A stretch of DNA of 64,000 nt from Prorocentrum cordatum (taxonomy: Eukaryota; Sar; Dinophyceae; Prorocentrales; Prorocentraceae). Below the pieces are notes generated by a model that ran no database searches, was not told the origin of the DNA, and saw only the letters and a program-made list of their open reading frames with translations. The stretch lies in NCBI GenBank assembly GCA_963575745.1, contig CAUYUJ010004335.1:731356-795355 (forward strand), given 5' to 3'. Below, piece by piece: positions 1 through 64,000 of this stretch; within the stretch, counting starts at the first letter, position 1, and every line of letters starts with the position of its first letter. The position numbers and the translations under genes are program-made.

Positions 1-189
1 CCGATGATGGCTCGCACCCGGCAGTCCTTCAAACAAGGCTTTGCCGCCCCACCAGCGTCACTCGTGGGTTGTTCGTGCCTCGACAAATCCCCGCTTAGCG
101 CATCTGCGGATGGCAGGCGGGCGCGAACTCTCTTGACATTGTCTTAACTGTTTCTCCATATGTTGCCGGCGCCCCATCCCTGATTGTCC

Positions 190-416
190 GGTGGTTCGCT
201 ATTGGTTGGTTGGCTCGCTGGTTAGTTGACTGGCGGATTGAGTGGTTGGGCTGGATGGGTGGATGGATGGTTGGTTGGGTGGCTGGCTGACTCTGGGCCC
301 CCGAACACGCGACTGGCGCCGGACAGGTGAACGGGCGCGCGACTGGCGCGCGGCAGGCGCGCGAGCGCGCGACTGGCACACGACGGGTGAAACAGCGCGC
401 GAGTGGCACCCGAAAG
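190..416. repeat. TGG/GGAT-rich tract and ~30-bp GC-rich tandem repeat
   Basis: From about 190 to 290 the plus strand is a run of TGGTTGG and GGATGG words. From about 300 to 416 there are roughly four degenerate ~30-bp units built on GCGCGCGACTGGC. Short open frames here on both strands have no recognisable domain and are treated as by-products of the repeat. Bases 1-189 show nothing recognisable. Confidence 0.7.
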
Positions 417-428
417 GTCAATCTAGAA

Positions 429-496
429 TTCTAGAATCTCTTTTTGCGTTCTAGAACTCGTTTCGTCGTTCTAGAACTGTTTTGGCCGTTCTAGAA
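429..496. repeat. Four TTCTAGAA palindromes at exact 20-bp spacing
   Basis: The palindrome TTCTAGAA begins at 429, 449, 469 and 489, so the period is exactly 20 bp while the bases between differ. TTCnnGAA is also the two-unit form of a eukaryotic heat-shock element, but no gene start is recognised downstream, so a regulatory role is only a possibility. It may simply be a 20-bp minisatellite. Confidence 0.8.
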
Positions 497-519
497 CTTG
501 TTTTTGCTTGCACTTTATA

Positions 520-1064
520 CTGTGCGAAATTCTAAATCCCTTTCCATCCCCGCCCTCGCCCTCCCGCTCAGCGCCGCCGCCATTGGGCTTGCAATATGCG
601 TCCGCCCTGGCTCTAGCCGTCCGCCAGCGAACGCCCCGCCTCCCCCGTCTCGCGCGGGCCGTCCTTCTCGGCGGGCAATGGTGATGCACCTGCGCCTCGG
701 CGTGCCGCTACCTGCCTGCCTCTCGCGCGCGCGCCGAGGACGCGGCCCTCTTCGGCGCTTCCCGACCAGGCGCCTCCCGCGCGGGCCACCGCGGCGAAGC
801 CGCCGGCGGCCCCGCCCGCGGCGACCGACGCCGAGCCCAACGCCGAGCTCCAGCGAGCGATCACGCCAGCGGCCGAGGCGGCGGGCGCGGGCGCCCCAGC
901 GGGGGCGGCTGCGCCTGTGAGCGATCGCGAGGGGCCAGAGGCCCCGTCGCAGCATAAGTTTCCGAGGAAGGCCCCGAAAGGGTTGCGCGACCAGCGGCAG
1001 ATCGCGCGATGCTGACTGGATTGCGCCAGGTAGCGAAGGGCGACGGCGTCGAGCCCCCCCCAGG
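520..1064. other. GC-rich stretch, no gene recognised
   Basis: Several overlapping open frames exist on both strands because stop codons are rare at this GC content. None shows a domain or a credible start. The end (about 1040-1064) is pyrimidine-rich and finishes CCCCCCCCAG, which could be a 3' splice site for the coding-like stretch that follows. Confidence 0.4.
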
Positions 1065-1436
1065 CGCAGGAGACGCTCGAGGTTTACAAGAAGATGGATT
1101 GGACGGCCAAGGAGGGCTTCCTCGAGGCGTGGCACCAGAACGGGTCGCCCTGGAAAGGGGGCCTCGCGCGGGCTGTCGATCTCAGGGAGTCGCGCAGCAA
1201 GGCGCAACTCTTCGAGGCGGGCCCGAGTGCAAGCTGGCGCGCGCCTGGCCAGATCTCGAAGGAGCTGGGGTGCCATATCTGCGACTTCGAGAGCACTCAG
1301 GTCGCCGTCGCCATCGCCGCCGCCGCAGCAGTGGAGAACCACGAGCAGCGCCGGGCGGCCGACGCTTTCCCACTGCAGGAGCACGAAGATCCGAGGCGGT
1401 GCCACCACTACTTCATCGTCGACCACGGGATGACCA
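1065..1436 (+). CDS. Possible exon of an unknown protein
   Basis: An open stretch of about 124 codons reads from just after a possible splice acceptor at about 1064 to a possible donor (CCAG followed by GTAG) at about 1437. The translation is of ordinary composition, with charged helical segments, a GCHIC motif and an alanine run, and unlike the surrounding low-complexity DNA it looks like real protein. No family is recognised. If the ORF is read alone from the ATG at 1094 it stops at 1441. Dinoflagellate introns often have non-canonical donors, so the boundaries are tentative. It may instead be a decayed mobile-element ORF. Confidence 0.3.
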
Positions 1437-1589
1437 GGTAGTTGGAACGCGTGGAATAAGCGGGCGAGAGGAGGAGGGCAGGGGGGCGGGGGCGGAGGAG
1501 AGGGCGGGGGGGGGACAAAGAGGGAGGTGAGCTCGACCCGACAGGGGCATCGCGCAGGGGACGCGCCGGACGCTCTCGGGGGCGCCGCG

Positions 1590-2025
1590 CGAGAGAAAGG
1601 TCAGGGCGCTGACGGGCGGGGGCGCATTGCAATCGCTCGGGGCTGCCGCGCGCAAGAAGGAGCAGGTCGAAGAAGAGAACCCCGAGTTGGCAGCCCGCCG
1701 CTTCGCCGCCGAGTCGCTCAGGGTGACCCCCGAAACTCCAGCAGCGCGTCAAGCAGAGGGCGTGCATATCGGCGAAGGCTAAGAAAGCAACGGGCTCAGA
1801 TGGGCACGCGTTCGAGAGAATAGCCCGGGAGCTTTCGACCGTCGAGACAACGCTGCAGCCTTCCTCGGCCGGGCCGAAGAGCTCGCGGCGGAGGCTGACG
1901 CATCGACTGCGGACGCCGACAAAAATGCCCCAGCCCAGCTCGCGAAGGATCCTGGCGAGATGCAGAAGGACGGGGGGGTTCACGGGAAGCGCGCGACGGA
2001 GAGGCTGGCCGAGCTCGAGCTCTGA
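1590..2025 (+). pseudogene. Degraded helical coding remnant
   Basis: Charged, alanine-rich helical protein can be read across this stretch, but only by changing frame near 1740-1860. One frame gives a KKEQVEEENPELAARRF-type segment and later an EELAAEADASTADADKN-type segment, ending at a stop near 2024; another frame covers the middle. This fits a coiled-coil protein with frameshifts or unrecognised introns. It is on the same strand as the possible exon at 1065-1436 and could belong to the same gene. No function can be assigned. Confidence 0.3.
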
Positions 2026-2229
2026 GGTCGGTGACGGGCGCCCTCCGAGCGCCCCCTCCCCTCGCTGGGCGGGTCCGTCTAGGGTCTTGCCTTTCTTAAT
2101 GCAAAACATGTGGCTGCTTCCCGGCTGCCGCTGCCGGTGCGCGCCCCCTGCTGTCCGAATGGGGGCCCTTGGCCGAGGGCACCCCCGCGCCCGAGCCCCC
2201 TGCGCGCCCGCCCCCCCCCGCTCTCCGAA

Positions 2230-2440
2230 GGGGCCCTTTTGCCCGATGGGCCCAGAGGAGGAAGGAGGAAGGAGGGCGAGGAAGGGCGAGGAAGGAGGAG
2301 GAAGGGGCCCCGCGGTGGCGCGGAGGAAGGAGGGGGGGGGGACAAGGAGGGACGGGGGAAGGAGGGGCCCCTGATCGTGGGGCCCCTCATCGAGGAGGAA
2401 GAGTAGCAGTAGGAGGGGGCGGAGGGGTGGGGGGAGGAGG
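2230..2440. repeat. GGA-rich low-complexity tract at the 3' end of LINE-1
   Basis: The plus strand is dominated by GGAGGAAGGAGG words (TCC words on the minus strand). It directly follows the ~30-nt 3' untranslated stretch of LINE-1 when read on the minus strand. The 5' end of LINE-1 also abuts a TCC tract, so the element has TCC-type repeat on both sides. Bases 2030-2229 show nothing recognisable. Confidence 0.75.
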
Positions 2441-2472
2441 AGGCGGAGCGTCCTCAGGAAAGTCTGGTCCCC

Positions 2473-4745
2473 TTACCTTGCCACTCTACGGGCCCGTCGG
2501 GCCAAATTGCCTCCAGCAGGGAGGTCCACTGCTTGACGCGCAGCCCTGGCAATCGATCGAGCGACCGAGGCAGGGACCGCCCCGCTGGTGGCATCGCGCT
2601 TCTCAAGGTGGAGAAGGCGGTGCAAATGGAACATCAACGCAACTCCTCGAGCCGAGTCCAGCGTGGGGACGACGAGGGCAAGGGCAAGAAGAGGAGCACT
2701 GGGCAACGGACGACCAAGGGCCAATCGCACCAGCTCACGAAAGGGCAGACACCAGAAATAGTGCTTAAGGCTATCTGGAGCATCACAACCCAGGCAGCAT
2801 CTACGGTCTCGATTCTGGAGACGGGTGTCTGTGACCCAGCCCCCGAGCCAGGTCTTGATGCATGCACACCTCCAGCTCGGGGGCGCACGCATCAGGACCT
2901 GCTCCACATCATGCCACACTACAGCCGCAGCCTCCAGAGGGGGCACTCTGAACAATTTGGGGAGCCTCTCCAAGACAAGGCCCCTCATATTCCCATCCCT
3001 GGAGGCCCGCAGGCCCACTAAAAGCTCACGCTGCAGCCGTCGCCTCCGCCCGTCCTCCCACCGACCCGCCCCGCCTCGGACAGAGGGAAGGAGAGGGGGA
3101 GCGCCGCTCTTTTCGAGCAGCTCGCGCCCCGCCGCTTCTGCACGCGCCAGCGTGACTGCGGGGGCGGGCGCCTCCCACCAGGAAGGCCAGGGCTGGCCTG
3201 ACATGCATCGCACCAGCGGCAGCCTGCGGGAGGCCACCTCACTCAGGCACGCCGCGGCCCGACGCCAGGTCTCCAGCGTCGAGAGGGCCGAGCGCATGAG
3301 GCGCTCCAGCAGGAGGTCCGCCGTGGGCGCGCAGCGTGGACCTCCCAGCGCCTCCAGGTCGAAGAACGTGTTCTTCTTGAGCAAGCTTCCCGAGCACCTC
3401 GCAAGCCGGCACAGCAGGAAGCGCTCGTCGTCGATCAGCTCCGTCGGCATCGGCCAGAGCTGCGCCTTGCAGGCCAGGACGGGCTGGCACCGACGGCCGT
3501 GCTCGAAGAAGGCGGCCGTCATGTCCAGCGGAGAGGCCGCCAGTGCCGGGACCCGTTCACGCAGGCGCGCGAGTGGCGCAGCCCACTGGGCCGCCAGCGA
3601 TGCGCCAGGGCCCACCAGGCAACCCGGCAGCTCCACCGACGAGGCCACGGCGAAGGAGCCCCACCCGCAGGCCTCGCCCAGGCACTTCCTCATCGCGTGC
3701 TCCACCTCCGCCGAGAACGGAGCCCAGAGCGGGGCGGCCGCGCACTTCTTGGGCTGGAGCTGGAGACCAGCGAGGCGCTCCGCGAGGCGGAAGATCCTCT
3801 CCAGTGTGCGGAGCCCACGCCTGCCGAAGATCAGGGCCTGGATGTCATCAGCGCACCAGCGGGTCAGGCCAAGGGCCTTGGCCTCCAGCTGCTGCATGTG
3901 CGCCTCCACAAACGGCTGCGCGCCGATCACGAACATCGCCCCCGAGAGCGGATCGCCCTGCAAGACCCCGCACAAGATAACGAAGAGGACCCAGTGGCAA
4001 GGCCCCGCCTCCACGACCTCGACGTTGGCGTAGGACTCCTTCAGCAGGTGCTCCAGGCCGAGCGGCGCCGTCCACACCTCCAACACCCACCACATCCAGT
4101 CATGGGGGAGCGACGGGAAGGCGCGCGCGAAGTCGACGCTCAGGAGGGTCGGCTCCTCCCAACCTCGGGCTTGCTCCATCGCGCACATGGAGGCGACGCG
4201 GGACATGGCGTCGAGCTCCACCAGGTTCTCCAGGAAGTTCCGCCCCGCGATGAAGCCGCGCTGCGCCTTCGAGGCGCCGCGGTCAATCATGCTCTTCAGC
4301 TTGAAATTCACCGCCGAGGCGATGGCCTTGGGGCCCGTGGAGCGCAGCATGAGTGGCCGTGTCTCATTCGGCTTCCTGATTACCTCCATGCCGTCGCCAT
4401 CCAGCACCTTCTTCGGCGGGAAGATGGAGATACTCATGTTGAGCTCCCTGCGCATGGGACGACCCAAGGCCATCCATCTCTGGGCCGCCAGGAGCACCTC
4501 GCAGCCCGCCGAGTGCATCAGCCACGCCCGCGCGGGCAGGCCGTCGACCCCAGGTGCGGCAGGTCGAGCGCGCCTCAAAGCCTCCTCGATGTTCATGGCC
4601 GAGGGGGGCGCCAGCGAGCTCCAGTCAACCTCCTTCATGCCGTACTTCGCGATGAAGGCCTTGGAATCACGCTCGCGTCGGCGGCGCTCCAAGGCGTCGC
4701 CCTCCGCAGCCTGGCACGCAGCGCGCGCAGAGGGGGCAAAAGACC
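2473..4745 (-). pseudogene. LINE-1 reverse transcriptase and C-terminal domain
   Basis: This is the RT part of ORF2, which copies the element's RNA into DNA at the target. The open frame runs 4959-2473 (828 codons), but roughly the first 80 codons are out of phase with the linker and are not genuine. Visible motifs: SVDFARAF with the first catalytic Asp (residue 276), AQRGFIAGRNF before it, GVLQGDPLSG (331-340) and WCADDI (CADD 369-372), where Cys replaces the usual Tyr or Phe. Near the end C721-x3-C725-x7-H733-x3-C737 forms a likely zinc motif. The frame is open to its stop, but the upstream frameshift means no full ORF2 can be made. Confidence 0.92.
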
Positions 4746-5444
4746 TCGCCCCAGTGGTTCGCCAATGCCTCGTGGATCTCCGCGGGCGAGGTGAGCAGCC
4801 TGCCGCCAGGGGCTTCCGCGGCCGCAAGATGCCGCCGAGGGGGAACCGACCAGAGAGCAGCGCGACGTTCCAGGGCTCGACGCTGTCCAAGAAGCCGACG
4901 GCGATCAGAAACTCGTAGCTGCTCCTCATCTGCTTCGAGCTCCGCCTGGAGCTCAGCACGCCTGGCCCTGGCCACGCGCCGCTGCGCCAGGACGAAGCGC
5001 CTGAGGAACCCCGCGTGGTCCTTCAGCACCACCGTGCCCCTCATCACGTCGACCGCCATCAGCTCATCCAGCCAGGTGTGGCGAACGAGGAGCCTCTCCG
5101 CCATCGAGACGTGCTGGCGCGCCACCACCCTTGCCACTTGTCTGAAGATCAACGCCGTGCACCGCTTCGACCATGCCATGCCCTGCAACTGCGCATCACG
5201 TGTCTCCGCCGCGGCCGCCTGCATGGCCCGCACGTACACCTGGTGCATGTCAGGATGGGGTACGCGACGGCAGGTCCAGCACCTCCACATGCTGGGCCAG
5301 CTTCTCCTTGAACATGGGGGAGTTCACAATGTCCTGGGGGATCGGGGCGGACCTGAGCGGATCCCGAGGGCGCAGCGGACGCCGCATCCAGGAGATCAGG
5401 ACAGGCGCGTGGTCGCTGATGTCCCTCCTGTGCAGCTCCTCGGG
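4667..5444 (-). pseudogene. LINE-1 ORF2 linker between endonuclease and RT
   Basis: After the in-frame TAG at 5445-5447, the endonuclease frame continues with an ISDHAPVL segment (the final SDH motif of EEP nucleases) and then hits another stop. A second frame (M at 5290) carries the rest of the linker: basic helical sequence and ALANHWGEVF near its end. The HW..VF motif recurs at the same place in LINE-2, LINE-3 and LINE-4. The RT then continues in a third frame from about 4740. Two or more indels are therefore needed to explain this part. Confidence 0.8.
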
Positions 5445-6194
5445 CTAACCCAGCATCTCGCATTGCTGGAAGCGTTGGGTCACCAGCCAGGACGGAACGC
5501 CCAGGAAGACCCGATCGATCCTGGTCTCAATCTGGCGGCCAGGATGCCAGTGGGTCGCGCACGGGGCGGCCATCTCCACAACATCACTCAAGCAGCGCTG
5601 CCACCGCTGCGCATGCGGGTGTCGAGCTGCAGCGACAGATCGAGGAGGAGCGTCGTCGCCAAAATGGCAGTGCTCCAGCCTGTCGCCGAAGTTGAAGTCG
5701 CCCACAACAAGTACAGCTGCCTTGACGGGGTCCAACTTGGCCTCGAGGAGGTCAGCCGAGATCGTCGCCTGCACACGTCGTTGCGAGCCGTAGTCCACGC
5801 CGAAGCTGTGAATGTTCCAGTGGGTGAGCGTGCAGGGTCTCCCCATGTCATCACTGAACTTGGCACGGATACGCATAAACCTGCCAGGAACCAGTATTGA
5901 CGATTCCCACATCACGCCCTCATCATCATCAGCCCTACGCATAGGGAAAAGAGCGGCCAGCCCGCCAGTATCTTCACGTTCTCCCTCACAGAACGAAGTA
6001 AATACACGGGCGCGAATACCCGCATGTTTGAGCAGCTCTGTCAAACGGATGTGCGAACCGTGCACCTCCTGAAGTCCCAGAATGACCGAGTCGCGCTTCC
6101 CAAACTTGGCAAGGAACTTCGCCCTCGCCTTCGCTGTAGCAGGTTTGAAGTGGCACAGCGCCCTAGCGTTCCACGTAGCAGAAGTGAGCACGAA
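5445..6194 (-). pseudogene. LINE-1 EEP (APE-type) endonuclease domain
   Basis: About 248 residues match the endonuclease/exonuclease/phosphatase fold that nicks target DNA for LINE insertion. In order: TWNARAL, LQEVHG with the catalytic Glu, THWNIHSFG, VVGDFNFGD, and RIDRVFL near the end. The open frame starts at 6950, but the first ~253 codons overlap ORF1 in another frame and are not genuine. Catalytic residues look intact. The frame is cut by TAG at 5445-5447, just before the SDH motif. Confidence 0.92.
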
Positions 6195-6348
6195 GTCAGC
6201 CGCAGCAGCACGCGGACCGACAGGACCACCATGCCCGTGTCCAAGACCACCTCCCGCAGCACCACCACCTTCGACTCGACTAGGCCCTCCCCCGAGCTCA
6301 GCAGCGCCCACGTCCCTCCGCCGCCGACCCCAGCGGGCCGCAGCCTTG

Positions 6349-7873
6349 TCAAAGGCACCGCTCCGCCGTCGACGGGGCCAGGACGGGCGCCGCCAGCTGC
6401 TCCAGTTGCTCACGAGGAAGTTGGTGACGGCGAGGGACGGCGGCGTTCCATTGGACAACCGGTGGCGAACCTGGGCCCTCGATCGCGATCTTGACCAGGG
6501 GCTGCCAGGCCAGCGAGAGGGCGCCTTCCATCTGGTCAGGACCAACAGGGTCGACGAAGATGCGCTTCGAGAGTCCCTCCTCGAGCGCACGCCGCACTTT
6601 CTTGAGCGTGATCTCGTGGGACACCTGGCGCGAGTTCTTGTCCTTGCTGAGGGGCAGCGGCGCAGTGTGACCTGTCGGAGTCGTGGCCGCCACTTGTCGC
6701 CAAGTGCCGCCAGGGCCTCCGCCGCGCACCGCGGCCACCAGCTTGCGGACCCTGCGCTCTGCCAGACCCACGTCACCCGCCATCCTGACCACGAAGCGCT
6801 GGCCCAGGTCGTCGCCCTCGACCTTCGAGACCTCGGTGAGTCGAGCATCCATCCCCCAGCACGGGCGCCATGGCGATCTCCACCGCCGCACGCGTGAGCG
6901 GGGCCTTGCTGGTGACGACCATGACCGCGCGGTCGATCGCGCGGCTCCAAGCAGGCCCAGACTCAGGCGGGGGAGGCGCACCCGCCGCGACCACGCCGAG
7001 CTCCCGCTGCAGCTGCGCCAAGTCGGCAGAGTGCTTCGCCATGATATTGTCCGTCTCCTTCTGGCGCCTCCGCAGCTCGTCTTCAAGCCTCCTGATGTCC
7101 TCCTCCTGCTGCTGCTGAATGCGCTCGACCTTCCCCTGCCGTGCGGCGCTCCAACGCCCGCTGGAAGCCGCCCTGGCTCTTGTCCATGTTCTGCAGGAGG
7201 CGCTCCTGGCTAGAGCGCACCTCGGCAAAGAGCGACTCCCGCAGGTGGGCAATGGCAGCAGCGGTCTCAGGCGGCCCGCCATCCAGCCCAGCAGGGTCCC
7301 CCCCCAGGACGGGTGTGGCCATGCCTCCGACAGGTGAGCAGGGGGCCGCCCTCTGTGCTCCAGAGCCCGCAGGGGCAGCGCCGAGGCCAGCCGCAGCAGC
7401 CGCCCACGGGTCGTGCGGAGCCGCAGCGGGCTGCGAGGGAAGCGTGGGGCAGGCAGCCTCCGCCTCCAGGAAGGCCGCCTCCTCTGCTTTGAGCGCAGCG
7501 AGTGCCGCCCTCTGGGCCTCCTCGCGTTCAGCCTCCACATCGCGTGCACGGTCGCGGGGCATGCGCCCGCTGCCCCTGCGGCGGCGTCGCCCCCCGCTCC
7601 TGGACTTCTCGCGGGAGGACGAGGAGGGGCCGCCCGAGGAGGGAGCGCGGCCAGCAGCGCCAGCAGCGCAGCCATCGCCCACATGCGCGCCATCCCTCGC
7701 AGGGCCCATGGCTTCGAAACTGGCGGCGATCGGGCCGACAGGAATGGGGGGGGCCTCCGTTTACCCACCGACCCGAGCGCAGGTGAGGTGGCCCAGAGAA
7801 GATGCCAGACTTCAAGAAGTCTTGCCAGCCGCGGGCTAGCGGTATCCGCTTGGTCCCCAGGGGAAACCTGCAT
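6349..7873 (-). pseudogene. LINE-1 ORF1 protein, frameshifted
   Basis: The ATG at 7873 follows the DinoSL copy with no intervening base. A plausible ORF1 has to be read in more than one frame: an Ala/Glu-rich helical segment (frame of 7709-7083), a coiled coil with a QQQEEDIRRLEDELRRRQ segment near 7080-7130, and then a C-terminal domain (frame ending at 6349) with KDKNSRQVSHEI and a final LVKIAIEG..VVQWN stretch. The last two motifs recur in LINE-4 ORF1. ORF1 proteins usually bind the element's RNA. At least one indel breaks the gene. Confidence 0.75.
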
Positions 7874-7894
7874 CTTGAGCCAAAATGGCTACGG
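7874..7894 (-). other. DinoSL (spliced leader) relict, LINE-1
   Basis: The minus strand reads CCGTAGCC...GGCTCAAG and matches 21 of the 22 nt of the dinoflagellate spliced leader; the 5'-most variable base (7895) does not fit. No splice donor GT follows, so this is a leader already joined to an mRNA and copied back into DNA, not an SL RNA gene. The LINE-1 ATG follows at once, so the leader was the whole 5' UTR. Confidence 0.95.
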
Positions 7895-7958
7895 GGGCGG
7901 GGGGGGAGGAGGAGGAGGAGGAGGAGGAAGAGGAGGAGGAGGAGGAGGAGGAGGGAGA

Positions 7959-7992
<34 letters not shown>

Positions 7993-8000
7993 GAGCGTCT
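7895..8000. repeat. (GGA)n microsatellite abutting the LINE-1 leader
   Basis: A GGGGG run passes into about 90 bp of GGA repeats on the plus strand, that is TCC read towards LINE-1. It starts within one or two bases of the DinoSL copy. Open frames here (poly-Pro, poly-Ser, poly-Glu) are artefacts of the repeat. Confidence 0.95.
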
Positions 8001-8460
8001 CGATGGGGTCGTTCGGGCGCGCCCGACGTCCGCGGGGCGCCCTGGATTTGGAGGCTTTGGGTCTGCATTTGGCGACCCCAGTTCCCCACTTCGCGACTCC
8101 AGTTCCCTATTTAGCATTTAACATCAAACCAACGCAAAATCTTACTTAAGCATCGCAATCGCAAATGAATATCGTCGGCGCAAATTAGCGCCTGCAGCCT
8201 GAATTAGCGAGGAAACAGATCCTCGTGGAATTTGACTTGGGGGCCGCTTCTGGTTCCAGGGGCCGCCCGACAAACTGCCCACGGCGCAGCGTTTGCCCCG
8301 CCGCGCGCGCCCGGGCCTCAGAGCGCCCGCGCGGGGAAAACGCCCGAGACGCCCCGAGAAACACCCGGGGCCCCCAAGAACCCCCCACGACGCCCCAAGA
8401 ACACGCCAAGGTCATTTCGGGGGAAAAAATCAAAAGAAACTCCGAGAAGCATTTAAAAAC
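8001..8460. other. No gene recognised
   Basis: Mixed sequence including a relatively AT-rich patch at about 8100-8200. The short plus-strand ORFs at 8225-8456 show no domain. The stretch could be the 3' end of an older retroelement upstream of LINE-1, but no signature was found. Confidence 0.4.
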
Positions 8461-8464
8461 CTTC

Positions 8465-8655
8465 TGGCTTTTCTGCTCGCCCTCCTCCTCCTCCTCGTCA
8501 TCCTCGCGCCCCCCCCCCCCCCCCCCCCCTCCTCCCCCTCCTCCTTCTCCATCTCCTCGTCGTCCGCCTCGTCCCCTTCAGCCGCCTATTCCTCCTCGTT
8601 CCTCCTCCCTTTTTCCCTCCCCCCCCATCCCCCTCTCCTTCCTCCTCCTCCTCCC

Positions 8656-8689
<34 letters not shown>

Positions 8690-8755
8690 CGCCTACTCCT
8701 CCTCCTCGTCCTCATCCTGTTCCTCCGTTTCCTCCCATCTCTCTTTTGGGGGTAA
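8465..8755. repeat. Polypyrimidine tract (CCT/CTC-rich)
   Basis: Almost pure C and T on the plus strand, with CCT, CTC and CGCC words and a long C run at about 8511-8528. This could form triplex or single-strand-prone DNA. No coding signal. Confidence 0.9.
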
Positions 8756-8889
8756 GATGTTTACACGGTCTTTTGTTCCATTGCGCGTTCGGGGCCACTC
8801 GTCGGGGCATCGTTCCTGGGCGGGCTGGCGGGGCTATACATTGCGCGAGTAATCTTGCAGTTCTGTTCGTTCCAGAAGACTCACACATG

Positions 8890-10035
8890 TGCATCGCGTC
8901 TAACGATTCCTGAACATCCCGCAAGGATAACAAAGCATTCTTCTCCTTTTTTTTTTGGGGGGGGGCCGGCGGCGCCCCCTGCGCATTCCTGAGGAGTTCT
9001 GGAATATGGTTTGTAGATCCCACGTGGGCCCCCGCGAGGTCCTGATGGCTTCTGAGCGACGTCTGAACGATTCCAACATGTCCCCGGGTTCCCGCGCGAT
9101 TTCCATTTGGAAGCGCGCCTGCAATTTCCTCGGAACCCCCCGCGAGGCCCCCCCGAGGATTCCGAGGGGGATTTCTGGGTTCCCACGAGATTCTTCGGCT
9201 TCCGAAGGGTCCCCGAAGAACCCGATGACTTCCTGGGGGTCCCTGAGCATGCCTGGCGGCTCCTGGGGATTCCGCGCGAATTCCTGCATGGTTTCTACAG
9301 TGCCTTCGCGTGTCTTGAAAGATTCTCGAGGTCGCTGGGGACATGCTTTAATTCCTGAAGAGCCCGCGGGGCGCCTGGGGATTGCCGAGCGGTTCCCGAG
9401 GGTTCCTCCAGATTCCCAGGGGTGGGCCCCTGAGGACTCGCGCGCATTCCAGGGCCCCCGGGGCCCCATAGTAACGTGGGAGTCCTCGACGATCCATCGG
9501 GCATTCCTGAATTTGAAATAATCCTAAAAGATCCGTCGGGTTCTTGAAAATGCCATGCGATTCTGTGAGACCCCCGAGTATTCCGCGGCGAGGATCCCCG
9601 ATGACTATTTCGGATTCCCCCCGGTCTGGCGAGACCCCTACGGAAATGCTGCGGGTTCGCAGAGATCCCTGCGGATGTCTCGCAGATCCTGAAGGTTCCA
9701 CGGGGCATCAGACATAATTCTAAATGCATTCCTGCGACCCCCCGAGGTCCCAGGGAAATTCGAAGGAACCTTTGAATTTCTCACGATTATTACAGAGGAT
9801 GCAAAGAAGGCCCCCACGCATACCTGCCGCTTCGGCAAGGATTCTGAAGGCGCCCTCGGGACTCCTCTGGGCGCCCCGACGATTCCTGCAGGATCCCCCC
9901 CCAGTGTCCCGCGCGATTCCCGATGGCCCCGGAGGATTCGGAGCAATTCGACGATTCCCGGGGACATGCGCGGACCCCCGTCAGCCTCCGCGGATTCCGA
10001 AGGACGCCCCCGCCAATTCCTGAACGGGGGGCCCT
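8890..10035. repeat. Degenerate short tandem repeat built on GATTCC
   Basis: About 1.1 kb in which GATTCC, TTCCTG and CCCCGAGG words recur at irregular spacings of roughly 10-30 bp. Long open frames appear on the minus strand with a repetitive Pro/Arg/Gly/Ser composition, but several frames are open at once, so coding is not supported. Confidence 0.65.
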
Positions 10036-10039
10036 GAAA

Positions 10040-10540
10040 AAGGCCCGCGGCTTCCTCGACATCGGGGCCAGAGCCGTCGACCTGGGCGCTTGCCGCGCGG
10101 TCGCAGAGCGCGCGGGTCGACGGCGCTGGCTGCGCGGCCCCGCTGCTGGTAGCGGCCCCGTCAGCGAGCGCCAGTTGGAAGCCGCCGTCGACCGTCAGTT
10201 TCTGCTTCGGGTTGAAGATCTGGAGACCTGGAATGGCGTCGCCATTCCCTAGGGCCGTCTGCCGATCCTGCACGGCGGCGAGGGCGGCGTGCGCTGCGCC
10301 CTCGACGGTCACGCCCGAGGCCTTCGCTTTCCCGATCCTCGCCGCGATGGACCCATGGCTCTTCCTTGCTGGAAGCTTCGCTCGCAAGGCGTCGATGGCA
10401 ATCTCATCGATGGCGCTGTCTGGCGCTGGTTGGTCGCCGGCTGTCTCCCCGTAGGCGAACGCGTAGATCTTGTCGTGGACTCGCTTGAACTCACCTAGCA
10501 TCGCTCGCATTTTCTCACCGCGCCCGAATAGGCGCGGGGG
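10040..10540 (-). pseudogene. Coding-like piece of unknown protein
   Basis: About 160 codons within a longer minus-strand frame look like ordinary protein: an amphipathic segment with EFKRVHDKIYAFAYGE, then Ala-rich helices, then GDAIPGLQIFNPKQKL. The sequence around it is simple repeat. No family is recognised. It shares orientation with the coding-like pieces at 11.4-14.8 kb and could be an exon of the same gene or part of a decayed element. Confidence 0.3.
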
Positions 10541-10611
10541 GCTCGGTGCTTGCGCCACTTCTCGAGGCCGCCCTTCATCCCCCTCAGCTGGGCGCAGGCG
10601 CCCGCAGGATC

Positions 10612-11010
10612 GGGGGGGGGGGGGAGGAGGGAGGAGGAGGAGGAGGAGGATGAGGAGGAGGAGGAGGAGGAGGAGGAGAAGGAGGAGGAGGAGGAGGGGG
10701 GGGAGGAGGAGGAGGAGGAAGAGGAAAGGAGGAGGAGGGGAGGAGGAGAGGAGGAGGGGGAGGGAGGGGGAGGGGGGGGAGGAGGAGAGGGGGAGGAGGA
10801 GGAGGAGAGAGGAGGAGGAGGAGGAGGAGGAGGAGGGGGTGGGGGAGGAGGATGGGGGGGGAAGAGGAGGGGGGGAGAAGAGACAGGACAATGAAAAGAG
10901 GGGGGCGGAGGAGGAAGGAGGCGGATGCGGGGGGGGAGGAAGGGGCTCGGAGATCCGGAGTTTCTGCGCGGATTGAATGGAGGAGGGGGAGGGCAGGAGG
11001 AAGAGAGGGG
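10612..11010. repeat. Long imperfect (GGA)n microsatellite
   Basis: About 400 bp of GGA/GGAGG/GGGGA repeats on the plus strand with interruptions. The reading frames inside (poly-Glu, poly-Gly, poly-Arg, poly-Pro) have no biological support. Confidence 0.95.
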
Positions 11011-11407
11011 GGGGGGGGTCCGAGATGAGGGCGGGCACGAGGGCGAAGAGGCCGGCCAGGAAGGTCTCGGTTCGGGGTCAGAAAAACAATTCGGTTGGCC
11101 TGAAAAAAACGCGCTTTCCTGGAGCCCATGTTCTCTGGCCCGGGGAAGGGGGCGTCGGGGCAGAGCGGGGCCGAGGATCCGAGCGGCGCTGCGGGTTGCG
11201 CCCCCGCTCAGCGACCTGCCCTCGGACGCCCCCGTTCCGTCGCAGCGCCGTGGTCGCCGCGGCGAGCAACTGCGCGCGCGCGGATGGGGAGCTCCAGCCC
11301 AGTTTTCTCACATGGAGGTCCAGCATCACCTCGAGAATCGCGCGGCGGGGGGCGTCGGGGCCTCGGTGTTTTTTTTTCCTCTTCCACGTGCATCTGTGGA
11401 GGCGAGG

Positions 11408-11760
11408 TTACGCCGGCAGGTCGCGTTGCTTTGTTACGGGGCCGTCGTCGCAGCAGATGCCCCCCCAGCGATCGATCGCGCCAATGATGCGAGAGGCGAG
11501 AGGGCCCCCCTGGATTGCCTCCGGGATATGCTTGCCAACGGCGGGCGCGATGGGGTCGGCTTCTGCGATTGATTGTTCGAGCTGGGCGTTCTGTTCCGCG
11601 GCTCGAGCGTCAACGCGCCCCGTCGCGATGCCCTCGGCGTTCGCGTAAGTGTTGAGAAAGTCAAGCGCGTTCGCCACGGCGTTGAGCAGCACGTCCGCCA
11701 CGGGGGAAGCAGGTCTCAGCGTCGCTGCGTCTCCAACTCGGGCGGCGAGCCAACCTGGGA
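11408..11760 (-). pseudogene. Coding-like piece of unknown protein
   Basis: Roughly 115 codons on the minus strand have normal composition: ADVLLNAVANALDFLNTYAN, then a charged helix with AEQNAQLEQSIAEAD, ending at a stop at 11408. The larger frame (M at 11926) includes repeat-derived sequence at its N-terminus. No domain recognised. It may belong with the pieces at 10.0-10.5 and 12.5-13.7 kb. Confidence 0.3.
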
Positions 11761-11829
11761 ATGAACTGGGCCCAAAAGTTGAAGCGCGATGAGGCGTGGG
11801 AGGGCGGGGGGGGGGGCGCGGGGCTCCTA

Positions 11830-12025
11830 CCTCGAGTGGTTCTGGAGTGGTTCTGGAATGCTTCTGAAGTGATTCTGGAGCGATTCTATAGTGATTCCCC
11901 CAAGTGATTCTGGGGTGAGTCAACAATGATTCTGTAGTTTTTTTCTTCTGGGATGCCTGCGAAGCTCGGTGTGATTCTACAATGATTATACCGTGCTTCT
12001 ACAGCGATTATGAAATGATTACGCA
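11830..12025. repeat. ~12-bp tandem repeat GTGATTCTGGA
   Basis: A degenerate run of GTGATTCTGGA and GTGGTTCTGGA units, about 12 bp each, decaying towards 12,025. The size is close to that of the 13-bp satellite at 31-33 kb but the sequence differs. A GA- and CGA-rich low-complexity tract follows to about 12,260. Confidence 0.75.
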
Positions 12026-12512
12026 AGAGTCGCGTGGCGAGCCGCTCTCAGAGGCGAGCATATGTCTGGGGATTTGTTCGGGGCGGGGTCTAGGGAGGTG
12101 GGGCGACGATGGCCGCGACGACGACAATCACGACGATGCCGATGACGACGTGGAGTACGAGGAGGAGGGCGAGAGAAGGAAGAGGAGGAGCAATGAAGGA
12201 CCTGGGGAGAGGACGAGGGGGGGGAGGAGGGAGCGGAGGTGAAGGAGGAGGAGATGCTGTATGCATATCTGCGCACGCAATTCCGTGGCGAACCATTCGC
12301 GCGCGTGAGTCCGTGCAAACGGCCACGCTGCAGAGTGTGATAACCGCGCGGTGCGCCAGAACCGATCGTGCATCATGCGCGGGCGCCCCCCTCTGCTACG
12401 CGTAGATGCGGCTTCCCCCGACTCCGCAACTAGATGCGTTCGCCGCGCCAACAGATCGCGCCGCTCCGCGCCGAGCAACCGCGGCAACTTCGACGACAAG
12501 AACCAGCAGGAC

Positions 12513-13665
12513 TCAACAATCGCCTGCCCCGCCATCACCCTGGACATGACCTGCTAGCCGATCGAGCAGCTCCGTCATCTGCGAGGACAGGCTGGACGCT
12601 TCATCGATCATGAGCTTGATCTTTCTGAAGAAAGCCGACGCCTCCCCTGGCGATGCCTTACCAGCCTCGCGGAAATTCTTGCCTGCCTCGAGGGCATCCC
12701 CCATCGACGTCGAAAGCTTCTCGGCCTCGGCCGTCAAGGTTTTTCCTTGCGATCTCGGGGAATGGCCGCGCCTGCGCGATCGTCGCGACGAGGTCCATCG
12801 AGGCCACTTCGAGCTTGCTGTCGATCGCCTGCAAGCGCTGCTTCTGGCTCTCGACGATGTCTACCGGCTGCTTCTCCTCGCGCGTCTCCTTGCGCGTCTC
12901 CATGCGTTCCATCCTGCGCGTCCCAGGTGCGAGCGCCACCTCTTCCTCGAGCCCTTCCTACCCCTCCTCGGCCTCCTCGCAGTCTGCATCGGCAATCCTT
13001 GCCTTCGTCTTCGCTGTTGCTTTCGCCTTCGCCATGGTCTTGGCCTTTGCGTGTGGAGCGCTCCCGTCGGCCAGTCCCCAATCCTGGGCATGTCTCTTCT
13101 CTCCTCGAGGCCGGCGCCGATCTCCATCTCGTAGACAGGGGCCCACATCTGCCCGGCCTTGCTGTAGTCGTGGATTTGGCGAAGCGCTTTCTCGAGGATG
13201 GTCTCTTTCCCACTCCTCGGTTTGTTCGCGCCGCCCTTCTCAGCATCATCAAGGTTCTTGAACGTGCTCTCGGCAAAACGTTTCATGAACTTCTTCTTGA
13301 TAGGGACCTGCATCGCCGCCTCTTGCATCTTCTTGGAGAGTTCGTCCCCCGCAAGCCCCTTTGCATTCGCCGTGGAGTCCGTCCTGGCATCCCTGATCAG
13401 TTCTTCCCGCCCGACGACGCGCATCGCCGCGCTCTTCTGGATGCGGAGCGCGCGCTGGCGCAGCCCCGAACAGGGGTGGCAAGGCTGCTGAGCATTCTCC
13501 CCAGTGAAAGGGATCGGCGTCTTGCATTGGGGCCATGCTGGCGGCGGGCAAGTTGCGTCTGCCGCGCGAGGAAGGCGCGACCACCTCAACCTCTTCCAGC
13601 CCAGCTGCGGCGGCTTCCTCAGCAAGAACCATCGATCCTATTTGAAGGCAGCTGGCACAAAGCAA
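12513..13665 (-). pseudogene. Helical protein gene remnant, frames broken
   Basis: Read from 13665 the minus strand gives ordinary protein in successive frames: a start-like segment (MVLAEEAAAAGLEEVEVV), a CHPC motif, a helical block with KKMQEAAMQVPIKKKF and YSKAGQMWAPVYEMEIG, a Lys/Ala run (AKAKATAKTKAR), an in-frame TAG near 12,958, then RMERMETRKETREEKQPVD and a final frame ending at 12513 with SFFRKIKLMID-like helix. At least two frame changes and one stop are needed. It could be a decayed gene or a real gene whose introns I cannot place. No function can be assigned. Confidence 0.4.
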
Positions 13666-13699
13666 TATTGAGTCAAGAATTGGGCGAGCCCGCTGGACA

Positions 13700-14805
13700 A
13701 TCTAAATGGCAGAGGTGACAAGGGGAAACAGCTGGAGGACGGGAGCTCGGACAACATGTCTTGAGAAAAAGAAGCCCCTGCGACGACCGACTGGATCTCC
13801 AGTTCGGAGATGGGAGGGGGAAGTGCACCCAGTGGCAAGCCAGGCGAGCCTCGCCTTCCGAAATCTACTCCAGGATGACGCTGTCATGCACTACCCTATT
13901 TCCTTCCAGCGCGTTTCATGGGAAGTTGAAATGATGGCGATGATGGCGATGTTTCTGGGCAGCGCGATGCAGAGACCCGTCTACATGCAGAAGGAATCTG
14001 CAGGCGACCAGGCTGTAGGTGACGAGGCCGTTGCCACTGGCGGCGAATCAACGATGGTGCGATCGTCGTCGTCGTCGCAGCGATCGCTGTGCGAAGTGGG
14101 CATAATATCACCGGATGCCTCTCGAGACGCAGGCGAAGGCCAAGGCGCCTCAGTTTCTGCTGCATCTTCACGCTGCTCGTTTGCGTCGGTGCCATGCATC
14201 GGCTGCATCTGGAGCTCCTCGTCGTGGGCGCCCTCAGCGGCGATAATCGCCGCGTGCTCCCCGGCGAGTTTTGGCGTCGAGTGCCCCGCTGGCCCAAGGG
14301 GCCTGCTGGGCGGCGTCCACTCCGAGCTCGCGCTCGCTCCCGCCGATGCTCAGGATGGCTCGGTGCTCCAAGCGGCCCAAGGGTCGTGCTCCGAATGCTT
14401 TTCGCTGGGCCAGGCCTGCTCGCCGGGCGCCGCTGCGCCCCGGCCCTCTCCGGCGCCCGAGCCGTTCCAGTCGCGCCAGCCCCGTGGGTCAGTGCTCTGG
14501 AAGGAGAGCGGGTTGCCAGATCGACGAGTCGGTCGCTTGCCATCCCGCGGGCTGCAGTCCAGGCGGCTCGTGGAAGTTCAGCGCGCGGCGCGGGGCTGCT
14601 TGCTCGCGCTGCTGAGCGCGCGGGGCGTCTGGCTCCCCTCGAGGCCTTCGTCCGCCGGAAGCGCCATTCGGGCGATCGCCGCCACGGCGTCGTCGCGCGC
14701 TTGGCCGAGAGACGTCGCAGGGCCCGCGACTGTCAACATTCGGCCGCGGCCGCGGTCGCGAGTTCTAGCTCGGCGCCCAATTTTCTCGTAGATCTCATCC
14801 TGGTC
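13700..14805 (-). other. Coding-like stretch, unknown
   Basis: After a possible 3' splice site (CTAAGCAG, near 14,808 read on the minus strand) there are about 100 codons of plausible protein (DEIYEKIGRRARTRDRG, then Ala-rich helix) to an in-frame TGA near 14,490. A second piece ending at 13981 has an acidic, Ser/Thr/Pro-rich tail with a DDDDD run. Long plus-strand frames also exist but have low-complexity Arg/Pro/Ala content. An exon pair or remnant is possible, with low certainty. Confidence 0.25.
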
Positions 14806-14819
14806 TGCTTAGTGATCGC

Positions 14820-16430
14820 GCCGCCCCCAATGGGGACAGGTCCGATCTCGCCGTCGGGCGGGGCGCGCGGCGCGCAGACCTCGCGCCCGGGCATCTCGAG
14901 ACATGGAATGGCCGCGGCGGGGGCGGTGACAGCGCGACAACAGCGTGCGAGGATACTGTGAAACGGTACTGATGAATGCGACGATGACAGGGCGTTGGAA
15001 CCAGAGGTGCAGGAAGGTGTAGAAGCAGCAGCACGAGCAGCAGGGGCAGGATACATTGAACGAGGAGACGGCGATGGCGGGGCGACGCGCGCGGCGAGCC
15101 GAGGGGGGGGGCGAGCCTCTCCATGCGACCATCTGGGCGCGCGGGGGCGAGCCGCCCGGGAAGAGGGATTCTGGGGGGGGGCTGCTGGGGGACCGCGCAA
15201 GAAAAGTAGGAGAAGAGGCAGGGGCAGGGGCAGGAGACGTGGGGGGGGCACATTTTCTCTATGCTACCCAATCATGTGCTTCAGACTCGCAACGAAGGGC
15301 ACTGCGAGCGCACGATGCAAATGCCCCTAGGTGCAGGCAGAAATTTTAACGCAGCAACTACATCGGACAATCGTGCCAAGGGCGCGCGCCCGTTGAGTGC
15401 CGAACCCCCACGCGCGTTAACTCGCTGGAGCTCTTTGAACAACAGAACAATGCTGCGAGATTTGGCTTCGACATCGACGCGATGGAAGCGATGCAATCTA
15501 GAATCCCAGAGGTGAGGGTGTCATCGCTTCCTCCTACTTGAGTGCAATCGCCAGCCTGTAAACGTGCCCCGATGGGCGCGTCTGCCACAGCTGACACCCG
15601 CGCGTCGCGTCCAGCGCCAGGGCCCAGGGCCAATAGCGCGCGACGAATAGATGGGGCGTTGGAATATTCGCCCCGCAGGGCAGAACTTTCAGAGGCGCAT
15701 CCATCTATATGCGCAACGCCCAAAACACGCTGCAAGCACGACGATTCGAAAGAATTGCCGCGAGCGCGACTGCCAGCAGCCTTCAACCATTTGTGGTGGG
15801 CTTCCAAACTGAAGCAGTTCAAACTTCGCCTCAGACGGGCCGTGTACCAGATTGCGTGGAATATTATCAAGTGCATCTGCTATTTTGCCACCCTCGGGGC
15901 GCACAGCTGAATACATAGAGCCTGTGATGGGCGAGCGTGACATCAAACAATGCGTCTGTGCGTGCTGCCGCCGTTTCGCCCGCGCATACCAAAACCAACC
16001 GCGTCTCCAATAATACTGAACAGCGCTCCTGTTCATTCATGTCGGCTGGCCAGCGTCGGTCTAGCCTCGAGAACGCGCCCACTGCGTTCGCTGCTGCCGG
16101 AGTCTCGCTGGAAGAACACATGAGAATTTCGTTTTCATTACCAGGCCTCTTGCTGAAAACAATTTCGGTAGGTTGCCCCCTCTGAATGACCGCGTCATTG
16201 AAGCGGACAAAATCGTCGATGGTGCTGGCGGGAACGCCACGTGAGACCAATTGCCTGAGGACGTCGTTGACATCGAATTGGGGGGGCCTGCCGCTTGCTC
16301 GAAGTGGCTAGGGTTGGTCAAGGATTGTAACTAATCAGCTTTATCTAATCCTTGTCCTGTAGCCAGTGTCCTGCGAGTGCCCCGAATTCCGCCTGCAGAA
16401 ATATGCAACCCTCGTTCCGTCATCGCCCCC
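14820..16430. other. No gene recognised
   Basis: Both strands carry only short overlapping frames without domains. From about 15,270 base composition is more balanced than in neighbouring DNA. No tandem repeat, leader copy or RT motif was seen. Confidence 0.5.
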
Positions 16431-16439
16431 TTTATAAAG

Positions 16440-18000
16440 TGTCCTAAACTATTTGCGCCCCGCGTTTGCGCAGGGGTTGGGTACGTCGCCAGGGTATTTT
16501 TTTGTTTGCAGAGGATTCTCGCGACGGCGCGCGCGCCTGGGCGTTTGGGGGATTTCGACATGCGCGCGCGAAGCCAGTTGTGTTTTGCGTCGTTGTCTTG
16601 GTTTTTTTTGCATACAAATAAATTGCCAAACCTATGGTTTTCTTCAGATGTCACAAGAGCGCGCGCGCACGCTTTGGTTGAACATAAGTGTTACGAAGCC
16701 CGGTGTTTTTGTATTTTTTTGTGGAAAATCGATTCTGCAATCTTTTCGAACCCAACGGTTTTTGAATGAGTTTTTGCATGCGCGCGCGACGACGCGCGCG
16801 TGCACCTCGTCCCGTTGTTTGCGATTCTTGGAAACTTCTTATTCTTGATCGACGAATGCGGGCGCGTAACATTTGTTGCCGAGGATGGCGGGGGGGGGGG
16901 GGCGATGCCGGCCCCTATGGGATCGTGAAAATTCATGTTGGAGATTGACTATGAGGTAGGACCACATGTATACTGCAATGCGAAAAAGGTTGAAGGTTAA
17001 GTCCGGGGGGGGGGCACCCGCACGCAACTTTGTTTGCAAACCTCATGCGGCGGCGATTGCGATGAGTACTTGGCGCTGGTTGGTGCATCTTTGCGGCCGA
17101 GCCAGGAAGTTCGGCGCGACAGACGCGGCCGGTGGTGCTGACCGCTCGGCACTTCCCCGCCGGCACTTGAGTGGGAGTCGGCGGCTTGGGCGGGCGCGGT
17201 ATCATGGCAACGTCGACTATTGTAGACGCGACGATGATGATAGTAGCGATGTTGGCGACGATGTTGACAGCGACGACGGCGCGGCCAGTGACGGCGCCGA
17301 TGCCGATCACGCCGACGACGATGACGGCGTCTTCGCGTCGGTGATGAAGGTTCCAGAAGGAATTCGAAATCCGCGCGGCAGACGCGCGAGTGGCTCGCAG
17401 GGCATTCTTTGACGCGGATCGTGCCACCCCAGCGCGCGCGCAAGGGCATTCCAACGATTGCGACATGCGCGCGCGAAGCCCGGTTGGTGGCACTCTATGA
17501 ACACGTTGAACAAGTGTTTGTTTTCTTCAGAAGTCGCAAGAGCGCGAGCGCGCGCTTTTGTTGAACATCCGCGCTGCGAAACCATGTTCTTGTTCTGCGG
17601 CACTATATTTTGAAAGCCTCCCGATATCGAATATGTTTTGAAAGGATTTCGGCACGCGCGCGCGACGACGCGCGCGTGCGCTTGGCCCAGAATTTTGCAA
17701 GGGGTTCTCGCGACTGCACGCGCGCGAGAGCGCCCGAACGATTTCGACATGCGCGCGCGAAGCCCGTTTGGTAGCACGTTCTGAAAATGTTGGAAACCTA
17801 TGGTTTCCCCCCCCCCAAAAAAAAAACAGCAAGAACGCGCGCGCTTTTGTTGAAAATCCGCGTTGCGGAACCATGTGTGTTTTAGATGTTGTTTGGGCAC
17901 TCGATTTTGACATCCTTCCGAAACCCTAAGTTTTTCAAGGATTCCGGCATGCGCGCGCAACGCGCGCGCGTGCACTTCGTATTTCCCAACCCTCCTTGGT
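16440..18000. repeat. CpG-rich palindromic repeat block, left of the ~101-bp satellite
   Basis: Two short modules recur. One is GACATGCGCGCGCGAAGCC (near 16,558, 17,463 and 17,746). The other is a perfect inverted repeat of the form GCGCGCG-ACGA-CGCGCGC following GGCATGC (near 16,776, 17,650 and a variant at 17,946). Between them lies a longer unit (about 17,000-17,400) with GATGATAGTAGCGA and GGCGCGGCCAG words. The same modules recur at 20.4-22.6 kb, so the block flanks the satellite on both sides. Alternating CG tracts can form Z-DNA or cruciforms. Confidence 0.8.
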
Positions 18001-18074
18001 TGGGTATTCGTTTTGAATAGAGGGATGTGGTCGCGTCCGTCCCCCTCCCGCCCCCCGCCCCCCGCCTCCGCCTG

Positions 18075-20285
18075 CCCTCTCTTCGCCGACGATGGGGGCT
18101 GTGATCTGCGAAGCTGCCGCGACTTTCAAGGGCTGCTGGTGGGCCCAGCGGAGTGAGGCACCGCGGGGATCTGAGGTAGACCTCGCCGTCCCTGGGGGGC
18201 TGCGATCTGCGAAACTGTCGCCACTTTCGAAGGCTGCTGGTGGGTTCAGCGGAGTGAGGCACCGCGGGAATCTGAGGTAGACCTCGCCGCCCCAGGGGGG
18301 CTGCGATCTGCGAAGCTGTCGCCACTTTCGAAGGCTGCTGGTGGGTCCCGCGGAGTGAGGCACCGCGGGGATCCGAGGTAGACCTCGCCGTCCCTGGGGG
18401 GGGCTGCGATGTGCGACGCTGTCGCCACTTTCGAGGGCTGCTGGTGGGCCCAGCGGAGTGAGGCACCGCAAGGATCTGATGTAGACCTTCCCGTCCCTGG
18501 GAGGCTGCGATCTGCGACACTGTCGCCGCTTTCAAGGGCTGTTGGTGGGTCCAGCGGAGTGAGGCAACGCGGGGATCTGAGGTAGACCTCGCCGTTCTTG
18601 GGGGGGCTGCGGTCTGCGAAACCATCGCCACTTTCGAGAGCTGTTGGTGGGTCCTGCGGAGTGAGGCACCGCGGGGATCTGAGGTAGACCTCGCCGTCCC
18701 TGGGGGGGGGCTGCGATCTGCGAAACTGTCGCCACTTTCGAAGGCTGCTGGTGGGTTCAGCGGAGTGAGGCACCGCGGGGATCTGAGGTAAACCTCGCCG
18801 TCCCTGGGGGCTGCGATCTGCGACACTGTCGCCACTTTCGAGGGCTGCTGGTGGGTCCTGCGGACTGAGGCACCGCGGGGATGCTAGACCTCGCCGTCCC
18901 TGGGGGGGCTGCGATCTGCAAAGCTGTCGCCACTTTCGAGGGCTGCTGGTGGGTCCAGCGGAGTGAGGTACCGCGGGGATCTGAGGTAGACCTCGCCGTC
19001 CCTGGGGGCTGCGATCTGCGACACCGTCGCCACTTTCGAGGGCTGCTGGTGGGTCCTGCGGACTGGGGCACCGCGGGGATCTGAGGAAGACCTCGCCGCC
19101 CCTGGGGGGCTGCGATGTGCGAAACCGTCGCTACTTTCGAAGGCTGCTGGTGGGTCCAGCGGGGTGAGGCACCGCGGGGATCTGAGGTAGACCTCGCCGT
19201 CCATGGGGGGGCTGCGATCTGCGAAGCTGTCGCCACTTTCGAGGGCTGCTGGCGGGTCCCGCGGAGCGAAGCACCGCGGGGATCTGAGGTAGACCTCGCC
19301 GTCCCTGGGGGCCTGCGATCTGCGAAACTGTCGCTACTTTCGAAGGCTGCTGGTGTGTCCTGCGGACTGAGGTACCGCGGGGATGTGCGGTAGACCTCGA
19401 CGTCCCTGGGTGGCTGCGATCTGCGACACCGTCGCCACTTTCGAGGGCTGCTGGTGGGTCCGGCGGAGTGAGGCACCGCGGGGATCTGAGGTAGACCTCG
19501 CCGTCCCTGGGGGGCTGCGATCTGCGACGCTGTCGCCAATTTCGAGGGCTGCTGGTGGGTCCAGCGGAATGAGGTACCGCGGGGATCTGAGGTAGACCTC
19601 GCCGTCCCTGGGAGGCCCTGCGATCTGCGACACTGTCGCCACTTTCGAATGCTGCTGGTGGGCCCTGCAGAATGAGGCACCGCGGGGATCTGGGCGAGAC
19701 TTCGCCGTCCCTTGGGGGCTGTGATCTGCGACACTTTCGCCACTTTCGAGGGCTGCTGGTGGGTCCAGCGGAGTGAGGCACCGCGGGGATCTGAGGTAGA
19801 CCTCGCCGTCCCTGGGGGCTGCGATCTGCGACACTGTCGCCACTTTCGAGGGCTGCTGGTGGGCCCTGCGGAGTGAAGCACCGCAGGGATCTGAGGTAGA
19901 CCTCGCCGCCCCTGGGGGGCTGCGGAGCGAGGCACCGCGGGGATCTGAGCCTGACCTCGCCGTCCCTGGGGGGCTGCGATCTGCGACGCTGCCGCCGCTT
20001 TCGAGGGCTGTTGGCGGGTCCTACGGAGTGGGGCACCGCGAGGATCTGAGCGAGACCTCGCCGTCCGTGGGGGGCTGCGATCTGCGACGCTGTCGCCGCT
20101 TTCGATGGCTGCTGGTGGCTCCAGCGGAGTGAGGCACCGCGGGGGCCTGAGCGAGACCTCGCCGTCCCTTGGGGGGCTGCGATCTGCGACGCTGTTGCCG
20201 CTTTCGAGGGCTGCTGTTGGGTCCAGCGGAGTGAGGCACCGCGGGGGCCCGAGCGAGACCTCGCCGCCCCTGGGGGGCTGCGTTC
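18075..20285. repeat. ~101-bp tandem satellite, about 21 copies
   Basis: A conserved unit containing CTGCGATCTGCGA, TCGCCACTTTCGA, GGCTGCTGGTGGGTCC and GGCACCGCGGGGATCTGAG repeats every 98-103 bp. Copies start for example at 18811, 18909, 19009, 19110, 19212, 19313, 19413 and 19515. Length differences come mainly from a short G run. All three minus-strand frames are free of stops over long distances, giving ORFs up to 510 codons that are translations of the repeat, not evidence of a protein. Copies are similar but not identical. Confidence 0.95.
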
Positions 20286-20369
20286 GCAATCACTACGACG
20301 CCATTATATCTTGATCGGGTGCCTGGGGGCCTTCCGATTGCTGCTCGCGAAATCACAGGCGTCAATGTA

Positions 20370-22640
20370 ACAGCATCGCCCCCGTTGTAGCATTCCTGGT
20401 GTACTTATGTCCCGCATTGCGCAAGGGTTGGGTACGTCGCCAGGGTAATGTTTTGTTGCGCGGGACTCTGTAAAACTTATGATTGTGGGTGAACGAATGC
20501 GCGCGCATAATTTCTTTGCAGAGGATGGCTGGGAGGGCGACGCTGGCCTGGCTGGGGCGGTGCGAATTCACAACTAGGGCGGGCGATGGGGCCGAACCAT
20601 CTGCACATTAGGGCGCGAAGTGGTGAATCTTTAAGGCCGGGGGGGGGGTAGAACCTATCTTTTCTTTGGAAAGGAGAAGGGGCTTAAAGCGGAGAGTTGG
20701 CGCATCCTATGCCCTTGCAAACATGCCACCGACCCACCCGCAACTTGGTTTACAAAACCCATGCGGCGGCGATTGCGACGCACGCAAGGCGTTGGCAGGT
20801 GCATTTCTGCGGCCGCGCCAACCCTAGCGCGCGCAGCGGCCTGCTAGCATGGCGCCGCCGACGCGGCCGCGGCGGCGCTGACCGTCGGGCGCATCCCAGC
20901 GGGCACATCACTGCGAGTCGGCGACTTGGGCGAGCGCGGCATCATCGCAACGTCGCCAAACGTAGACGCGACGATGATAGTAGCGACGCTGGCGGCGATG
21001 TTGAGACCGAAGACGGCGCGGCCAGGGCGGGCGCCGATGCTGATCGCACCGACGACGTCGACGGCGACGGCGTCCTCGCGTCGGCGATGAAGGTTTCGGA
21101 AAGAATTCGACATGCGCGCGCGGCCGACGCGCGAGTGGCCCGCGCGGCTGACGCGGATCGCGCCCCACCAACACGCGCGCAACGGCGCGCGAATGATGTC
21201 GGCACGCGGGGCGAGAGGCCCGCTTGGCTGAAATCCGCGAACATGGTTTTTCCAAAGAACGCGCAAGAGCGCAAGCGCATGCCATTTTTTAAGAACTGAC
21301 GTTGCGAAACCGTGTGTTTTGGTATGTGCTTTGGACACTCGGTTTAGACATCGTCACGTAACCCAAGGTTTTTCAAAGATTTCGGCATGCGCGCGCGACG
21401 ACGCGCGCGCGGTAACACCTCGCCCCATTTTGCAAAGGTGCAATTGACTGCCCCGCGCCGCGCCGGACCACCCCCATCGCGCAAACATCCCGCCCGCCCG
21501 CCCGCAACGTGGTCCGCAAAACGAACGCGGCGGGGATTGCGACGAGCGCTCGGCGTTGGCTGGCGCACCCCCGCGGCCGCGCCAGCCCGCGCATGCGCGC
21601 GCGGCGGCCAGCTAGTTAGCTTGGCGCGCGCGCAGCGGCCAGCGCGCATGGCGCCGCCGACGCGGCCGCGGCGGCGCTGATCGCCGGGCACATCCCAGCG
21701 GGCACTTCATTGCTAGTCGGCGACTTGGGCGGGCGCAGTATTATGGCAACGTTGACGACGGTAGACACGATGATGATAGTAGCGACGCCGGTGGCGATGC
21801 TGACCGCGCCAACCCTAGCACGCGCGGGCAGCGCCCAGCCAGTTTGGCGCGACCGACGCGGCCGCGCTGGCGCTGACTGCTGGGCGCATCCCAGCGGGCA
21901 CTTCAGTGCGAGTCGGCAACTTGGGCGGGCGCGGCATCATGGCAACGTCGGCAACGGTAGACGCGATGATGATAGTAGCGGTTCTGGCGACGATGTTGAC
22001 AACGACGACGGCGCGGCCAGTGACGGCGCAGATGCTGCTCGCGCCGACGACGACGACGACGGCGCCCTCGCTCGCGTCGGCGATGGAAGTTTCGGAACAA
22101 GTTCGACATGCGCGCCTGGCCAACGCGCCAGAGTGGCCCGCATGGTATCATCGTGCCCCACCCAGCACGCGCGCAATGCGAATGAGTTCGGCATGCGGCG
22201 CCAGAGGCCCGCCTGGCAGAATTCCATGAAGATGTTGAAGCACGTATGGTTTTCTTGAGACTGCGCAAGAGCGCGGGCGCACGCTTTTTTTGAAAATCGT
22301 CGTTGCGAAACCATGTGTTTTTGAATGTCTTTTGGACACTCGGTTTTGAATGTGTTACGACACCGCAAGTTTTTGTTTACGGCTTTCGGCATGCACGCGC
22401 GACGACGCGCGCGTGTGCACTTCGTCTCGTCTGTTGCAAAGGATTATCGCGACAACGCGCGCGCAAGGGCGTTCGAACGATTTCGACATGCACGCGCGAA
22501 ACTGTTTCGATAGAAGTTGATGAAGATGTTGGAAAACCATTGGTTTTCTTAAGAATTCGCAAGGGCAGGGCGGCGGGGGGGGGGGGGCGGAGACAAGCCC
22601 TCCTGGGATGGTGCGAATTCATATCTAAAATGGACGATGA
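20370..22640. repeat. Palindromic and ~0.5-kb repeats, right of the ~101-bp satellite
   Basis: The modules of 16.4-18.0 kb return here: GCGCGCG-ACGA-CGCGCGC near 21,384 and a variant at 22,389, and GACATGCACGCGCGAA near 22,486. The longer unit with GCGGGCACTTCA..TGCGAGTCGGC..ACTTGGGCGGGCGC and GATGATAGTAGCG is present at about 20,880-21,120, 21,690-21,800 (partial) and 21,880-22,110. A third module, GGTGCGAATTCA followed by CCACAT, occurs near 16,925 (variant), 20,570 and 22,612. Open frames on both strands are repeat products. Confidence 0.75.
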
Positions 22641-22779
22641 GGCATAACCACATATACAATGTTATACATTCAGAAGGGGGGCGATAATCCCGGGGGGGGT
22701 CGAATCCGGCGACCCCTTGCGGGTCTCTAGGCGTGTGAGATCGTTCCCCCCCCCATACCCCCCCCGGGACCCCAAACCG

Positions 22780-23585
22780 GCAATTTGACCACCCCCTCGT
22801 GGTGGACGACCCTCCGCCGAACTCATCCGAGGCGGTCTGGGCTCCCCAGGCTCGGTTGGGAGCCTCCGACGCAGCCCCCAAGATGGCCCAAGAGAGCACA
22901 AAGTCGCCGAATGATCGCTTCAAGGGGCCGAGGGTGGGCCCCAGGCGGCCTAAGAGGGCGCCACGACGCTCCAAGAGGCCTCCACAGGCTGCCGAAGCGG
23001 GGCCCCAGAGGCAAAAATCGTGTCATTCCCATAGGAAACGTACACCTTTGGCATATACGCCTTTTCGGCCAACACGGCGTTCACAATGGCCCACGAGGCC
23101 GCCAAGACCGCTCCAAGAGGGCCCAAGAGGCTCCCAAGAGGGCCCCAACACGGCCCAAGAAGGCGCCAAGACGGCCCAAGAGGCGCCCAAGGCAGCCCAA
23201 AAGAACCCCCAGGCGGCCCCAAGAGGGGCCCAAGAAGGGGAGCCCGAACCGGAAATCCGAGCCTTCCGCCCCCGGAGGCCCCCAAAAGGGCCCAAAGGAG
23301 CGGCCGAAGGCACCAAGAATCCGTCAAGAGGGGGAGATCGGCCCTCCCTGGCCTCTCTCCGGAACTCCAGGACAAACCCCTGAGGCCTCCCAAGAAGCCC
23401 CCAATACAGTCCAAGAGAACCCCGACTCGACGAAAGACCGCTCCAAGACGCCCAAGATGGCATCCAGACAACCCACGATGCCCCTAGGCCGCCCCGCAAA
23501 GCCTCCGAGAGAGCTCCCGAGACCCGGCGATAGCCCCTGATGAAAAAAAAGGGGTCGGCGGATGTGGCGTAAGCCTATAGAATCC
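22780..23585. repeat. Dispersed repeat R3, copy 1 (CCCAAGAGG-rich)
   Basis: Short CCAAGAGGC/GCCCAAGA words repeat for about 700 bp. The plus frame translates as Pro/Arg/Gly/Lys-rich and the minus frame as Leu/Gly/Trp-rich. Two conserved marks link it to a second copy at 60.8-61.3 kb: CGAATGATCGCTTCAAG near 22,907 and, at the right end, GGCGGATGYGGCGTAAGCCT near 23,556 followed by AGAATC. No coding role is proposed. A long C/G-rich stretch at 22,680-22,780 leads into it. Confidence 0.75.
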
Positions 23586-23599
23586 AACTAAAGAGAACC

Positions 23600-23747
23600 T
23601 ATGCGATGGCGACGGCGGCGACGGGCGGCAACGGCCGCAATAGTCGCCACTCGCCCCGAGCGGCGGCGGCGGCGACGGCGACGGCGACTGCGGCGACGGG
23701 CGGCACCGCCCGCAAAAGCCGCCACTCGCCCCGAGCGGCGTCGATGG

Positions 23748-23779
<32 letters not shown>

Positions 23780-23825
23780 GGCGGCACCGCCCGCAAAAGC
23801 CGCCACCCACCCCGAGATGGCTGAG
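23600..23825. repeat. GGCGAC-rich repeat, three units
   Basis: Runs of GGCGAC/GGCGACGG alternate with the spacer CGGCACCGCCCGCAAAAGCC and GCCACTCGCCCCGAG. Three such units are seen. Open frames (Ala/Thr or Arg-rich) arise from the repeat. Confidence 0.85.
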
Positions 23826-23839
23826 CCAAAGAAGAACAC

Positions 23840-24330
23840 CTAAGTGCAAGCACTGTTTGGGGACAAACTTACACGAGCCTAGCCGACAACGGCCCGGTCA
23901 GCCGTGCCCCGGCGGCGCTGGCGGCGCGGCTGCGGCTGCGGCCGCGGCGGCAAGTCTCGCGCGCCCCAGCACCGCTGCTGGAAGGTGGGCAAGCGGAGGT
24001 ACTGCTGAAAACTTCGCGGCGCCCCCACTGTCCCCCCCGCCTGGCCCATCCATGGGACCGTCCACCCCTCGATGGCACTCAACAGGCGGGCCCTCATGTC
24101 GGCGGTGCCCGACATGGCGACCTCCTGTCGCAGCCACACATTGACCGTCGGCGCCCACCGAGCGCAGGGGCCCGGGCTAGGCCGATGCGCTGGCCCGCGG
24201 CGCCATACAGCCACATGGCCTGCTGGCCTCTTGTGTACAGCGGGACGCCCGCCGGCTGACATGCCACCGCGCGGAGGACATAGGCGGCATCCAGGGCCCG
24301 CCCATCTGCCATAGGGAGGACGCCGCGGCG
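23840..24330. other. No gene recognised
   Basis: A minus-strand frame is open through this stretch and continues into the flanking microsatellites. A segment with DMRARLLSAIEGWTVPWMG is of normal composition, but no family is recognised and the frame is not bounded by believable signals. Confidence 0.35.
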
Positions 24331-24339
24331 GTATTTTTT

Positions 24340-24735
24340 TGAGGCGCGCGTCCTCCTCCTCATTATCCTCCCCCTTTTCCTCCTCCTCCTCCTCCTCCTC
24401 TTCCTCCTCTTCCTCCTCCTCCTCCTCCTCATCCTCGTTGGCGCCCGAATTCTCCGGAATAACTGCGGTCCGGGGCAACTCCGGATTGTGCCCCCGAGGC
24501 GCGAAATTGTAGCTACCCGTGACTGCCCCCAGCCCCGAGGATTCGGGAGGGCGGGGTGCCCGAATTATCCAGGGTAACTGCGGTCCGGGGTAATTCTGCT
24601 TTGGACCCCCGAGGCGCGAAATTGTAGCTACCCGTGACTGCCCCCAGCCCTGATGACTCGGGGCTCTGATCCTCCTCCTCCTCCTCCTCCCCCTCCCCCT
24701 CCCCCTCCCCCTCCCCGCCCCCCACCCGCCCTCCC
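24340..24735. repeat. (TCC)n tracts around a 115-bp direct duplication
   Basis: TCC repeats occupy about 24,350-24,435 and 24,668-24,735. Between them a unit with ACTGCGGTCCGGGG and GGCGCGAAATTGTAGCTACC occurs twice, with ACTGCGG at 24462 and 24577, a period of 115 bp. Confidence 0.85.
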
Positions 24736-24939
24736 CCGGCGCGTGCGCTGGCGCCTGTGCGCCCCGCAAGCCCGCAGGCGGGGCGTGTCCCCGGCGCGCG
24801 GCGCCCCGAGGCCTGCCAGCGGCGGCGCCCCCCTGCCTCTGCAGTCCCCATCTCCGCCCCCCCACCCCCCCCGACCGGGGCGGTGGCGATGTCGGCGGCG
24901 CGGACAAGCGGAGGCGGGGGCATCAAGGCATCGAGGCAT

Positions 24940-25025
24940 CGAGGAGGAGGAGGAGGAGGAACGAACGGACGAACGGACGAACGGACGAACGAACGAACGC
25001 AAGAACGAACGAACGAACGACCACC
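24940..25025. repeat. GAGGAG and (GAAC/GGAC)n microsatellite
   Basis: GAGGAGGAG passes into GAACGGAC/GAACGAAC tetranucleotide repeats up to about 25,022. DNA from 24,736 to 24,940 is GC-rich with no recognised feature. Confidence 0.9.
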
Positions 25026-25280
25026 GCTGCGGATACCGTCCGGGCCTAGCTAAGACCAGGTGGGCGAGGCCGTGGTCTCAGGAATCTGGTGTGCCTGGAC
25101 AACATGCAATGCGAGAATAGAGGAGGGAGGAGGGAGAGGTCCTCGGAGTCGGTGTCGGCGCGGAGCTCGGCATGCTTGTGCGTGTCTGCGTGGGAGGGAG
25201 AGGGAGGGAAGGAGGGAGGGGAAAGGTCCTTGACGTCGATGTCGGCGTGATGCTCGTTCACGTGTTGGTGTAGTGGTGCT

Positions 25281-25315
25281 CGAGGAGGAGGAGGAGGAGG
25301 AGGAGGAGGAGGACG
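25281..25315. repeat. (GGA)n microsatellite before LINE-5
   Basis: About eleven GAG/GGA triplets. It lies on the 5' side of the decayed plus-strand LINE-5; a shorter GGA/GAC tract lies at its 3' end (30,896-30,920). Confidence 0.85.
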
Positions 25316-25765
25316 AAGATGAGGAACTTGGCTGACAGGCTGACACGCCAGGGGGCAGCTGGTCAGAACAACGCCTCGTGCGTCGAGATCCGCAACTCGG
25401 CCACATCCGTTCTCTTTTCTCTCACGCACATGTGTCGAGATTCCTCAAATCGACCACGTCCGTTCCTTCAGCGGCACCAAGGAGGGTACCGACCAGCTCG
25501 CGATCTCGCGAGCCAGCCTGGCACCGCCGAGACAGAGCCAAGAGTGGTCTCTTCGAGGCTGCTGCTCAGTGCACATCACAGCGCACAACGACGACCACAA
25601 GGGCAGGAAAATATGTCACGGCCGCGGCCTGGACACTGACCCTATACATGTGGACGGCAAGTTCGAGGCCGTCGTTGGCAGTGCCTCTGCAGCGATCACT
25701 ACAGCAGCCGCGCATCAACACAATCGAGGCGCCCTGCCAGCCGTCCTCCATCGGAACAGTGGCCA

Positions 25766-26800
25766 ATGCCGGCACAGGACAAGACATTGATGGCATACTT
25801 GACAAAGATGTCGCCAGCATTACCAGCAGTGGCGGCACACGACGCAGAGTGGCAATTAGGGATAAAGTACGCAGTGGAATCGACCAAACCGATTGGCGAG
25901 CAGCTCACGGCAGTCATGCAGCGCAAGAACATAGTGGTCGACAATATGGGAACTTGCCACATGAGGCTCAATGAGCTGCAGGATCACATCCGCGACCTAG
26001 AGGACGACCTCAGCGTTGCGAGTGGAGCGGTGCAGCACCTAGAGCAGAAAGAGGCGGAGATGACAAAGAAAACGAAAACCAAGATGATGGAACCGCGCAC
26101 TGTAGCAGCAAGAGGGCCCGATGCGCCCTTGGAGGAGCTCTCACGGACAGGACAGGTTCGCCACGGATCAGGAGCTCCAGCTACACATGCCTCTGAAAGC
26201 GCAAGCGGACATGCAACGTCAGATGGAGGATTCCATGCCCGCAATCTCTTCGACCATGGCTGTCCAAAATATCAAATTGCCGCCGCCCCCGGCAGGCACC
26301 CTGCCCCACGCCTGGAACGGTGCGGGCGCAGCGGCAGCAACCCATGGTGGGCACGGGCTTATTCCAGGTATCAGACCAGCAGTGGGCGCAGGAGCAGCAC
26401 AACATGTTGCAGGCCATGTATGCTTCCTAAAGGCAAGGAAGCCCAGGATACACGCCAACGCCGGCCATACAACCTCCACAGAGCAACGCCATGGCTGGGA
26501 AAGGTCAGAAGATCATCTAGCCGCAGCAGGCAGCCTACAGAATGCCTCAACAGCCCCAAGCGGCAACCTTTCAGCCAGCTGGTGCTGCGGAGCAGGTGGG
26601 CATCAGGAAGCCGTTCACCATCGCTGGAATTAAGGATGCCCAGAAATTCGCGGAGAGTGTGCAGATGGCTTTGGTAAGCAGGAAAGAAGCGCTTCCTGGG
26701 CCACCAGACCTTCAACAGCCTCCACCAAAGGAGGAGCTTCCAGGTCCAGCTCAACCCTGGGCTATGAAGGAGACCCGCCAATCGACTCGAAGCTGATAGC
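25766..26800 (+). pseudogene. LINE-5 ORF1-like coiled-coil protein, broken
   Basis: The first ~110 residues from 25766 form a charged helical segment with MRLNELQDHIRDLEDDL, typical of a coiled coil. From about 26,120 the plausible protein moves to other frames: a Pro/Ala/Gly-rich spacer with NIKLPPPPAGTLPHAW, then a segment near 26,600 with KPFTIAGIKDAQKFAESVQ. This suits an RNA-binding ORF1-type protein, which is an inference from position rather than a recognised domain. Confidence 0.5.
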
Positions 26801-26899
26801 GCCGACGCAGCCGTGCGACGCCGCGTCCCCAGTGGATGTACTATCTTAAGACGCCTGTGGATACACGTTCAAGGCCATAGGCCAGCCAGCTCGAGTCGC

Positions 26900-29260
26900 C
26901 TGTACTCTACGCCCTTGACACGGGCAAGGGGCACACTGACCATTTTGCTCTGGTCGGGCAGTCGAGCTGGCAGCGAGATTTTTCCGCGCCCACGAGGGGG
27001 AAGCTCCAGCTCGACCCCCGTAAGCTTGCCTCTTAGAAGCTCAGGGCCAAGTTCAGAGCCAGCCTGGAAAATGAACCAGTGCCTGAATGGTCGGAGGATA
27101 TCAAAGAACACGCGCGTGACCTTGCAAAGGCACATAAAGACACTGCGAGCAAACACTTCACACAAACCAGCACCAGGCCACGCAACAGTTACATCTCAGA
27201 CTGCACCTAGCCTCTCATCGTTCTGCGTAGGGCTGTCCAGGAAATTGTGCGTCAGTCCAAGCACGAAGGTATTACGGCCACCGCGGTCATTCATTTTTCT
27301 CTTGCCCAAAGATTGCGACAGGAGGACCTGTTGCGACATGCTCAACACGTGCTTTTCTGAGTCAGCAGAAGCTCACAGCACTTGCAGCAAACACATGTCG
27401 CCAACTTTGGACCTGACTACGCAGAACCGCGTCTGATCCAAAGTGGCGCAGGACGGAAGCCGCTGTGTTCGTCCTGGGACGCACCACATTCGCCAAAATC
27501 TTTGAACGAATTCTCCAGACGTGGCTGCCCATTGACTACCGACAGTTGCTCATGTCCAAGGGAGGAATGGTTGGCCTCGCCATCAAACGTTTGGAGTGAT
27601 TAGTGTCCACTGACAAATACAGCTGGTCGGACATGTTTACGCATAAGGTTCTGGAGATCGCACCTGGGGCTGTAGCCGACTCACGCACCCCCTTTTTGAA
27701 AAGTCGCGATCGCTGGCAGGGGGCTGCAATGCTTCAAGCCATAGGAGGGTGCCCCTAGAAGGAAAGGGAAACCATACAACAGGTATGCGTCATCCCGGAG
27801 GGCCATCAAGCCTAGCAGTGCGATCCCCAAGCTGTGCAACGGTAATGTCACACGGCAGCTCGCGCTACTCCTGGTCAGAGCGCTGGGAAGCACACTGTGG
27901 AGGGAGTCCGCGCATGAGTGCGGACTATCCACACATCTTGCCCTTTCCAGACTTGATGCGGCAGAGGCAGCATAATGCTCTGCTTTCGCTCTTCTTGTGG
28001 ATGTAGAGCTGCTGCTTTCTACGGCGCTGTCAGACAGCGGGTCGTCTCTGTCCCGCTGGAACAGAAGAACCTCGCGGACAGCCTAGCACGCCGCTCTCCC
28101 CTGCCCCCCAGTGCGCCCTGGGATTTCTGGGCCAAGAAATCGACGACAGGCACCTCAAGAGATGCGTCGCTGAGACCCAGACCCACTGCTTTGGGGGATT
28201 CCGAGATGCCAGGGGCTTCTGCGGGCCTCTTCTTTGTTGTGTGACAGGGGTCCTGCCAGCCGCGGACGCGTTCAACGTGGCGCTTGCTCCAATCATCCTT
28301 GAGATGCAGCAGGCTATCAATCAGGGCGGCATAGATTGGACGCCAGAGGATGTCGAACCCTTGTTTCAGGAAGCTTGCAGAGGCCCGATCAGTAAGGCGC
28401 ATCGTCATGCGTCAATGACCATGCGCTGGTTGGAGCCAGTGCTAATGCTCAGCATGGTCATGCTGCTGCTAGCCGAGCGGCGGTCATAGCTGCTCAGGCC
28501 GTCAATGAGACGGGGATCACGATGGGTCTCGACAAAAAGGCGCTGATGTTATGTTTGCTCCAGTCGGGGCCGGTTCTAAAGCAATTCAGCTCCAAATCTG
28601 GGGGGGGGGGGGCGCAACCGTTTTGCGTGCGTTCCAGAGCTCGAGGCCCCAGTCGCTGTCGACAGGGCCATGAAATCCCTGGGCGCCATCATCAGTGGCC
28701 AAGGCGACATGACCGCCGAAGTGGCGCGCTGAATTGACGCGACCTCGGGCGAAATCAAGCCCATAGAAGCGCTCATTGGTCGAGGCAGCATGCTTGCAAC
28801 GGACCTCGGGGCTCGATGTGCGGAAGCCCGGTCAGTCTCGGGTCTTCTTCACAACTGCGCCCTTTGGGGGGGCTGACCTCCGGGGCCACGCTCGGGCTAA
28901 CGGGGGCCCAGCTCCGAGTGCACCGAGCTGCCATGGGACTTTCCCCAGGCAGCAGTCGTGGCAAGCGCGCCGGCGAATGCATTTTGCGCAGGGCCAAGGG
29001 ACTGGCCACTGTTGATGTTTTTAACAGTGGCGCGCCTGCGCTACGTTGCACGTCTGGTCAAGCACGCGCCAGACATGATGCTTCTGCTTCTCGACTTCCA
29101 TTTGCGGCGTGGCACTGGATGGCCAGGGCTTTTGCTGGCGACCTCACACTGGCCATGGATTTTTCTTTCAAGAAGGAAATCCCGGGCGAAGGGTCGGTCA
29201 ATGATTGGGTCCCATGCGCGAGGCGCAGTGGCAGAAAGTATTTGTCATAGTCGAGAATAG
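26900..29260 (+). pseudogene. LINE-5 EEP tail and reverse transcriptase remnants
   Basis: GKGHTDHFALVG (near 26,920) resembles the terminal SDH motif of an EEP nuclease. Then come EPVPEWSEDIKEHARDLAKAH (near 27,070), GVLPAADAFNVALAPI (near 28,249), resembling the GxxQGDP-to-FN region of RTs, CVNDHALVGA (28,408-28,437) where YxDD is expected, GITMGLDKKAL (28,514) and KSLGAIISGQGD (near 28,670), resembling the RT thumb. Several stops and frame changes interrupt it. The active-site motif, if aligned correctly, has lost one Asp, so the enzyme would be dead even without the stops. Confidence 0.65.
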
Positions 29261-29879
29261 TGGCTCAAAGGTGCCTCGATGAAGCTCAGGACCAGCAGGC
29301 TCTCAGAGATTTCCGCTTGGACCTCGCGGTGGCCCTGGGGGCCGAGTTGGACCTTCAATGCAGTGTCCCTGTTCTCCCTGGCCCGCAGCAAGTCGCCTTT
29401 TTCGTCTGCTATGACTGCGGCTTCAGCGCGGAGTCAGAGCGAACTGGCAACGTGTGCAGGGGGATAAACCACAAGACGCGGGGCCAACCTGAGTCTTGGG
29501 CCACGGGTTCGATTTGGCAAAACATGCCTGACGCAGCTCCACTCCTATAATCAGCTGGTCGCCCATCTCCGAAGGGCCCCAACGCGCTGTCGGGCTCGGC
29601 TTGCAACTGGTCGACGAGGGGCTCCTGAAGAGCTCGTCGGGGCCCAGTGCCAACAGAAGCAAGCCCAGAAGGACAACAGAGGCAACAGAGGTAAGGGATG
29701 TCACGAGGATCGCGTGGATTAGCCTGCCCAGGAAGTCTACGGCCCCACTTGTTGCCGCGGGCAGCTCGCCCCACCGCCGCAGGACGCGCGCCCTGCCACT
29801 ATCAAGGTCGGCAAGACCACTGTGCCGAGCGCTGCCGCGGCAAAGGCAAAACAGTTCTCGCGCGGCCCGCTTCCTCCAA

Positions 29880-30771
29880 TGAAGGCAAACACCAAATTAT
29901 GTTTGCTTCTCTTCTCTGGGCACCACAGGCCCCAGGACCGGGACTTTCTCGATCAAGAGTGTGACCGCAGATGGCTCAGGGTCACCGTTATCTCGCTCGA
30001 TCTCGCCAACGGCTACAGGTGGGCAGACCTTGCTTCGCCTGAGGCTGTCAGAACGGTAGCAGGGGGTTACTCAGGCACGGACGCATCTGTGGGATCATGG
30101 CGGGCCCGCCTTGCGAAGCCTGGTCGGCCGCAAGGTTCAATGCCTGCCCGAGTGTCAAAAATCCCCCCGACCCATCAGAAGACTGACCCGACCGCGGGAA
30201 TTACCAGACCTCAGTGCCTGGGAAATGAATCAGCTCAACGCAGGCAACAGGCAACGCTATGTTCGGAACGTCCACTCTCTTTCTTTACGAGTGCGTCTTT
30301 GCCAAAATACTCATGGTGTTGGAGCATCTGGCCAGAAGACACAGATCCAACCCCCCTGTTCACTTGGCTCCTTCCTGAGATCACTCGGCTGCTCTCGCAT
30401 GCGCGCATTAGAAAGTGGACGTGCACCACTGCCGTTTCGGGCCTCAGGCACTCAAACCCAAATCTTTCTTGTGTACGCATGCCCTTGCCGTGCAAGATGT
30501 CACTAAATTCGCAATTGGAGGAGATGCGTGTGTCGGTGATCAGCAGCACCGCACATTGCAGGGGCTCAAAGACAGCGGCGAGTGGACCTCTGCACACGCT
30601 AAAGCGAGCCCTCCTTGGTCTTGCGAGATCAAGGCCAAGCATCCTGAAGTTGAGGGCGAGTGGGGCTCTTGGGGGCCTCCGGGTGCCCTCAAGCACTTCT
30701 ACGCGCCCGTCGATCCTAAGTTGGGTCGAGTAATGGTGGCGGACTACAAGGACCATTCGCTTCGTGGTTAG
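29880..30771 (+). pseudogene. Cytosine-5-methyltransferase-like domain of LINE-5
   Basis: One frame gives LCLLLFSGHHRPQDRDF (position of motif I, S-adenosylmethionine binding) followed by VISLDLANGYRWADL. A different frame gives HGRICGIMAGPPCEAWSAAR (30,076-30,135) with PPC at 30,106-30,114, matching motif IV, where the Cys is the catalytic nucleophile. A third stretch (30,415-30,771) contains KPKSFLCTH and LQGLKDSGEWTSAHAK and ends at a stop. Two frameshifts and several stops break it. C5 methyltransferases methylate cytosine in DNA; dinoflagellate retroelements are known to have captured such genes. Assignment rests on the two motifs and the family context, so a related non-methylating fold is possible. 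Confidence 0.6.
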
Positions 30772-31079
30772 TGCCTGTCGCGCATCGTCACTATCAGTTC
30801 TCTCTTTCTCTCCTCCCGTCTTGCTTTGTCTCTCCAGTGCCTTCGGTAGGCAGCGCTCATTGAACTCAGATGTCGTCAAGGTTGTGTGCGTGTGAGGATG
30901 AGGAGGAGGACGACGACCACTGTACACCGACGACTCACCAACGATGTTGCAATAACCCCCCCTCTCTTCAATTCATTTCGCTGAGAGAAGTGCCCCGTTC
31001 GAAGGACAGCCGCTTGCAAATCCTGCAAATCCTGAACCGTGACAGCACAGCGAGAGTAGTTCTTAACCGTAACACCCGT

Positions 31080-32835
31080 ACCAGACTAAAGTACCAGACT
31101 AAAATACCAGACTGAAGTACCAAACTAATGCACCAGACTGCAATACCTTAGTCTGGTACTTCGGCCAGGTTAGTCGGGTACTTTAGTCTTGCACTTTAGT
31201 CTGATCAATATGGTACTTCAATCTGGTACCTTCGTCTGATCAGCCTTGTACGTTACTCTGGTACATCAGTATTCTGTCTGGAACATTAGTCTGATTAGTC
31301 TGGTGCGTTAGTCTGGTACATCAGTCTCCTACAATAGCCTGGTATTTTAGTCTGACTTGTCTGGTACACTCGTCTTGTACTTCACTCTGGTACTTTAGTC
31401 TGGTACGTTAGTCTGGTACTTTAGTCTGGTGCTTTAGTACTTGAATATGGAAGTTTAGGTACTTGAGGCTGGAACTTTAGTCTGGTACGGTAGTCTTATA
31501 CCGTAAGCGCGGTGCCAGACTAATGTACCAGACTAGTGTACCAACCGAATGTACTAAACTCAAATGGCAAACTAGTGTACCAGACTAATGCACCTGACTA
31601 ATATGCCGCTCGTCTGGTGCCACCAGTCTGGTGTCATCTGGTATATATATATAGCCTGGTACGTTAGTCCGGTACTTTAGTTTGGTACATTAGTCTGGTA
31701 CCGCTAGTCTGGTCCCATTCGTCTGGTGCCATTAATCTAACGCCACTAGTCTGGTTCGTTAGCCTGGTACCGCTAGGCTGGTACCGCTAGTCTGGTGCCA
31801 TTAGTCTGGTGCCATTCATTTGGTGCCATCAATGTGGTACACTAAGCTGGTACATTCGTCTGGTACATTAGTCTGGCACGCTAGTCTGGGACATTTGTCT
31901 GGAGCAGTAGTCTGGTACGCTAGTTTGGTACATCAATGTGGTAAACGAGCCTTGCATTTTAGTAAGGTACATCAGTCTGGTACACTAGTCTGGTACTTTA
32001 GTCTGGTACCGCTGGTCTGGTGCCATGAACCTGGTGCCGCCAGCCTGGCGCCATTTCTGGTACACATCGTCTGTACATCAGTCTGGTACTTTAGTCTGGT
32101 ACCGCTAGTCTGGTGCCGTTTGTCTGGAGCTATTAGTCCGGTGCGTTAACCTGGTACCGCTAGTCGGATGCCATTGGTCTTGCAATACAACCCTCGGGCA
32201 ACCGCGAGAGGTCCCCGGAGATGGCCCCCAGAGGGACCTGGAACAGCCCAGGAGAATTCCAAGACGCCTCTATCGCGCCCCATCAGGTCACCATTAGTCT
32301 TGTACTTTAGCCTGGTTAGTCTGGTACATTAGTCTGGTACTTTAGTCTGGTACTTAAGTCGAATACGTTCGTCTGGTGCTCTAGTTTGATGAATGTGGTA
32401 CAATAGTCTGCTACTTCAATATGGTACTTTAGTCAGAAACGTCTGGTACGTTAGTCTGCCACATTAGTGGTACTTTAGTATGGTACTGTAGTCTGGTACG
32501 TCATTATGCTACATTAGTCGAGTTAGTCTGGTACTGTAGTCTGGTGGTCTGATACTTTAGTCTGGTACTTTAGTCTGGTTAGTCTGGTATTTTAGTCTGG
32601 TACTTTTGTCTGGTTCGTCTGGTGCTTTCGTCTGGCACGTTAGTCTGGTACGTCAGTCTGGTACTTCAGTCTGGTACTTTAGTCTGCTACTTTGGTCTGG
32701 TACTTTCGTCTGGTATTGTAGTCTGGAACTTTTGTCTGGTACTGCAGTCTGGCACTTTGGTCTGTTACTTTAGCCTGGTATTTTAGTCTGGTATTTTAGT
32801 TTGGTACTTTAGTCTGGTTCGTTAGTCGTACCACG
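31080..32835. repeat. 13-bp satellite TTAGTCTGGTACT with polarity switches
   Basis: Degenerate units of TTAGTCTGGTACT run for about 1.75 kb. At 31,080-31,150 and 31,505-31,610 the same unit is in the opposite orientation (CCAGACTAA on the plus strand). About 100 bp near 32,190-32,290 is unrelated sequence. The region is clearly richer in A and T than its surroundings. A short ORF at 31,820-32,149 is a translation of the repeat. Confidence 0.95.
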
Positions 32836-33013
32836 CCTACGTTTAAGAACCCACCGCTTACAATCAAAACATCCTTTCCAGAACAGCATTCCTGAACTTC
32901 AACGCAACGAATCAACGTATCTTGCGTCCTGACGAGACTGAATGCGCCAGAACGCCATTTCCTGGGACTTCAACACCGCGAATCAACACCATTTCGATAA
33001 CGCCAGCCGTAAC

Positions 33014-33290
33014 AATCCGTGAAACTGTTGTAAGCTCTTGAAACGATGTGCGCGACACTAAACCAAGAACCAGATTTTGAAAAAGGTACCGTCCCCCATA
33101 CGTGAAGCCGCTGCAACTCCTGAAAACAGGTGTGCGTGGCGCTAGGGCGAGTGCCACATTTCGAAAACCACCCGCGCTCCATCCATGAAGCTCTTGCAAA
33201 CTTTTACACATAATGGGCGCGGTGCTAAAACGAGGAACACAATTTGAAAACTGTCCACCTTCCATCCGTGAAGCTGTTACGCAATTTCAG
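33014..33290. repeat. 83-bp tandem repeat, 3.3 copies
   Basis: Units starting ATCCGTGAAACTG, ATACGTGAAGCCG, ATCCATGAAGCTC and ATCCGTGAAGCTG begin at 33014, 33098, 33181 and 33264, that is every 83-84 bp. Each contains a TTTGAAAA-type core about 70 bp in. Copies have diverged considerably. Confidence 0.85.
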
Positions 33291-33299
33291 CTTGCGGGT

Positions 33300-33785
33300 A
33301 ATGGGTGGTGAGGAAATCTCAAGCGAAATGTCCAGCCCAACCTCCCGAGACGCCTCGGGGTGCGACAGGGAGGAGTTACTCGTAAGGGACAAGGATGGAG
33401 GAGAAGGAGGAGGATGAGGAGGCGAAGAACGAGGAAGCGGACAAGGACATTGATGATGATGGTGATGATGGTGGTGATGGTGGATATGGTGACGATGACG
33501 AAAATAAGTTAGAAACGTACGAGGCGACGCCGTGGCCATAGGTGCTGGGGCCAAGGACCCCCCACAGGGCCCGACAGCGGGCCCCCAGGAAACGCAAAAG
33601 GCGCAGCCTCCACGTGATCCCCACCCCCGAAGCCATACTGCGGAAAACGGGGGGAGACAGGGCCACCAGATGCACACGAGGGGGGGGGAGGCCCTGCCCA
33701 GATCCGAAGCCACGGCGTCGATGACGAAGCCGGGGCGGTAAACAGACGGCGAGCCGCCGTCTGGACCTGCGGGCCGGTCGCTTTG
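33300..33785. other. No gene recognised; short GAT/GGT tract
   Basis: A GATGATGGTGATGG microsatellite lies at about 33,445-33,505. Minus-strand frames show only His/Ser/Pro low complexity and no domain. Confidence 0.5.
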
Positions 33786-33789
33786 CACA

Positions 33790-35290
33790 GCCACTCCTGC
33801 ACGAGAGGGTCTGCGCAGCGGCCGCTGGCAGGCTCGGGCACCGCGGCTCGCGGAGGCGCGAGGCGCCTCATTCAGAGGAGGTCGAGGATCAGTGCTGCAG
33901 GCGGGTCGGCTCCTGCCGCGGGCTGGACCTCGCCGGGTGTTGACTACGCCTTCGCCTCCCGAGGGCCATGGTCATCGTGTCGTTCTTCGTCCTGCGCAGA
34001 CGCTCGCCATCCAGCCCCGAGTGCCGCGCTGAGGTCGCCACAGCAGCACAGTGCCAGCAGAACGCGAGCGTGCGCTCCATGGCAGTGCAGATGCTGTGGC
34101 TCTGTTGAAAAAGGCGGCCCCTCCAGGGCGGGCGGGGCGGCGCAGGCATCTCAGCCTGGGTCGGTCCCGCGGCCGTGCCGCCCCAGAAGCCGCTGGGCCT
34201 GGGGCGGACGGGGTTTTCGCGGCAGCAGGCCGTAAACGAACACGCTTCCTCGGCTGGCACGCCATCGCGTCAATGTCGGGGCTGGTTGGGCTGGCGTCAA
34301 AGTCCACCTTAAGCCTCTGGGGCTGGTTGGCCGCTGCGCCCGACGATGAGGCTGTTGCTTGTCCGTCGGCCACCTCAGCACGGGCGTCCTCAAGGGCGAG
34401 GGCCGCTCGGCGTAGGCGTCGGGGCCACGGGTCGTCGCTGGAGGCTGCAGCGCCAGCCGCTACCACGGTGGCGATCGCGACCGTCTGGGAGGCAAGCCAC
34501 ATAGGCGCCGGTCTGACGGCGGGGCTGTCCGACGGCGGCGGCGGCGACCCAACGGGCATGCTCTCGTCGAGGTCCTCGGCGGGCGTGTCGATCATCACCT
34601 GGTGGGCGTGCTGGCCGTTGTCGGAGGAGAACACCTCCGCGCGCACGTTCTGGTCGTCTGGTTGGGCCCCTGGTGGGCGGCGTGCTCCAAAGCTGCCCTG
34701 CCTGGACACGCCGTGTACGCAAGCGGCGCAGCTTCACACCATTGCGCCATTCGCGATGTGAAGAACTGTGCCGTGACGATCGCAGGTCAGGCGGTCGCAG
34801 CTGTGGAGGTCGACCTCGCAGGCCCGCGGCGCCTTCTGCCTGCATCGGTGGTACTTGCTAGTGTCCATGCCCTGTCAGTCGTACCCGTCGGGCGCGGAGG
34901 GGAGTGAATGACGAAAGTAGTCGTCTTAGCGAGGATGTCCGCGTCGCGGCCGTCTTGGCGAGGATGTCCGAATCGCAATTGCCCCGCCACAAATCCTCGT
35001 CGTTGCGGCCCTCCGTGAATGCCCGACGCGGCGGGTGGGCCTTCACTTTGCATCTGGAGATGCTGTCGTGGTCGATTTCGTCCACGGTGTCCTAGAACAT
35101 GGCCCACTGGGGGGCGGCACGGCTGGTCCCAGCGCAGGCAGGCGGCCCGCCCCGGCCACCAGACACTGACGACCATTTGGGAGTCGGTCCACGCGGCGAT
35201 GCCGTTCGGGTCAGAAGCAGCATGTGGTAGCCCGAAGCATATCACAAGCAACTCTGCGACGCCAGCCGTCCGGGGGAAAACCCCTGGAGA
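33790..35290 (-). pseudogene. RNase H domain remnant of another retroelement
   Basis: On the minus strand AAWTDSQMVV (near 35,190) resembles the central Asp motif of a type 1 RNase H. After a frameshift and a TAG, KVKAHPPRRAFTEG and DEDLWRGNCDSDILAKTAA (about 34,930-35,050) match the H..A..G..W.GN..AD.LAK C-terminal block of retroelement RNase H domains. RNase H removes RNA from RNA-DNA hybrids during reverse transcription. Downstream to about 33,790 are Ala/Pro/Arg-rich frames with no clear domain. No RT was found next to it, and a degenerate (GAT)n tract lies immediately upstream, so it is a 5'-truncated fragment. Confidence 0.6.
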
Positions 35291-35293
35291 CAG

Positions 35294-35496
35294 AATGACG
35301 ATGCTGCTGATGATGATTGTGACCATGGCGGTGCAAGCGAGGCTGAGGATGAGGACGAGGATGCTGCTGCGGATGAGGATGATGATGCCGATGAAGATGC
35401 CGATGACGTTGAAGACGATGGTGTTCGCGATGAGGATGGCGATGGTAATGATGATGATGATGATGATGATGGTGATGGTGATGATGATGATGATGA
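35294..35496. repeat. (GAT)n microsatellite tail of LINE-2
   Basis: On the minus strand LINE-2 ends GGGGAAAAA and passes directly into (TCA)n, which is near-perfect at 35,440-35,496 and increasingly degenerate (GAGGAC, GCTGCG) down to about 35,294. The RNase H remnant begins right after it. Confidence 0.85.
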
Positions 35497-35819
35497 TTTT
35501 TCCCCAGGGACCGACGGCAATGAGGGATGACAATCGATGCAGTGAGTCCAGTCCTGGCAACGGGCGCAATCGAAGCCAAACCAACTCGGAGGTTGGGCGC
35601 CATGCAGGCCATTCAACGTCAATTAGACACGAGATGAGAAATACACCAAGAAATAAAAAAATACTGCAACACACTAAATTAAAAGCCCACCGAGCGCATA
35701 CCCTGAGAGAGGGGGAGGGCCGATCAGAAGCTAAGCCCGTGGCCAGGCGACGATCACGGAAAACCGTCACTGCCCTCACACAATCTCTCTCAAGAGAGCA
35801 GGCAGGGCCTTGCGGTACT

Positions 35820-36860
35820 TCATCGGTAACCTGGCGGCAACAAAAATAAAGAAGAGCTATCGGCGGCCAATGCAGCTGAAGCAAGGCTCGCCTCTTGCAG
35901 CAGCCAATGGACGCCGTGAGAAGCACTGATTGGGGAAATACGGGCCGCGCAAAGGACCCCGAGAGGAGCACAGAGAGCACCTTTCGGGGAACCCCAACAC
36001 GGGCTACAGCAAAGAGCGAGGCAGAGTCCGCTGCCCCCAGCGGGGCACCAGGAGGACAGAGCACCAAGACGACAGAGGGGTACAGGTACAGCATAAGACT
36101 CCGCTGGTCCCGAGAGGGACAGTGAGCCGCTGGCCCCATGGGGGGCAGAGGTTATATGAGACAGCCACGAGGAAGACGCAGACCAGGCACGGGCAACCTT
36201 CGGATGCCGCAGGGTGTGCAAGCGAATGCGGCCTTTGAGGAGATCCTTCGGCGGCAGCCTGGACCCCTCGCGGAAGCTGGCTTGGGCAAAAAGGAATCCA
36301 TCCAGGAGACTCGCACAACTTAAGCGCTGCTCAAAGAACGGGGGAGGGGCAATTAAAGTTAAACATCGGAACCATGACTCTTCGCTAAAGAAAGTTTGGA
36401 GGCATGGGGCGAGAGCTAAACTCAGTCGTCGAAATTCAGGACATACAGCATCATGCCCAATTGAGTCGTTGGCCCCAGGGGCGCCGCAGTTCCAGCAGCA
36501 TCCGACAGGCCCGCGATGAAATCTGGCACTGGTACAGACACCCTCGCCAGGACACGTAAGACCGCGAGTCCCAGGTAGAGAGAACTTGCCTTGCAAACCT
36601 TGCGGACAACCTGAACAGCGGCAGAGACCTGGGCGACCGAGACCCCAGGGGCCCATCGGACCACCCGGGCGCGAAGGCAGCGGATGGGAGAGATCGGGGG
36701 AGCACGGGCCCGAAGGATTCGCGTGAGCTTCTTTTGAAACCCCGAAGCCTGAAGGAAGCCAGCGCACAGATGGATGCGCCCATTCCACGTGTCAATGAGT
36801 GACCGACAGAACGTGTGCTGCCACCACGGGCGCCGCATCCGAGCAGGGTGGAATCCCACC
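35820..36860 (-). pseudogene. LINE-2 ORF2 C-terminal part beyond the insertion
   Basis: After the insertion the element resumes at about 36,860 with PWWQHTFCRSLIDTWNGRIH and helical sequence in the frame ending at 36422; the frame ending at 35820 carries C97-x3-C101-x10-H112-x3-C116 (36,441-36,500). The same Cys/His motif follows the RT in LINE-1, LINE-3 and LINE-4. The remaining 200 codons to 35820 are low complexity and may be 3' untranslated. Confidence 0.75.
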
Positions 36861-36869
36861 AGCCCTTTG

Positions 36870-38060
36870 GGCGCGAGTGGTTTAGAGAGCCCGCTCTGTC
36901 CTCAACCCTTCTTCCCCTTCGGGGAGGGGTTTACCCCCCCCCCTACCCCCTCCCCCTGGACCTGGAGAGGGCGGGCCGAGCGTGGTCAGGGGGGTCTTTT
37001 TTGACTCCTGGAAGGCCCCAAAAATGACGACCCTCAGGAGGATTCTGGCCCCGACGGGGGGAACCACTTTGGCCCCTCTGCTCTTCTAAAAAGCCAAAAT
37101 CGTTGATTTTACGACGGTTGTGGCCTCATTTTGGCGCTCTGAGGGGCCCGCGCTCATCGTCCTTCATAGCAAAATCATTGTTTTTACGAAGGTTTTGGGC
37201 TCATGTTGTTCTTTTCAGGGGGCAGCTCTCATTGGCGCTTCCGAGGAGGTCGCAAGAGGCCCCAAGATGGCCTCCAGAGGCTCCCAGGAGGCTCCCAAGA
37301 GGCGTCCTAGAGGCCCCCCAGAGGCGCCCCAGCGGTCCCAAGAGGCCGCCAAGAGGCCCCCCAGAGGCTCCCAAGAGGCTCCCAAGAGGCCCCGAGAGGC
37401 TCCCAGAGTCCCCCACGAGGCCCCACGAGAAGCCCGAACGACTCACACCAGGACGAGGGGCCCGAACGACTCACACAGCGAAGAGCCCGAACGAGTCACA
37501 CCACAAAGAGGTTCCCGAACGACTTACACCAGGACGAGGCGCCCGAACGACTCACACCACGAGGAGCCCGAACGACTCACACCACGACGCGGGCCTCGAA
37601 CGACCCGCATCACGAGGAGCCCGAACGAGTCACACCAGGAGGAGGGGCAGCGCTCATACAAGCCACCACGAGGAGCCCAAACGACTCACACCACGACGAG
37701 GGCCCCGAACGACTCACACCACGAGGAGCCCGAACGAGTCAGACCAGGAGGAGGGGCCCGAACGACTCACGCCAAGACGATGGGGCCCGAACAACTCACA
37801 CCGCGAGAAGCCCGAACGACTCACACCAGGACGAAAAGCCCGGACGACTCACACCACGAAGAGCCCGAACGACGCACACCAGGAAGAAGGGCCCGAACGA
37901 CTCAGACCAGGACGAGAAACCCCAAACGACTCAAACCACGAGGAGCGCTTTCTCTCCCTCCTCCTTCGCCTCGCCCTTCTCCCGCCCACCCCGCAAGGAG
38001 GATGTGCAAGGAGGCGGGAGGAAGGAGGAACAGGCGAGATGTGCGGGGCCAAGCGGACAC
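36870..38060. other. ~1.2-kb insertion splitting LINE-2 ORF2
   Basis: LINE-2 coding sequence stops near 38,130 and resumes near 36,860. The intervening DNA is a unique C-rich part (36,890-37,090), a pair of related ~37-bp segments (AAAATCGTTGATTTTACGA at 37,096 and a similar AAAATCATTGTTTTTACGA near 37,170), a GCCCCAAGATGGC/CAAGAGGCC stretch resembling repeat R3 (37,250-37,427), the tandem repeat at 37,428-37,940, and about 120 bp more. No target-site duplication or terminal repeat was identified. Boundaries are accurate to some tens of bases. Confidence 0.7.
37428..37940. repeat. 26-30-bp tandem repeat CCCGAACGACTCACACCA
   Basis: About 18-19 units beginning CCCGAACGACTCACACCA, with spacers such as CGAGGAG, GGACGAGGGG or GGAGGAGGGG, giving alternating lengths near 26 and 30 bp. 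ORFs of up to 340 codons across it translate the repeat (PNDSHHEE, PERLTPRRG) and are not considered genes. Confidence 0.9.
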
Positions 38061-38129
38061 ACGCCTGAAAAACACGACTGTCGGCATGCTTCGCGAGAGT
38101 TGCTGCTGTGAGATGGGCTGGTGGGGAAT

Positions 38130-39934
38130 GCGCGAAGCGTAAAGAATTCGTCTTGCTGGGAAAGACCAAGAATCTGACCACGGATCCGCGGGAATGCAGC
38201 ACTGTTGTGGGCAAGACGAACTTGAGTAGCAATACCGATCTGGGCCAGATCAGGGAATTCCAACGATAAGCCGAGGTCACACATCCTGGTACACATCAGT
38301 CTGTTGAAGGCAAACCGAGGACCCGCCATAAGCTTATGTTGCATGTTCCCTTCACATTTCACGACAGCAGACGATGGGGGATAGAACTGCATCACAAACC
38401 TGAATACCGAGACGGCAAATATCACGTACGTCCTAATGGCCATAGCGAGCCCGATCCGAAGTCTCCGAACCTCAATGCAACGCTGATGAAACTTCTGCAA
38501 CGCAGTGCCCCAAGTGTGCTTCCAGCCTTCAGGGCCAATCTGAATCCCCAGATACCGAGCATGCCGACCCAAGCCAATAGCCTCGGCCCCATTCCCAAGA
38601 CTAGCGAGTAACCTGCGAAGCAGCCGAGACGACCGCGGAGAGAGACTCATGCCACAGTGGACCAGGACACATTTCTTCATGTTCAGGGCAAGCCCAATCC
38701 CAAGATGCAGACGTTGAAGCAACGGGAGAAGAATCGGTATATCCACGTTCACATCACGAAGCCCGAACCACACATCATCAACATATGCCAGGATTTGCCG
38801 AGGGAGACGACAACAGAGCCAACGAATGCACGGGTCGAGAGCGAGAGCGAAGAGCAGCATGCTGGACGGGCCCCCTTGGCGAACACCCCGTAGCAGTCGC
38901 ATCGCTCTATGACGTTTCCCTCCAAAGCAGACGGTCCCAAGATTATCAGAATATGAAAAAAAAAACACTCCAGGATGAACTTGCACCAGGACCAGCCCCC
39001 GAAGAAGCCAGGACATCGCAATGCTCGGAAACGCTGCAGCAAAGTCAGTCAAAAACATGCAAGACAGGTCCCTCCCCACCATGCACTGCTGAACTCCCCA
39101 ACCCTCAACCTCAAGAATCTGGTCTGTCATAGACCTCCCTCGACTACAGGCCTGAACCTTATGTGCACACTCGCGCGCTTCCTTCTCCAGTTGGGAAGAG
39201 AACGCCACAGACATTAGCTTACAGTCAGTATTTGCCATGGCAAGAGGACGGCATGCATCAGGGGACCGAGAGGGGCAAGCAGTAAGGCCCGTCGGGTTCT
39301 CACCCTTGGCTAAGAAGACAAGAATCATTTCCCGCATGGATGGGGACATGCCACAAGCACGATTGTCAAACAGGTGGCAGTAGAGATCATGCAGGATCGC
39401 AATCGGGAGAGGGGACTTCCAGCACGAGTAAACAATCCCATCTGTCCCTGGCATCGAGTCGCGTCGCCCCCTAACCAATTTCTCAAAGTCCTCAAAGCGA
39501 AGGCGCCACTGATCATCAGTAAGGGGACGGACAGGAGAGATGTGAGCTTCGAGATCAGGCCAGAGAGACGCGTCGCAATCAAATTCACCAAAGACCGTTT
39601 CCCAGTGCCGAGCCAGCTCCTCCCCCGCCTCCTCAATGGTGCTGCACGGGGCGCCATCAGAGCCCAGGATAGTCCCAAGAGGGGTCCGTTTCTGAAGAGG
39701 CCTCCAGAGCTCACGACGCCTTTGCAACCTGGAGCGCGGCCGAGCCTTAATCTCCGAATCTGTCTCTTTGCCAACTTCCTGCTCTAACTCAGCCAACCGA
39801 AGGTTCTGGAGCAACTGGATGTGATCACAACGCGCAGGAAGATTCCGACAGGTGAGAGGGTCGAGGACGCAGAAGCGGGACAGGTGATGGGTAGCAAGAG
39901 ACGGCAGAAGAGACACGCTGTGTATGCCGTGCAC
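38130..39934 (-). pseudogene. LINE-2 linker and reverse transcriptase
   Basis: The frame from 39934 runs 667 codons to 37931, but beyond about 38,130 it reads inserted DNA. Motifs: LARHWETVF (107-115) in the linker, MPGTDGI (161-167), FLTDFAAAFPS with the first catalytic Asp (D297), LRGVRQGGPSSML (348-360) and ILAYVDDVWF with YVDD (384-387), then a thumb with HARYLGIQIGPEG. The RT core appears catalytically intact. It is out of frame with the EEP domain upstream and lacks its own C-terminus because of the insertion. Confidence 0.92.
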
Positions 39935-41233
39935 GTAGACCCCTCAGCGCAGCCAATGAAAAGTGAATCTTCTCATCTGCAGTCCGAGCGACTTGATGGG
40001 GGAGGAAGTCACGCGTCCGCTTGCACGCCTCAAACATACACCTCTTGGCCAAGGCAATCTGATCATTAATATGCGCAGTCCGATCCAATTCACTCAGAAG
40101 GGCTGCAAGCTCAATGTGAAGCCGATGGTGTTTCCCAGCCCAGGAAGGGATATACGGATTCTCAGAAGGCTGGCACTTCCGAAACGTGGCCAAAACAAGA
40201 ATGTGGTCAGAGACATTCTGCGTAGTCGTGGCTTTGCCAATAACCGAGCACGTGATGGAGAGATCAGAGAGCACAGCAGTGGGAGAGGCGAGGTAAAGGC
40301 GGTCAAGACGGCTCACATGGCAACTTTCCCCACTAACAATCTCACGACGGGTAGGTTCAGGCTGGTGGACCTCAGTCCAACGTGGGAAGAACGAATGGCA
40401 CGTATCATGCCTATAACGATCACCAGGCCTCCACCCCGATCCATCCCCACACTGACGGCCATCCTCCTCAAGAGCAAAATTGAAGTCCCATCAATCATAA
40501 CAAGTGCACCAGGAGTCCCCAGAGCATTCCGAATAAGCCTCAGAGACCTCCGAAACGCCCACATAGGCTCCCCCGAGGTGGGCAGGTGCACGTTAAGGAT
40601 CCAGAGAGCGCCCCGTCGACCGTTGCATTTAGAGACCAAGATACGGCCCTCATCAATACTGTAATGCCGAATGTCCGTGAAGAGAGCGCAGAGAGCAGGA
40701 GAGATCAGCGTAAGAGCACCACCAGCAATGTCCGAGGTATGTCCTGAGAATCCAATCGACCAACCTTGCAGATCCGACTGGGGTGCCGCCGCATCGCCAG
40801 CTGTGCCATGGGTCCCTTGCACACACAGAATACTGGAACGCCGAGAAAATCCCAGAAGCTGCTTGCACCGACGAGAGGCCCGAAGGGAGGAGTGGTGAAT
40901 GGAAGCGAAGAGCCCCCTAGAGTTCCAAGTGAGCAAAGACAGAGAGCAGGAAGGGGGAAGGGAAAAGGGAAGCGACGATTCAGCGGGCAGACCCCCGCTG
41001 GGCGAAGAAGAGCTCGAGTCGGAGTCGGAACTGCTCGAGCTACTGGCAACAAAACTGGAGGAAATATTAAACTCAATCCTCCCTTCTCGGGCGCGGAGGG
41101 CACCCGCCAAAAAGTTCATGGAGGCCCCTGTGGGGGATGGAAACATTTGGTCCCCAGGGCGGCCTATCCTATCATATTCATCTTCAAAAGGGACGCGTGG
41201 GCTCAGTGGCAAACGCAGCCTCGAATTTCGCAC
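39825..41233 (-). pseudogene. LINE-2 EEP endonuclease, frameshifted
   Basis: The frame from 41233 gives a Ser-rich spacer, LLTWNSRGLFAS (WN at 103-104), LCVQGTHG where LINE-1 has LQEVHG, so the catalytic Glu appears replaced by Gly, then LWILNVHLPTSG. Near 40,490 the frame must change to give YDWDFNFALEEDG (the DFN motif), then SRLDRLYLASP and VSDHILVLATF, ending at 39825. One indel and probably one catalytic substitution disable it. The start overlaps the end of ORF1 by 50 nt. Confidence 0.88.
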
Positions 41234-42071
41234 GGATCTCTGGGGTGTTCAGTCCATGAGCGTTAAGACCTGCACCATCTGGGCGAAGGTGGATCACATC
41301 CGAGTTCTGGGGACAGCAGGTGAGGCGGAAGAGAGGAACAGGATCTTCACGCGAGCGAAGGCCGAAGACGTCCCCGCCGATTCCATTAGAATTGGCCTGC
41401 AACCAAACTTTTGAAAGCTCTTCCTGAACCGCACCCCGTACTTTCCCCATCTTGAAGAAGAGAAGCCGATGTTGAGAAGACAAAATACGACGAGCACGAA
41501 GGGGCCAAACATCCTGCTGCTTCCGTGGGTTAACCATGCTGTAACTCTCACTCAGCCTCCTGAAATTCATCTGGAAGTCCGAAGCCATGGCCGGGGTAGG
41601 GAAATCCAGGGTAACTTTCTTCTGGAGATCATAAGCCCGAATCCGAATGAGACTGGCTGCCTGCACGGCCGCACACTTAGAGATAATGTCCTTCGCGACC
41701 CTCTCGAGAGTAGTGGCCATCAACCGATCCTGGAACCCAAGGATGAGAAGACGGTGGGCATCCTCAAGCGACGATCCTCCTCCTGCACTCCCTCCCGTAG
41801 TGGACCCGTCCCCAACCGAGCTGTCGACTGCACGGCGCTTACCTCCTTGACTGTTGACAAGAGGGGGCAAACGGGAGTTCACCTGAGCCATCTGTCCCAT
41901 GGCGTTGAGACGGGTCTCTGACTTCTCTAGGCGGTCGGCGATATCTTTCAGCATCTGACCTTGGACTCCAACCGTGGCGGCAAGACCCGAGACCTTATCA
42001 TCGATAGATTTCTCGATCTTCGCGGGCTGGGCATCGAGCATGGCTTGGATCGCGGCCATATCGACCGCCAT
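41184..42071 (-). CDS. LINE-2 ORF1 protein, intact
   Basis: Starting from the ATG at 42071, 142 nt after the leader, the protein has 295 residues. The open frame extends further upstream to 42644, but only by reading through the leader, the (ATC)n tract and an older element, so that longer form is rejected. N-terminal helix with IQAMLDAQPAKIEKSIDDKV and coiled-coil-like heptads, a Gly/Ser spacer with GGKRRAVDSS, then a C-terminal domain with LILGFQDRLMATTLERVAKD and KKVTLDFPTPAMASDFQ. LINE-3 ORF1 has the same layout. It probably binds the element's RNA; that is inferred from position. Confidence 0.8.
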   Translation of the reverse strand: MAVDMAAIQAMLDAQPAKIEKSIDDKVSGLAATVGVQGQMLKDIADRLEKSETRLNAMGQMAQVNSRLPPLVNSQGGKRRAVDSSVGDGSTTGGSAGGGSSLEDAHRLLILGFQDRLMATTLERVAKDIISKCAAVQAASLIRIRAYDLQKKVTLDFPTPAMASDFQMNFRRLSESYSMVNPRKQQDVWPLRARRILSSQHRLLFFKMGKVRGAVQEELSKVWLQANSNGIGGDVFGLRSREDPVPLFRLTCCPQNSDVIHLRPDGAGLNAHGLNTPEIRAKFEAAFATEPTRPF

Positions 42072-42213
42072 CGCGGCCGAGACTGGAGAGGGGCAGAGGG
42101 GGTATGCACCCGGTGGGAAGGTGGTGCGGGGAGCTGCTGGCAGCCTGTCTGCCGAGACCCTCGATGTGCTCCTTGGCTGCTCCCAAGCTGGACCCACGGA
42201 GCAATGGTTCCAA

Positions 42214-42235
42214 CTTGAGCCAAAATGGCTACGGA
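42214..42235 (-). other. DinoSL relict, LINE-2 (22 of 22)
   Basis: A complete spliced-leader match, including the variable first base (T). It is followed on the minus strand by TTGGAACC rather than a splice donor, and preceded with no gap by (ATC)n. Confidence 0.97.
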
Positions 42236-42237
42236 TG

Positions 42238-42269
<32 letters not shown>

Positions 42270-42365
42270 GATTTTTCCCCACGGGACCGATGGCAATGAC
42301 CGGTTAACAACTGATGAAGTCCAATAGTCAGCAACTACAAGATAGTCAGTCAGCACGGTCAAGCG
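42236..42365 (-). mobile_element. 3' end of an older LINE-2-family element with (ATC)n tail
   Basis: Reading the minus strand, GGACTTCATCAG..TTGTTAACC and CATTGCCATCGGTCCC then GGGGAAAAA (unique part from 42,272 upwards) closely match the 3' end of LINE-2 at 35,497-35,560. An (ATC)n tract (42,236-42,271) follows, and then the LINE-2 leader. Its upstream limit is unclear; homology was followed only to about 42,365. Confidence 0.8.
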
Positions 42366-43207
42366 ACAGTTCAAAGTCTCGGGCGCCTGTGGGAACATTA
42401 CCCACCGAGACGAAACCCAGCTTCGTGGGGCGCCAAGGGGACGCAGCAAGCAGCAGCAGAAAGGGAGGACGAGATGGGGGAGACCGATCGATCGATCAAG
42501 GCCAAAGTCTGCACGAAGCTCGCCGCCCGAGCACAAGCGGGGCGGCGGTGAGAAAGAGACTCTCTGAGGCCGCGGGGCACGGCGCCTGGGAGCCGCCGAG
42601 ACCTCGCGCACGGGCGCACCAAAGAGGCCGAGCAGAGCCGACAAGGGATGGCTCAGCCTAGTCGCATCAGCTGAGGTGCACTAGCGGGTGCACGCCCGCT
42701 TACCCAAGTCGGCGGATGGGGTCGGAGCTCCGAGCAGGCGATCACAGAGAGCGACCGCGACACTCAAGAGGCGACAACAAAAACGGGGAGACAGCAGCGG
42801 CGATCCTGTGTACTCGAACGGCTGGAGGGGCGGCGCGGGGCCGCAGACAGATTCTCTCAAGCGCAGTCTCATGCAGAGAGAGGCAGGGCGGACCTCGAGG
42901 CCAGCTCGGACGCCATCACAGCGGCAGCAGCAGAGCGGCAGCAGGGGGAGGGGGAGAGGAGGCAGAGAAGGGGATCAAACACAGGAACAGAATGGACGAA
43001 ACGCACAACATTCATAGTCAATGCGCTCTTCTACCATCTGCTGAGACAATCGACGCAGAGCGATTTCCTCCGCGCGATCCCGAATTGCTGCCAACTGCCA
43101 CTCGCCGAAAATCACGAAACTGCCAGATGTGGACATGGTGAAAGGAACGAAACAAGCACACCCACTCAGAGCCAGCGGCAGCGGCGAGAGAGCGGCAGAG
43201 ACAGAGG

Positions 43208-43268
<61 letters not shown>

Positions 43269-43369
43269 ACAGAGACGCACACAGCAGAGCGGGGCAGACA
43301 GAGAGGCGAAAATAAAGGGGGGGAACAGGGCAAGGAAGAGAGGCCACAACACACACGACACTCAGAAGA
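42366..43369. other. No gene recognised; contains (GA)n
   Basis: A near-perfect (GA)n microsatellite occupies 43,213-43,266. The remainder holds only short frames. A 54-codon minus-strand ORF ending near 42,978 has ordinary composition (MSTSGSFVIFGEW start) but no recognised family. Confidence 0.5.
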
Positions 43370-43541
43370 GCCAGATCCATGATCGCTGCTCTGTGCGTAC
43401 GGCACCACGGCGTCTGAACAGAGCACTGACTGAGAACGAAGCTGTGGCCCGATGTGGTCGGAGACAGGGGAGCAGAGCAGGGCAGTTCCACCCAGGACCT
43501 GACACCATCGGGTTACGAACATGTTGGATGGCCGCGCGGAT
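43370..43541 (-). mobile_element. 5' fragment of a second LINE-3-family element
   Basis: Bases 43,370-43,495 match the LINE-3 5' UTR and first ORF1 codons at 48,057-48,193, for example CTGACTGAGAACGA in both. The position corresponding to the ORF1 ATG reads GTG. Homology stops near 43,370, where other sequence begins, and no leader is recognised at its 5' end. It lies directly downstream of LINE-3, separated by a G tract, in the same orientation. Confidence 0.8.
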
Positions 43542-43574
43542 GGGGGGGGGGTGGGGGGGGGGGGGGGGGGGGGG

Positions 43575-44583
43575 CGCATCAGCATTCGTAGGCGACCTTC
43601 GAAAACCGCTTCGGGCGACACCGAGGCAGAAACAAGACGCAAACGGCACTGGGAGTGGGAATGCACAAAGCACTCTGCTAGCGAACACAAGGCTATGTCA
43701 CGCTTGGTGTCGGGAGCTCGACCGTCTACACAGCAAGGCACTGGGGGCGGGGCAGCGAAGCCGAGAGGGAAGAGAGGGCGAGCCCAGAACGAGAAGAAGC
43801 CAGAGACTTTAGGGCAATGCTGGTAGTGCAAGATGTCATCACGGCCGTCGAGGCAGCCGAAGAGACATCCCTTGGGGTGAGCGTGAAACCTGGCCGACGT
43901 CCAAGCCCCTACGACAGAGGATCCTTAAACCAGCGACCACTAAAAAACATGGAAACCGAATTGCAAACGCGTTCCATGCGAAATTGGAAGACAGGAAACC
44001 AGACAGCAGGAGGGAGGGGGAGAGGAAGCCACTTCAGAACGCGCCGAGAGACTTCACCAAGGACCACATCAGGGCGCTCATCGTCTCGAAGGGCCTTGCA
44101 CATCTGGGCTTGCGTAACAGACCTGGGGGGCCTCAGGCAGAGCACACGGGCACGGGGAGCAATGCGGACGTACACCTCGTTCATATAACTCAGAAACGAA
44201 TCAGTAAACCACCCGCGATGGAGCCAATATGGAATCAGATCCCAGGAGACTTCGTGAATCTGAAGCAAATCATTCTGGAATTTGGTCCAAGCCGCAGACC
44301 TCTGAACTGTTCGATACGCCGAAGCGAGAGCGATATGCCTGATAGAGGCACACTGAGCATTACAACCTGTGTCCGTCAAGCTTTACATCAGGGGGCTGCC
44401 GAAGCTATACCGCGGGCCCGCATGCAATATTTGAAGGGCACGGCCATCCAGCATATATAACCTCGCAGTCGGACAATGAACTTGCGAAACGTAGCTGAGC
44501 ACAGTAACGGCACGAACGTGATTGGCAACAATCGACTCAGCAAGGCCGGCCCCCACGAGACGAGTCTTGCAGACACGGAAGAA
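43575..44583 (-). pseudogene. LINE-3 ORF2 C-terminal region
   Basis: After the RT stop at 44584, coding continues in nearby frames: CKTRLVGAGLAESI-type helices, a stop near 44,380, then RTVQRSAAWTKFQNDLLQIH (44,280-44,340). The motif C-x3-C-x8-H-x3-C sits at 43,814-43,867 (CLFGC..HYQHC). A segment with IALCSLAECFVHSHSQCRLR follows, and the sequence ends at the homopolymer tract. Two or more stops or frame changes are present. Confidence 0.8.
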
Positions 44584-45522
44584 TTACTTGTCACACTGTG
44601 TCGGGAAGGAGTGCATATGAGCTTCAGGGCCTACTGATACTCCAAGATAGCGACACCAGCGAACGACTGAGAAGAGCTCGCAGCCACCCCAACTAGAGAC
44701 CAGGAGCGCACGAGTACGAGCATCATTCCCATAGGCACCCAGAAGGATAATGCATTTCCCGAAGTGCAGCTCCAGCCCGATAGCATCAGCGAGCACACAG
44801 AGCTTTAGGAAGACTGGAACCAAATCAGAGAAAAGGTTGGTCATCAGGAAGCGGACGTCGTCGGCGTAGCCTGGAAGGCCGAACCTAGGTGGGCCTGTTG
44901 CAACGAGCCACCGACAGACAGGGTCCAGGGCCAGGGCAAACACTAACATGGACGCTGGGCACCCTTGACGAACACCGCGGCCCACAGGAAAGCTGGCCAG
45001 AATGATTCCACAGAAATGGACCCGAGCAAGATTGTCCTGATAGAGGCTTTCAAAATATTGAACAGTCCAGTCAGGGATGCCCATGCGCTGCAAAACAAGC
45101 AGAGCCCATTCAATGATGAAACTGGGAAATGCCGCTTGGAAGTCCGCGAAGAGCTGGGCGGCATCATCACGGCCTTCCAGGTGAGCCAGGATACCGTCAC
45201 CCTCACAGGCAATAATATTGTCCAGTATCGAACGGCCAGGGGCCCCACCAGTCTGAGACTCCAGGATGGTATGAGTGCTGACCAGGGTGAGCGGACTAGC
45301 GATAGCAGCAGTGATCAACTTGCAATCAGCGCATCCCATAGACAGCGGACGGGTCGAAGACGGTTTCCGAGCGGGAACTGCTGTGGCATCAGTGAGATGG
45401 TCCCCCTTCGCCAAGAAAACCATCAACATCTCGTGAGCGTCATCAGGGAGAGGGTCTCGGGATGGTTGACACAGTTCAAGTAAAAATCGTACAGGATCGC
45501 CTGAGCCCCAGGGTGTTTCCAC
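44584..45522 (-). pseudogene. LINE-3 reverse transcriptase
   Basis: Motifs in the 312-codon frame: MLMVFLAKG (32-40), RPLSMGCADCKL, QLFADFQAAFPS with the first catalytic Asp (D127), GRGVRQGCPASML (181-193), and LPGYADDVRFL with YADD (219-222), then RWCRYLGVSVGPE. All RT catalytic residues look intact. The first ~20 residues overlap the preceding frame, and a single indel near 45,460 separates them. Confidence 0.92.
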
Positions 45523-47024
45523 CAGCCGTACGGTAGGCCGTCAATCCCAAGCATAGAGTTCCCAGACATCTTGACCAGAGACCCAAAAGCGTCAGCATCT
45601 AAGATCCACTCCTGATTCGGACAGAGGACGTCGGCACGCTGGATGCGCTGGGACAGAGTCGGCCAGAGCGAACGGTCGGGGGGCTTGGCCGCGAAGACCG
45701 AACCCCAATGACGTGGCAGTTCTGTACCCGCATGCTGGGCCGACGTGCACGGTGCACCCGTACTCTCAACCAAGATGTTGCCAAGACGGATTGACTTGTT
45801 CAGACTGCGCCAACGTTCCCTATTGCGCTGCACACGTGCGCGACGGCGTGCCACTTCGTGCTCAGGGAGTTCGCTCGCATGCAGGAGGGCCTCTTCCTCA
45901 TCATCTAACAACTGGTTGTTAAGAGCTGCAATGTGCGCATACAACCCCTGTGGATCAAAGAATATGCCGGCATCCACGTCAAAGAAGCTGGTTAGAAACG
46001 GATACGCACGCACTGCACGCACAACAAGATAGGATGTGGAAGCACGAAACCCTCGCAGAACAGAGATACTCCAATGCAGATACCCATGGACAGTCGTCGC
46101 CAGCCGAGAACGAAGGATCTTACGAAACTCAGCATGAGCCTCGTGCATAGCCACCTTGGCACGAGCGAGCTGCAACCGAATCGGGAGACTCCGATCAATG
46201 TCTGCGATCAGCCTGTCCAAACACACGGTGTACTCTTCAGTGGCAGGGACCCAACCAGGGATCGGGGGGGGGGCGTCCGACACACGAGGTTTCGGGGCAA
46301 TGGTGACCATCGCGGGGACGTGGTCAGAAGGGTTATTGAAGTTAGTGGGCATCCCGATAGTGGCTCCAGTCACGACAAGGTCCATAAGCACGGCAGGGGG
46401 AATGTCCACGTACACTCGATCGAGACGGGCTGTCGATACAACCCTGGGACCCTGACAGGCACGCCGAGTATCGAGAGGCTGGTAAAGCTCCGTCCAGGAA
46501 CCAAAGGCAGCATTCCACTCACGCGTAAAGGACGTGCCACCCCGAGTGAAAGCCCCGTCATCTAAGTTGAATCTCCCTTCACCACTGAAGACAACATTGA
46601 AGTCACCGAGCATGATGTGGGCGGCAGCAGCGGCAGGGAGAAGAGCGGACTGGGTGCAAGAGAGACAGTGACGATAGTAACCAAACCCTGCATCGACGTT
46701 AGAAAGGTGAACAGCGACAATCCCCGAGAGACCAGCCTCACCCCATCCAAGAACGTACGGCGCCTTACCAGGATAGAGAATCTTCTGAGAGAACCCACTG
46801 AACTGACAAGCTTGCTTATCTTGCACGCAGGCGAGTATACCGTGGCCCTGCAAGTTACCTGGGTGAGGGTTGAAGTAGAAACTGTGAGACGTGAATTTCT
46901 TGCGAAGCGAGACCAAGCCACCCTCATGACCGCGAGACTCCTGAATACAGGCTATGTGGTTACGAGGTAGCAGAGCCGAGAATATATGCCAACGCGTACA
47001 AGACCGATCTTTCATATTAGCCAC
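45423..47024 (-). CDS. LINE-3 ORF2 N-terminal part: EEP endonuclease and linker
   Basis: The 533-codon frame starts at an internal Met. The domain begins upstream in the same frame with IVAWNARGLFASV (near 47,060), and the frame is open to a TAG near 47,115, so the real start is non-AUG or provided by ORF1. Motifs: ACIQESRG (Q28, E29), GIVAVHLSN, MLGDFNVVF (GDFN 140-143), ARLDRVYVD and PSDHVPAMVT. The linker holds LPRHWGSVFAAK. It would nick target DNA. ORF2 is broken only after this point, by the indel near 45,460. Confidence 0.92.
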   Translation of the reverse strand: MANMKDRSCTRWHIFSALLPRNHIACIQESRGHEGGLVSLRKKFTSHSFYFNPHPGNLQGHGILACVQDKQACQFSGFSQKILYPGKAPYVLGWGEAGLSGIVAVHLSNVDAGFGYYRHCLSCTQSALLPAAAAAHIMLGDFNVVFSGEGRFNLDDGAFTRGGTSFTREWNAAFGSWTELYQPLDTRRACQGPRVVSTARLDRVYVDIPPAVLMDLVVTGATIGMPTNFNNPSDHVPAMVTIAPKPRVSDAPPPIPGWVPATEEYTVCLDRLIADIDRSLPIRLQLARAKVAMHEAHAEFRKILRSRLATTVHGYLHWSISVLRGFRASTSYLVVRAVRAYPFLTSFFDVDAGIFFDPQGLYAHIAALNNQLLDDEEEALLHASELPEHEVARRRARVQRNRERWRSLNKSIRLGNILVESTGAPCTSAQHAGTELPRHWGSVFAAKPPDRSLWPTLSQRIQRADVLCPNQEWILDADAFGSLVKMSGNSMLGIDGLPYGWWKHPGAQAILYDFYLNCVNHPETLSLMTLTRC

Positions 47025-47218
47025 GCTTGCGAATAGACCCCTGGCGTTCCACGCGACGATCGATCGGTTTCTTCGGGAGGAAGGGGATGAACGACGACTC
47101 CCCGCACTCCCCTAGATAGCTTTTGGCCTCGTCGAAACAGCCCTCGCACAGGAGAGAGGCTACCTCCTGCGTCAGCCACCCAGCCTCCACGGAGGCGCTA
47201 GACTCTGAAGCATCGCTG

Positions 47219-48097
47219 CTAAAGACTCAACTGCTCCGTCACCTTTGTCACAATCTCATCATGCTTACCCGAGAGACCGATCTGCTCAAATTGACAGGCG
47301 AAGGCGATCACACGAGGTTGCTCGAAGACTGTCGAAGGCTCCTGAACGCTGTACAACTTTAGGGCGTCTCCTGTCGACTCATTAGCAATGGAGATGAAGC
47401 CGTTGCCAACCGTCGAGTCGACCTTCCACCCTGCGAGCTGAGGAACTGTCTTCACAACCGACTCGACCTCCGAACGAATATTCCCCATCACTGCGAGCTG
47501 CTTGTTAGTCTCCCCATCCCTGAGAGGCTTAAGGCGCAAGATGCGAGGGCCCTTAGGAGTGGTGTAAGAGTGGCCGTCGGGGAAGTTATTACGAAAGGTC
47601 TCGATCGTCTCAGACGCTGCATCACCAGACGGGAAAGCCAGAATCACTTTCTTCGAGAAGTTCTGAGGAGTGACCTTCATCCGAGCCTGGACTTCAGCAC
47701 TTGCGCACGACGCAAGAATCTCCTGACTAGCTTTAGTGAGGACCGCACGAGTGAACTCATCCATAAAGCCCACAACAATCCCTTTCGAGAGCAAGTCCTG
47801 GTTCCCGAGCCTGGTGCGAGCACTGACACGGGCCTTCTTCGCCGAGCTCTCGCCACTGTCGTCGCTGTTGAGTCCGAAGCCGCTGCCGCCGCTGCCAGAT
47901 GCCGTCGCTCTCAACGCCGCCCACGCCGCATCCGTCTCTGCTAGCTTCTTCTTCTGCTGATTCAAAGCCTCCTGCAAATTCTTCATCGATTCGGCAAGCT
48001 CAGCTACCTGTTCCGTCGCCTTCGTGCCCGACTCATTCATCTTCGCCACCTGAGCTGCCAGATCCCTGATCGCTTGCTCTGTGGCGTTCGGCGCCAT
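47219..48097 (-). CDS. LINE-3 ORF1 protein, intact
   Basis: 292 residues from the ATG at 48097, 152 nt after the leader. Residues 1-60 form a coiled coil (AIRDLAAQVAKMNESG, KNLQEALNQQKKKLAE). A Gly/Ser and basic spacer follows (KKARVSARTR near 88-98), then a globular C-terminal domain with GIVVGFMDEFTRAVLTKA and VILAFPSGDAASETIE. The layout matches LINE-2 ORF1, including the GF-D-----T---KA motif. Likely RNA-binding and multimerising; this is inferred. No disabling mutation is seen. Confidence 0.85.
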   Translation of the reverse strand: MAPNATEQAIRDLAAQVAKMNESGTKATEQVAELAESMKNLQEALNQQKKKLAETDAAWAALRATASGSGGSGFGLNSDDSGESSAKKARVSARTRLGNQDLLSKGIVVGFMDEFTRAVLTKASQEILASCASAEVQARMKVTPQNFSKKVILAFPSGDAASETIETFRNNFPDGHSYTTPKGPRILRLKPLRDGETNKQLAVMGNIRSEVESVVKTVPQLAGWKVDSTVGNGFISIANESTGDALKLYSVQEPSTVFEQPRVIAFACQFEQIGLSGKHDEIVTKVTEQLSL

Positions 48098-48249
48098 GGC
48101 ACCGCTGAACAGAACACTGACTGAGAACGAGGATGTGCTCCGATCTGGTCGGAGAGAGGGGGGAAGCAGAGCGGAGCAGCTGTGCCCAGGATTCGAGCGG
48201 CCCCCTCAGCAGCGACCAAGCTCGAAGCGCCAGTGTCGCACGTTTCGAA

Positions 48250-48271
48250 ATTGAGCCAAAATGGCCACGGA
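48250..48271 (-). other. DinoSL relict, LINE-3 (20 of 22)
   Basis: Two differences from the leader: GTAGCC reads GTGGCC, and the last base is T instead of G. The variable first base is T. It is directly preceded by (ATC)n on the minus strand, like LINE-2. Confidence 0.9.
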
Positions 48272-48405
48272 CGATGATGATGATGATGATGATGATGGCG
48301 GCGATGATGATGAGGATGAGGAGGAGGAGGAGGAGAACCCCTGACACCGAGGAGCAGGAGGATGAGGAAGAGGAGGGAGAGGAGGAGGAAGAGGAGGCCG
48401 GAGAT
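48272..48405. repeat. (GAT)n then (GGA)n microsatellite abutting LINE-3
   Basis: ACGATGATGATG to about 48,320, then GAGGAGGAG and GGAAGAGGAG to about 48,405 on the plus strand. AACCCCTGACACC interrupts it near 48,337. It starts at the very base where the leader ends. Confidence 0.9.
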
Positions 48406-48797
48406 AAGATTGTGGCGCCTTATTAGCCTTATTGGGCCTCCAAGGGCCTACCGGAGCTCGTGTCCTGTGCGGGCCAGGCTCTACAGCTGTGTAGGATCTT
48501 CGCACCGACCCAACCATGCGCAGTTGTGAATACCGCAATTCTGAATATCATCTTTGCCCGCGCCCCCTATGGGGCCACGAACCGTGCGAGGGGCGCGCCG
48601 AGATGCGCGGCGGGGCACGCGACGCGAGCGATGACGATAGGTCTGCGCGCGAGAGACTGAGCGCGAGTGAGTCTGATTGTGAATCAGTCTGCGCGCGAAT
48701 CAGTCCACGCGCATAAGCGTCGACGCCCATGTCGGCGCGCTCCTCCCGAGGATCGCGCCCGCTTCCTTCCCGTTTTTTTTTTTGGGGGGGGGGTTCT

Positions 48798-48801
<4 letters not shown>

Positions 48802-48875
<74 letters not shown>

Positions 48876-48915
48876 TTCTCTCTTTTTTTTTTCTCTCTCT
48901 CTCTCTCTCTCTCTG
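48802..48915. repeat. (CT)n microsatellite
   Basis: About 110 bp of CT repeats with TTT interruptions, preceded by poly-T and poly-G runs at 48,773-48,793. The minus-strand poly Arg/Glu frame comes from it. Between 48,406 and 48,800 one diverged unit of the 89-bp minisatellite (48,558-48,600) is visible. Confidence 0.95.
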
Positions 48916-49214
48916 CCCGCGCGCGCCCATGTCCGAGGCCGCGGGCGCGGCGCCGCGCGGAGCCCCCGCGACGCGCGCCGGTCGCCCCGAAGGGGCCCCG
49001 GCGACGCGAGCGGGTCGTCCGCCGCGCGGAGCAGAGAGAGCTGGCTGGCTGATAGCGGGCAAGGCTGCGGCCGCCGGGCAGAGAGACGACGGGGGCGAGC
49101 GAGGCTCTGGGCAGAGCGCAGCGCGGGATTCCCGCGACGCGCGCCCGTCGCCCCGCGAGGGCCCCAGCGACGCGCGCGGGTTGCCCGCGGCGCGAAGCCG
49201 AACAGTCAGACCGT

Positions 49215-49545
49215 CGAGAGACGGCGAGGCTCGGGCGGGTCGCTTTTCAAGGCAAGCCTCGCGGATAAACTCGGTGAAGCCCAGCTCCCTGGCGAGGGCC
49301 GTCGCCTCCCTCCTGCGCCGCTTCGCGCGCGTAGAAGACTGCTCCAGCTGCTTCCGCAATCCCTCCGGCGGCCCTGCCGGGAAGAACTCGACGCGCGGCG
49401 CCCGCGTGAGCAGGAGGTCCTCGTGGCGCGTGGCGCGCGAGAGCAGCGCGTAGAGCTCCAGCCGCCAGTCGTCGTCCTCCTTCCTGCCGTTCCCCACCTC
49501 TTGGCGGCCGCTGTCCAGGATCACGCCTGGGCGACGTCGGCCGAG
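49215..49545 (-). pseudogene. Fragment resembling the C-terminus of a superfamily 1 helicase
   Basis: On the minus strand, PGVILDSGRQEVGN then DDDWRLELYALLSRATRHED continues as LLLTRAPRVEFFPAGPP and a basic helical end (STRAKRRRREATALARELGF). LELYALLSRAT..EDLLL resembles motif VI of superfamily 1 helicases (Y-V-A-L-S-R-A). Only about 110 residues are present and no Walker motifs were found, so it is a fragment, possibly of a PIF1- or RecD-like protein. It sits between LINE-3 and the minisatellite, with GC-rich Arg/Ala/Pro frames beside it. Confidence 0.45.
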
Positions 49546-49609
49546 GGGGCAGCGCGCTGGACGGCCGACGGCCCAGGGCGAGAGTCCACGAGACGGAGAG
49601 AAAGTTTCC

Positions 49610-50407
49610 AAAACGTGTGAGGGGCCACGAAACGCGCGAGGGGCGTGCCAAAATAGGGCGGCGCCACCATGCTTGCAGCGCCGCTGGGGCCTTAGATGGA
49701 GCTCCGTATGGGGCCACAACAAGTGTGATGGGTGTGCCAAAATCGGGCGGCGCCGCCATGCGGGCTGCGCCACTAGGACTTCAGGTGGAGCTCCCTATGG
49801 GGCCGCGAAACGTGTGAGGTATGTGTGTGTGAGTGTGTGTGTGTGTATGTGTATATGAATGTGTGTGTGTGTGTGCGTGTGTGTGTGTGTGTGTGCGTGC
49901 CAAAATGGGGCGGCGCCGCCATGCGGGCTGCGCCACTGGGCCATTAGGTGGAGCTCCCTATGGGGCCACGAAGCGAGCGAGGGGTGTGCCAAAATGGAGC
50001 GGCGCCGTCATGCGGGCTGCGCCACTGGGACCTACGATGGAGCTCCCTACGGGGCCATGAAATGTGTGAGGGGTGCACCAAGATGGGGCGGCGCCGCCAT
50101 GCGGGCTGCGCCACCGGGACTTCAGGTGGACCTCCCTATGGGGCCACGAAACGTGTGAGGGGTGTGTCAAAATGGGGCGGCGCCGCCATGCGGGCTGCGC
50201 CGCTGGGACCTTAGATGGAGCTCCCTATGGGGCCACGAAGCGTGTGAGGGGTGTAACAAAATCGGGCGGCGCCGCCATGCGGGCTGCGCCACTGGGACTT
50301 CGGGTGGAGCTCCCTATGGGGCCACGAAGCGTGTGAGGGGTGTGTCAAAATGGGGCGGCGCCGCCATGCGGGCTGCGCCAATGGGGCCTTAGGTGGAACC
50401 CCCTATG
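49610..50407. repeat. 89-bp minisatellite, 8 copies, one with a (TG)n expansion
   Basis: The unit contains GCCAAAATGGGGCGGCGCCG, CCATGCGGGCTGCGCCAC, GGTGGAGCTCCCTATGGGGC and CACGAAGCGTGTGAGGGG. GGCGGCGCC occurs near 49,661, 49,747, 49,910, 49,999, 50,088, 50,177, 50,266 and 50,356. The longer gap after the second copy is a TGTG tract at 49,818-49,897. Its right edge meets the 3' end of LINE-4; the LINE-4 stop codon (minus, 50,389-50,391) lies inside the last unit. Confidence 0.95.
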
Positions 50408-51370
50408 GGTGCAGCCGCGCGCATCTTGTTGAAAATGTGGTATGCCAGCACGATCCTGCGAACTGTCTCGCGAGGCGAGAGGTCGCTGGGCGCTGGGGGA
50501 TATGCAGCCGAAGGGGCCCAAGCCCCACCGCGTTAAAGCGTTGAGGAGAGGGGGTGGGTCAGGGAACCTAAGGAGGCGTAAGAGGCGAGGACAGGCGAGG
50601 TAGTGGGGGAATGAATCAGGCATGTCCTGGCAGCCAAGAATACAGCCCCGCGGAGCCAGTACGTGCATGCGGCACGAGGTGGTCCAGCCCGCTGCCAGCG
50701 TCTTGAATGTGGCCCAGCGCCAGCTGGGTTTTACTGAACCGAGTACGTCAGCGAGCGCCTTCCAGCGCCCCCCTTAAATGCCTGTGCCTAAGGGATGGCC
50801 CCGCGAAGCCAATCGCTTCTCGAGCGTGACCAGGAATGGTGGTGCGAATGCAGTCTGGCGCAGCGATGCTGCGAACGCGCGCTAAAAATGCGCACGGCGT
50901 GGTGGGTCTGCTGCGCGGGCGGCGTGCATCTCTACCTGCGCGGCTGCCTGGGCAGCTCGCAGCATCGTCGGCGTGAAAACAGAGGTGCGCGAAGCGGGGC
51001 GGAGCTGATCGTAGGATTGTACAATCGCCTGCAGCTGGGCCCAGAATGGGGGCGACCACAAGCCCGCGATCCAGCGATGGAGGTTATGCACCGTGCTTTC
51101 TAGCCATGCAGTGTCTCGGAGCCGCTCGAAGTGCGGCTCCCATGTGGTGAGTAGAGTGAGGCTGGCAGCACGAGCGGTGGCCGATACAAACATAACTTGC
51201 ATTGGGCGCAGGACAGGTGGCGGAGACCAGCCTGCCATCGCTAGAAGGTCAACCTTGCGGAACATGTTCGGTGGCAAACTCAACATCCTATGAAAAATGT
51301 AATGCTCCCTCTGTGTAATAGAGGTGGGCGCAGGATAGAATTGGGCAACGCAGCTGAGCGTTGAGAGCAC
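50408..51370 (-). pseudogene. LINE-4 ORF2 C-terminal region
   Basis: The frame 51370-50882 gives helical sequence with SITQREHYIFHRMLSLPPN. After a change of frame, C9-x3-C13-x8-H22-x3-C26 follows in the 50668 frame (CILGC..HYLAC, 50,591-50,644). A last segment, TVRRIVLAYHIFNKMRAAAP, ends at TAA (50,389-50,391). LINE-1 ends the same way. At least one frameshift is needed. Confidence 0.8.
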
Positions 51371-51379
51371 CGATGTGTT

Positions 51380-52392
51380 TTAGAGCCTCACAGTGGTATC
51401 ACTGCCAGACTGCACTAAATTGAGCCATCTCGCCCGCTGCCACCGTTTTTGCCCAGGGGTGTGCCATGCGTCCGCCAGCGAGGCTGCAGGTCCAAGGAAG
51501 GTCCCAAGGTATTGGCACGCCCTGTAACAGAGAAGCCAGACCAAGCGGGAGAAAACTCTGAAAGCAGGGCCTGTGTTTGGGCGATGGTGGCAGGCGTGGC
51601 GGCACCCCATAGCGGGACGACGACACACTTGTGAAGCTTGAGTGACAGCAGGGCGAGGTGGGCAGCCGCATCAAAGGGCTCATTCGCTCTGCTCACGATG
51701 CCGAAGGGGCCGCACAGGATGCCCATGTCATCGGCGCATGCCCCCAGGTAGTTGGAATGCGGGTCGCAGCCAGGATCCATGTGGGTGATGATGAAGGCGA
51801 TGTGGCGTATGATCGGGTCCATTGCGATCGCCCGTGCTGGTCCGCTAGCTGGGCAGCCTTGCGCAACTCCCGACTCAATCGCAAACATCTCGTGACGGAC
51901 GCCGTCCACCTTGACTGAGGACGTGGGTGCGTAGCACACAGCGCGGAAGAGGTTCATGAAACCTGCAGGCAAGCCGGAGCGGTGGAGCGCCTTGAAGACC
52001 CAGGTTCTGCCCAGGGACGGGAACGCGGCGGCGAAGTCGAAGCTGACGAAGACTGGGTGCGCCTGCATCGCGTTCTCGAGGAAGCCGACGCGGCGCATCT
52101 CGGTATCCAGGCGCGCGATGTGCTGTGTGAAATTCCTTCCAGCCACGAAACCCTGTTGAGCTGAATGTGTACGTTCAGCGACATGCTGCTTGATCAAGTT
52201 GTTCGCTGCTCCTGCGATAGCCTTGATGTCCGTGTTCTTCAGGGAGAGCGGGCGGGTGTCCTCGGGGCTGCGATCTGCGGTCAGCTCACCCAGAAGGTTG
52301 TCACCCTTCAGCAGGATGGCAAAGTCGGAGTCGTTCAGGTCGCGTGGGATAGGGTCGCCCGGGCAGAGGAAGCAGGCGAGGTCCTCGATCAT
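51380..52392 (-). pseudogene. LINE-4 reverse transcriptase
   Basis: Frame 52392-51415 contains RPLSLKNTDIKAIA, AQQGFVAGRNFTQHI (78-92), FVSFDFAAAFPS with the first catalytic Asp (D119), SGVAQGCPASG (174-184) and GACADDMGIL with CADD (219-222). Near 51,520 the frame changes to give CQYLGTFLGPAAS, the thumb motif, ending at 51380. AGRNF and CADD are shared with LINE-1. Apart from that frameshift the core is intact. Confidence 0.92.
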
Positions 52393-52489
52393 ACCCAGCG
52401 AGTGGTCGTGGGCAGTCCAAGCGTTGTGCGGGGGGCAATCGGGGCCAGGCGCAGAAGGCGAAGTACGCGCCAGGAAGGCCTTCAGCTGG

Positions 52490-53262
52490 TTCTTGGTGGG
52501 GCGATCACGTCAATCAGGTCGCCCTGCGGCGCGCGCGTCTCGATGCGCTCGCGCGCAGCAGCGACGTCGACCTTCTTGGCCGCGAAGACGGGCTGCCAGT
52601 GGGAGCGAAGACGGGCTGCCAGTGGGAGCGGAGGGCGTCCACCATTGGGCCGCTCTCTCTCTGGTAACAGCTGCTTGGCCTGCAAGGCCTGTGACTTTGA
52701 TCCCTTGGAGGGCGGGCCGACGCTTCCACGGGGCCCGCGCGAGAGCGCGTTTCTGGGAGGCCCTTGGGGGCAGGGCGTCGGGATGGATCCGCGGGGGCCT
52801 CGCTGCCTGCTGTGCCAGAGAGCGCTAGCGAGCCTCGAAGTCGCGGCGCAGGGCGGCCGACGTGGTCGCGAAGCTGACGTCGTCAGTGAGCTCGATGGTG
52901 GGCGCGGAGATATCGAGGAAGCGCTTGCCCAGGTCCGCGGTTGCAGGAAGGCGACGCGCGAGTTTGACGTCTTGGCGCCAGATCGCCCTTGAGATGGAGC
53001 GCATGGTGATGACCCTGCCGTCGAGATAGCCAGGCTTCGCAGCGTCGCCAATGCTGATGCGGACCCAGTCGTCCCTGACCACGCGGGCGGCCTCAGTCAT
53101 CATGGTCTTATGAGAGCGCCAGCGGTTCTCGACTGAGTTGTGCTGCATTGTGGACGCGTCAATGAGCTTCTGCGAGTAGACCGCGTAGTTTGAGCCCCGA
53201 AAGACGGCCGGGGGATGGCTTGCTCTGCAGGCGGCGTGCGCGGCTTGATGCCAATCGTGCAC
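52490..53262 (-). pseudogene. LINE-4 linker with a frameshifting 23-bp duplication
   Basis: Frame 53262-52825 gives helical linker sequence (ENRWRSHKTMMTEAARVV, RAIWRQDVKLARRLPA). Near 52,600 LRSHWQPVFA, the HW..VF motif seen in the other LINEs, appears twice because a 23-bp segment (52,583-52,605) is repeated at 52,606-52,628. As 23 is not a multiple of three, the copy shifts the frame. Confidence 0.8.
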
Positions 53263-53279
53263 GATATGACCGCGTGGTC

Positions 53280-54060
53280 GCTGCGGCGCTGATCAGACAG
53301 GATGGCCGCGTCGTGGAGGACGTGGACAGCGATGGGGCCCCTGCGTCGCATGCGAGGGGGGACTGATGAAGACGCGATCGATCGAGGAGGCGGTGAAGCC
53401 AGCCTTGTTGAAGCGCGCAGGGAGTTCCGCCTCGACCTCGGGCAAGGTGTCAAACAGGGCCTTCCAGAAAGCTTGCTGCTGGCGATTGTTATTGTCCAGG
53501 GGGGGGCAGGCGCGGGTAGCCCGCGGCTGGAGGAAGGTGTCGGGCGGGCGGCTGGCCGTGTTGAAGCCCCCCCATCGCAGTAAAGGCCCGCTTGGTGCAG
53601 TCACGGTGACTGCGCCAAGCAGCGCGGGCCCTGTCACGATCGCGCGCGTCGGGCTCATGGTTGTGGACGTTCATGGTAGCCAGGTGCTGGTCAGAGATGG
53701 CGTTGCTGATGGCAAGCTGCTGGGCGCGGCCTGGCACCAGAGGGTCATGTTCAAATGCTGGATGCGGCCCAGGGCGGAATTGGGCAAGCTGCGCGGGCGT
53801 GAACCATGGGGTGGGGGGTCGCGACGCCGCCCGCTGCAGACTGCTGCGTGGGTGGGTCCGCGCGGAATTCTGACAATAATAGCTTGTATGGGCGCGGCTG
53901 CGTGTCTAGCCAAGTGCGGAAGAGCGTCTCCGACCCGTGGACCTCTTGCAAGAGGATCACCTGCTTGGCCCGCATGAACTTGATGAGGGCGGCCTGCTTG
54001 CGGCGACGTCGTCGGCGGCGCGAGCGCATGAAGGCGCGGGCGTTCCAGCTGACGAAGGTA
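53280..54060 (-). pseudogene. LINE-4 EEP endonuclease, several frameshifts
   Basis: TFVSWNARAFMRS begins near 54,060, then VILLQEVHGSETLF (catalytic Glu present), in the frame ending at 53751. The protein then moves to another frame with QLAISNAISDQHLATMNVHNHE (near 53,680), and to a third with LRWGGFNTASRPPD, where GDFN would be expected, and SIDRVFISPP (near 53,370). At least two indels break it. The match to LINE-1 EEP is clear in the first part. Confidence 0.85.
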
Positions 54061-54238
54061 GAAGGTAGCGTCGTGTCCGAGCCGCGCCAAGGGGACCGCG
54101 GGTGGCCAGGAACGCCACGTTGTGGACTCGGTGTCCGCGCAGAGTGCCTGGAAGTCTGCGAGGATGGAGCCGCAATTGAAGGTGGGTTTCTCCAGCGCCC
54201 GCTCGTTCCATTCGAGAATGGCGGGGTCGGCTTGGCCT

Positions 54239-55089
54239 TTAAAGTTGAGGCGTACCAGCGGTGCCGCATCGCAGTGGATCTCGCCCCTTGGAGCGGATGG
54301 CGCGCCAGCGTAGCTGCGGGTACTTCTGCGACAAAAGCAGATGCAGCTTCTTGCGCTGGATCTCCGCGCGGATCTGCCTCGGCGACTTGTCGGGGTTGAC
54401 GCAGAAGTCGGCGTGGACGCCGTTGGTGTCGACGGTGTGGAAGCGCTGCCATCGGCCCGCGGCGCCCCGAAGAGCACGTTGAAGAGCGAGCGCCCGTGGG
54501 ATGGCCACCTCCCTGTTGCCCTTGACCTGGAGGATGAAGCGCCGCGCGGGCTCGTCTCCATGGAGTTCGACACGGTCGTGTTGGAGTCCAGCAGCACCGA
54601 TCCACTCCTGCAGGCCGTTGAGGACGGCATTGGGGGCAACGAGCCACTGTGAGCCAATGGCGAACAGGGTAGCGTCTGGCGATCTGCCCCACTCGGCAAG
54701 CCTGGAAAGATCGGCGACGGGGGCCTGCACCTCGGCGAGGGCGATCGCGCCGCGCAGCTTGCCGATCTGAGCCCACCTCCTGCGCTGATCCTCGGGCTGC
54801 TTGTCCTGCTCTCGCTTGGTGCGGGCCAACTGGTCCTTAAGGCAGTCCACGCGGCGTTCAGTCTGAAGGACTTGTTGTTGGAGAAGCCGGCGGGAGCTGT
54901 CGCGGGACTGTTCCAGTAGGATGTCGGCCTGCTGCTTCAAAGTGGCGGCGGCGTGGGAGATCTGCTGCTGCGTGAGATTCTGGGGGGCGCTGCCCAGGTC
55001 GTCTGGAAGTCCAGGGAGTCGAACGGGAGCACCATCAGCAGCTGGATTGGCAGACGCTTGCGGAGTCCGTTGGTCTTCTCCTGGTTGTT
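54239..55089 (-). pseudogene. LINE-4 ORF1, second part
   Basis: From the insertion junction the frame reads QPGEDQRTPQAS, a Gln-rich coiled coil (LLQQQVLQTERRVDCLKDQL) and a C-terminal domain (RRFILQVKGNREVAIP, GRWQRFHTVDTNGVH, NPDKSPRQIRAEIQRKK), stopping at 54239. The DKS/DKN-x-RQ-x-x-x-EI motif is shared with LINE-1. It is in phase with the first part at 57,232-57,850 once the inserted elements are removed, giving 489 residues in all. Confidence 0.8.
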
Positions 55090-55355
55090 AGCCCGCCCCC
55101 CTCCCACACTTTCCTTTTTGCGTTGCGCACGGCCCTGAGGCAAGAGCGAGGTGCAGCGGCACCTCGCCGCGCGGACTGCCACCGGCGCCCCAGCAGGGGC
55201 AGGCAGAAAAAGAGGGTGGGGGGGTGGGACAAGCGGCCCCCCCTGATCCGACCCTGCTGCAGCGGCACAAAGAAGGGAAGGGGAACAAAGGGGAAGAGGA
55301 CAGAACATGCATGGGGCGAGCAGTGCTAACTTTGCTTCACCTTCGCGAATCAGCG
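55088..55355. mobile_element. 268-bp deletion derivative of the recombinase element
   Basis: The left ~113 bp (TTAGCCCGCCCCC...CCACCGGCGCC) and right ~135 bp (ACAAGCGG...GAATCAGCG) are nearly the same as the two ends of the 1.87-kb element beside it; everything between has been lost. It is in the same orientation and joins the larger element with no spacer. A hairpin (CGAGGTGC-AGCG-GCACCTCG) lies at 55,147-55,166, as in the full element. It has no coding capacity of its own and probably needed the recombinase of a larger copy. Confidence 0.88.
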
Positions 55356-57229
55356 TTAGCCCGCCCCCCTCCTACACTTCCCTTTTTGCTTTGCGCGCGG
55401 CCCTGAAGCAAGAGCGAGGTGCAGCGGCACCTCGCCGCGCGGACTGCCACCGGCGCCCAATGCCACTGTAAGGGGCGGTGGCAAGGACACGCTATGACTA
55501 ATTCTCCGGGCCGCTGTCGTCAATGACGCCCTGCGCGAGCTGGCCCGCTGCCGCCTCGTCGCCCGACACATGCGGCCGCGCGGAGGCGAAGGGGCGCCAC
55601 CCACCGCGCGGCAGCATGGCCTCAACGCCGGACGCTGCCAAAACATCCTTGGCGGCGCCACGCCGGATGTCATGGCCGTGCCACTCCTCTGGGCGCGGCG
55701 CCCCCACGGCGGCCAAGTGTCCGCGAAATTCGCGAGTCCACGACGCCGGGGTAAACCCGCCCAACGGCGGACCGGCACTCGCCCGGGCCTGCTCGTCCAG
55801 CAAAGGCAGCCACGTGTGCAGACATAACGCCTCGTCCGTATTGCAAAGGCAAAAGGCAAACGCAGTGCAAAAGTCTTGGCGCTGCTTACGCCGAATGGGA
55901 CCGTAAAGGAAACGATTGCCTGCCACCTGTAGCAGACCCCGCCGATACTGGCGGAACAGCTCCGACGGCATACGCAACAATAAGTTGTACGCCAGCACAG
56001 CTGTGAGACACCACCACACCCGACCTTGCGGAAAGGCGTGCCGCAACAAAGCCTTCATCAACGCTTTGTCCACGCGTTGCCTGGGCTGGCGGGGCGTCCT
56101 GCCTTCCACGGTGCCCAGCCGGACCCCGCGCAAGATGGCATCGCGGTCGCCCTGCCAATGCACGCCTGCCACCTGGTGCGCCATGGCCCAAGCGCTCAGC
56201 CACCCGCGCTGCGTGGCAGCACGCGCGCACACGGCGGCGACCCTACGTATGTGCTGCACACTGCACCCCAGCGGGGGCTCACCGAAAAGCTCAGACGCCC
56301 ACGCAATCATACGCAAATGCGATGCGTACGTCGAGAGCGTGGACGGCACCGTTTTGCACAGGAACCGGTTTTCGACCACTGTCCCCGCTATGCGAAGCAG
56401 ATCGGCACCCTGAGCGCGGGCCTCGACCATGGCCTGCAGCACCTCGCGCGGAGGCGCGCCATCCGGGTGCCTTGCAGAGCACCCTCTGTCCCGGCTCAAC
56501 GCGGTCAACATGTCGGCATTCTCCCTGCCAACAGCTCGGCGGAAACTGTCCAGCACGCTCCAGTACGTGGACCAAGCCTCTGCGGGGCCACGCGCGCACA
56601 CGGCGCCGCCAGGGCTAGCCTGTACCCCGCGGGGAGGAGCGCCGGCAGTGTGCGGACAGCTGCGCGCGCTGCCACTGCCACCTGGCGGAGCGGCGCCGGA
56701 ATGCCCAGCGGGGCCGCCCCCGGCGCCACCAGCGACCCAGCGGGGCCCTGGGGCGACCGGCAAAGAAGCCCGCGGGGCTGAAGCGCCCTGCGGTGCGCCT
56801 TGGGAGACCAGTGCGGCGGCGGCCTGGGGCGCCACGCGGGTCGCCGGCTTTCGCCGAAGGCGCCGGATCCCCGGCGGGGAGCGCAGCGGCGCACACCGAT
56901 GGAGGCGCGGACCCATGCGCCGCGACAAGCGGGCGGGCGACCCTGCTGGCGAGCACGAGCCAATACGGCGGCGGCCTCGAATCCGCCCCCCCGCCCAAGG
57001 GGGGGGGAGGCAGGAGGAGGAAGCGAATGACGACGGCGACCGAGACCCCAATGATGAAGATGCCCCGGCGCCAGCCGCGGCAGGTCCCCACAGCTCCGGC
57101 CCACAAGCGGTCCCCCCTGATCCGACACTGCTGCAGCGGCACAAAGAGGGGAAGGGGAGCAAAGGGGGAGAGGACAGAACATGCATGGGGCGAGCAGTGC
57201 TAACTTTGCTTCACCTTCGTGAATCAGCG
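55356..57229 (-). mobile_element. 1.87-kb tyrosine-recombinase element inserted in LINE-4 ORF1
   Basis: The element begins TTAGCCCG (55,356) and ends GAATCAGCG (57,229). GTT occurs at all three junctions: 55,087-55,089, 55,355-55,357 and 57,229-57,231. It encodes one recombinase-like protein on the minus strand, whose start lies 43 bp from its right end. A hairpin (55,415-55,434) lies near the other end. No RT, RNase H or long terminal repeat is present, so it resembles a Crypton rather than a complete DIRS element, though DIRS-type integration also uses short junction triplets. Confidence 0.82.
55498..57186 (-). CDS. Tyrosine-recombinase-like protein
   Basis: 562 codons. The first ~200 residues are Pro/Gly/Ala/Arg-rich and may be partly untranslated. 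A helical core-binding-like region follows (TVPSTLSTYASHLRMIAWAS, 279-298). The catalytic part shows YNLLLRMPSELFRQY (Arg box, R405), basic RRKQRQDF, WHGHDIRRGAAKDVLAASG (H505-x-x-R508) and GGW (W530). These match the R...HxxR...W order of tyrosine recombinases, which cut and rejoin DNA through a Tyr. The Tyr expected shortly after GGW is not seen; ARPHV (H539) occupies the likely place and could come from a single Tyr-to-His change. The start at 57186 lies in the terminal repeat. The frame is otherwise intact. Confidence 0.72.
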   Translation of the reverse strand: MHVLSSPPLLPFPSLCRCSSVGSGGTACGPELWGPAAAGAGASSSLGSRSPSSFASSSCLPPPWAGGRIRGRRRIGSCSPAGSPARLSRRMGPRLHRCAPLRSPPGIRRLRRKPATRVAPQAAAALVSQGAPQGASAPRASLPVAPGPRWVAGGAGGGPAGHSGAAPPGGSGSARSCPHTAGAPPRGVQASPGGAVCARGPAEAWSTYWSVLDSFRRAVGRENADMLTALSRDRGCSARHPDGAPPREVLQAMVEARAQGADLLRIAGTVVENRFLCKTVPSTLSTYASHLRMIAWASELFGEPPLGCSVQHIRRVAAVCARAATQRGWLSAWAMAHQVAGVHWQGDRDAILRGVRLGTVEGRTPRQPRQRVDKALMKALLRHAFPQGRVWWCLTAVLAYNLLLRMPSELFRQYRRGLLQVAGNRFLYGPIRRKQRQDFCTAFAFCLCNTDEALCLHTWLPLLDEQARASAGPPLGGFTPASWTREFRGHLAAVGAPRPEEWHGHDIRRGAAKDVLAASGVEAMLPRGGWRPFASARPHVSGDEAAAGQLAQGVIDDSGPEN

Positions 57230-57231
57230 TT

Positions 57232-57850
57232 TTGCTTGCGATGGGAAGGTGGGGAACATCTCCAAGTCGCGCGCCATACCCTGCGTGAAACGCTGCTCTC
57301 CGTTATGGCGTTGTTGTTTTTGGTCGGTGCCCTGGATCAGCTTGCTGCAGATGGACGGTTGCTTGTGTATGTGTGCCCGATGAACCTGGGCGGGCAGAGG
57401 ATCGGCCAGATCGCGTAGCACGCTGTCGTGCTGCACCAGAGGAGGCCATGATGGTAAGCGTGTCCGCGGCAGCGGCTGCACGGTGCCCACGACGGCTAAG
57501 TTGTTGGCTGCGGCTGTTGCTGCGCTCCCCGTCGGAGGAGGCGCCCGACATGATGTCGAAGAACTCGCAGTGGGTGCTGGGGCGCTGGGATGACCCTTGC
57601 CACTGACCAGGACCACTTCTGAACCACCACGTGATACAGCACTTACCACTGCGAGGCTCGGAACACCGCTCGACAAGCAGCTCGGAGCGACGCTCGACGA
57701 GCAGATATGGACGATATGGAGGGCCACCTGCCAGGCCAAGAGAATGAGCAGGAACGCGTTTGGGCCGCTGCAAGCCCTTGATTGTGGCAGCGCGCGAAAA
57801 GCCGAGGCTGGTGGGAGCCTACCCCGTGGAGGCAGTGGAGAGGAAACCAT
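57232..57850 (-). pseudogene. LINE-4 ORF1, first part
   Basis: ATG at 57850, six bases after the leader. About 206 residues, Ser/Pro/Ala-rich with hydrophobic LLILLAWQVALHIVHIC near 33-49, ending EMFPTFPSQAK where the inserted element begins; reading on into the element gives a stop at 57,224. The junction codon and the following QPGEDQ of the second part are in phase after removal of 55,090-57,231. No other disabling change was seen in ORF1. Confidence 0.75.
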
Positions 57851-57856
57851 CTTGGC

Positions 57857-57878
57857 CTTGAGCCAAAATGGCTACGGA
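57857..57878 (-). other. DinoSL relict, LINE-4 (22 of 22)
   Basis: Complete leader match including the variable T, followed on the minus strand by GCCAAG and the ORF1 ATG. The (TCC)n tract begins within a few bases on its 5' side. Confidence 0.97.
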
Positions 57879-57978
57879 AGGGGGAGGAGGGAGGAGGAGG
57901 AGGAGAGAAGAGGAGGAGGAGGAGGAGGAGGAGGAGGAGGAGGAGGAGGAGGAGGAGGAGGAGGAGAGGAGGAAGGAG
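57879..57978. repeat. (GGA)n microsatellite abutting the LINE-4 leader
   Basis: About 100 bp of GGA/GAGG repeats on the plus strand. The poly-Ser, poly-Gly and poly-Arg frames here are artefacts. Confidence 0.95.
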
Positions 57979-59060
57979 ACGCGGGGCACCGTCTCTTCAA
58001 AACGAGGACCCAACACCACAGGATGGTTGGGAACTTAAACATGTTGGAGCGTTCCCGAAGCCAGTGGCTGCTTGGCCCGAGTCTTGGGATTCCCGGCAGG
58101 ATCCATTACAGGCTTCCCTGGTTAATTAGGTTGAGTATCCTGCTCGCGCGCGACAAACAAATAGCAAGCCGCAGAGCGCGCAATACCATCGCACCATGGC
58201 GCAGGAGCCAATGACCACTGCATTCGACGAGCTCATCGGCCAGTGGTGGTGCTGATGCCCCGACAGACATCCGACACGCTCGCCTCAACTCCAGCTGCTC
58301 CGCACGTCACGCTCACGGCCCCTCTCGTGTCAGAAGGAGCCGCTTGCAAGACCGAATCCGTTCTAGTAGCCTTCGACTGGTGCTGTGCTGTCGGCTGACA
58401 CCTGCCATGGTTTCTCGAGCTACTTAGCAACGGCTTTAAACTCCCAAGGAGCAAACGAATATGTCGAGGAGGAGGGAAGGGGCCCTTTGATCCCACGGCG
58501 CAGTCGAGGCTGCGCTGGAACCCAGTATTCCTCTCCCCCCCCTGCCTGCCTCGTTCCCACTGGCGCGCATTGAAAACGGTACGTGCGCGATAGACCCTGG
58601 CAAACGAAGGAATCGCACCCTGGAAGCACGGTGGTGGCACGTACCGAGGGTCAGCAGCGCGACGAGGGCTCACGCGCCCAGTCCAAGAGTAATCAACAAC
58701 CGATACAGTCCGGCATGCATGTGAGAGGGAAGCTCACAAGAACGACTGCCCCCGTAATGATGGGGTGCATATCCACTATCTCGCTTGGGGCCTCAACGCA
58801 CGAACGTGTTCCACCAAACCCAACTCTGTCCCCCCACCCAGCCTTTCTTTTAGCTGCGCTGCTGATCCGGGCATGCAGGACATGGCGAGAAAGAGTGGAT
58901 GGATCGAATCTGACGAACGACTGCGCGCACACTTGGCCCGAGTCACTGTTCGGGTAAGCGGCAGGCACTAATTGCAGTGCACACTTCCGCCGTGGTTCCT
59001 CCCGCCGATGCTTGTCATGTACACTGCCCTGGACACATGCCTAAACACGTTTCTGGTTTG
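57979..59060. other. No gene recognised
   Basis: Balanced composition and no tandem repeat. The longest frame (minus, 58,673-58,233, 146 codons) has ordinary composition but no known family and could be chance. It may be the remains of the element that carried the GGA tract, but no RT, EEP or leader signature was found. Confidence 0.45.
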
Positions 59061-59079
59061 CACCACTGACACCACATAT

Positions 59080-59270
59080 ATATAGAGAGAGAGAAAGAGA
59101 GAGAAACCTACATACATTTATATGTGCATGTATAGGTATGCAAGTTTGTGTTTGTATGTCTGTATGTCTGTATGTATGCATGCATGTACGTATATATGTA
59201 TGTATATATGGATGGATGGATCGATGGATGTATGGATGGATGGATGGAGGGATGGAAGGATGGATGAGAG
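59080..59270. repeat. GAGA, (TATG)n and (GGAT)n microsatellites
   Basis: GAGAGAGAAAGAGAGAG (59,084-59,105), TATG/TGTA repeats (59,115-59,205) and GGATGGAT repeats to about 59,268. Confidence 0.95.
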
Positions 59271-59399
59271 AGCGTGTTTCACGGGCGCTCGCCTTGGGAA
59301 CATTCGGCGGCGCGTTTCGAGCCGGGGGGTGGGCACCCCCCAACACTCGGCGCCGTCGATCAGAACCAGGGGGACTCCCCTCGCCCCAAACCCCATTCC

Positions 59400-59640
59400 C
59401 TCCCGACCCCCCCCCCCCCCGCCTCCCAAGGGAGGGGGCGGGGGTTCAAACGCCCCCCGCCCCTGGCGCCGGCGGCGCTGGCGGCCGCCAGCAGCGCCGA
59501 CGGCGGGGCGACGATGACCAGAGGGGCCCAGGGGGGGGGGGTCCAACCCCCCCCGCCCTGGGCCCCCCCTGGCGCCAGCGCTGGCGCCGGCGCTGGCGGC
59601 GGCCAGCAGCGCCGACGGCGGGGACGCAGCGACGATTACC
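59400..59640. repeat. GC-rich duplicated segment (GCCAGCAGCGCCGACGGCGG)
   Basis: GCCAGCAGCGCCGACGGCGG near 59,486 recurs near 59,602, with related GGCGCCGGCGGCGCTGGCGG sequence before each, and long C and G runs (59,409-59,420, 59,530-59,540) between. The parts are complementary in places and could fold. Confidence 0.7.
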
Positions 59641-59844
59641 ACCCCAGAGGCCGCAGGGGTAACACACAAATCGCCATGCCGAGCCCTCGCCCCCCAGAAG
59701 CCACCGAGAGGCCCTTAGGAAGGTCCACGAGGCTTCACACATGCTCCTCAGACGCCGCCGAGACCCTTCTGACAAGACCTCAAGAGGCATCGATGAAAAC
59801 TCTGACCCCAAGCCAAAACACGGTGGCGGAAAGAACCGAAGGCC

Positions 59845-60340
59845 ACCCCACCACCACCACCACCACCACCACCACCGCAAACCACAACACCACCACCACC
59901 ACAATCACCACCACCTCCACCACCACATCCACCACAACCCACCACCACCACACCCACCACCATCACCACAACCGCTAAACAACCACCACCGAAAACGCCA
60001 CCACCAGCACCACCACAACCCACCACAACCACAACACCACCAAAAACCACTCCACCGTTACCAGCACCATCACCACCACCGCCACGACCACAACCATCAC
60101 GACAACCCACCACCACCACCACGAACCACCACACCACCACCACAACGACCACCACACCACCAGCAACACCCACCACCCACAACCCACCACCACCGCCAGC
60201 ACCGCTACCACCAACACCACCACCAACACAAATCATCACGCCACCACCACCACCGCCACCACCAATGCCACCGCCACCACCACCACCACCGCTTCAACCA
60301 ACCACCCACCATCAAACCACCACACCACCACCACCTGTGT
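59845..60340. repeat. ~500-bp degenerate (CCA)n tract
   Basis: CCACCACCA with AAC, CAT and CGC interruptions through the whole stretch. The plus frame gives poly-His/Pro and the minus frame poly-Val/Gly/Trp. The stretch to 60,837 has no recognised gene; CCTCGGCAACTCCCAG occurs twice at 60,773-60,803. Confidence 0.95.
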
Positions 60341-60837
60341 ATGGGGTTGGAGTACAAAGGTACAGAACCCCTGATCCGTTGGTAGAGGAAAGGAAGGAAA
60401 GATGGATATCTTTTCCTCCTGCACGATCGCATGGCATGCATTTCTTGAACCACTTCATTGACGCCTCCGCCCACGACCCCTGCGCTCCGCGGAAGTCCTG
60501 CAGGTGGGGCACTCCACAGTCGACATCGTCACGCAGTGTGAACGCCCGAAAATATACCATCAACAAGAGCCCGTTCCTATCCTCCTGCCCCGCTCCGTGC
60601 TTCGGCTGCGGCGCTCCATGAAAACTCGGGTTCCTCGGGCGCTCGTTCCGCGCCAGCACCCGCGTGTGCCTCAGAGTTTCCAACTCCGGAACATCCGGGA
60701 ACGGTGCCCACGAATAACTCCCCCATCCCTCCTTGATCACATAATCCACTCCAGCTTTCAATTGGGGTCCAGCCTCGGCAACTCCCAGCCTCGGCAACTC
60801 CCAGAGGGCCCCCACGACAACTCACCGGGACCCCGAG

Positions 60838-61290
60838 CCGCCAAATGATCGTTCGAAGACGCCAAAGATGGCGCCCACGCGGCCCAAGATGCCTCCAAGA
60901 GTGCTCCGGGACGGCCCTACCGCAGAATCCAAACGGCAATGTAAAGCCGCGGGCCCCCACAGAAACAGCATGAGGCCCCCGGAAGCTCTCCAACAACGAT
61001 GCCGGGGCGCCCCCGCGAAAAGAACCAGGAGCCCCCCAAGAGAAAATTATTATTATATTATTATATATACATTTATATATATATATATATACACAGCTGA
61101 GCACCAAATATATTCTTGGCCGCCGGCGACGTTCCACCTCGAACGTCCGCTGCTGGGTCGCCGCCGCAGCGCCTCGACCACCTAACTATACCGTGACCCG
61201 CGGGGCCACACACGTGCTCAAAACAGACCCCCGCACACCCACCCCCCCTTAAAGGGGCCGGCGGATGCGGCGTAAGCCTAGAGAATCTTT
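60838..61290. repeat. Dispersed repeat R3, copy 2
   Basis: Shares with 22,780-23,585 the left mark AATGATCGTTCGAAG (near 60,845), the GCCCAAGATGCCTCCAAGAG-type body and the right mark GGCGGATGCGGCGTAAGCCT (near 61,259) followed by AGAATC. A TATA/TTAT microsatellite (61,046-61,095) interrupts it. Confidence 0.75.
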
Positions 61291-62011
61291 TTCTCCTGCA
61301 CGATCAAAGGTCTGATCGATCTAGTCCAATACCTGAGCCCAAACGGCCAGGCGCAGGAGAGGTGAAGATAAGGAGTATATATGAGGGTATTATACGGGTT
61401 CTATTCACACCCCCCGTCCCGAATCCCGCCCGCAAAGACAGGACTCGGGAAAAAGAAAAAAGAACCTGCCACCCTTTTACTCCTCAAATCCTCGGCACTG
61501 CAAGGCAGCTGAGCGTAAAACCTGCACCGCTTCAGCTGCGCCCCGATCGCGACAGCGGTGTGCAAAAAGTAGCGTAGCACAACGGCTGTCATGATCAGGC
61601 AAGTAAGGGTAAGAAGGAACACCCAGGGTCCCTGTTTCTTCGCCAAGCACACTTTGGTGCCCCCTCGGTGCGCCCCCCAAAAACGCTTCGGCACTCGAGG
61701 GCGGAGAAGAATGAGACACGGGTGGGCGGAGCAAGAGGATCTGATAAAATTAAAGCAACATCAGAAGCTGCCGCGCCTAAACGCGGCAGGTGTTGCCACC
61801 GGCTCTCAAACCAGAGCTGGGCATCAGATCATTCTCAACGCAATGTGATTATACGGTAAAGAATAAGCAAAACAAAACTGCAATAACAAGTCGTGCTGAG
61901 AAACACGATCGTGTTCAGAAACACGTCGAATCATCAAAGCAAATGCATGGCCATGCGTAGAGTCGCGCTGATACACCCCAAACAAACTGCATTAACAAAC
62001 TCTGCAATTCG
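61291..62011. other. No gene recognised
   Basis: Balanced composition with short frames on both strands. This stretch lies 3' of the minus-strand ORF that ends at 62012 and may include its 3' untranslated region. No polyadenylation signal is proposed, because dinoflagellates lack a canonical one. Confidence 0.45.
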
Positions 62012-63931
62012 TTACACCCCTAGGCGATGCTCCTCAGGAGCCTGCCTTACCCTGTGGCCATCGTTCTCGACGTAGCTCGTCGTGAATGTCTCCCAAGGCG
62101 TCCTTGGGGCCCAATTGCGGAACCGCTCGTTGTGCAGCAGGTCGCGGACGCGCACGAACTCGTCGTTGTTGTCCGCGATGTATATCCAGCATTTGGCGCA
62201 GTAGCCCCGGCACCTGGGGCCCCACTGGCCGTCCTCCAGGTTGCGGCGCCACCACGTCGCGTAGTCCTCTGTCGTACGCGCCCGCTTGGCACGTGGAGGC
62301 GTTGTTGGTCTGCGGCGGGCGTCGCCGCTCTGCCGCTGCGCGGCGGCCGCGCCGCGCGGCCCAGCGGGCATGTCATCCTGCGCGCCAGAGGCGCGGGGTC
62401 CAGCGGCATCGCCATGGGCAGGGCGAGGCGGCGGCGGGCGCCGCGGCTGCTGCGGCTCCATGGCGCCATGTGTGTGTGAGGAGTGTGTGTTGGGGTCGTT
62501 AGGGTCGGTTCTAACCCCTGAACTCACCCCCCTTGGATTGGCAGATCCCGCGGCAGGTTCGACGGAGGCCAGTTTGGCAAGCTTGCGCTGCGTGACCTTC
62601 TCACAAGTTCCGTCCCCGCGGGGCGCAGCAATTGTGGCAAGGCCGCGCTCTTGCCTGGTGCCTCTGTCGAGTCTACCATCGTTCAGCCACCAGTTCCTGC
62701 GACCAGCGAAGCCAAGCCTAACGCTGTGATCATAGATGTCACAAGCGTCGCGCATGTCATCGATGGTCCAGGCCTTTTTGCCAGTCTCAACGCGAGCGGC
62801 AGTCATCTGGTGGCGGAAATGCGGGTCACTGAGGAAACGCTGTGCGACATTGCGAAAAGGGTGGTATAGAGGTCGCTGATCCTCAGCCTCGCCCATCATC
62901 CTGCACATGTGCGCAGGAGGGGAGCCTGCGTCAAGCCACCTCTGATGCCTCTCCTCTGCCCTCTTCGCATGTTTCCTCAAGGTATCCTTCTCCTGGCCAA
63001 CCTTGGAGCGCTTGCCCATCATGTAGACGCGCGCTCCATCTGACATGTACCGGTTGACATCGTCCAGGGAGAGGTTCGCCTTGATCCAGTAGTTCAACTG
63101 CTGGAGGTACGCTAGGTCGCTCTCCGCGGCGCCACCTTGGCCTGTGGCACCTACAGAGACACTGTACTGCCAGCAGATATCACAAATTGCACCGTCACCC
63201 GTGACGATTCCCAGAGAAAGGAAACGATCGCAATTCCGACATCGCGCTATATCATGCTGGATCGCTTCAGGAGCCCCAGAAGTGACAAGATCCCTGAGAG
63301 ATCCCCAGCGGGTGGCGCCACCGTCAGTTGACGCAAGGCCACGACCGATTTGGTTCATTGCCTCACGATGGACCTCTGCGGTCGGACGGGAAGCGATCGA
63401 TCGGCCGACCCCCTCTATCTCGATCCTAGACAGCCTTTCTCCCAGTAGTCCTGCGTGCCCGGAGGTGTCGGTGTCCGCGGTGCCCATTTCACCATGCTGT
63501 ACGTTGTCCGTGCGAATGCGGGTGGCCTCTGCCTGCAAGATGGCCTCGTTATCGCCCACCTCGCGGTCAATGTTCTGCGTCTCGGCTATGATCTGTACCA
63601 TGGTCTCTTGGTCGGGAGCTGCCGAAGCGACGCTGCCTGGGTCCCGGGGGATATCCTGCTTGGCGCCTGGATCGTCTAGGTCAGGCGCAGCAGGCGTTTC
63701 CACCGGCTCCTTCCATACGGGGAAGCCTGGGTTGCCATGTGTCTTGATGCACTCTGTAAAGAAAGCGCGCAACGTATTGAGGGCAGGATGGTTCTGATAG
63801 ATAGTATCGTTGGTGAATTGATGCAGCTCCTTGATGCTGTCCAACAGTATGATTTGGTATACTTTGGAAATCCATTGAAATAGGCCCGCGGTCAATTCCT
63901 CAATGATCTCTGGGTCAAGGTAATATACCAT
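62012..63931 (-). CDS. Unknown 639-aa protein with two Cys motifs
   Basis: A single open frame of 1.92 kb without introns. Residues 1-65 are helical and hydrophobic (YLDPEIIEELTAGLFQWISK). An acidic linker follows. C231-x2-C234-x15-C250-x2-C253 looks like a zinc ribbon (CRNCDRF..CDICWQYS). Then comes a helical, basic block (GQEKDTLRKHAKRAEERHQR, 312-331), PHFRHQMTAARVETGKKAWT (370-389), a Pro/Arg-rich disordered stretch with PPRAKRARTT (545-554, nuclear-signal-like) and a C-terminal motif with C574, C578 and C581 (CRGYCAKCWIYI). No family is recognised. The frame may start further upstream; only 69 bases remain in the window. An intronless, uninterrupted ORF among decayed elements suggests either an active gene or a young retrocopy; no leader copy is visible. 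Confidence 0.6.
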   Translation of the reverse strand: MVYYLDPEIIEELTAGLFQWISKVYQIILLDSIKELHQFTNDTIYQNHPALNTLRAFFTECIKTHGNPGFPVWKEPVETPAAPDLDDPGAKQDIPRDPGSVASAAPDQETMVQIIAETQNIDREVGDNEAILQAEATRIRTDNVQHGEMGTADTDTSGHAGLLGERLSRIEIEGVGRSIASRPTAEVHREAMNQIGRGLASTDGGATRWGSLRDLVTSGAPEAIQHDIARCRNCDRFLSLGIVTGDGAICDICWQYSVSVGATGQGGAAESDLAYLQQLNYWIKANLSLDDVNRYMSDGARVYMMGKRSKVGQEKDTLRKHAKRAEERHQRWLDAGSPPAHMCRMMGEAEDQRPLYHPFRNVAQRFLSDPHFRHQMTAARVETGKKAWTIDDMRDACDIYDHSVRLGFAGRRNWWLNDGRLDRGTRQERGLATIAAPRGDGTCEKVTQRKLAKLASVEPAAGSANPRGVSSGVRTDPNDPNTHSSHTHGAMEPQQPRRPPPPRPAHGDAAGPRASGAQDDMPAGPRGAAAAQRQSGDARRRPTTPPRAKRARTTEDYATWWRRNLEDGQWGPRCRGYCAKCWIYIADNNDEFVRVRDLLHNERFRNWAPRTPWETFTTSYVENDGHRVRQAPEEHRLGV

Positions 63932-64000
63932 CTTTGTGAAGAAACAATATGCACTGCATATTGGTAAGTCGCGTGCCCATTTATGGGTATGATCGTAATC

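Follow-up and report, generated by a model that had tools for sequence, protein, structure and literature searches.

Introduction

The Ngaro-like layout of retrotransposons is defined by split direct repeats in the order A1 ... B1-A2-B2 (PMC9210276), with the internal repeats lying downstream of the recombinase gene (PMC4157794). A terminal GTT has been reported for one DIRS element (PMC9210276). In Symbiodinium, SymbioDIRS elements have an A-coding-B-A-B layout, a separate recombinase open reading frame and a reverse transcriptase (RT) that fits Pfam poorly (PMC5890265). Fungal Cryptons are described as lacking both terminal inverted repeats and long direct repeats; Cryptons end in direct repeats of 4-6 bp in fungal and stramenopile forms and in none in animal forms, and include non-autonomous derivatives (PMC3212892). 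The literature consulted comprises PMC3212892, PMC5890265, PMC12721341, PMC12220804, PMC2685390, PMC9210276 and PMC4157794. A literature search on Cryptons or tyrosine recombinases in dinoflagellates or Symbiodinium found no description of the family reported below, in a body of text that left subscription papers mostly, and bioRxiv preprints wholly, outside.

The window is a stretch of 64,000 nucleotides. An earlier note had described within it a Crypton-like tyrosine recombinase element and its deletion derivative, inserted in tandem into the ORF1 of a LINE. Our analysis leaves little doubt that 55087-57231 is instead one inserted DIRS-order retrotransposon whose split direct repeats are arranged A1-ORFs-B1-A2-B2 (Ngaro-like). 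Below, L numbers denote loci and C numbers contigs of the same genome.

Structure of the insertion

The features of the insertion and of the interrupted gene are as follows.

57232..57850, minus strand: LINE ORF1, 5' part; ATG 6 nt downstream of a 21-mer resembling a spliced leader (57857-57877)
55087..57231, minus strand: whole inserted element, GTT to GTT; very probably an internally deleted split-direct-repeat (Ngaro/DIRS-like) retrotransposon, genes on the minus strand
57229..57231, no strand: outer GTT core, right
57103..57231, minus strand: repeat A1, element 5' end in gene orientation; 95% to 55229-55357; also terminal in L016 and L017
57091..57106, no strand: internal deletion junction region; relative to L016, about 3.83 kb lost, with the gag-like and RT/RNase-H-like frames
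55501..56916, minus strand: tyrosine recombinase gene (identity supported by fold), 472 codons from the family start ATG
55355..55458, minus strand: repeat B1
55355..55357, no strand: internal GTT core
55229..55357, minus strand: repeat A2, joins B1 at GTT (internal junction)
55191..55228, minus strand: A2/B2 spacer; kept in 17 other aligned A2-B2 blocks, absent from the large part
55087..55190, minus strand: repeat B2, element 3' end
55087..55089, no strand: outer GTT core, left
54242..55086, minus strand: LINE ORF1, 3' part

Two blocks with the same ends, of 268 and 1,874 bp, lie between three GTTs inside the LINE ORF1, just as had been reported. Their left ends (55087-55190 and 55355-55458) are identical at 99 of 104 positions, with 5 differences, and their right ends (55229-55357 and 57103-57231) at 123 of 129, with 6 differences. 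No terminal inverted repeat was detected in the element (the best local score was 15.5, where shuffles averaged 12.6 and reached 24.5), and the arms flanking the GTTs match at best at 7 of 12 positions, a count made without a shuffle control.

The earlier note took the small block for a deletion derivative of the large one. Its 36-nt spacer has no match in the large block above shuffles, 197 of 200 of which scored at least as well as the real sequence, and other small blocks retain this spacer. We therefore rejected an origin of the small block by simple internal deletion from the large block. What has been deleted is the gag and RT region of the large part.

The interrupted LINE and its empty sites

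Joining position 55089 to 57232, so that one GTT is kept, restores the minus-strand LINE ORF1 frame of 489 codons from the first ATG (496 from stop to stop) that the earlier note had announced. None of 2,000 base shuffles stayed open over the 489 codons, and 7 of 2,000 did so over the 206-codon 5' part alone. Taking out 2,142 nt, or 3 nt more or less for a GTT, leaves the reading frame unchanged, so the frame alone is no proof of a GTT duplication. A search with the joined ORF1 protein returned no match, and the joined LINE flanks were used instead as a DNA query against the genome itself. This gave 16 matches, two of them the window's own halves; 10 of the 14 others cross the junction, and none of these has an insertion at the core, although L047 aligns only weakly there and L038 has 3-nt indels nearby. 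Since these ten relatives continue through the point without an insert, the predicted natural empty site is real. The closest of them, L042 (92% over 168 bp), has GGCT-GTT-CTGC where the window has GGTT-GTT-TTGC; in the remaining nine the core is GGT in six, GTC and GAT in one each, and one fits poorly. A similar search for the empty site of another copy, L023, gave no spanning match.

Three perfect copies of the dinoflagellate spliced-leader 21-mer occur in the window, all on the minus strand (7874-7894, 42214-42234 and 57857-57877), and it is for these and for the genome size of 4.13 Gb that we call the genome dinoflagellate-type; a fourth copy (48250-48270) has 2 mismatches. The copy at 57857-57877 stands 6 nt before the ATG of the LINE ORF1, and that at 7874 is directly followed by an ATG. 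The interrupted LINE may descend from a trans-spliced transcript.

The GTT core

Outer right ends were tallied by hand from printed boundaries, with the window copy added and right ends that run into another left end excluded, leaving 24 distinct ends. GTT is exact at 18 of these 24, and in 19 the base that follows is T. In the LINE relatives without an insert the base after the core is C in 9 of 10, so that the T may either be a choice of target or come with the element. Together with the uninterrupted LINE relatives, these ends support a short GTT core at the insertion. GTT belongs to the joining site of the element, since it is preserved where A2 meets B1 as well as at 18 of the 24 outer right ends. 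That preservation counts against a DDE-type integrase having produced the outer pair as a 3-bp target-site duplication, even though such a duplication would equally leave the single uninterrupted site seen in the LINE relatives. The element moreover encodes a tyrosine recombinase, and no DDE protein was recognised in the eight frames searched, though Pfam misses the RT-like frame as well; we regard a DDE origin as highly improbable.

Relatives in the same genome

The small block served as query against the assembly to which the window belongs (4.13 Gb, 21,875 contigs) and gave 55 matches, with the best 40 of 127 candidates scored. Twenty loci were fetched from these matches, each as a stretch of 9.9 kb except for one of 3.1 kb. 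The order left end, right end, left end, recombinase is repeated at nine of the 20, a proportion biased towards the small block because that block was the query; in most of the nine the small and large blocks form one contiguous alignment, and in L026 they are split by a 2.2-kb insert. Eight loci contain the A2-B2 block alone (L018, L019, L021, L023 and L029-L032), and three contain a right end only, one of them with recombinase sequence.

Window positions 55087-57106, which take in the small block, the internal junction and the recombinase gene, align to L016 as a single block (91%, 2,035 columns), and the right end resumes 3.83 kb later. End to end, the fullest relatives measure 5,983 bp (L016) and 6,357 bp (L017), and in both the recombinase is preceded by gag-like and RT/RNase-H-like frames, giving the order A1, gag-like, RT-like, recombinase, B1, A2, B2 along the genes. 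On the minus strand of L017, the region without a counterpart in the window has frames of 536, 281 and 467 codons. By motif, the last appears RT/RNase-H-like: in L017 it has an FDD motif and RNase-H-like motifs, and it matches L016, L025 and L028 at 71-88%. FDD occurs in two of the four copies covering the frame; the region is unaligned in L016 and L025, and L025 is broken. Pfam and NCBIfam left the RT-like frame unrecognised, and a Pfam search of eight frames returned no matches, so that neither a methyltransferase nor a DDE protein was recognised by a library that misses the RT-like frame too. A weak sequence match in the PDB was seen for the RT-like frame of L017 (4044-5444, minus strand), to 9e78 chain 2Q, 'DMIP10' (E 0.0099).

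The small element of the window is thus the A2-B2 end block of one split-direct-repeat retrotransposon. Neither a non-autonomous partner nor two elements in tandem are supported, given the single alignment to L016 and the order repeated at nine other loci.

A less biased check was made by a protein search of the same genome, which gave 98 matches with the best 90 of 103,158 candidates scored. Matches of 77% identity or more fell on twelve contigs, counting the window's own; C4299 was dropped from them, its matches ending before the recombinase C-terminus. Among these best 90 candidates, the A2-B2 block stands before B1 in 9 of the 11 remaining contigs. In the other two (C3617 and C8791) B1 lies directly against an unrelated flank, without the block:

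L071, C3617:51120-51690: block-less recombinase copy, B1 end abuts unrelated DNA
L072, C8791:463430-464000: block-less recombinase copy, B1 end abuts unrelated DNA

The A2-B2 block is therefore usual but can be absent.

A Crypton-like DNA transposon encoding only a recombinase, side by side with a non-autonomous deletion derivative at one GTT, would account for the GTTs that bound both blocks, for the small blocks found alone at 8 of 20 loci and for the two recombinase copies without a small block, and non-autonomous Cryptons are on record (PMC3212892). It accords poorly with the same small-large order at nine other loci, with the conserved RT/RNase-H-like and gag-like frames of the fullest relatives and with a conserved small-block spacer that the large block does not have; fungal Cryptons are also described as having no long direct repeats (PMC3212892). 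Such a pair has very little probability.

Two further observations concern solo blocks. One solo A2-B2 insertion has identical flanks on four contigs (L032, L063, L064 and L065), as after segmental duplication or in a redundant assembly; L063-L065 share the flanks of L032, and the insertion was counted once. L059 and L060 are solo blocks at different sites with similar shortened middles, B2 being joined almost directly into A2; they are perhaps a small derivative that moves.

The tyrosine recombinase

The recombinase of the window is an open frame in which Arg, Lys, His-x-x-Arg and Trp are present and the catalytic Tyr is replaced by His; of the 11 other family proteins whose frame extends over this site, 10 have the Tyr. 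The recombinase had no Pfam match. Profile comparison with seven bacterial and phage recombinases, taken as a set, gave a weak result, with E values of 0.12 and 0.06 beside 0.08 for the reversed control and 0.29-0.92 for ten column shuffles, and against Cre alone it scored 31.8 (E 0.002, probability 13.9%), where 20 shuffles reached at most 24.4 and the reversed profile 14.2. The fold search was decisive: the closest solved structures found by Foldseek are those of P1 Cre, which supports the identification of the protein as a tyrosine recombinase and bears out the recombinase-like gene first reported. In a tree of 10 recombinase rows, only the pairing of the window protein with P0001 was well supported. 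Scans of viral and prokaryote contigs found no confirmed relative of the recombinase family, and one end pattern had no match there.

Deletion and decay of the window copy

The deletion junction of the window copy is absent from all other copies (39 matches, 39 of 39 candidates scored) and, as far as the assembly shows, is private to this copy. Recombinase sequence also lies beside A1 with no RT between in L035 (on C4299) and in C8791. These two copies, and the intact recombinase frame of the window, might suggest a separate non-autonomous subfamily of recombinase-only copies, copied in trans by full-length elements. However, the window's junction has no second copy, the breaks of the others lie elsewhere (at window position 56895 in L035, and within the N-terminal part of the recombinase in C8791), and the catalytic Tyr has been lost from the window copy; we consider a trans-copied subfamily very unlikely.

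The end repeats of the window copy have diverged at 11 of 233 sites, and its recombinase departs from the family at 19 of 158 conserved sites, against 14 of 152, 15 of 154 and 15 of 153 in three other members and 55 of 176 in the distant P0010. Repeat divergence, the lost Tyr and these departures point to a decayed copy, although P0010 departs more often and the three other members nearly as often; the copy is most likely dead.

A model of insertion and module loss

Under the DIRS model, reverse transcription of a full-length RNA yields a cDNA that can circularise by means of the split repeats. On that model, the end junction of the circle would be the internal CAGC-GTT-AGCC sequence, and the tyrosine recombinase would join the GTT of the circle with that of the target, leaving GTT on both sides. 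Gag and RT disappeared from the window copy either before its insertion or afterwards; its end repeats diverged, and Tyr changed to His.

The solo A2-B2 blocks and the two block-less copies show that the modules can separate. Such copies can come from homologous recombination between the repeats, or the recombinase itself can produce them by using two of the three GTTs. A stronger version, which we hold to be rather unlikely, is that the element is modular, its three GTTs bounding the A2-B2 block and the B1-recombinase-RT-gag-A1 part, either of which the recombinase excises or inserts. Were this so, the solo blocks at eight loci and both block-less copies would be products of the recombinase at the DNA level and not of ordinary homologous recombination, and a split-direct-repeat retrotransposon would have a Crypton-like DNA cycle beside its RNA cycle. 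With three copy types at hand, module loss in split-direct-repeat elements becomes testable.

Comparison with known systems

A presumed new transposon pair thus falls into a known structural class, and one genome provides a worked case: it has fuller copies, end blocks that stand alone and copies that lack the block, besides ten uninterrupted relatives of the target. Because neither the recombinase nor the RT-like protein has a Pfam match, Pfam-based annotation would miss the family.

P1 Cre, which works on a 34-bp lox site, resembles the window recombinase in the GHxxRxGAA..GGW motif and the Trp-Tyr spacing, but is a phage enzyme. Cryptons share with the element a tyrosine recombinase and, in fungal and stramenopile forms, a short direct repeat at both ends, here the 3-bp GTT as against 4-6 bp. 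They are, however, recombinase-only DNA transposons without RT, for which no long direct repeats are described, whereas the window element has split direct repeats of 104 and 129 nt, and L016 and L017 have conserved gag-like and RT-like frames (the RT identity being at the level of motifs). On these long repeats and frames the Crypton reading proposed earlier was rejected.

The layout is of the type found in Ngaro, VIPER and PAT retrotransposons and in SymbioDIRS. The family has split direct repeats, a tyrosine recombinase and internal repeats downstream of the recombinase, and resembles Ngaro-like elements and VIPER in the A1 at its 5' end and the B1-A2-B2 at its 3' end; no methyltransferase was recognised, by a Pfam search that also misses the RT-like frame. 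It differs from them in that its RT-like and recombinase proteins have no Pfam match, in its dinoflagellate-type genome and in the missing gag and RT of the window copy. With SymbioDIRS it has in common the A-coding-B-A-B layout in a dinoflagellate or dinoflagellate-type genome, a separate recombinase frame and the poor Pfam fit of the RT or RT-like frame; in contrast, SymbioDIRS-Dnmt3 has its own cytosine methyltransferase and a recombinase that Pfam names, neither of which was recognised in the window family (PMC5890265).
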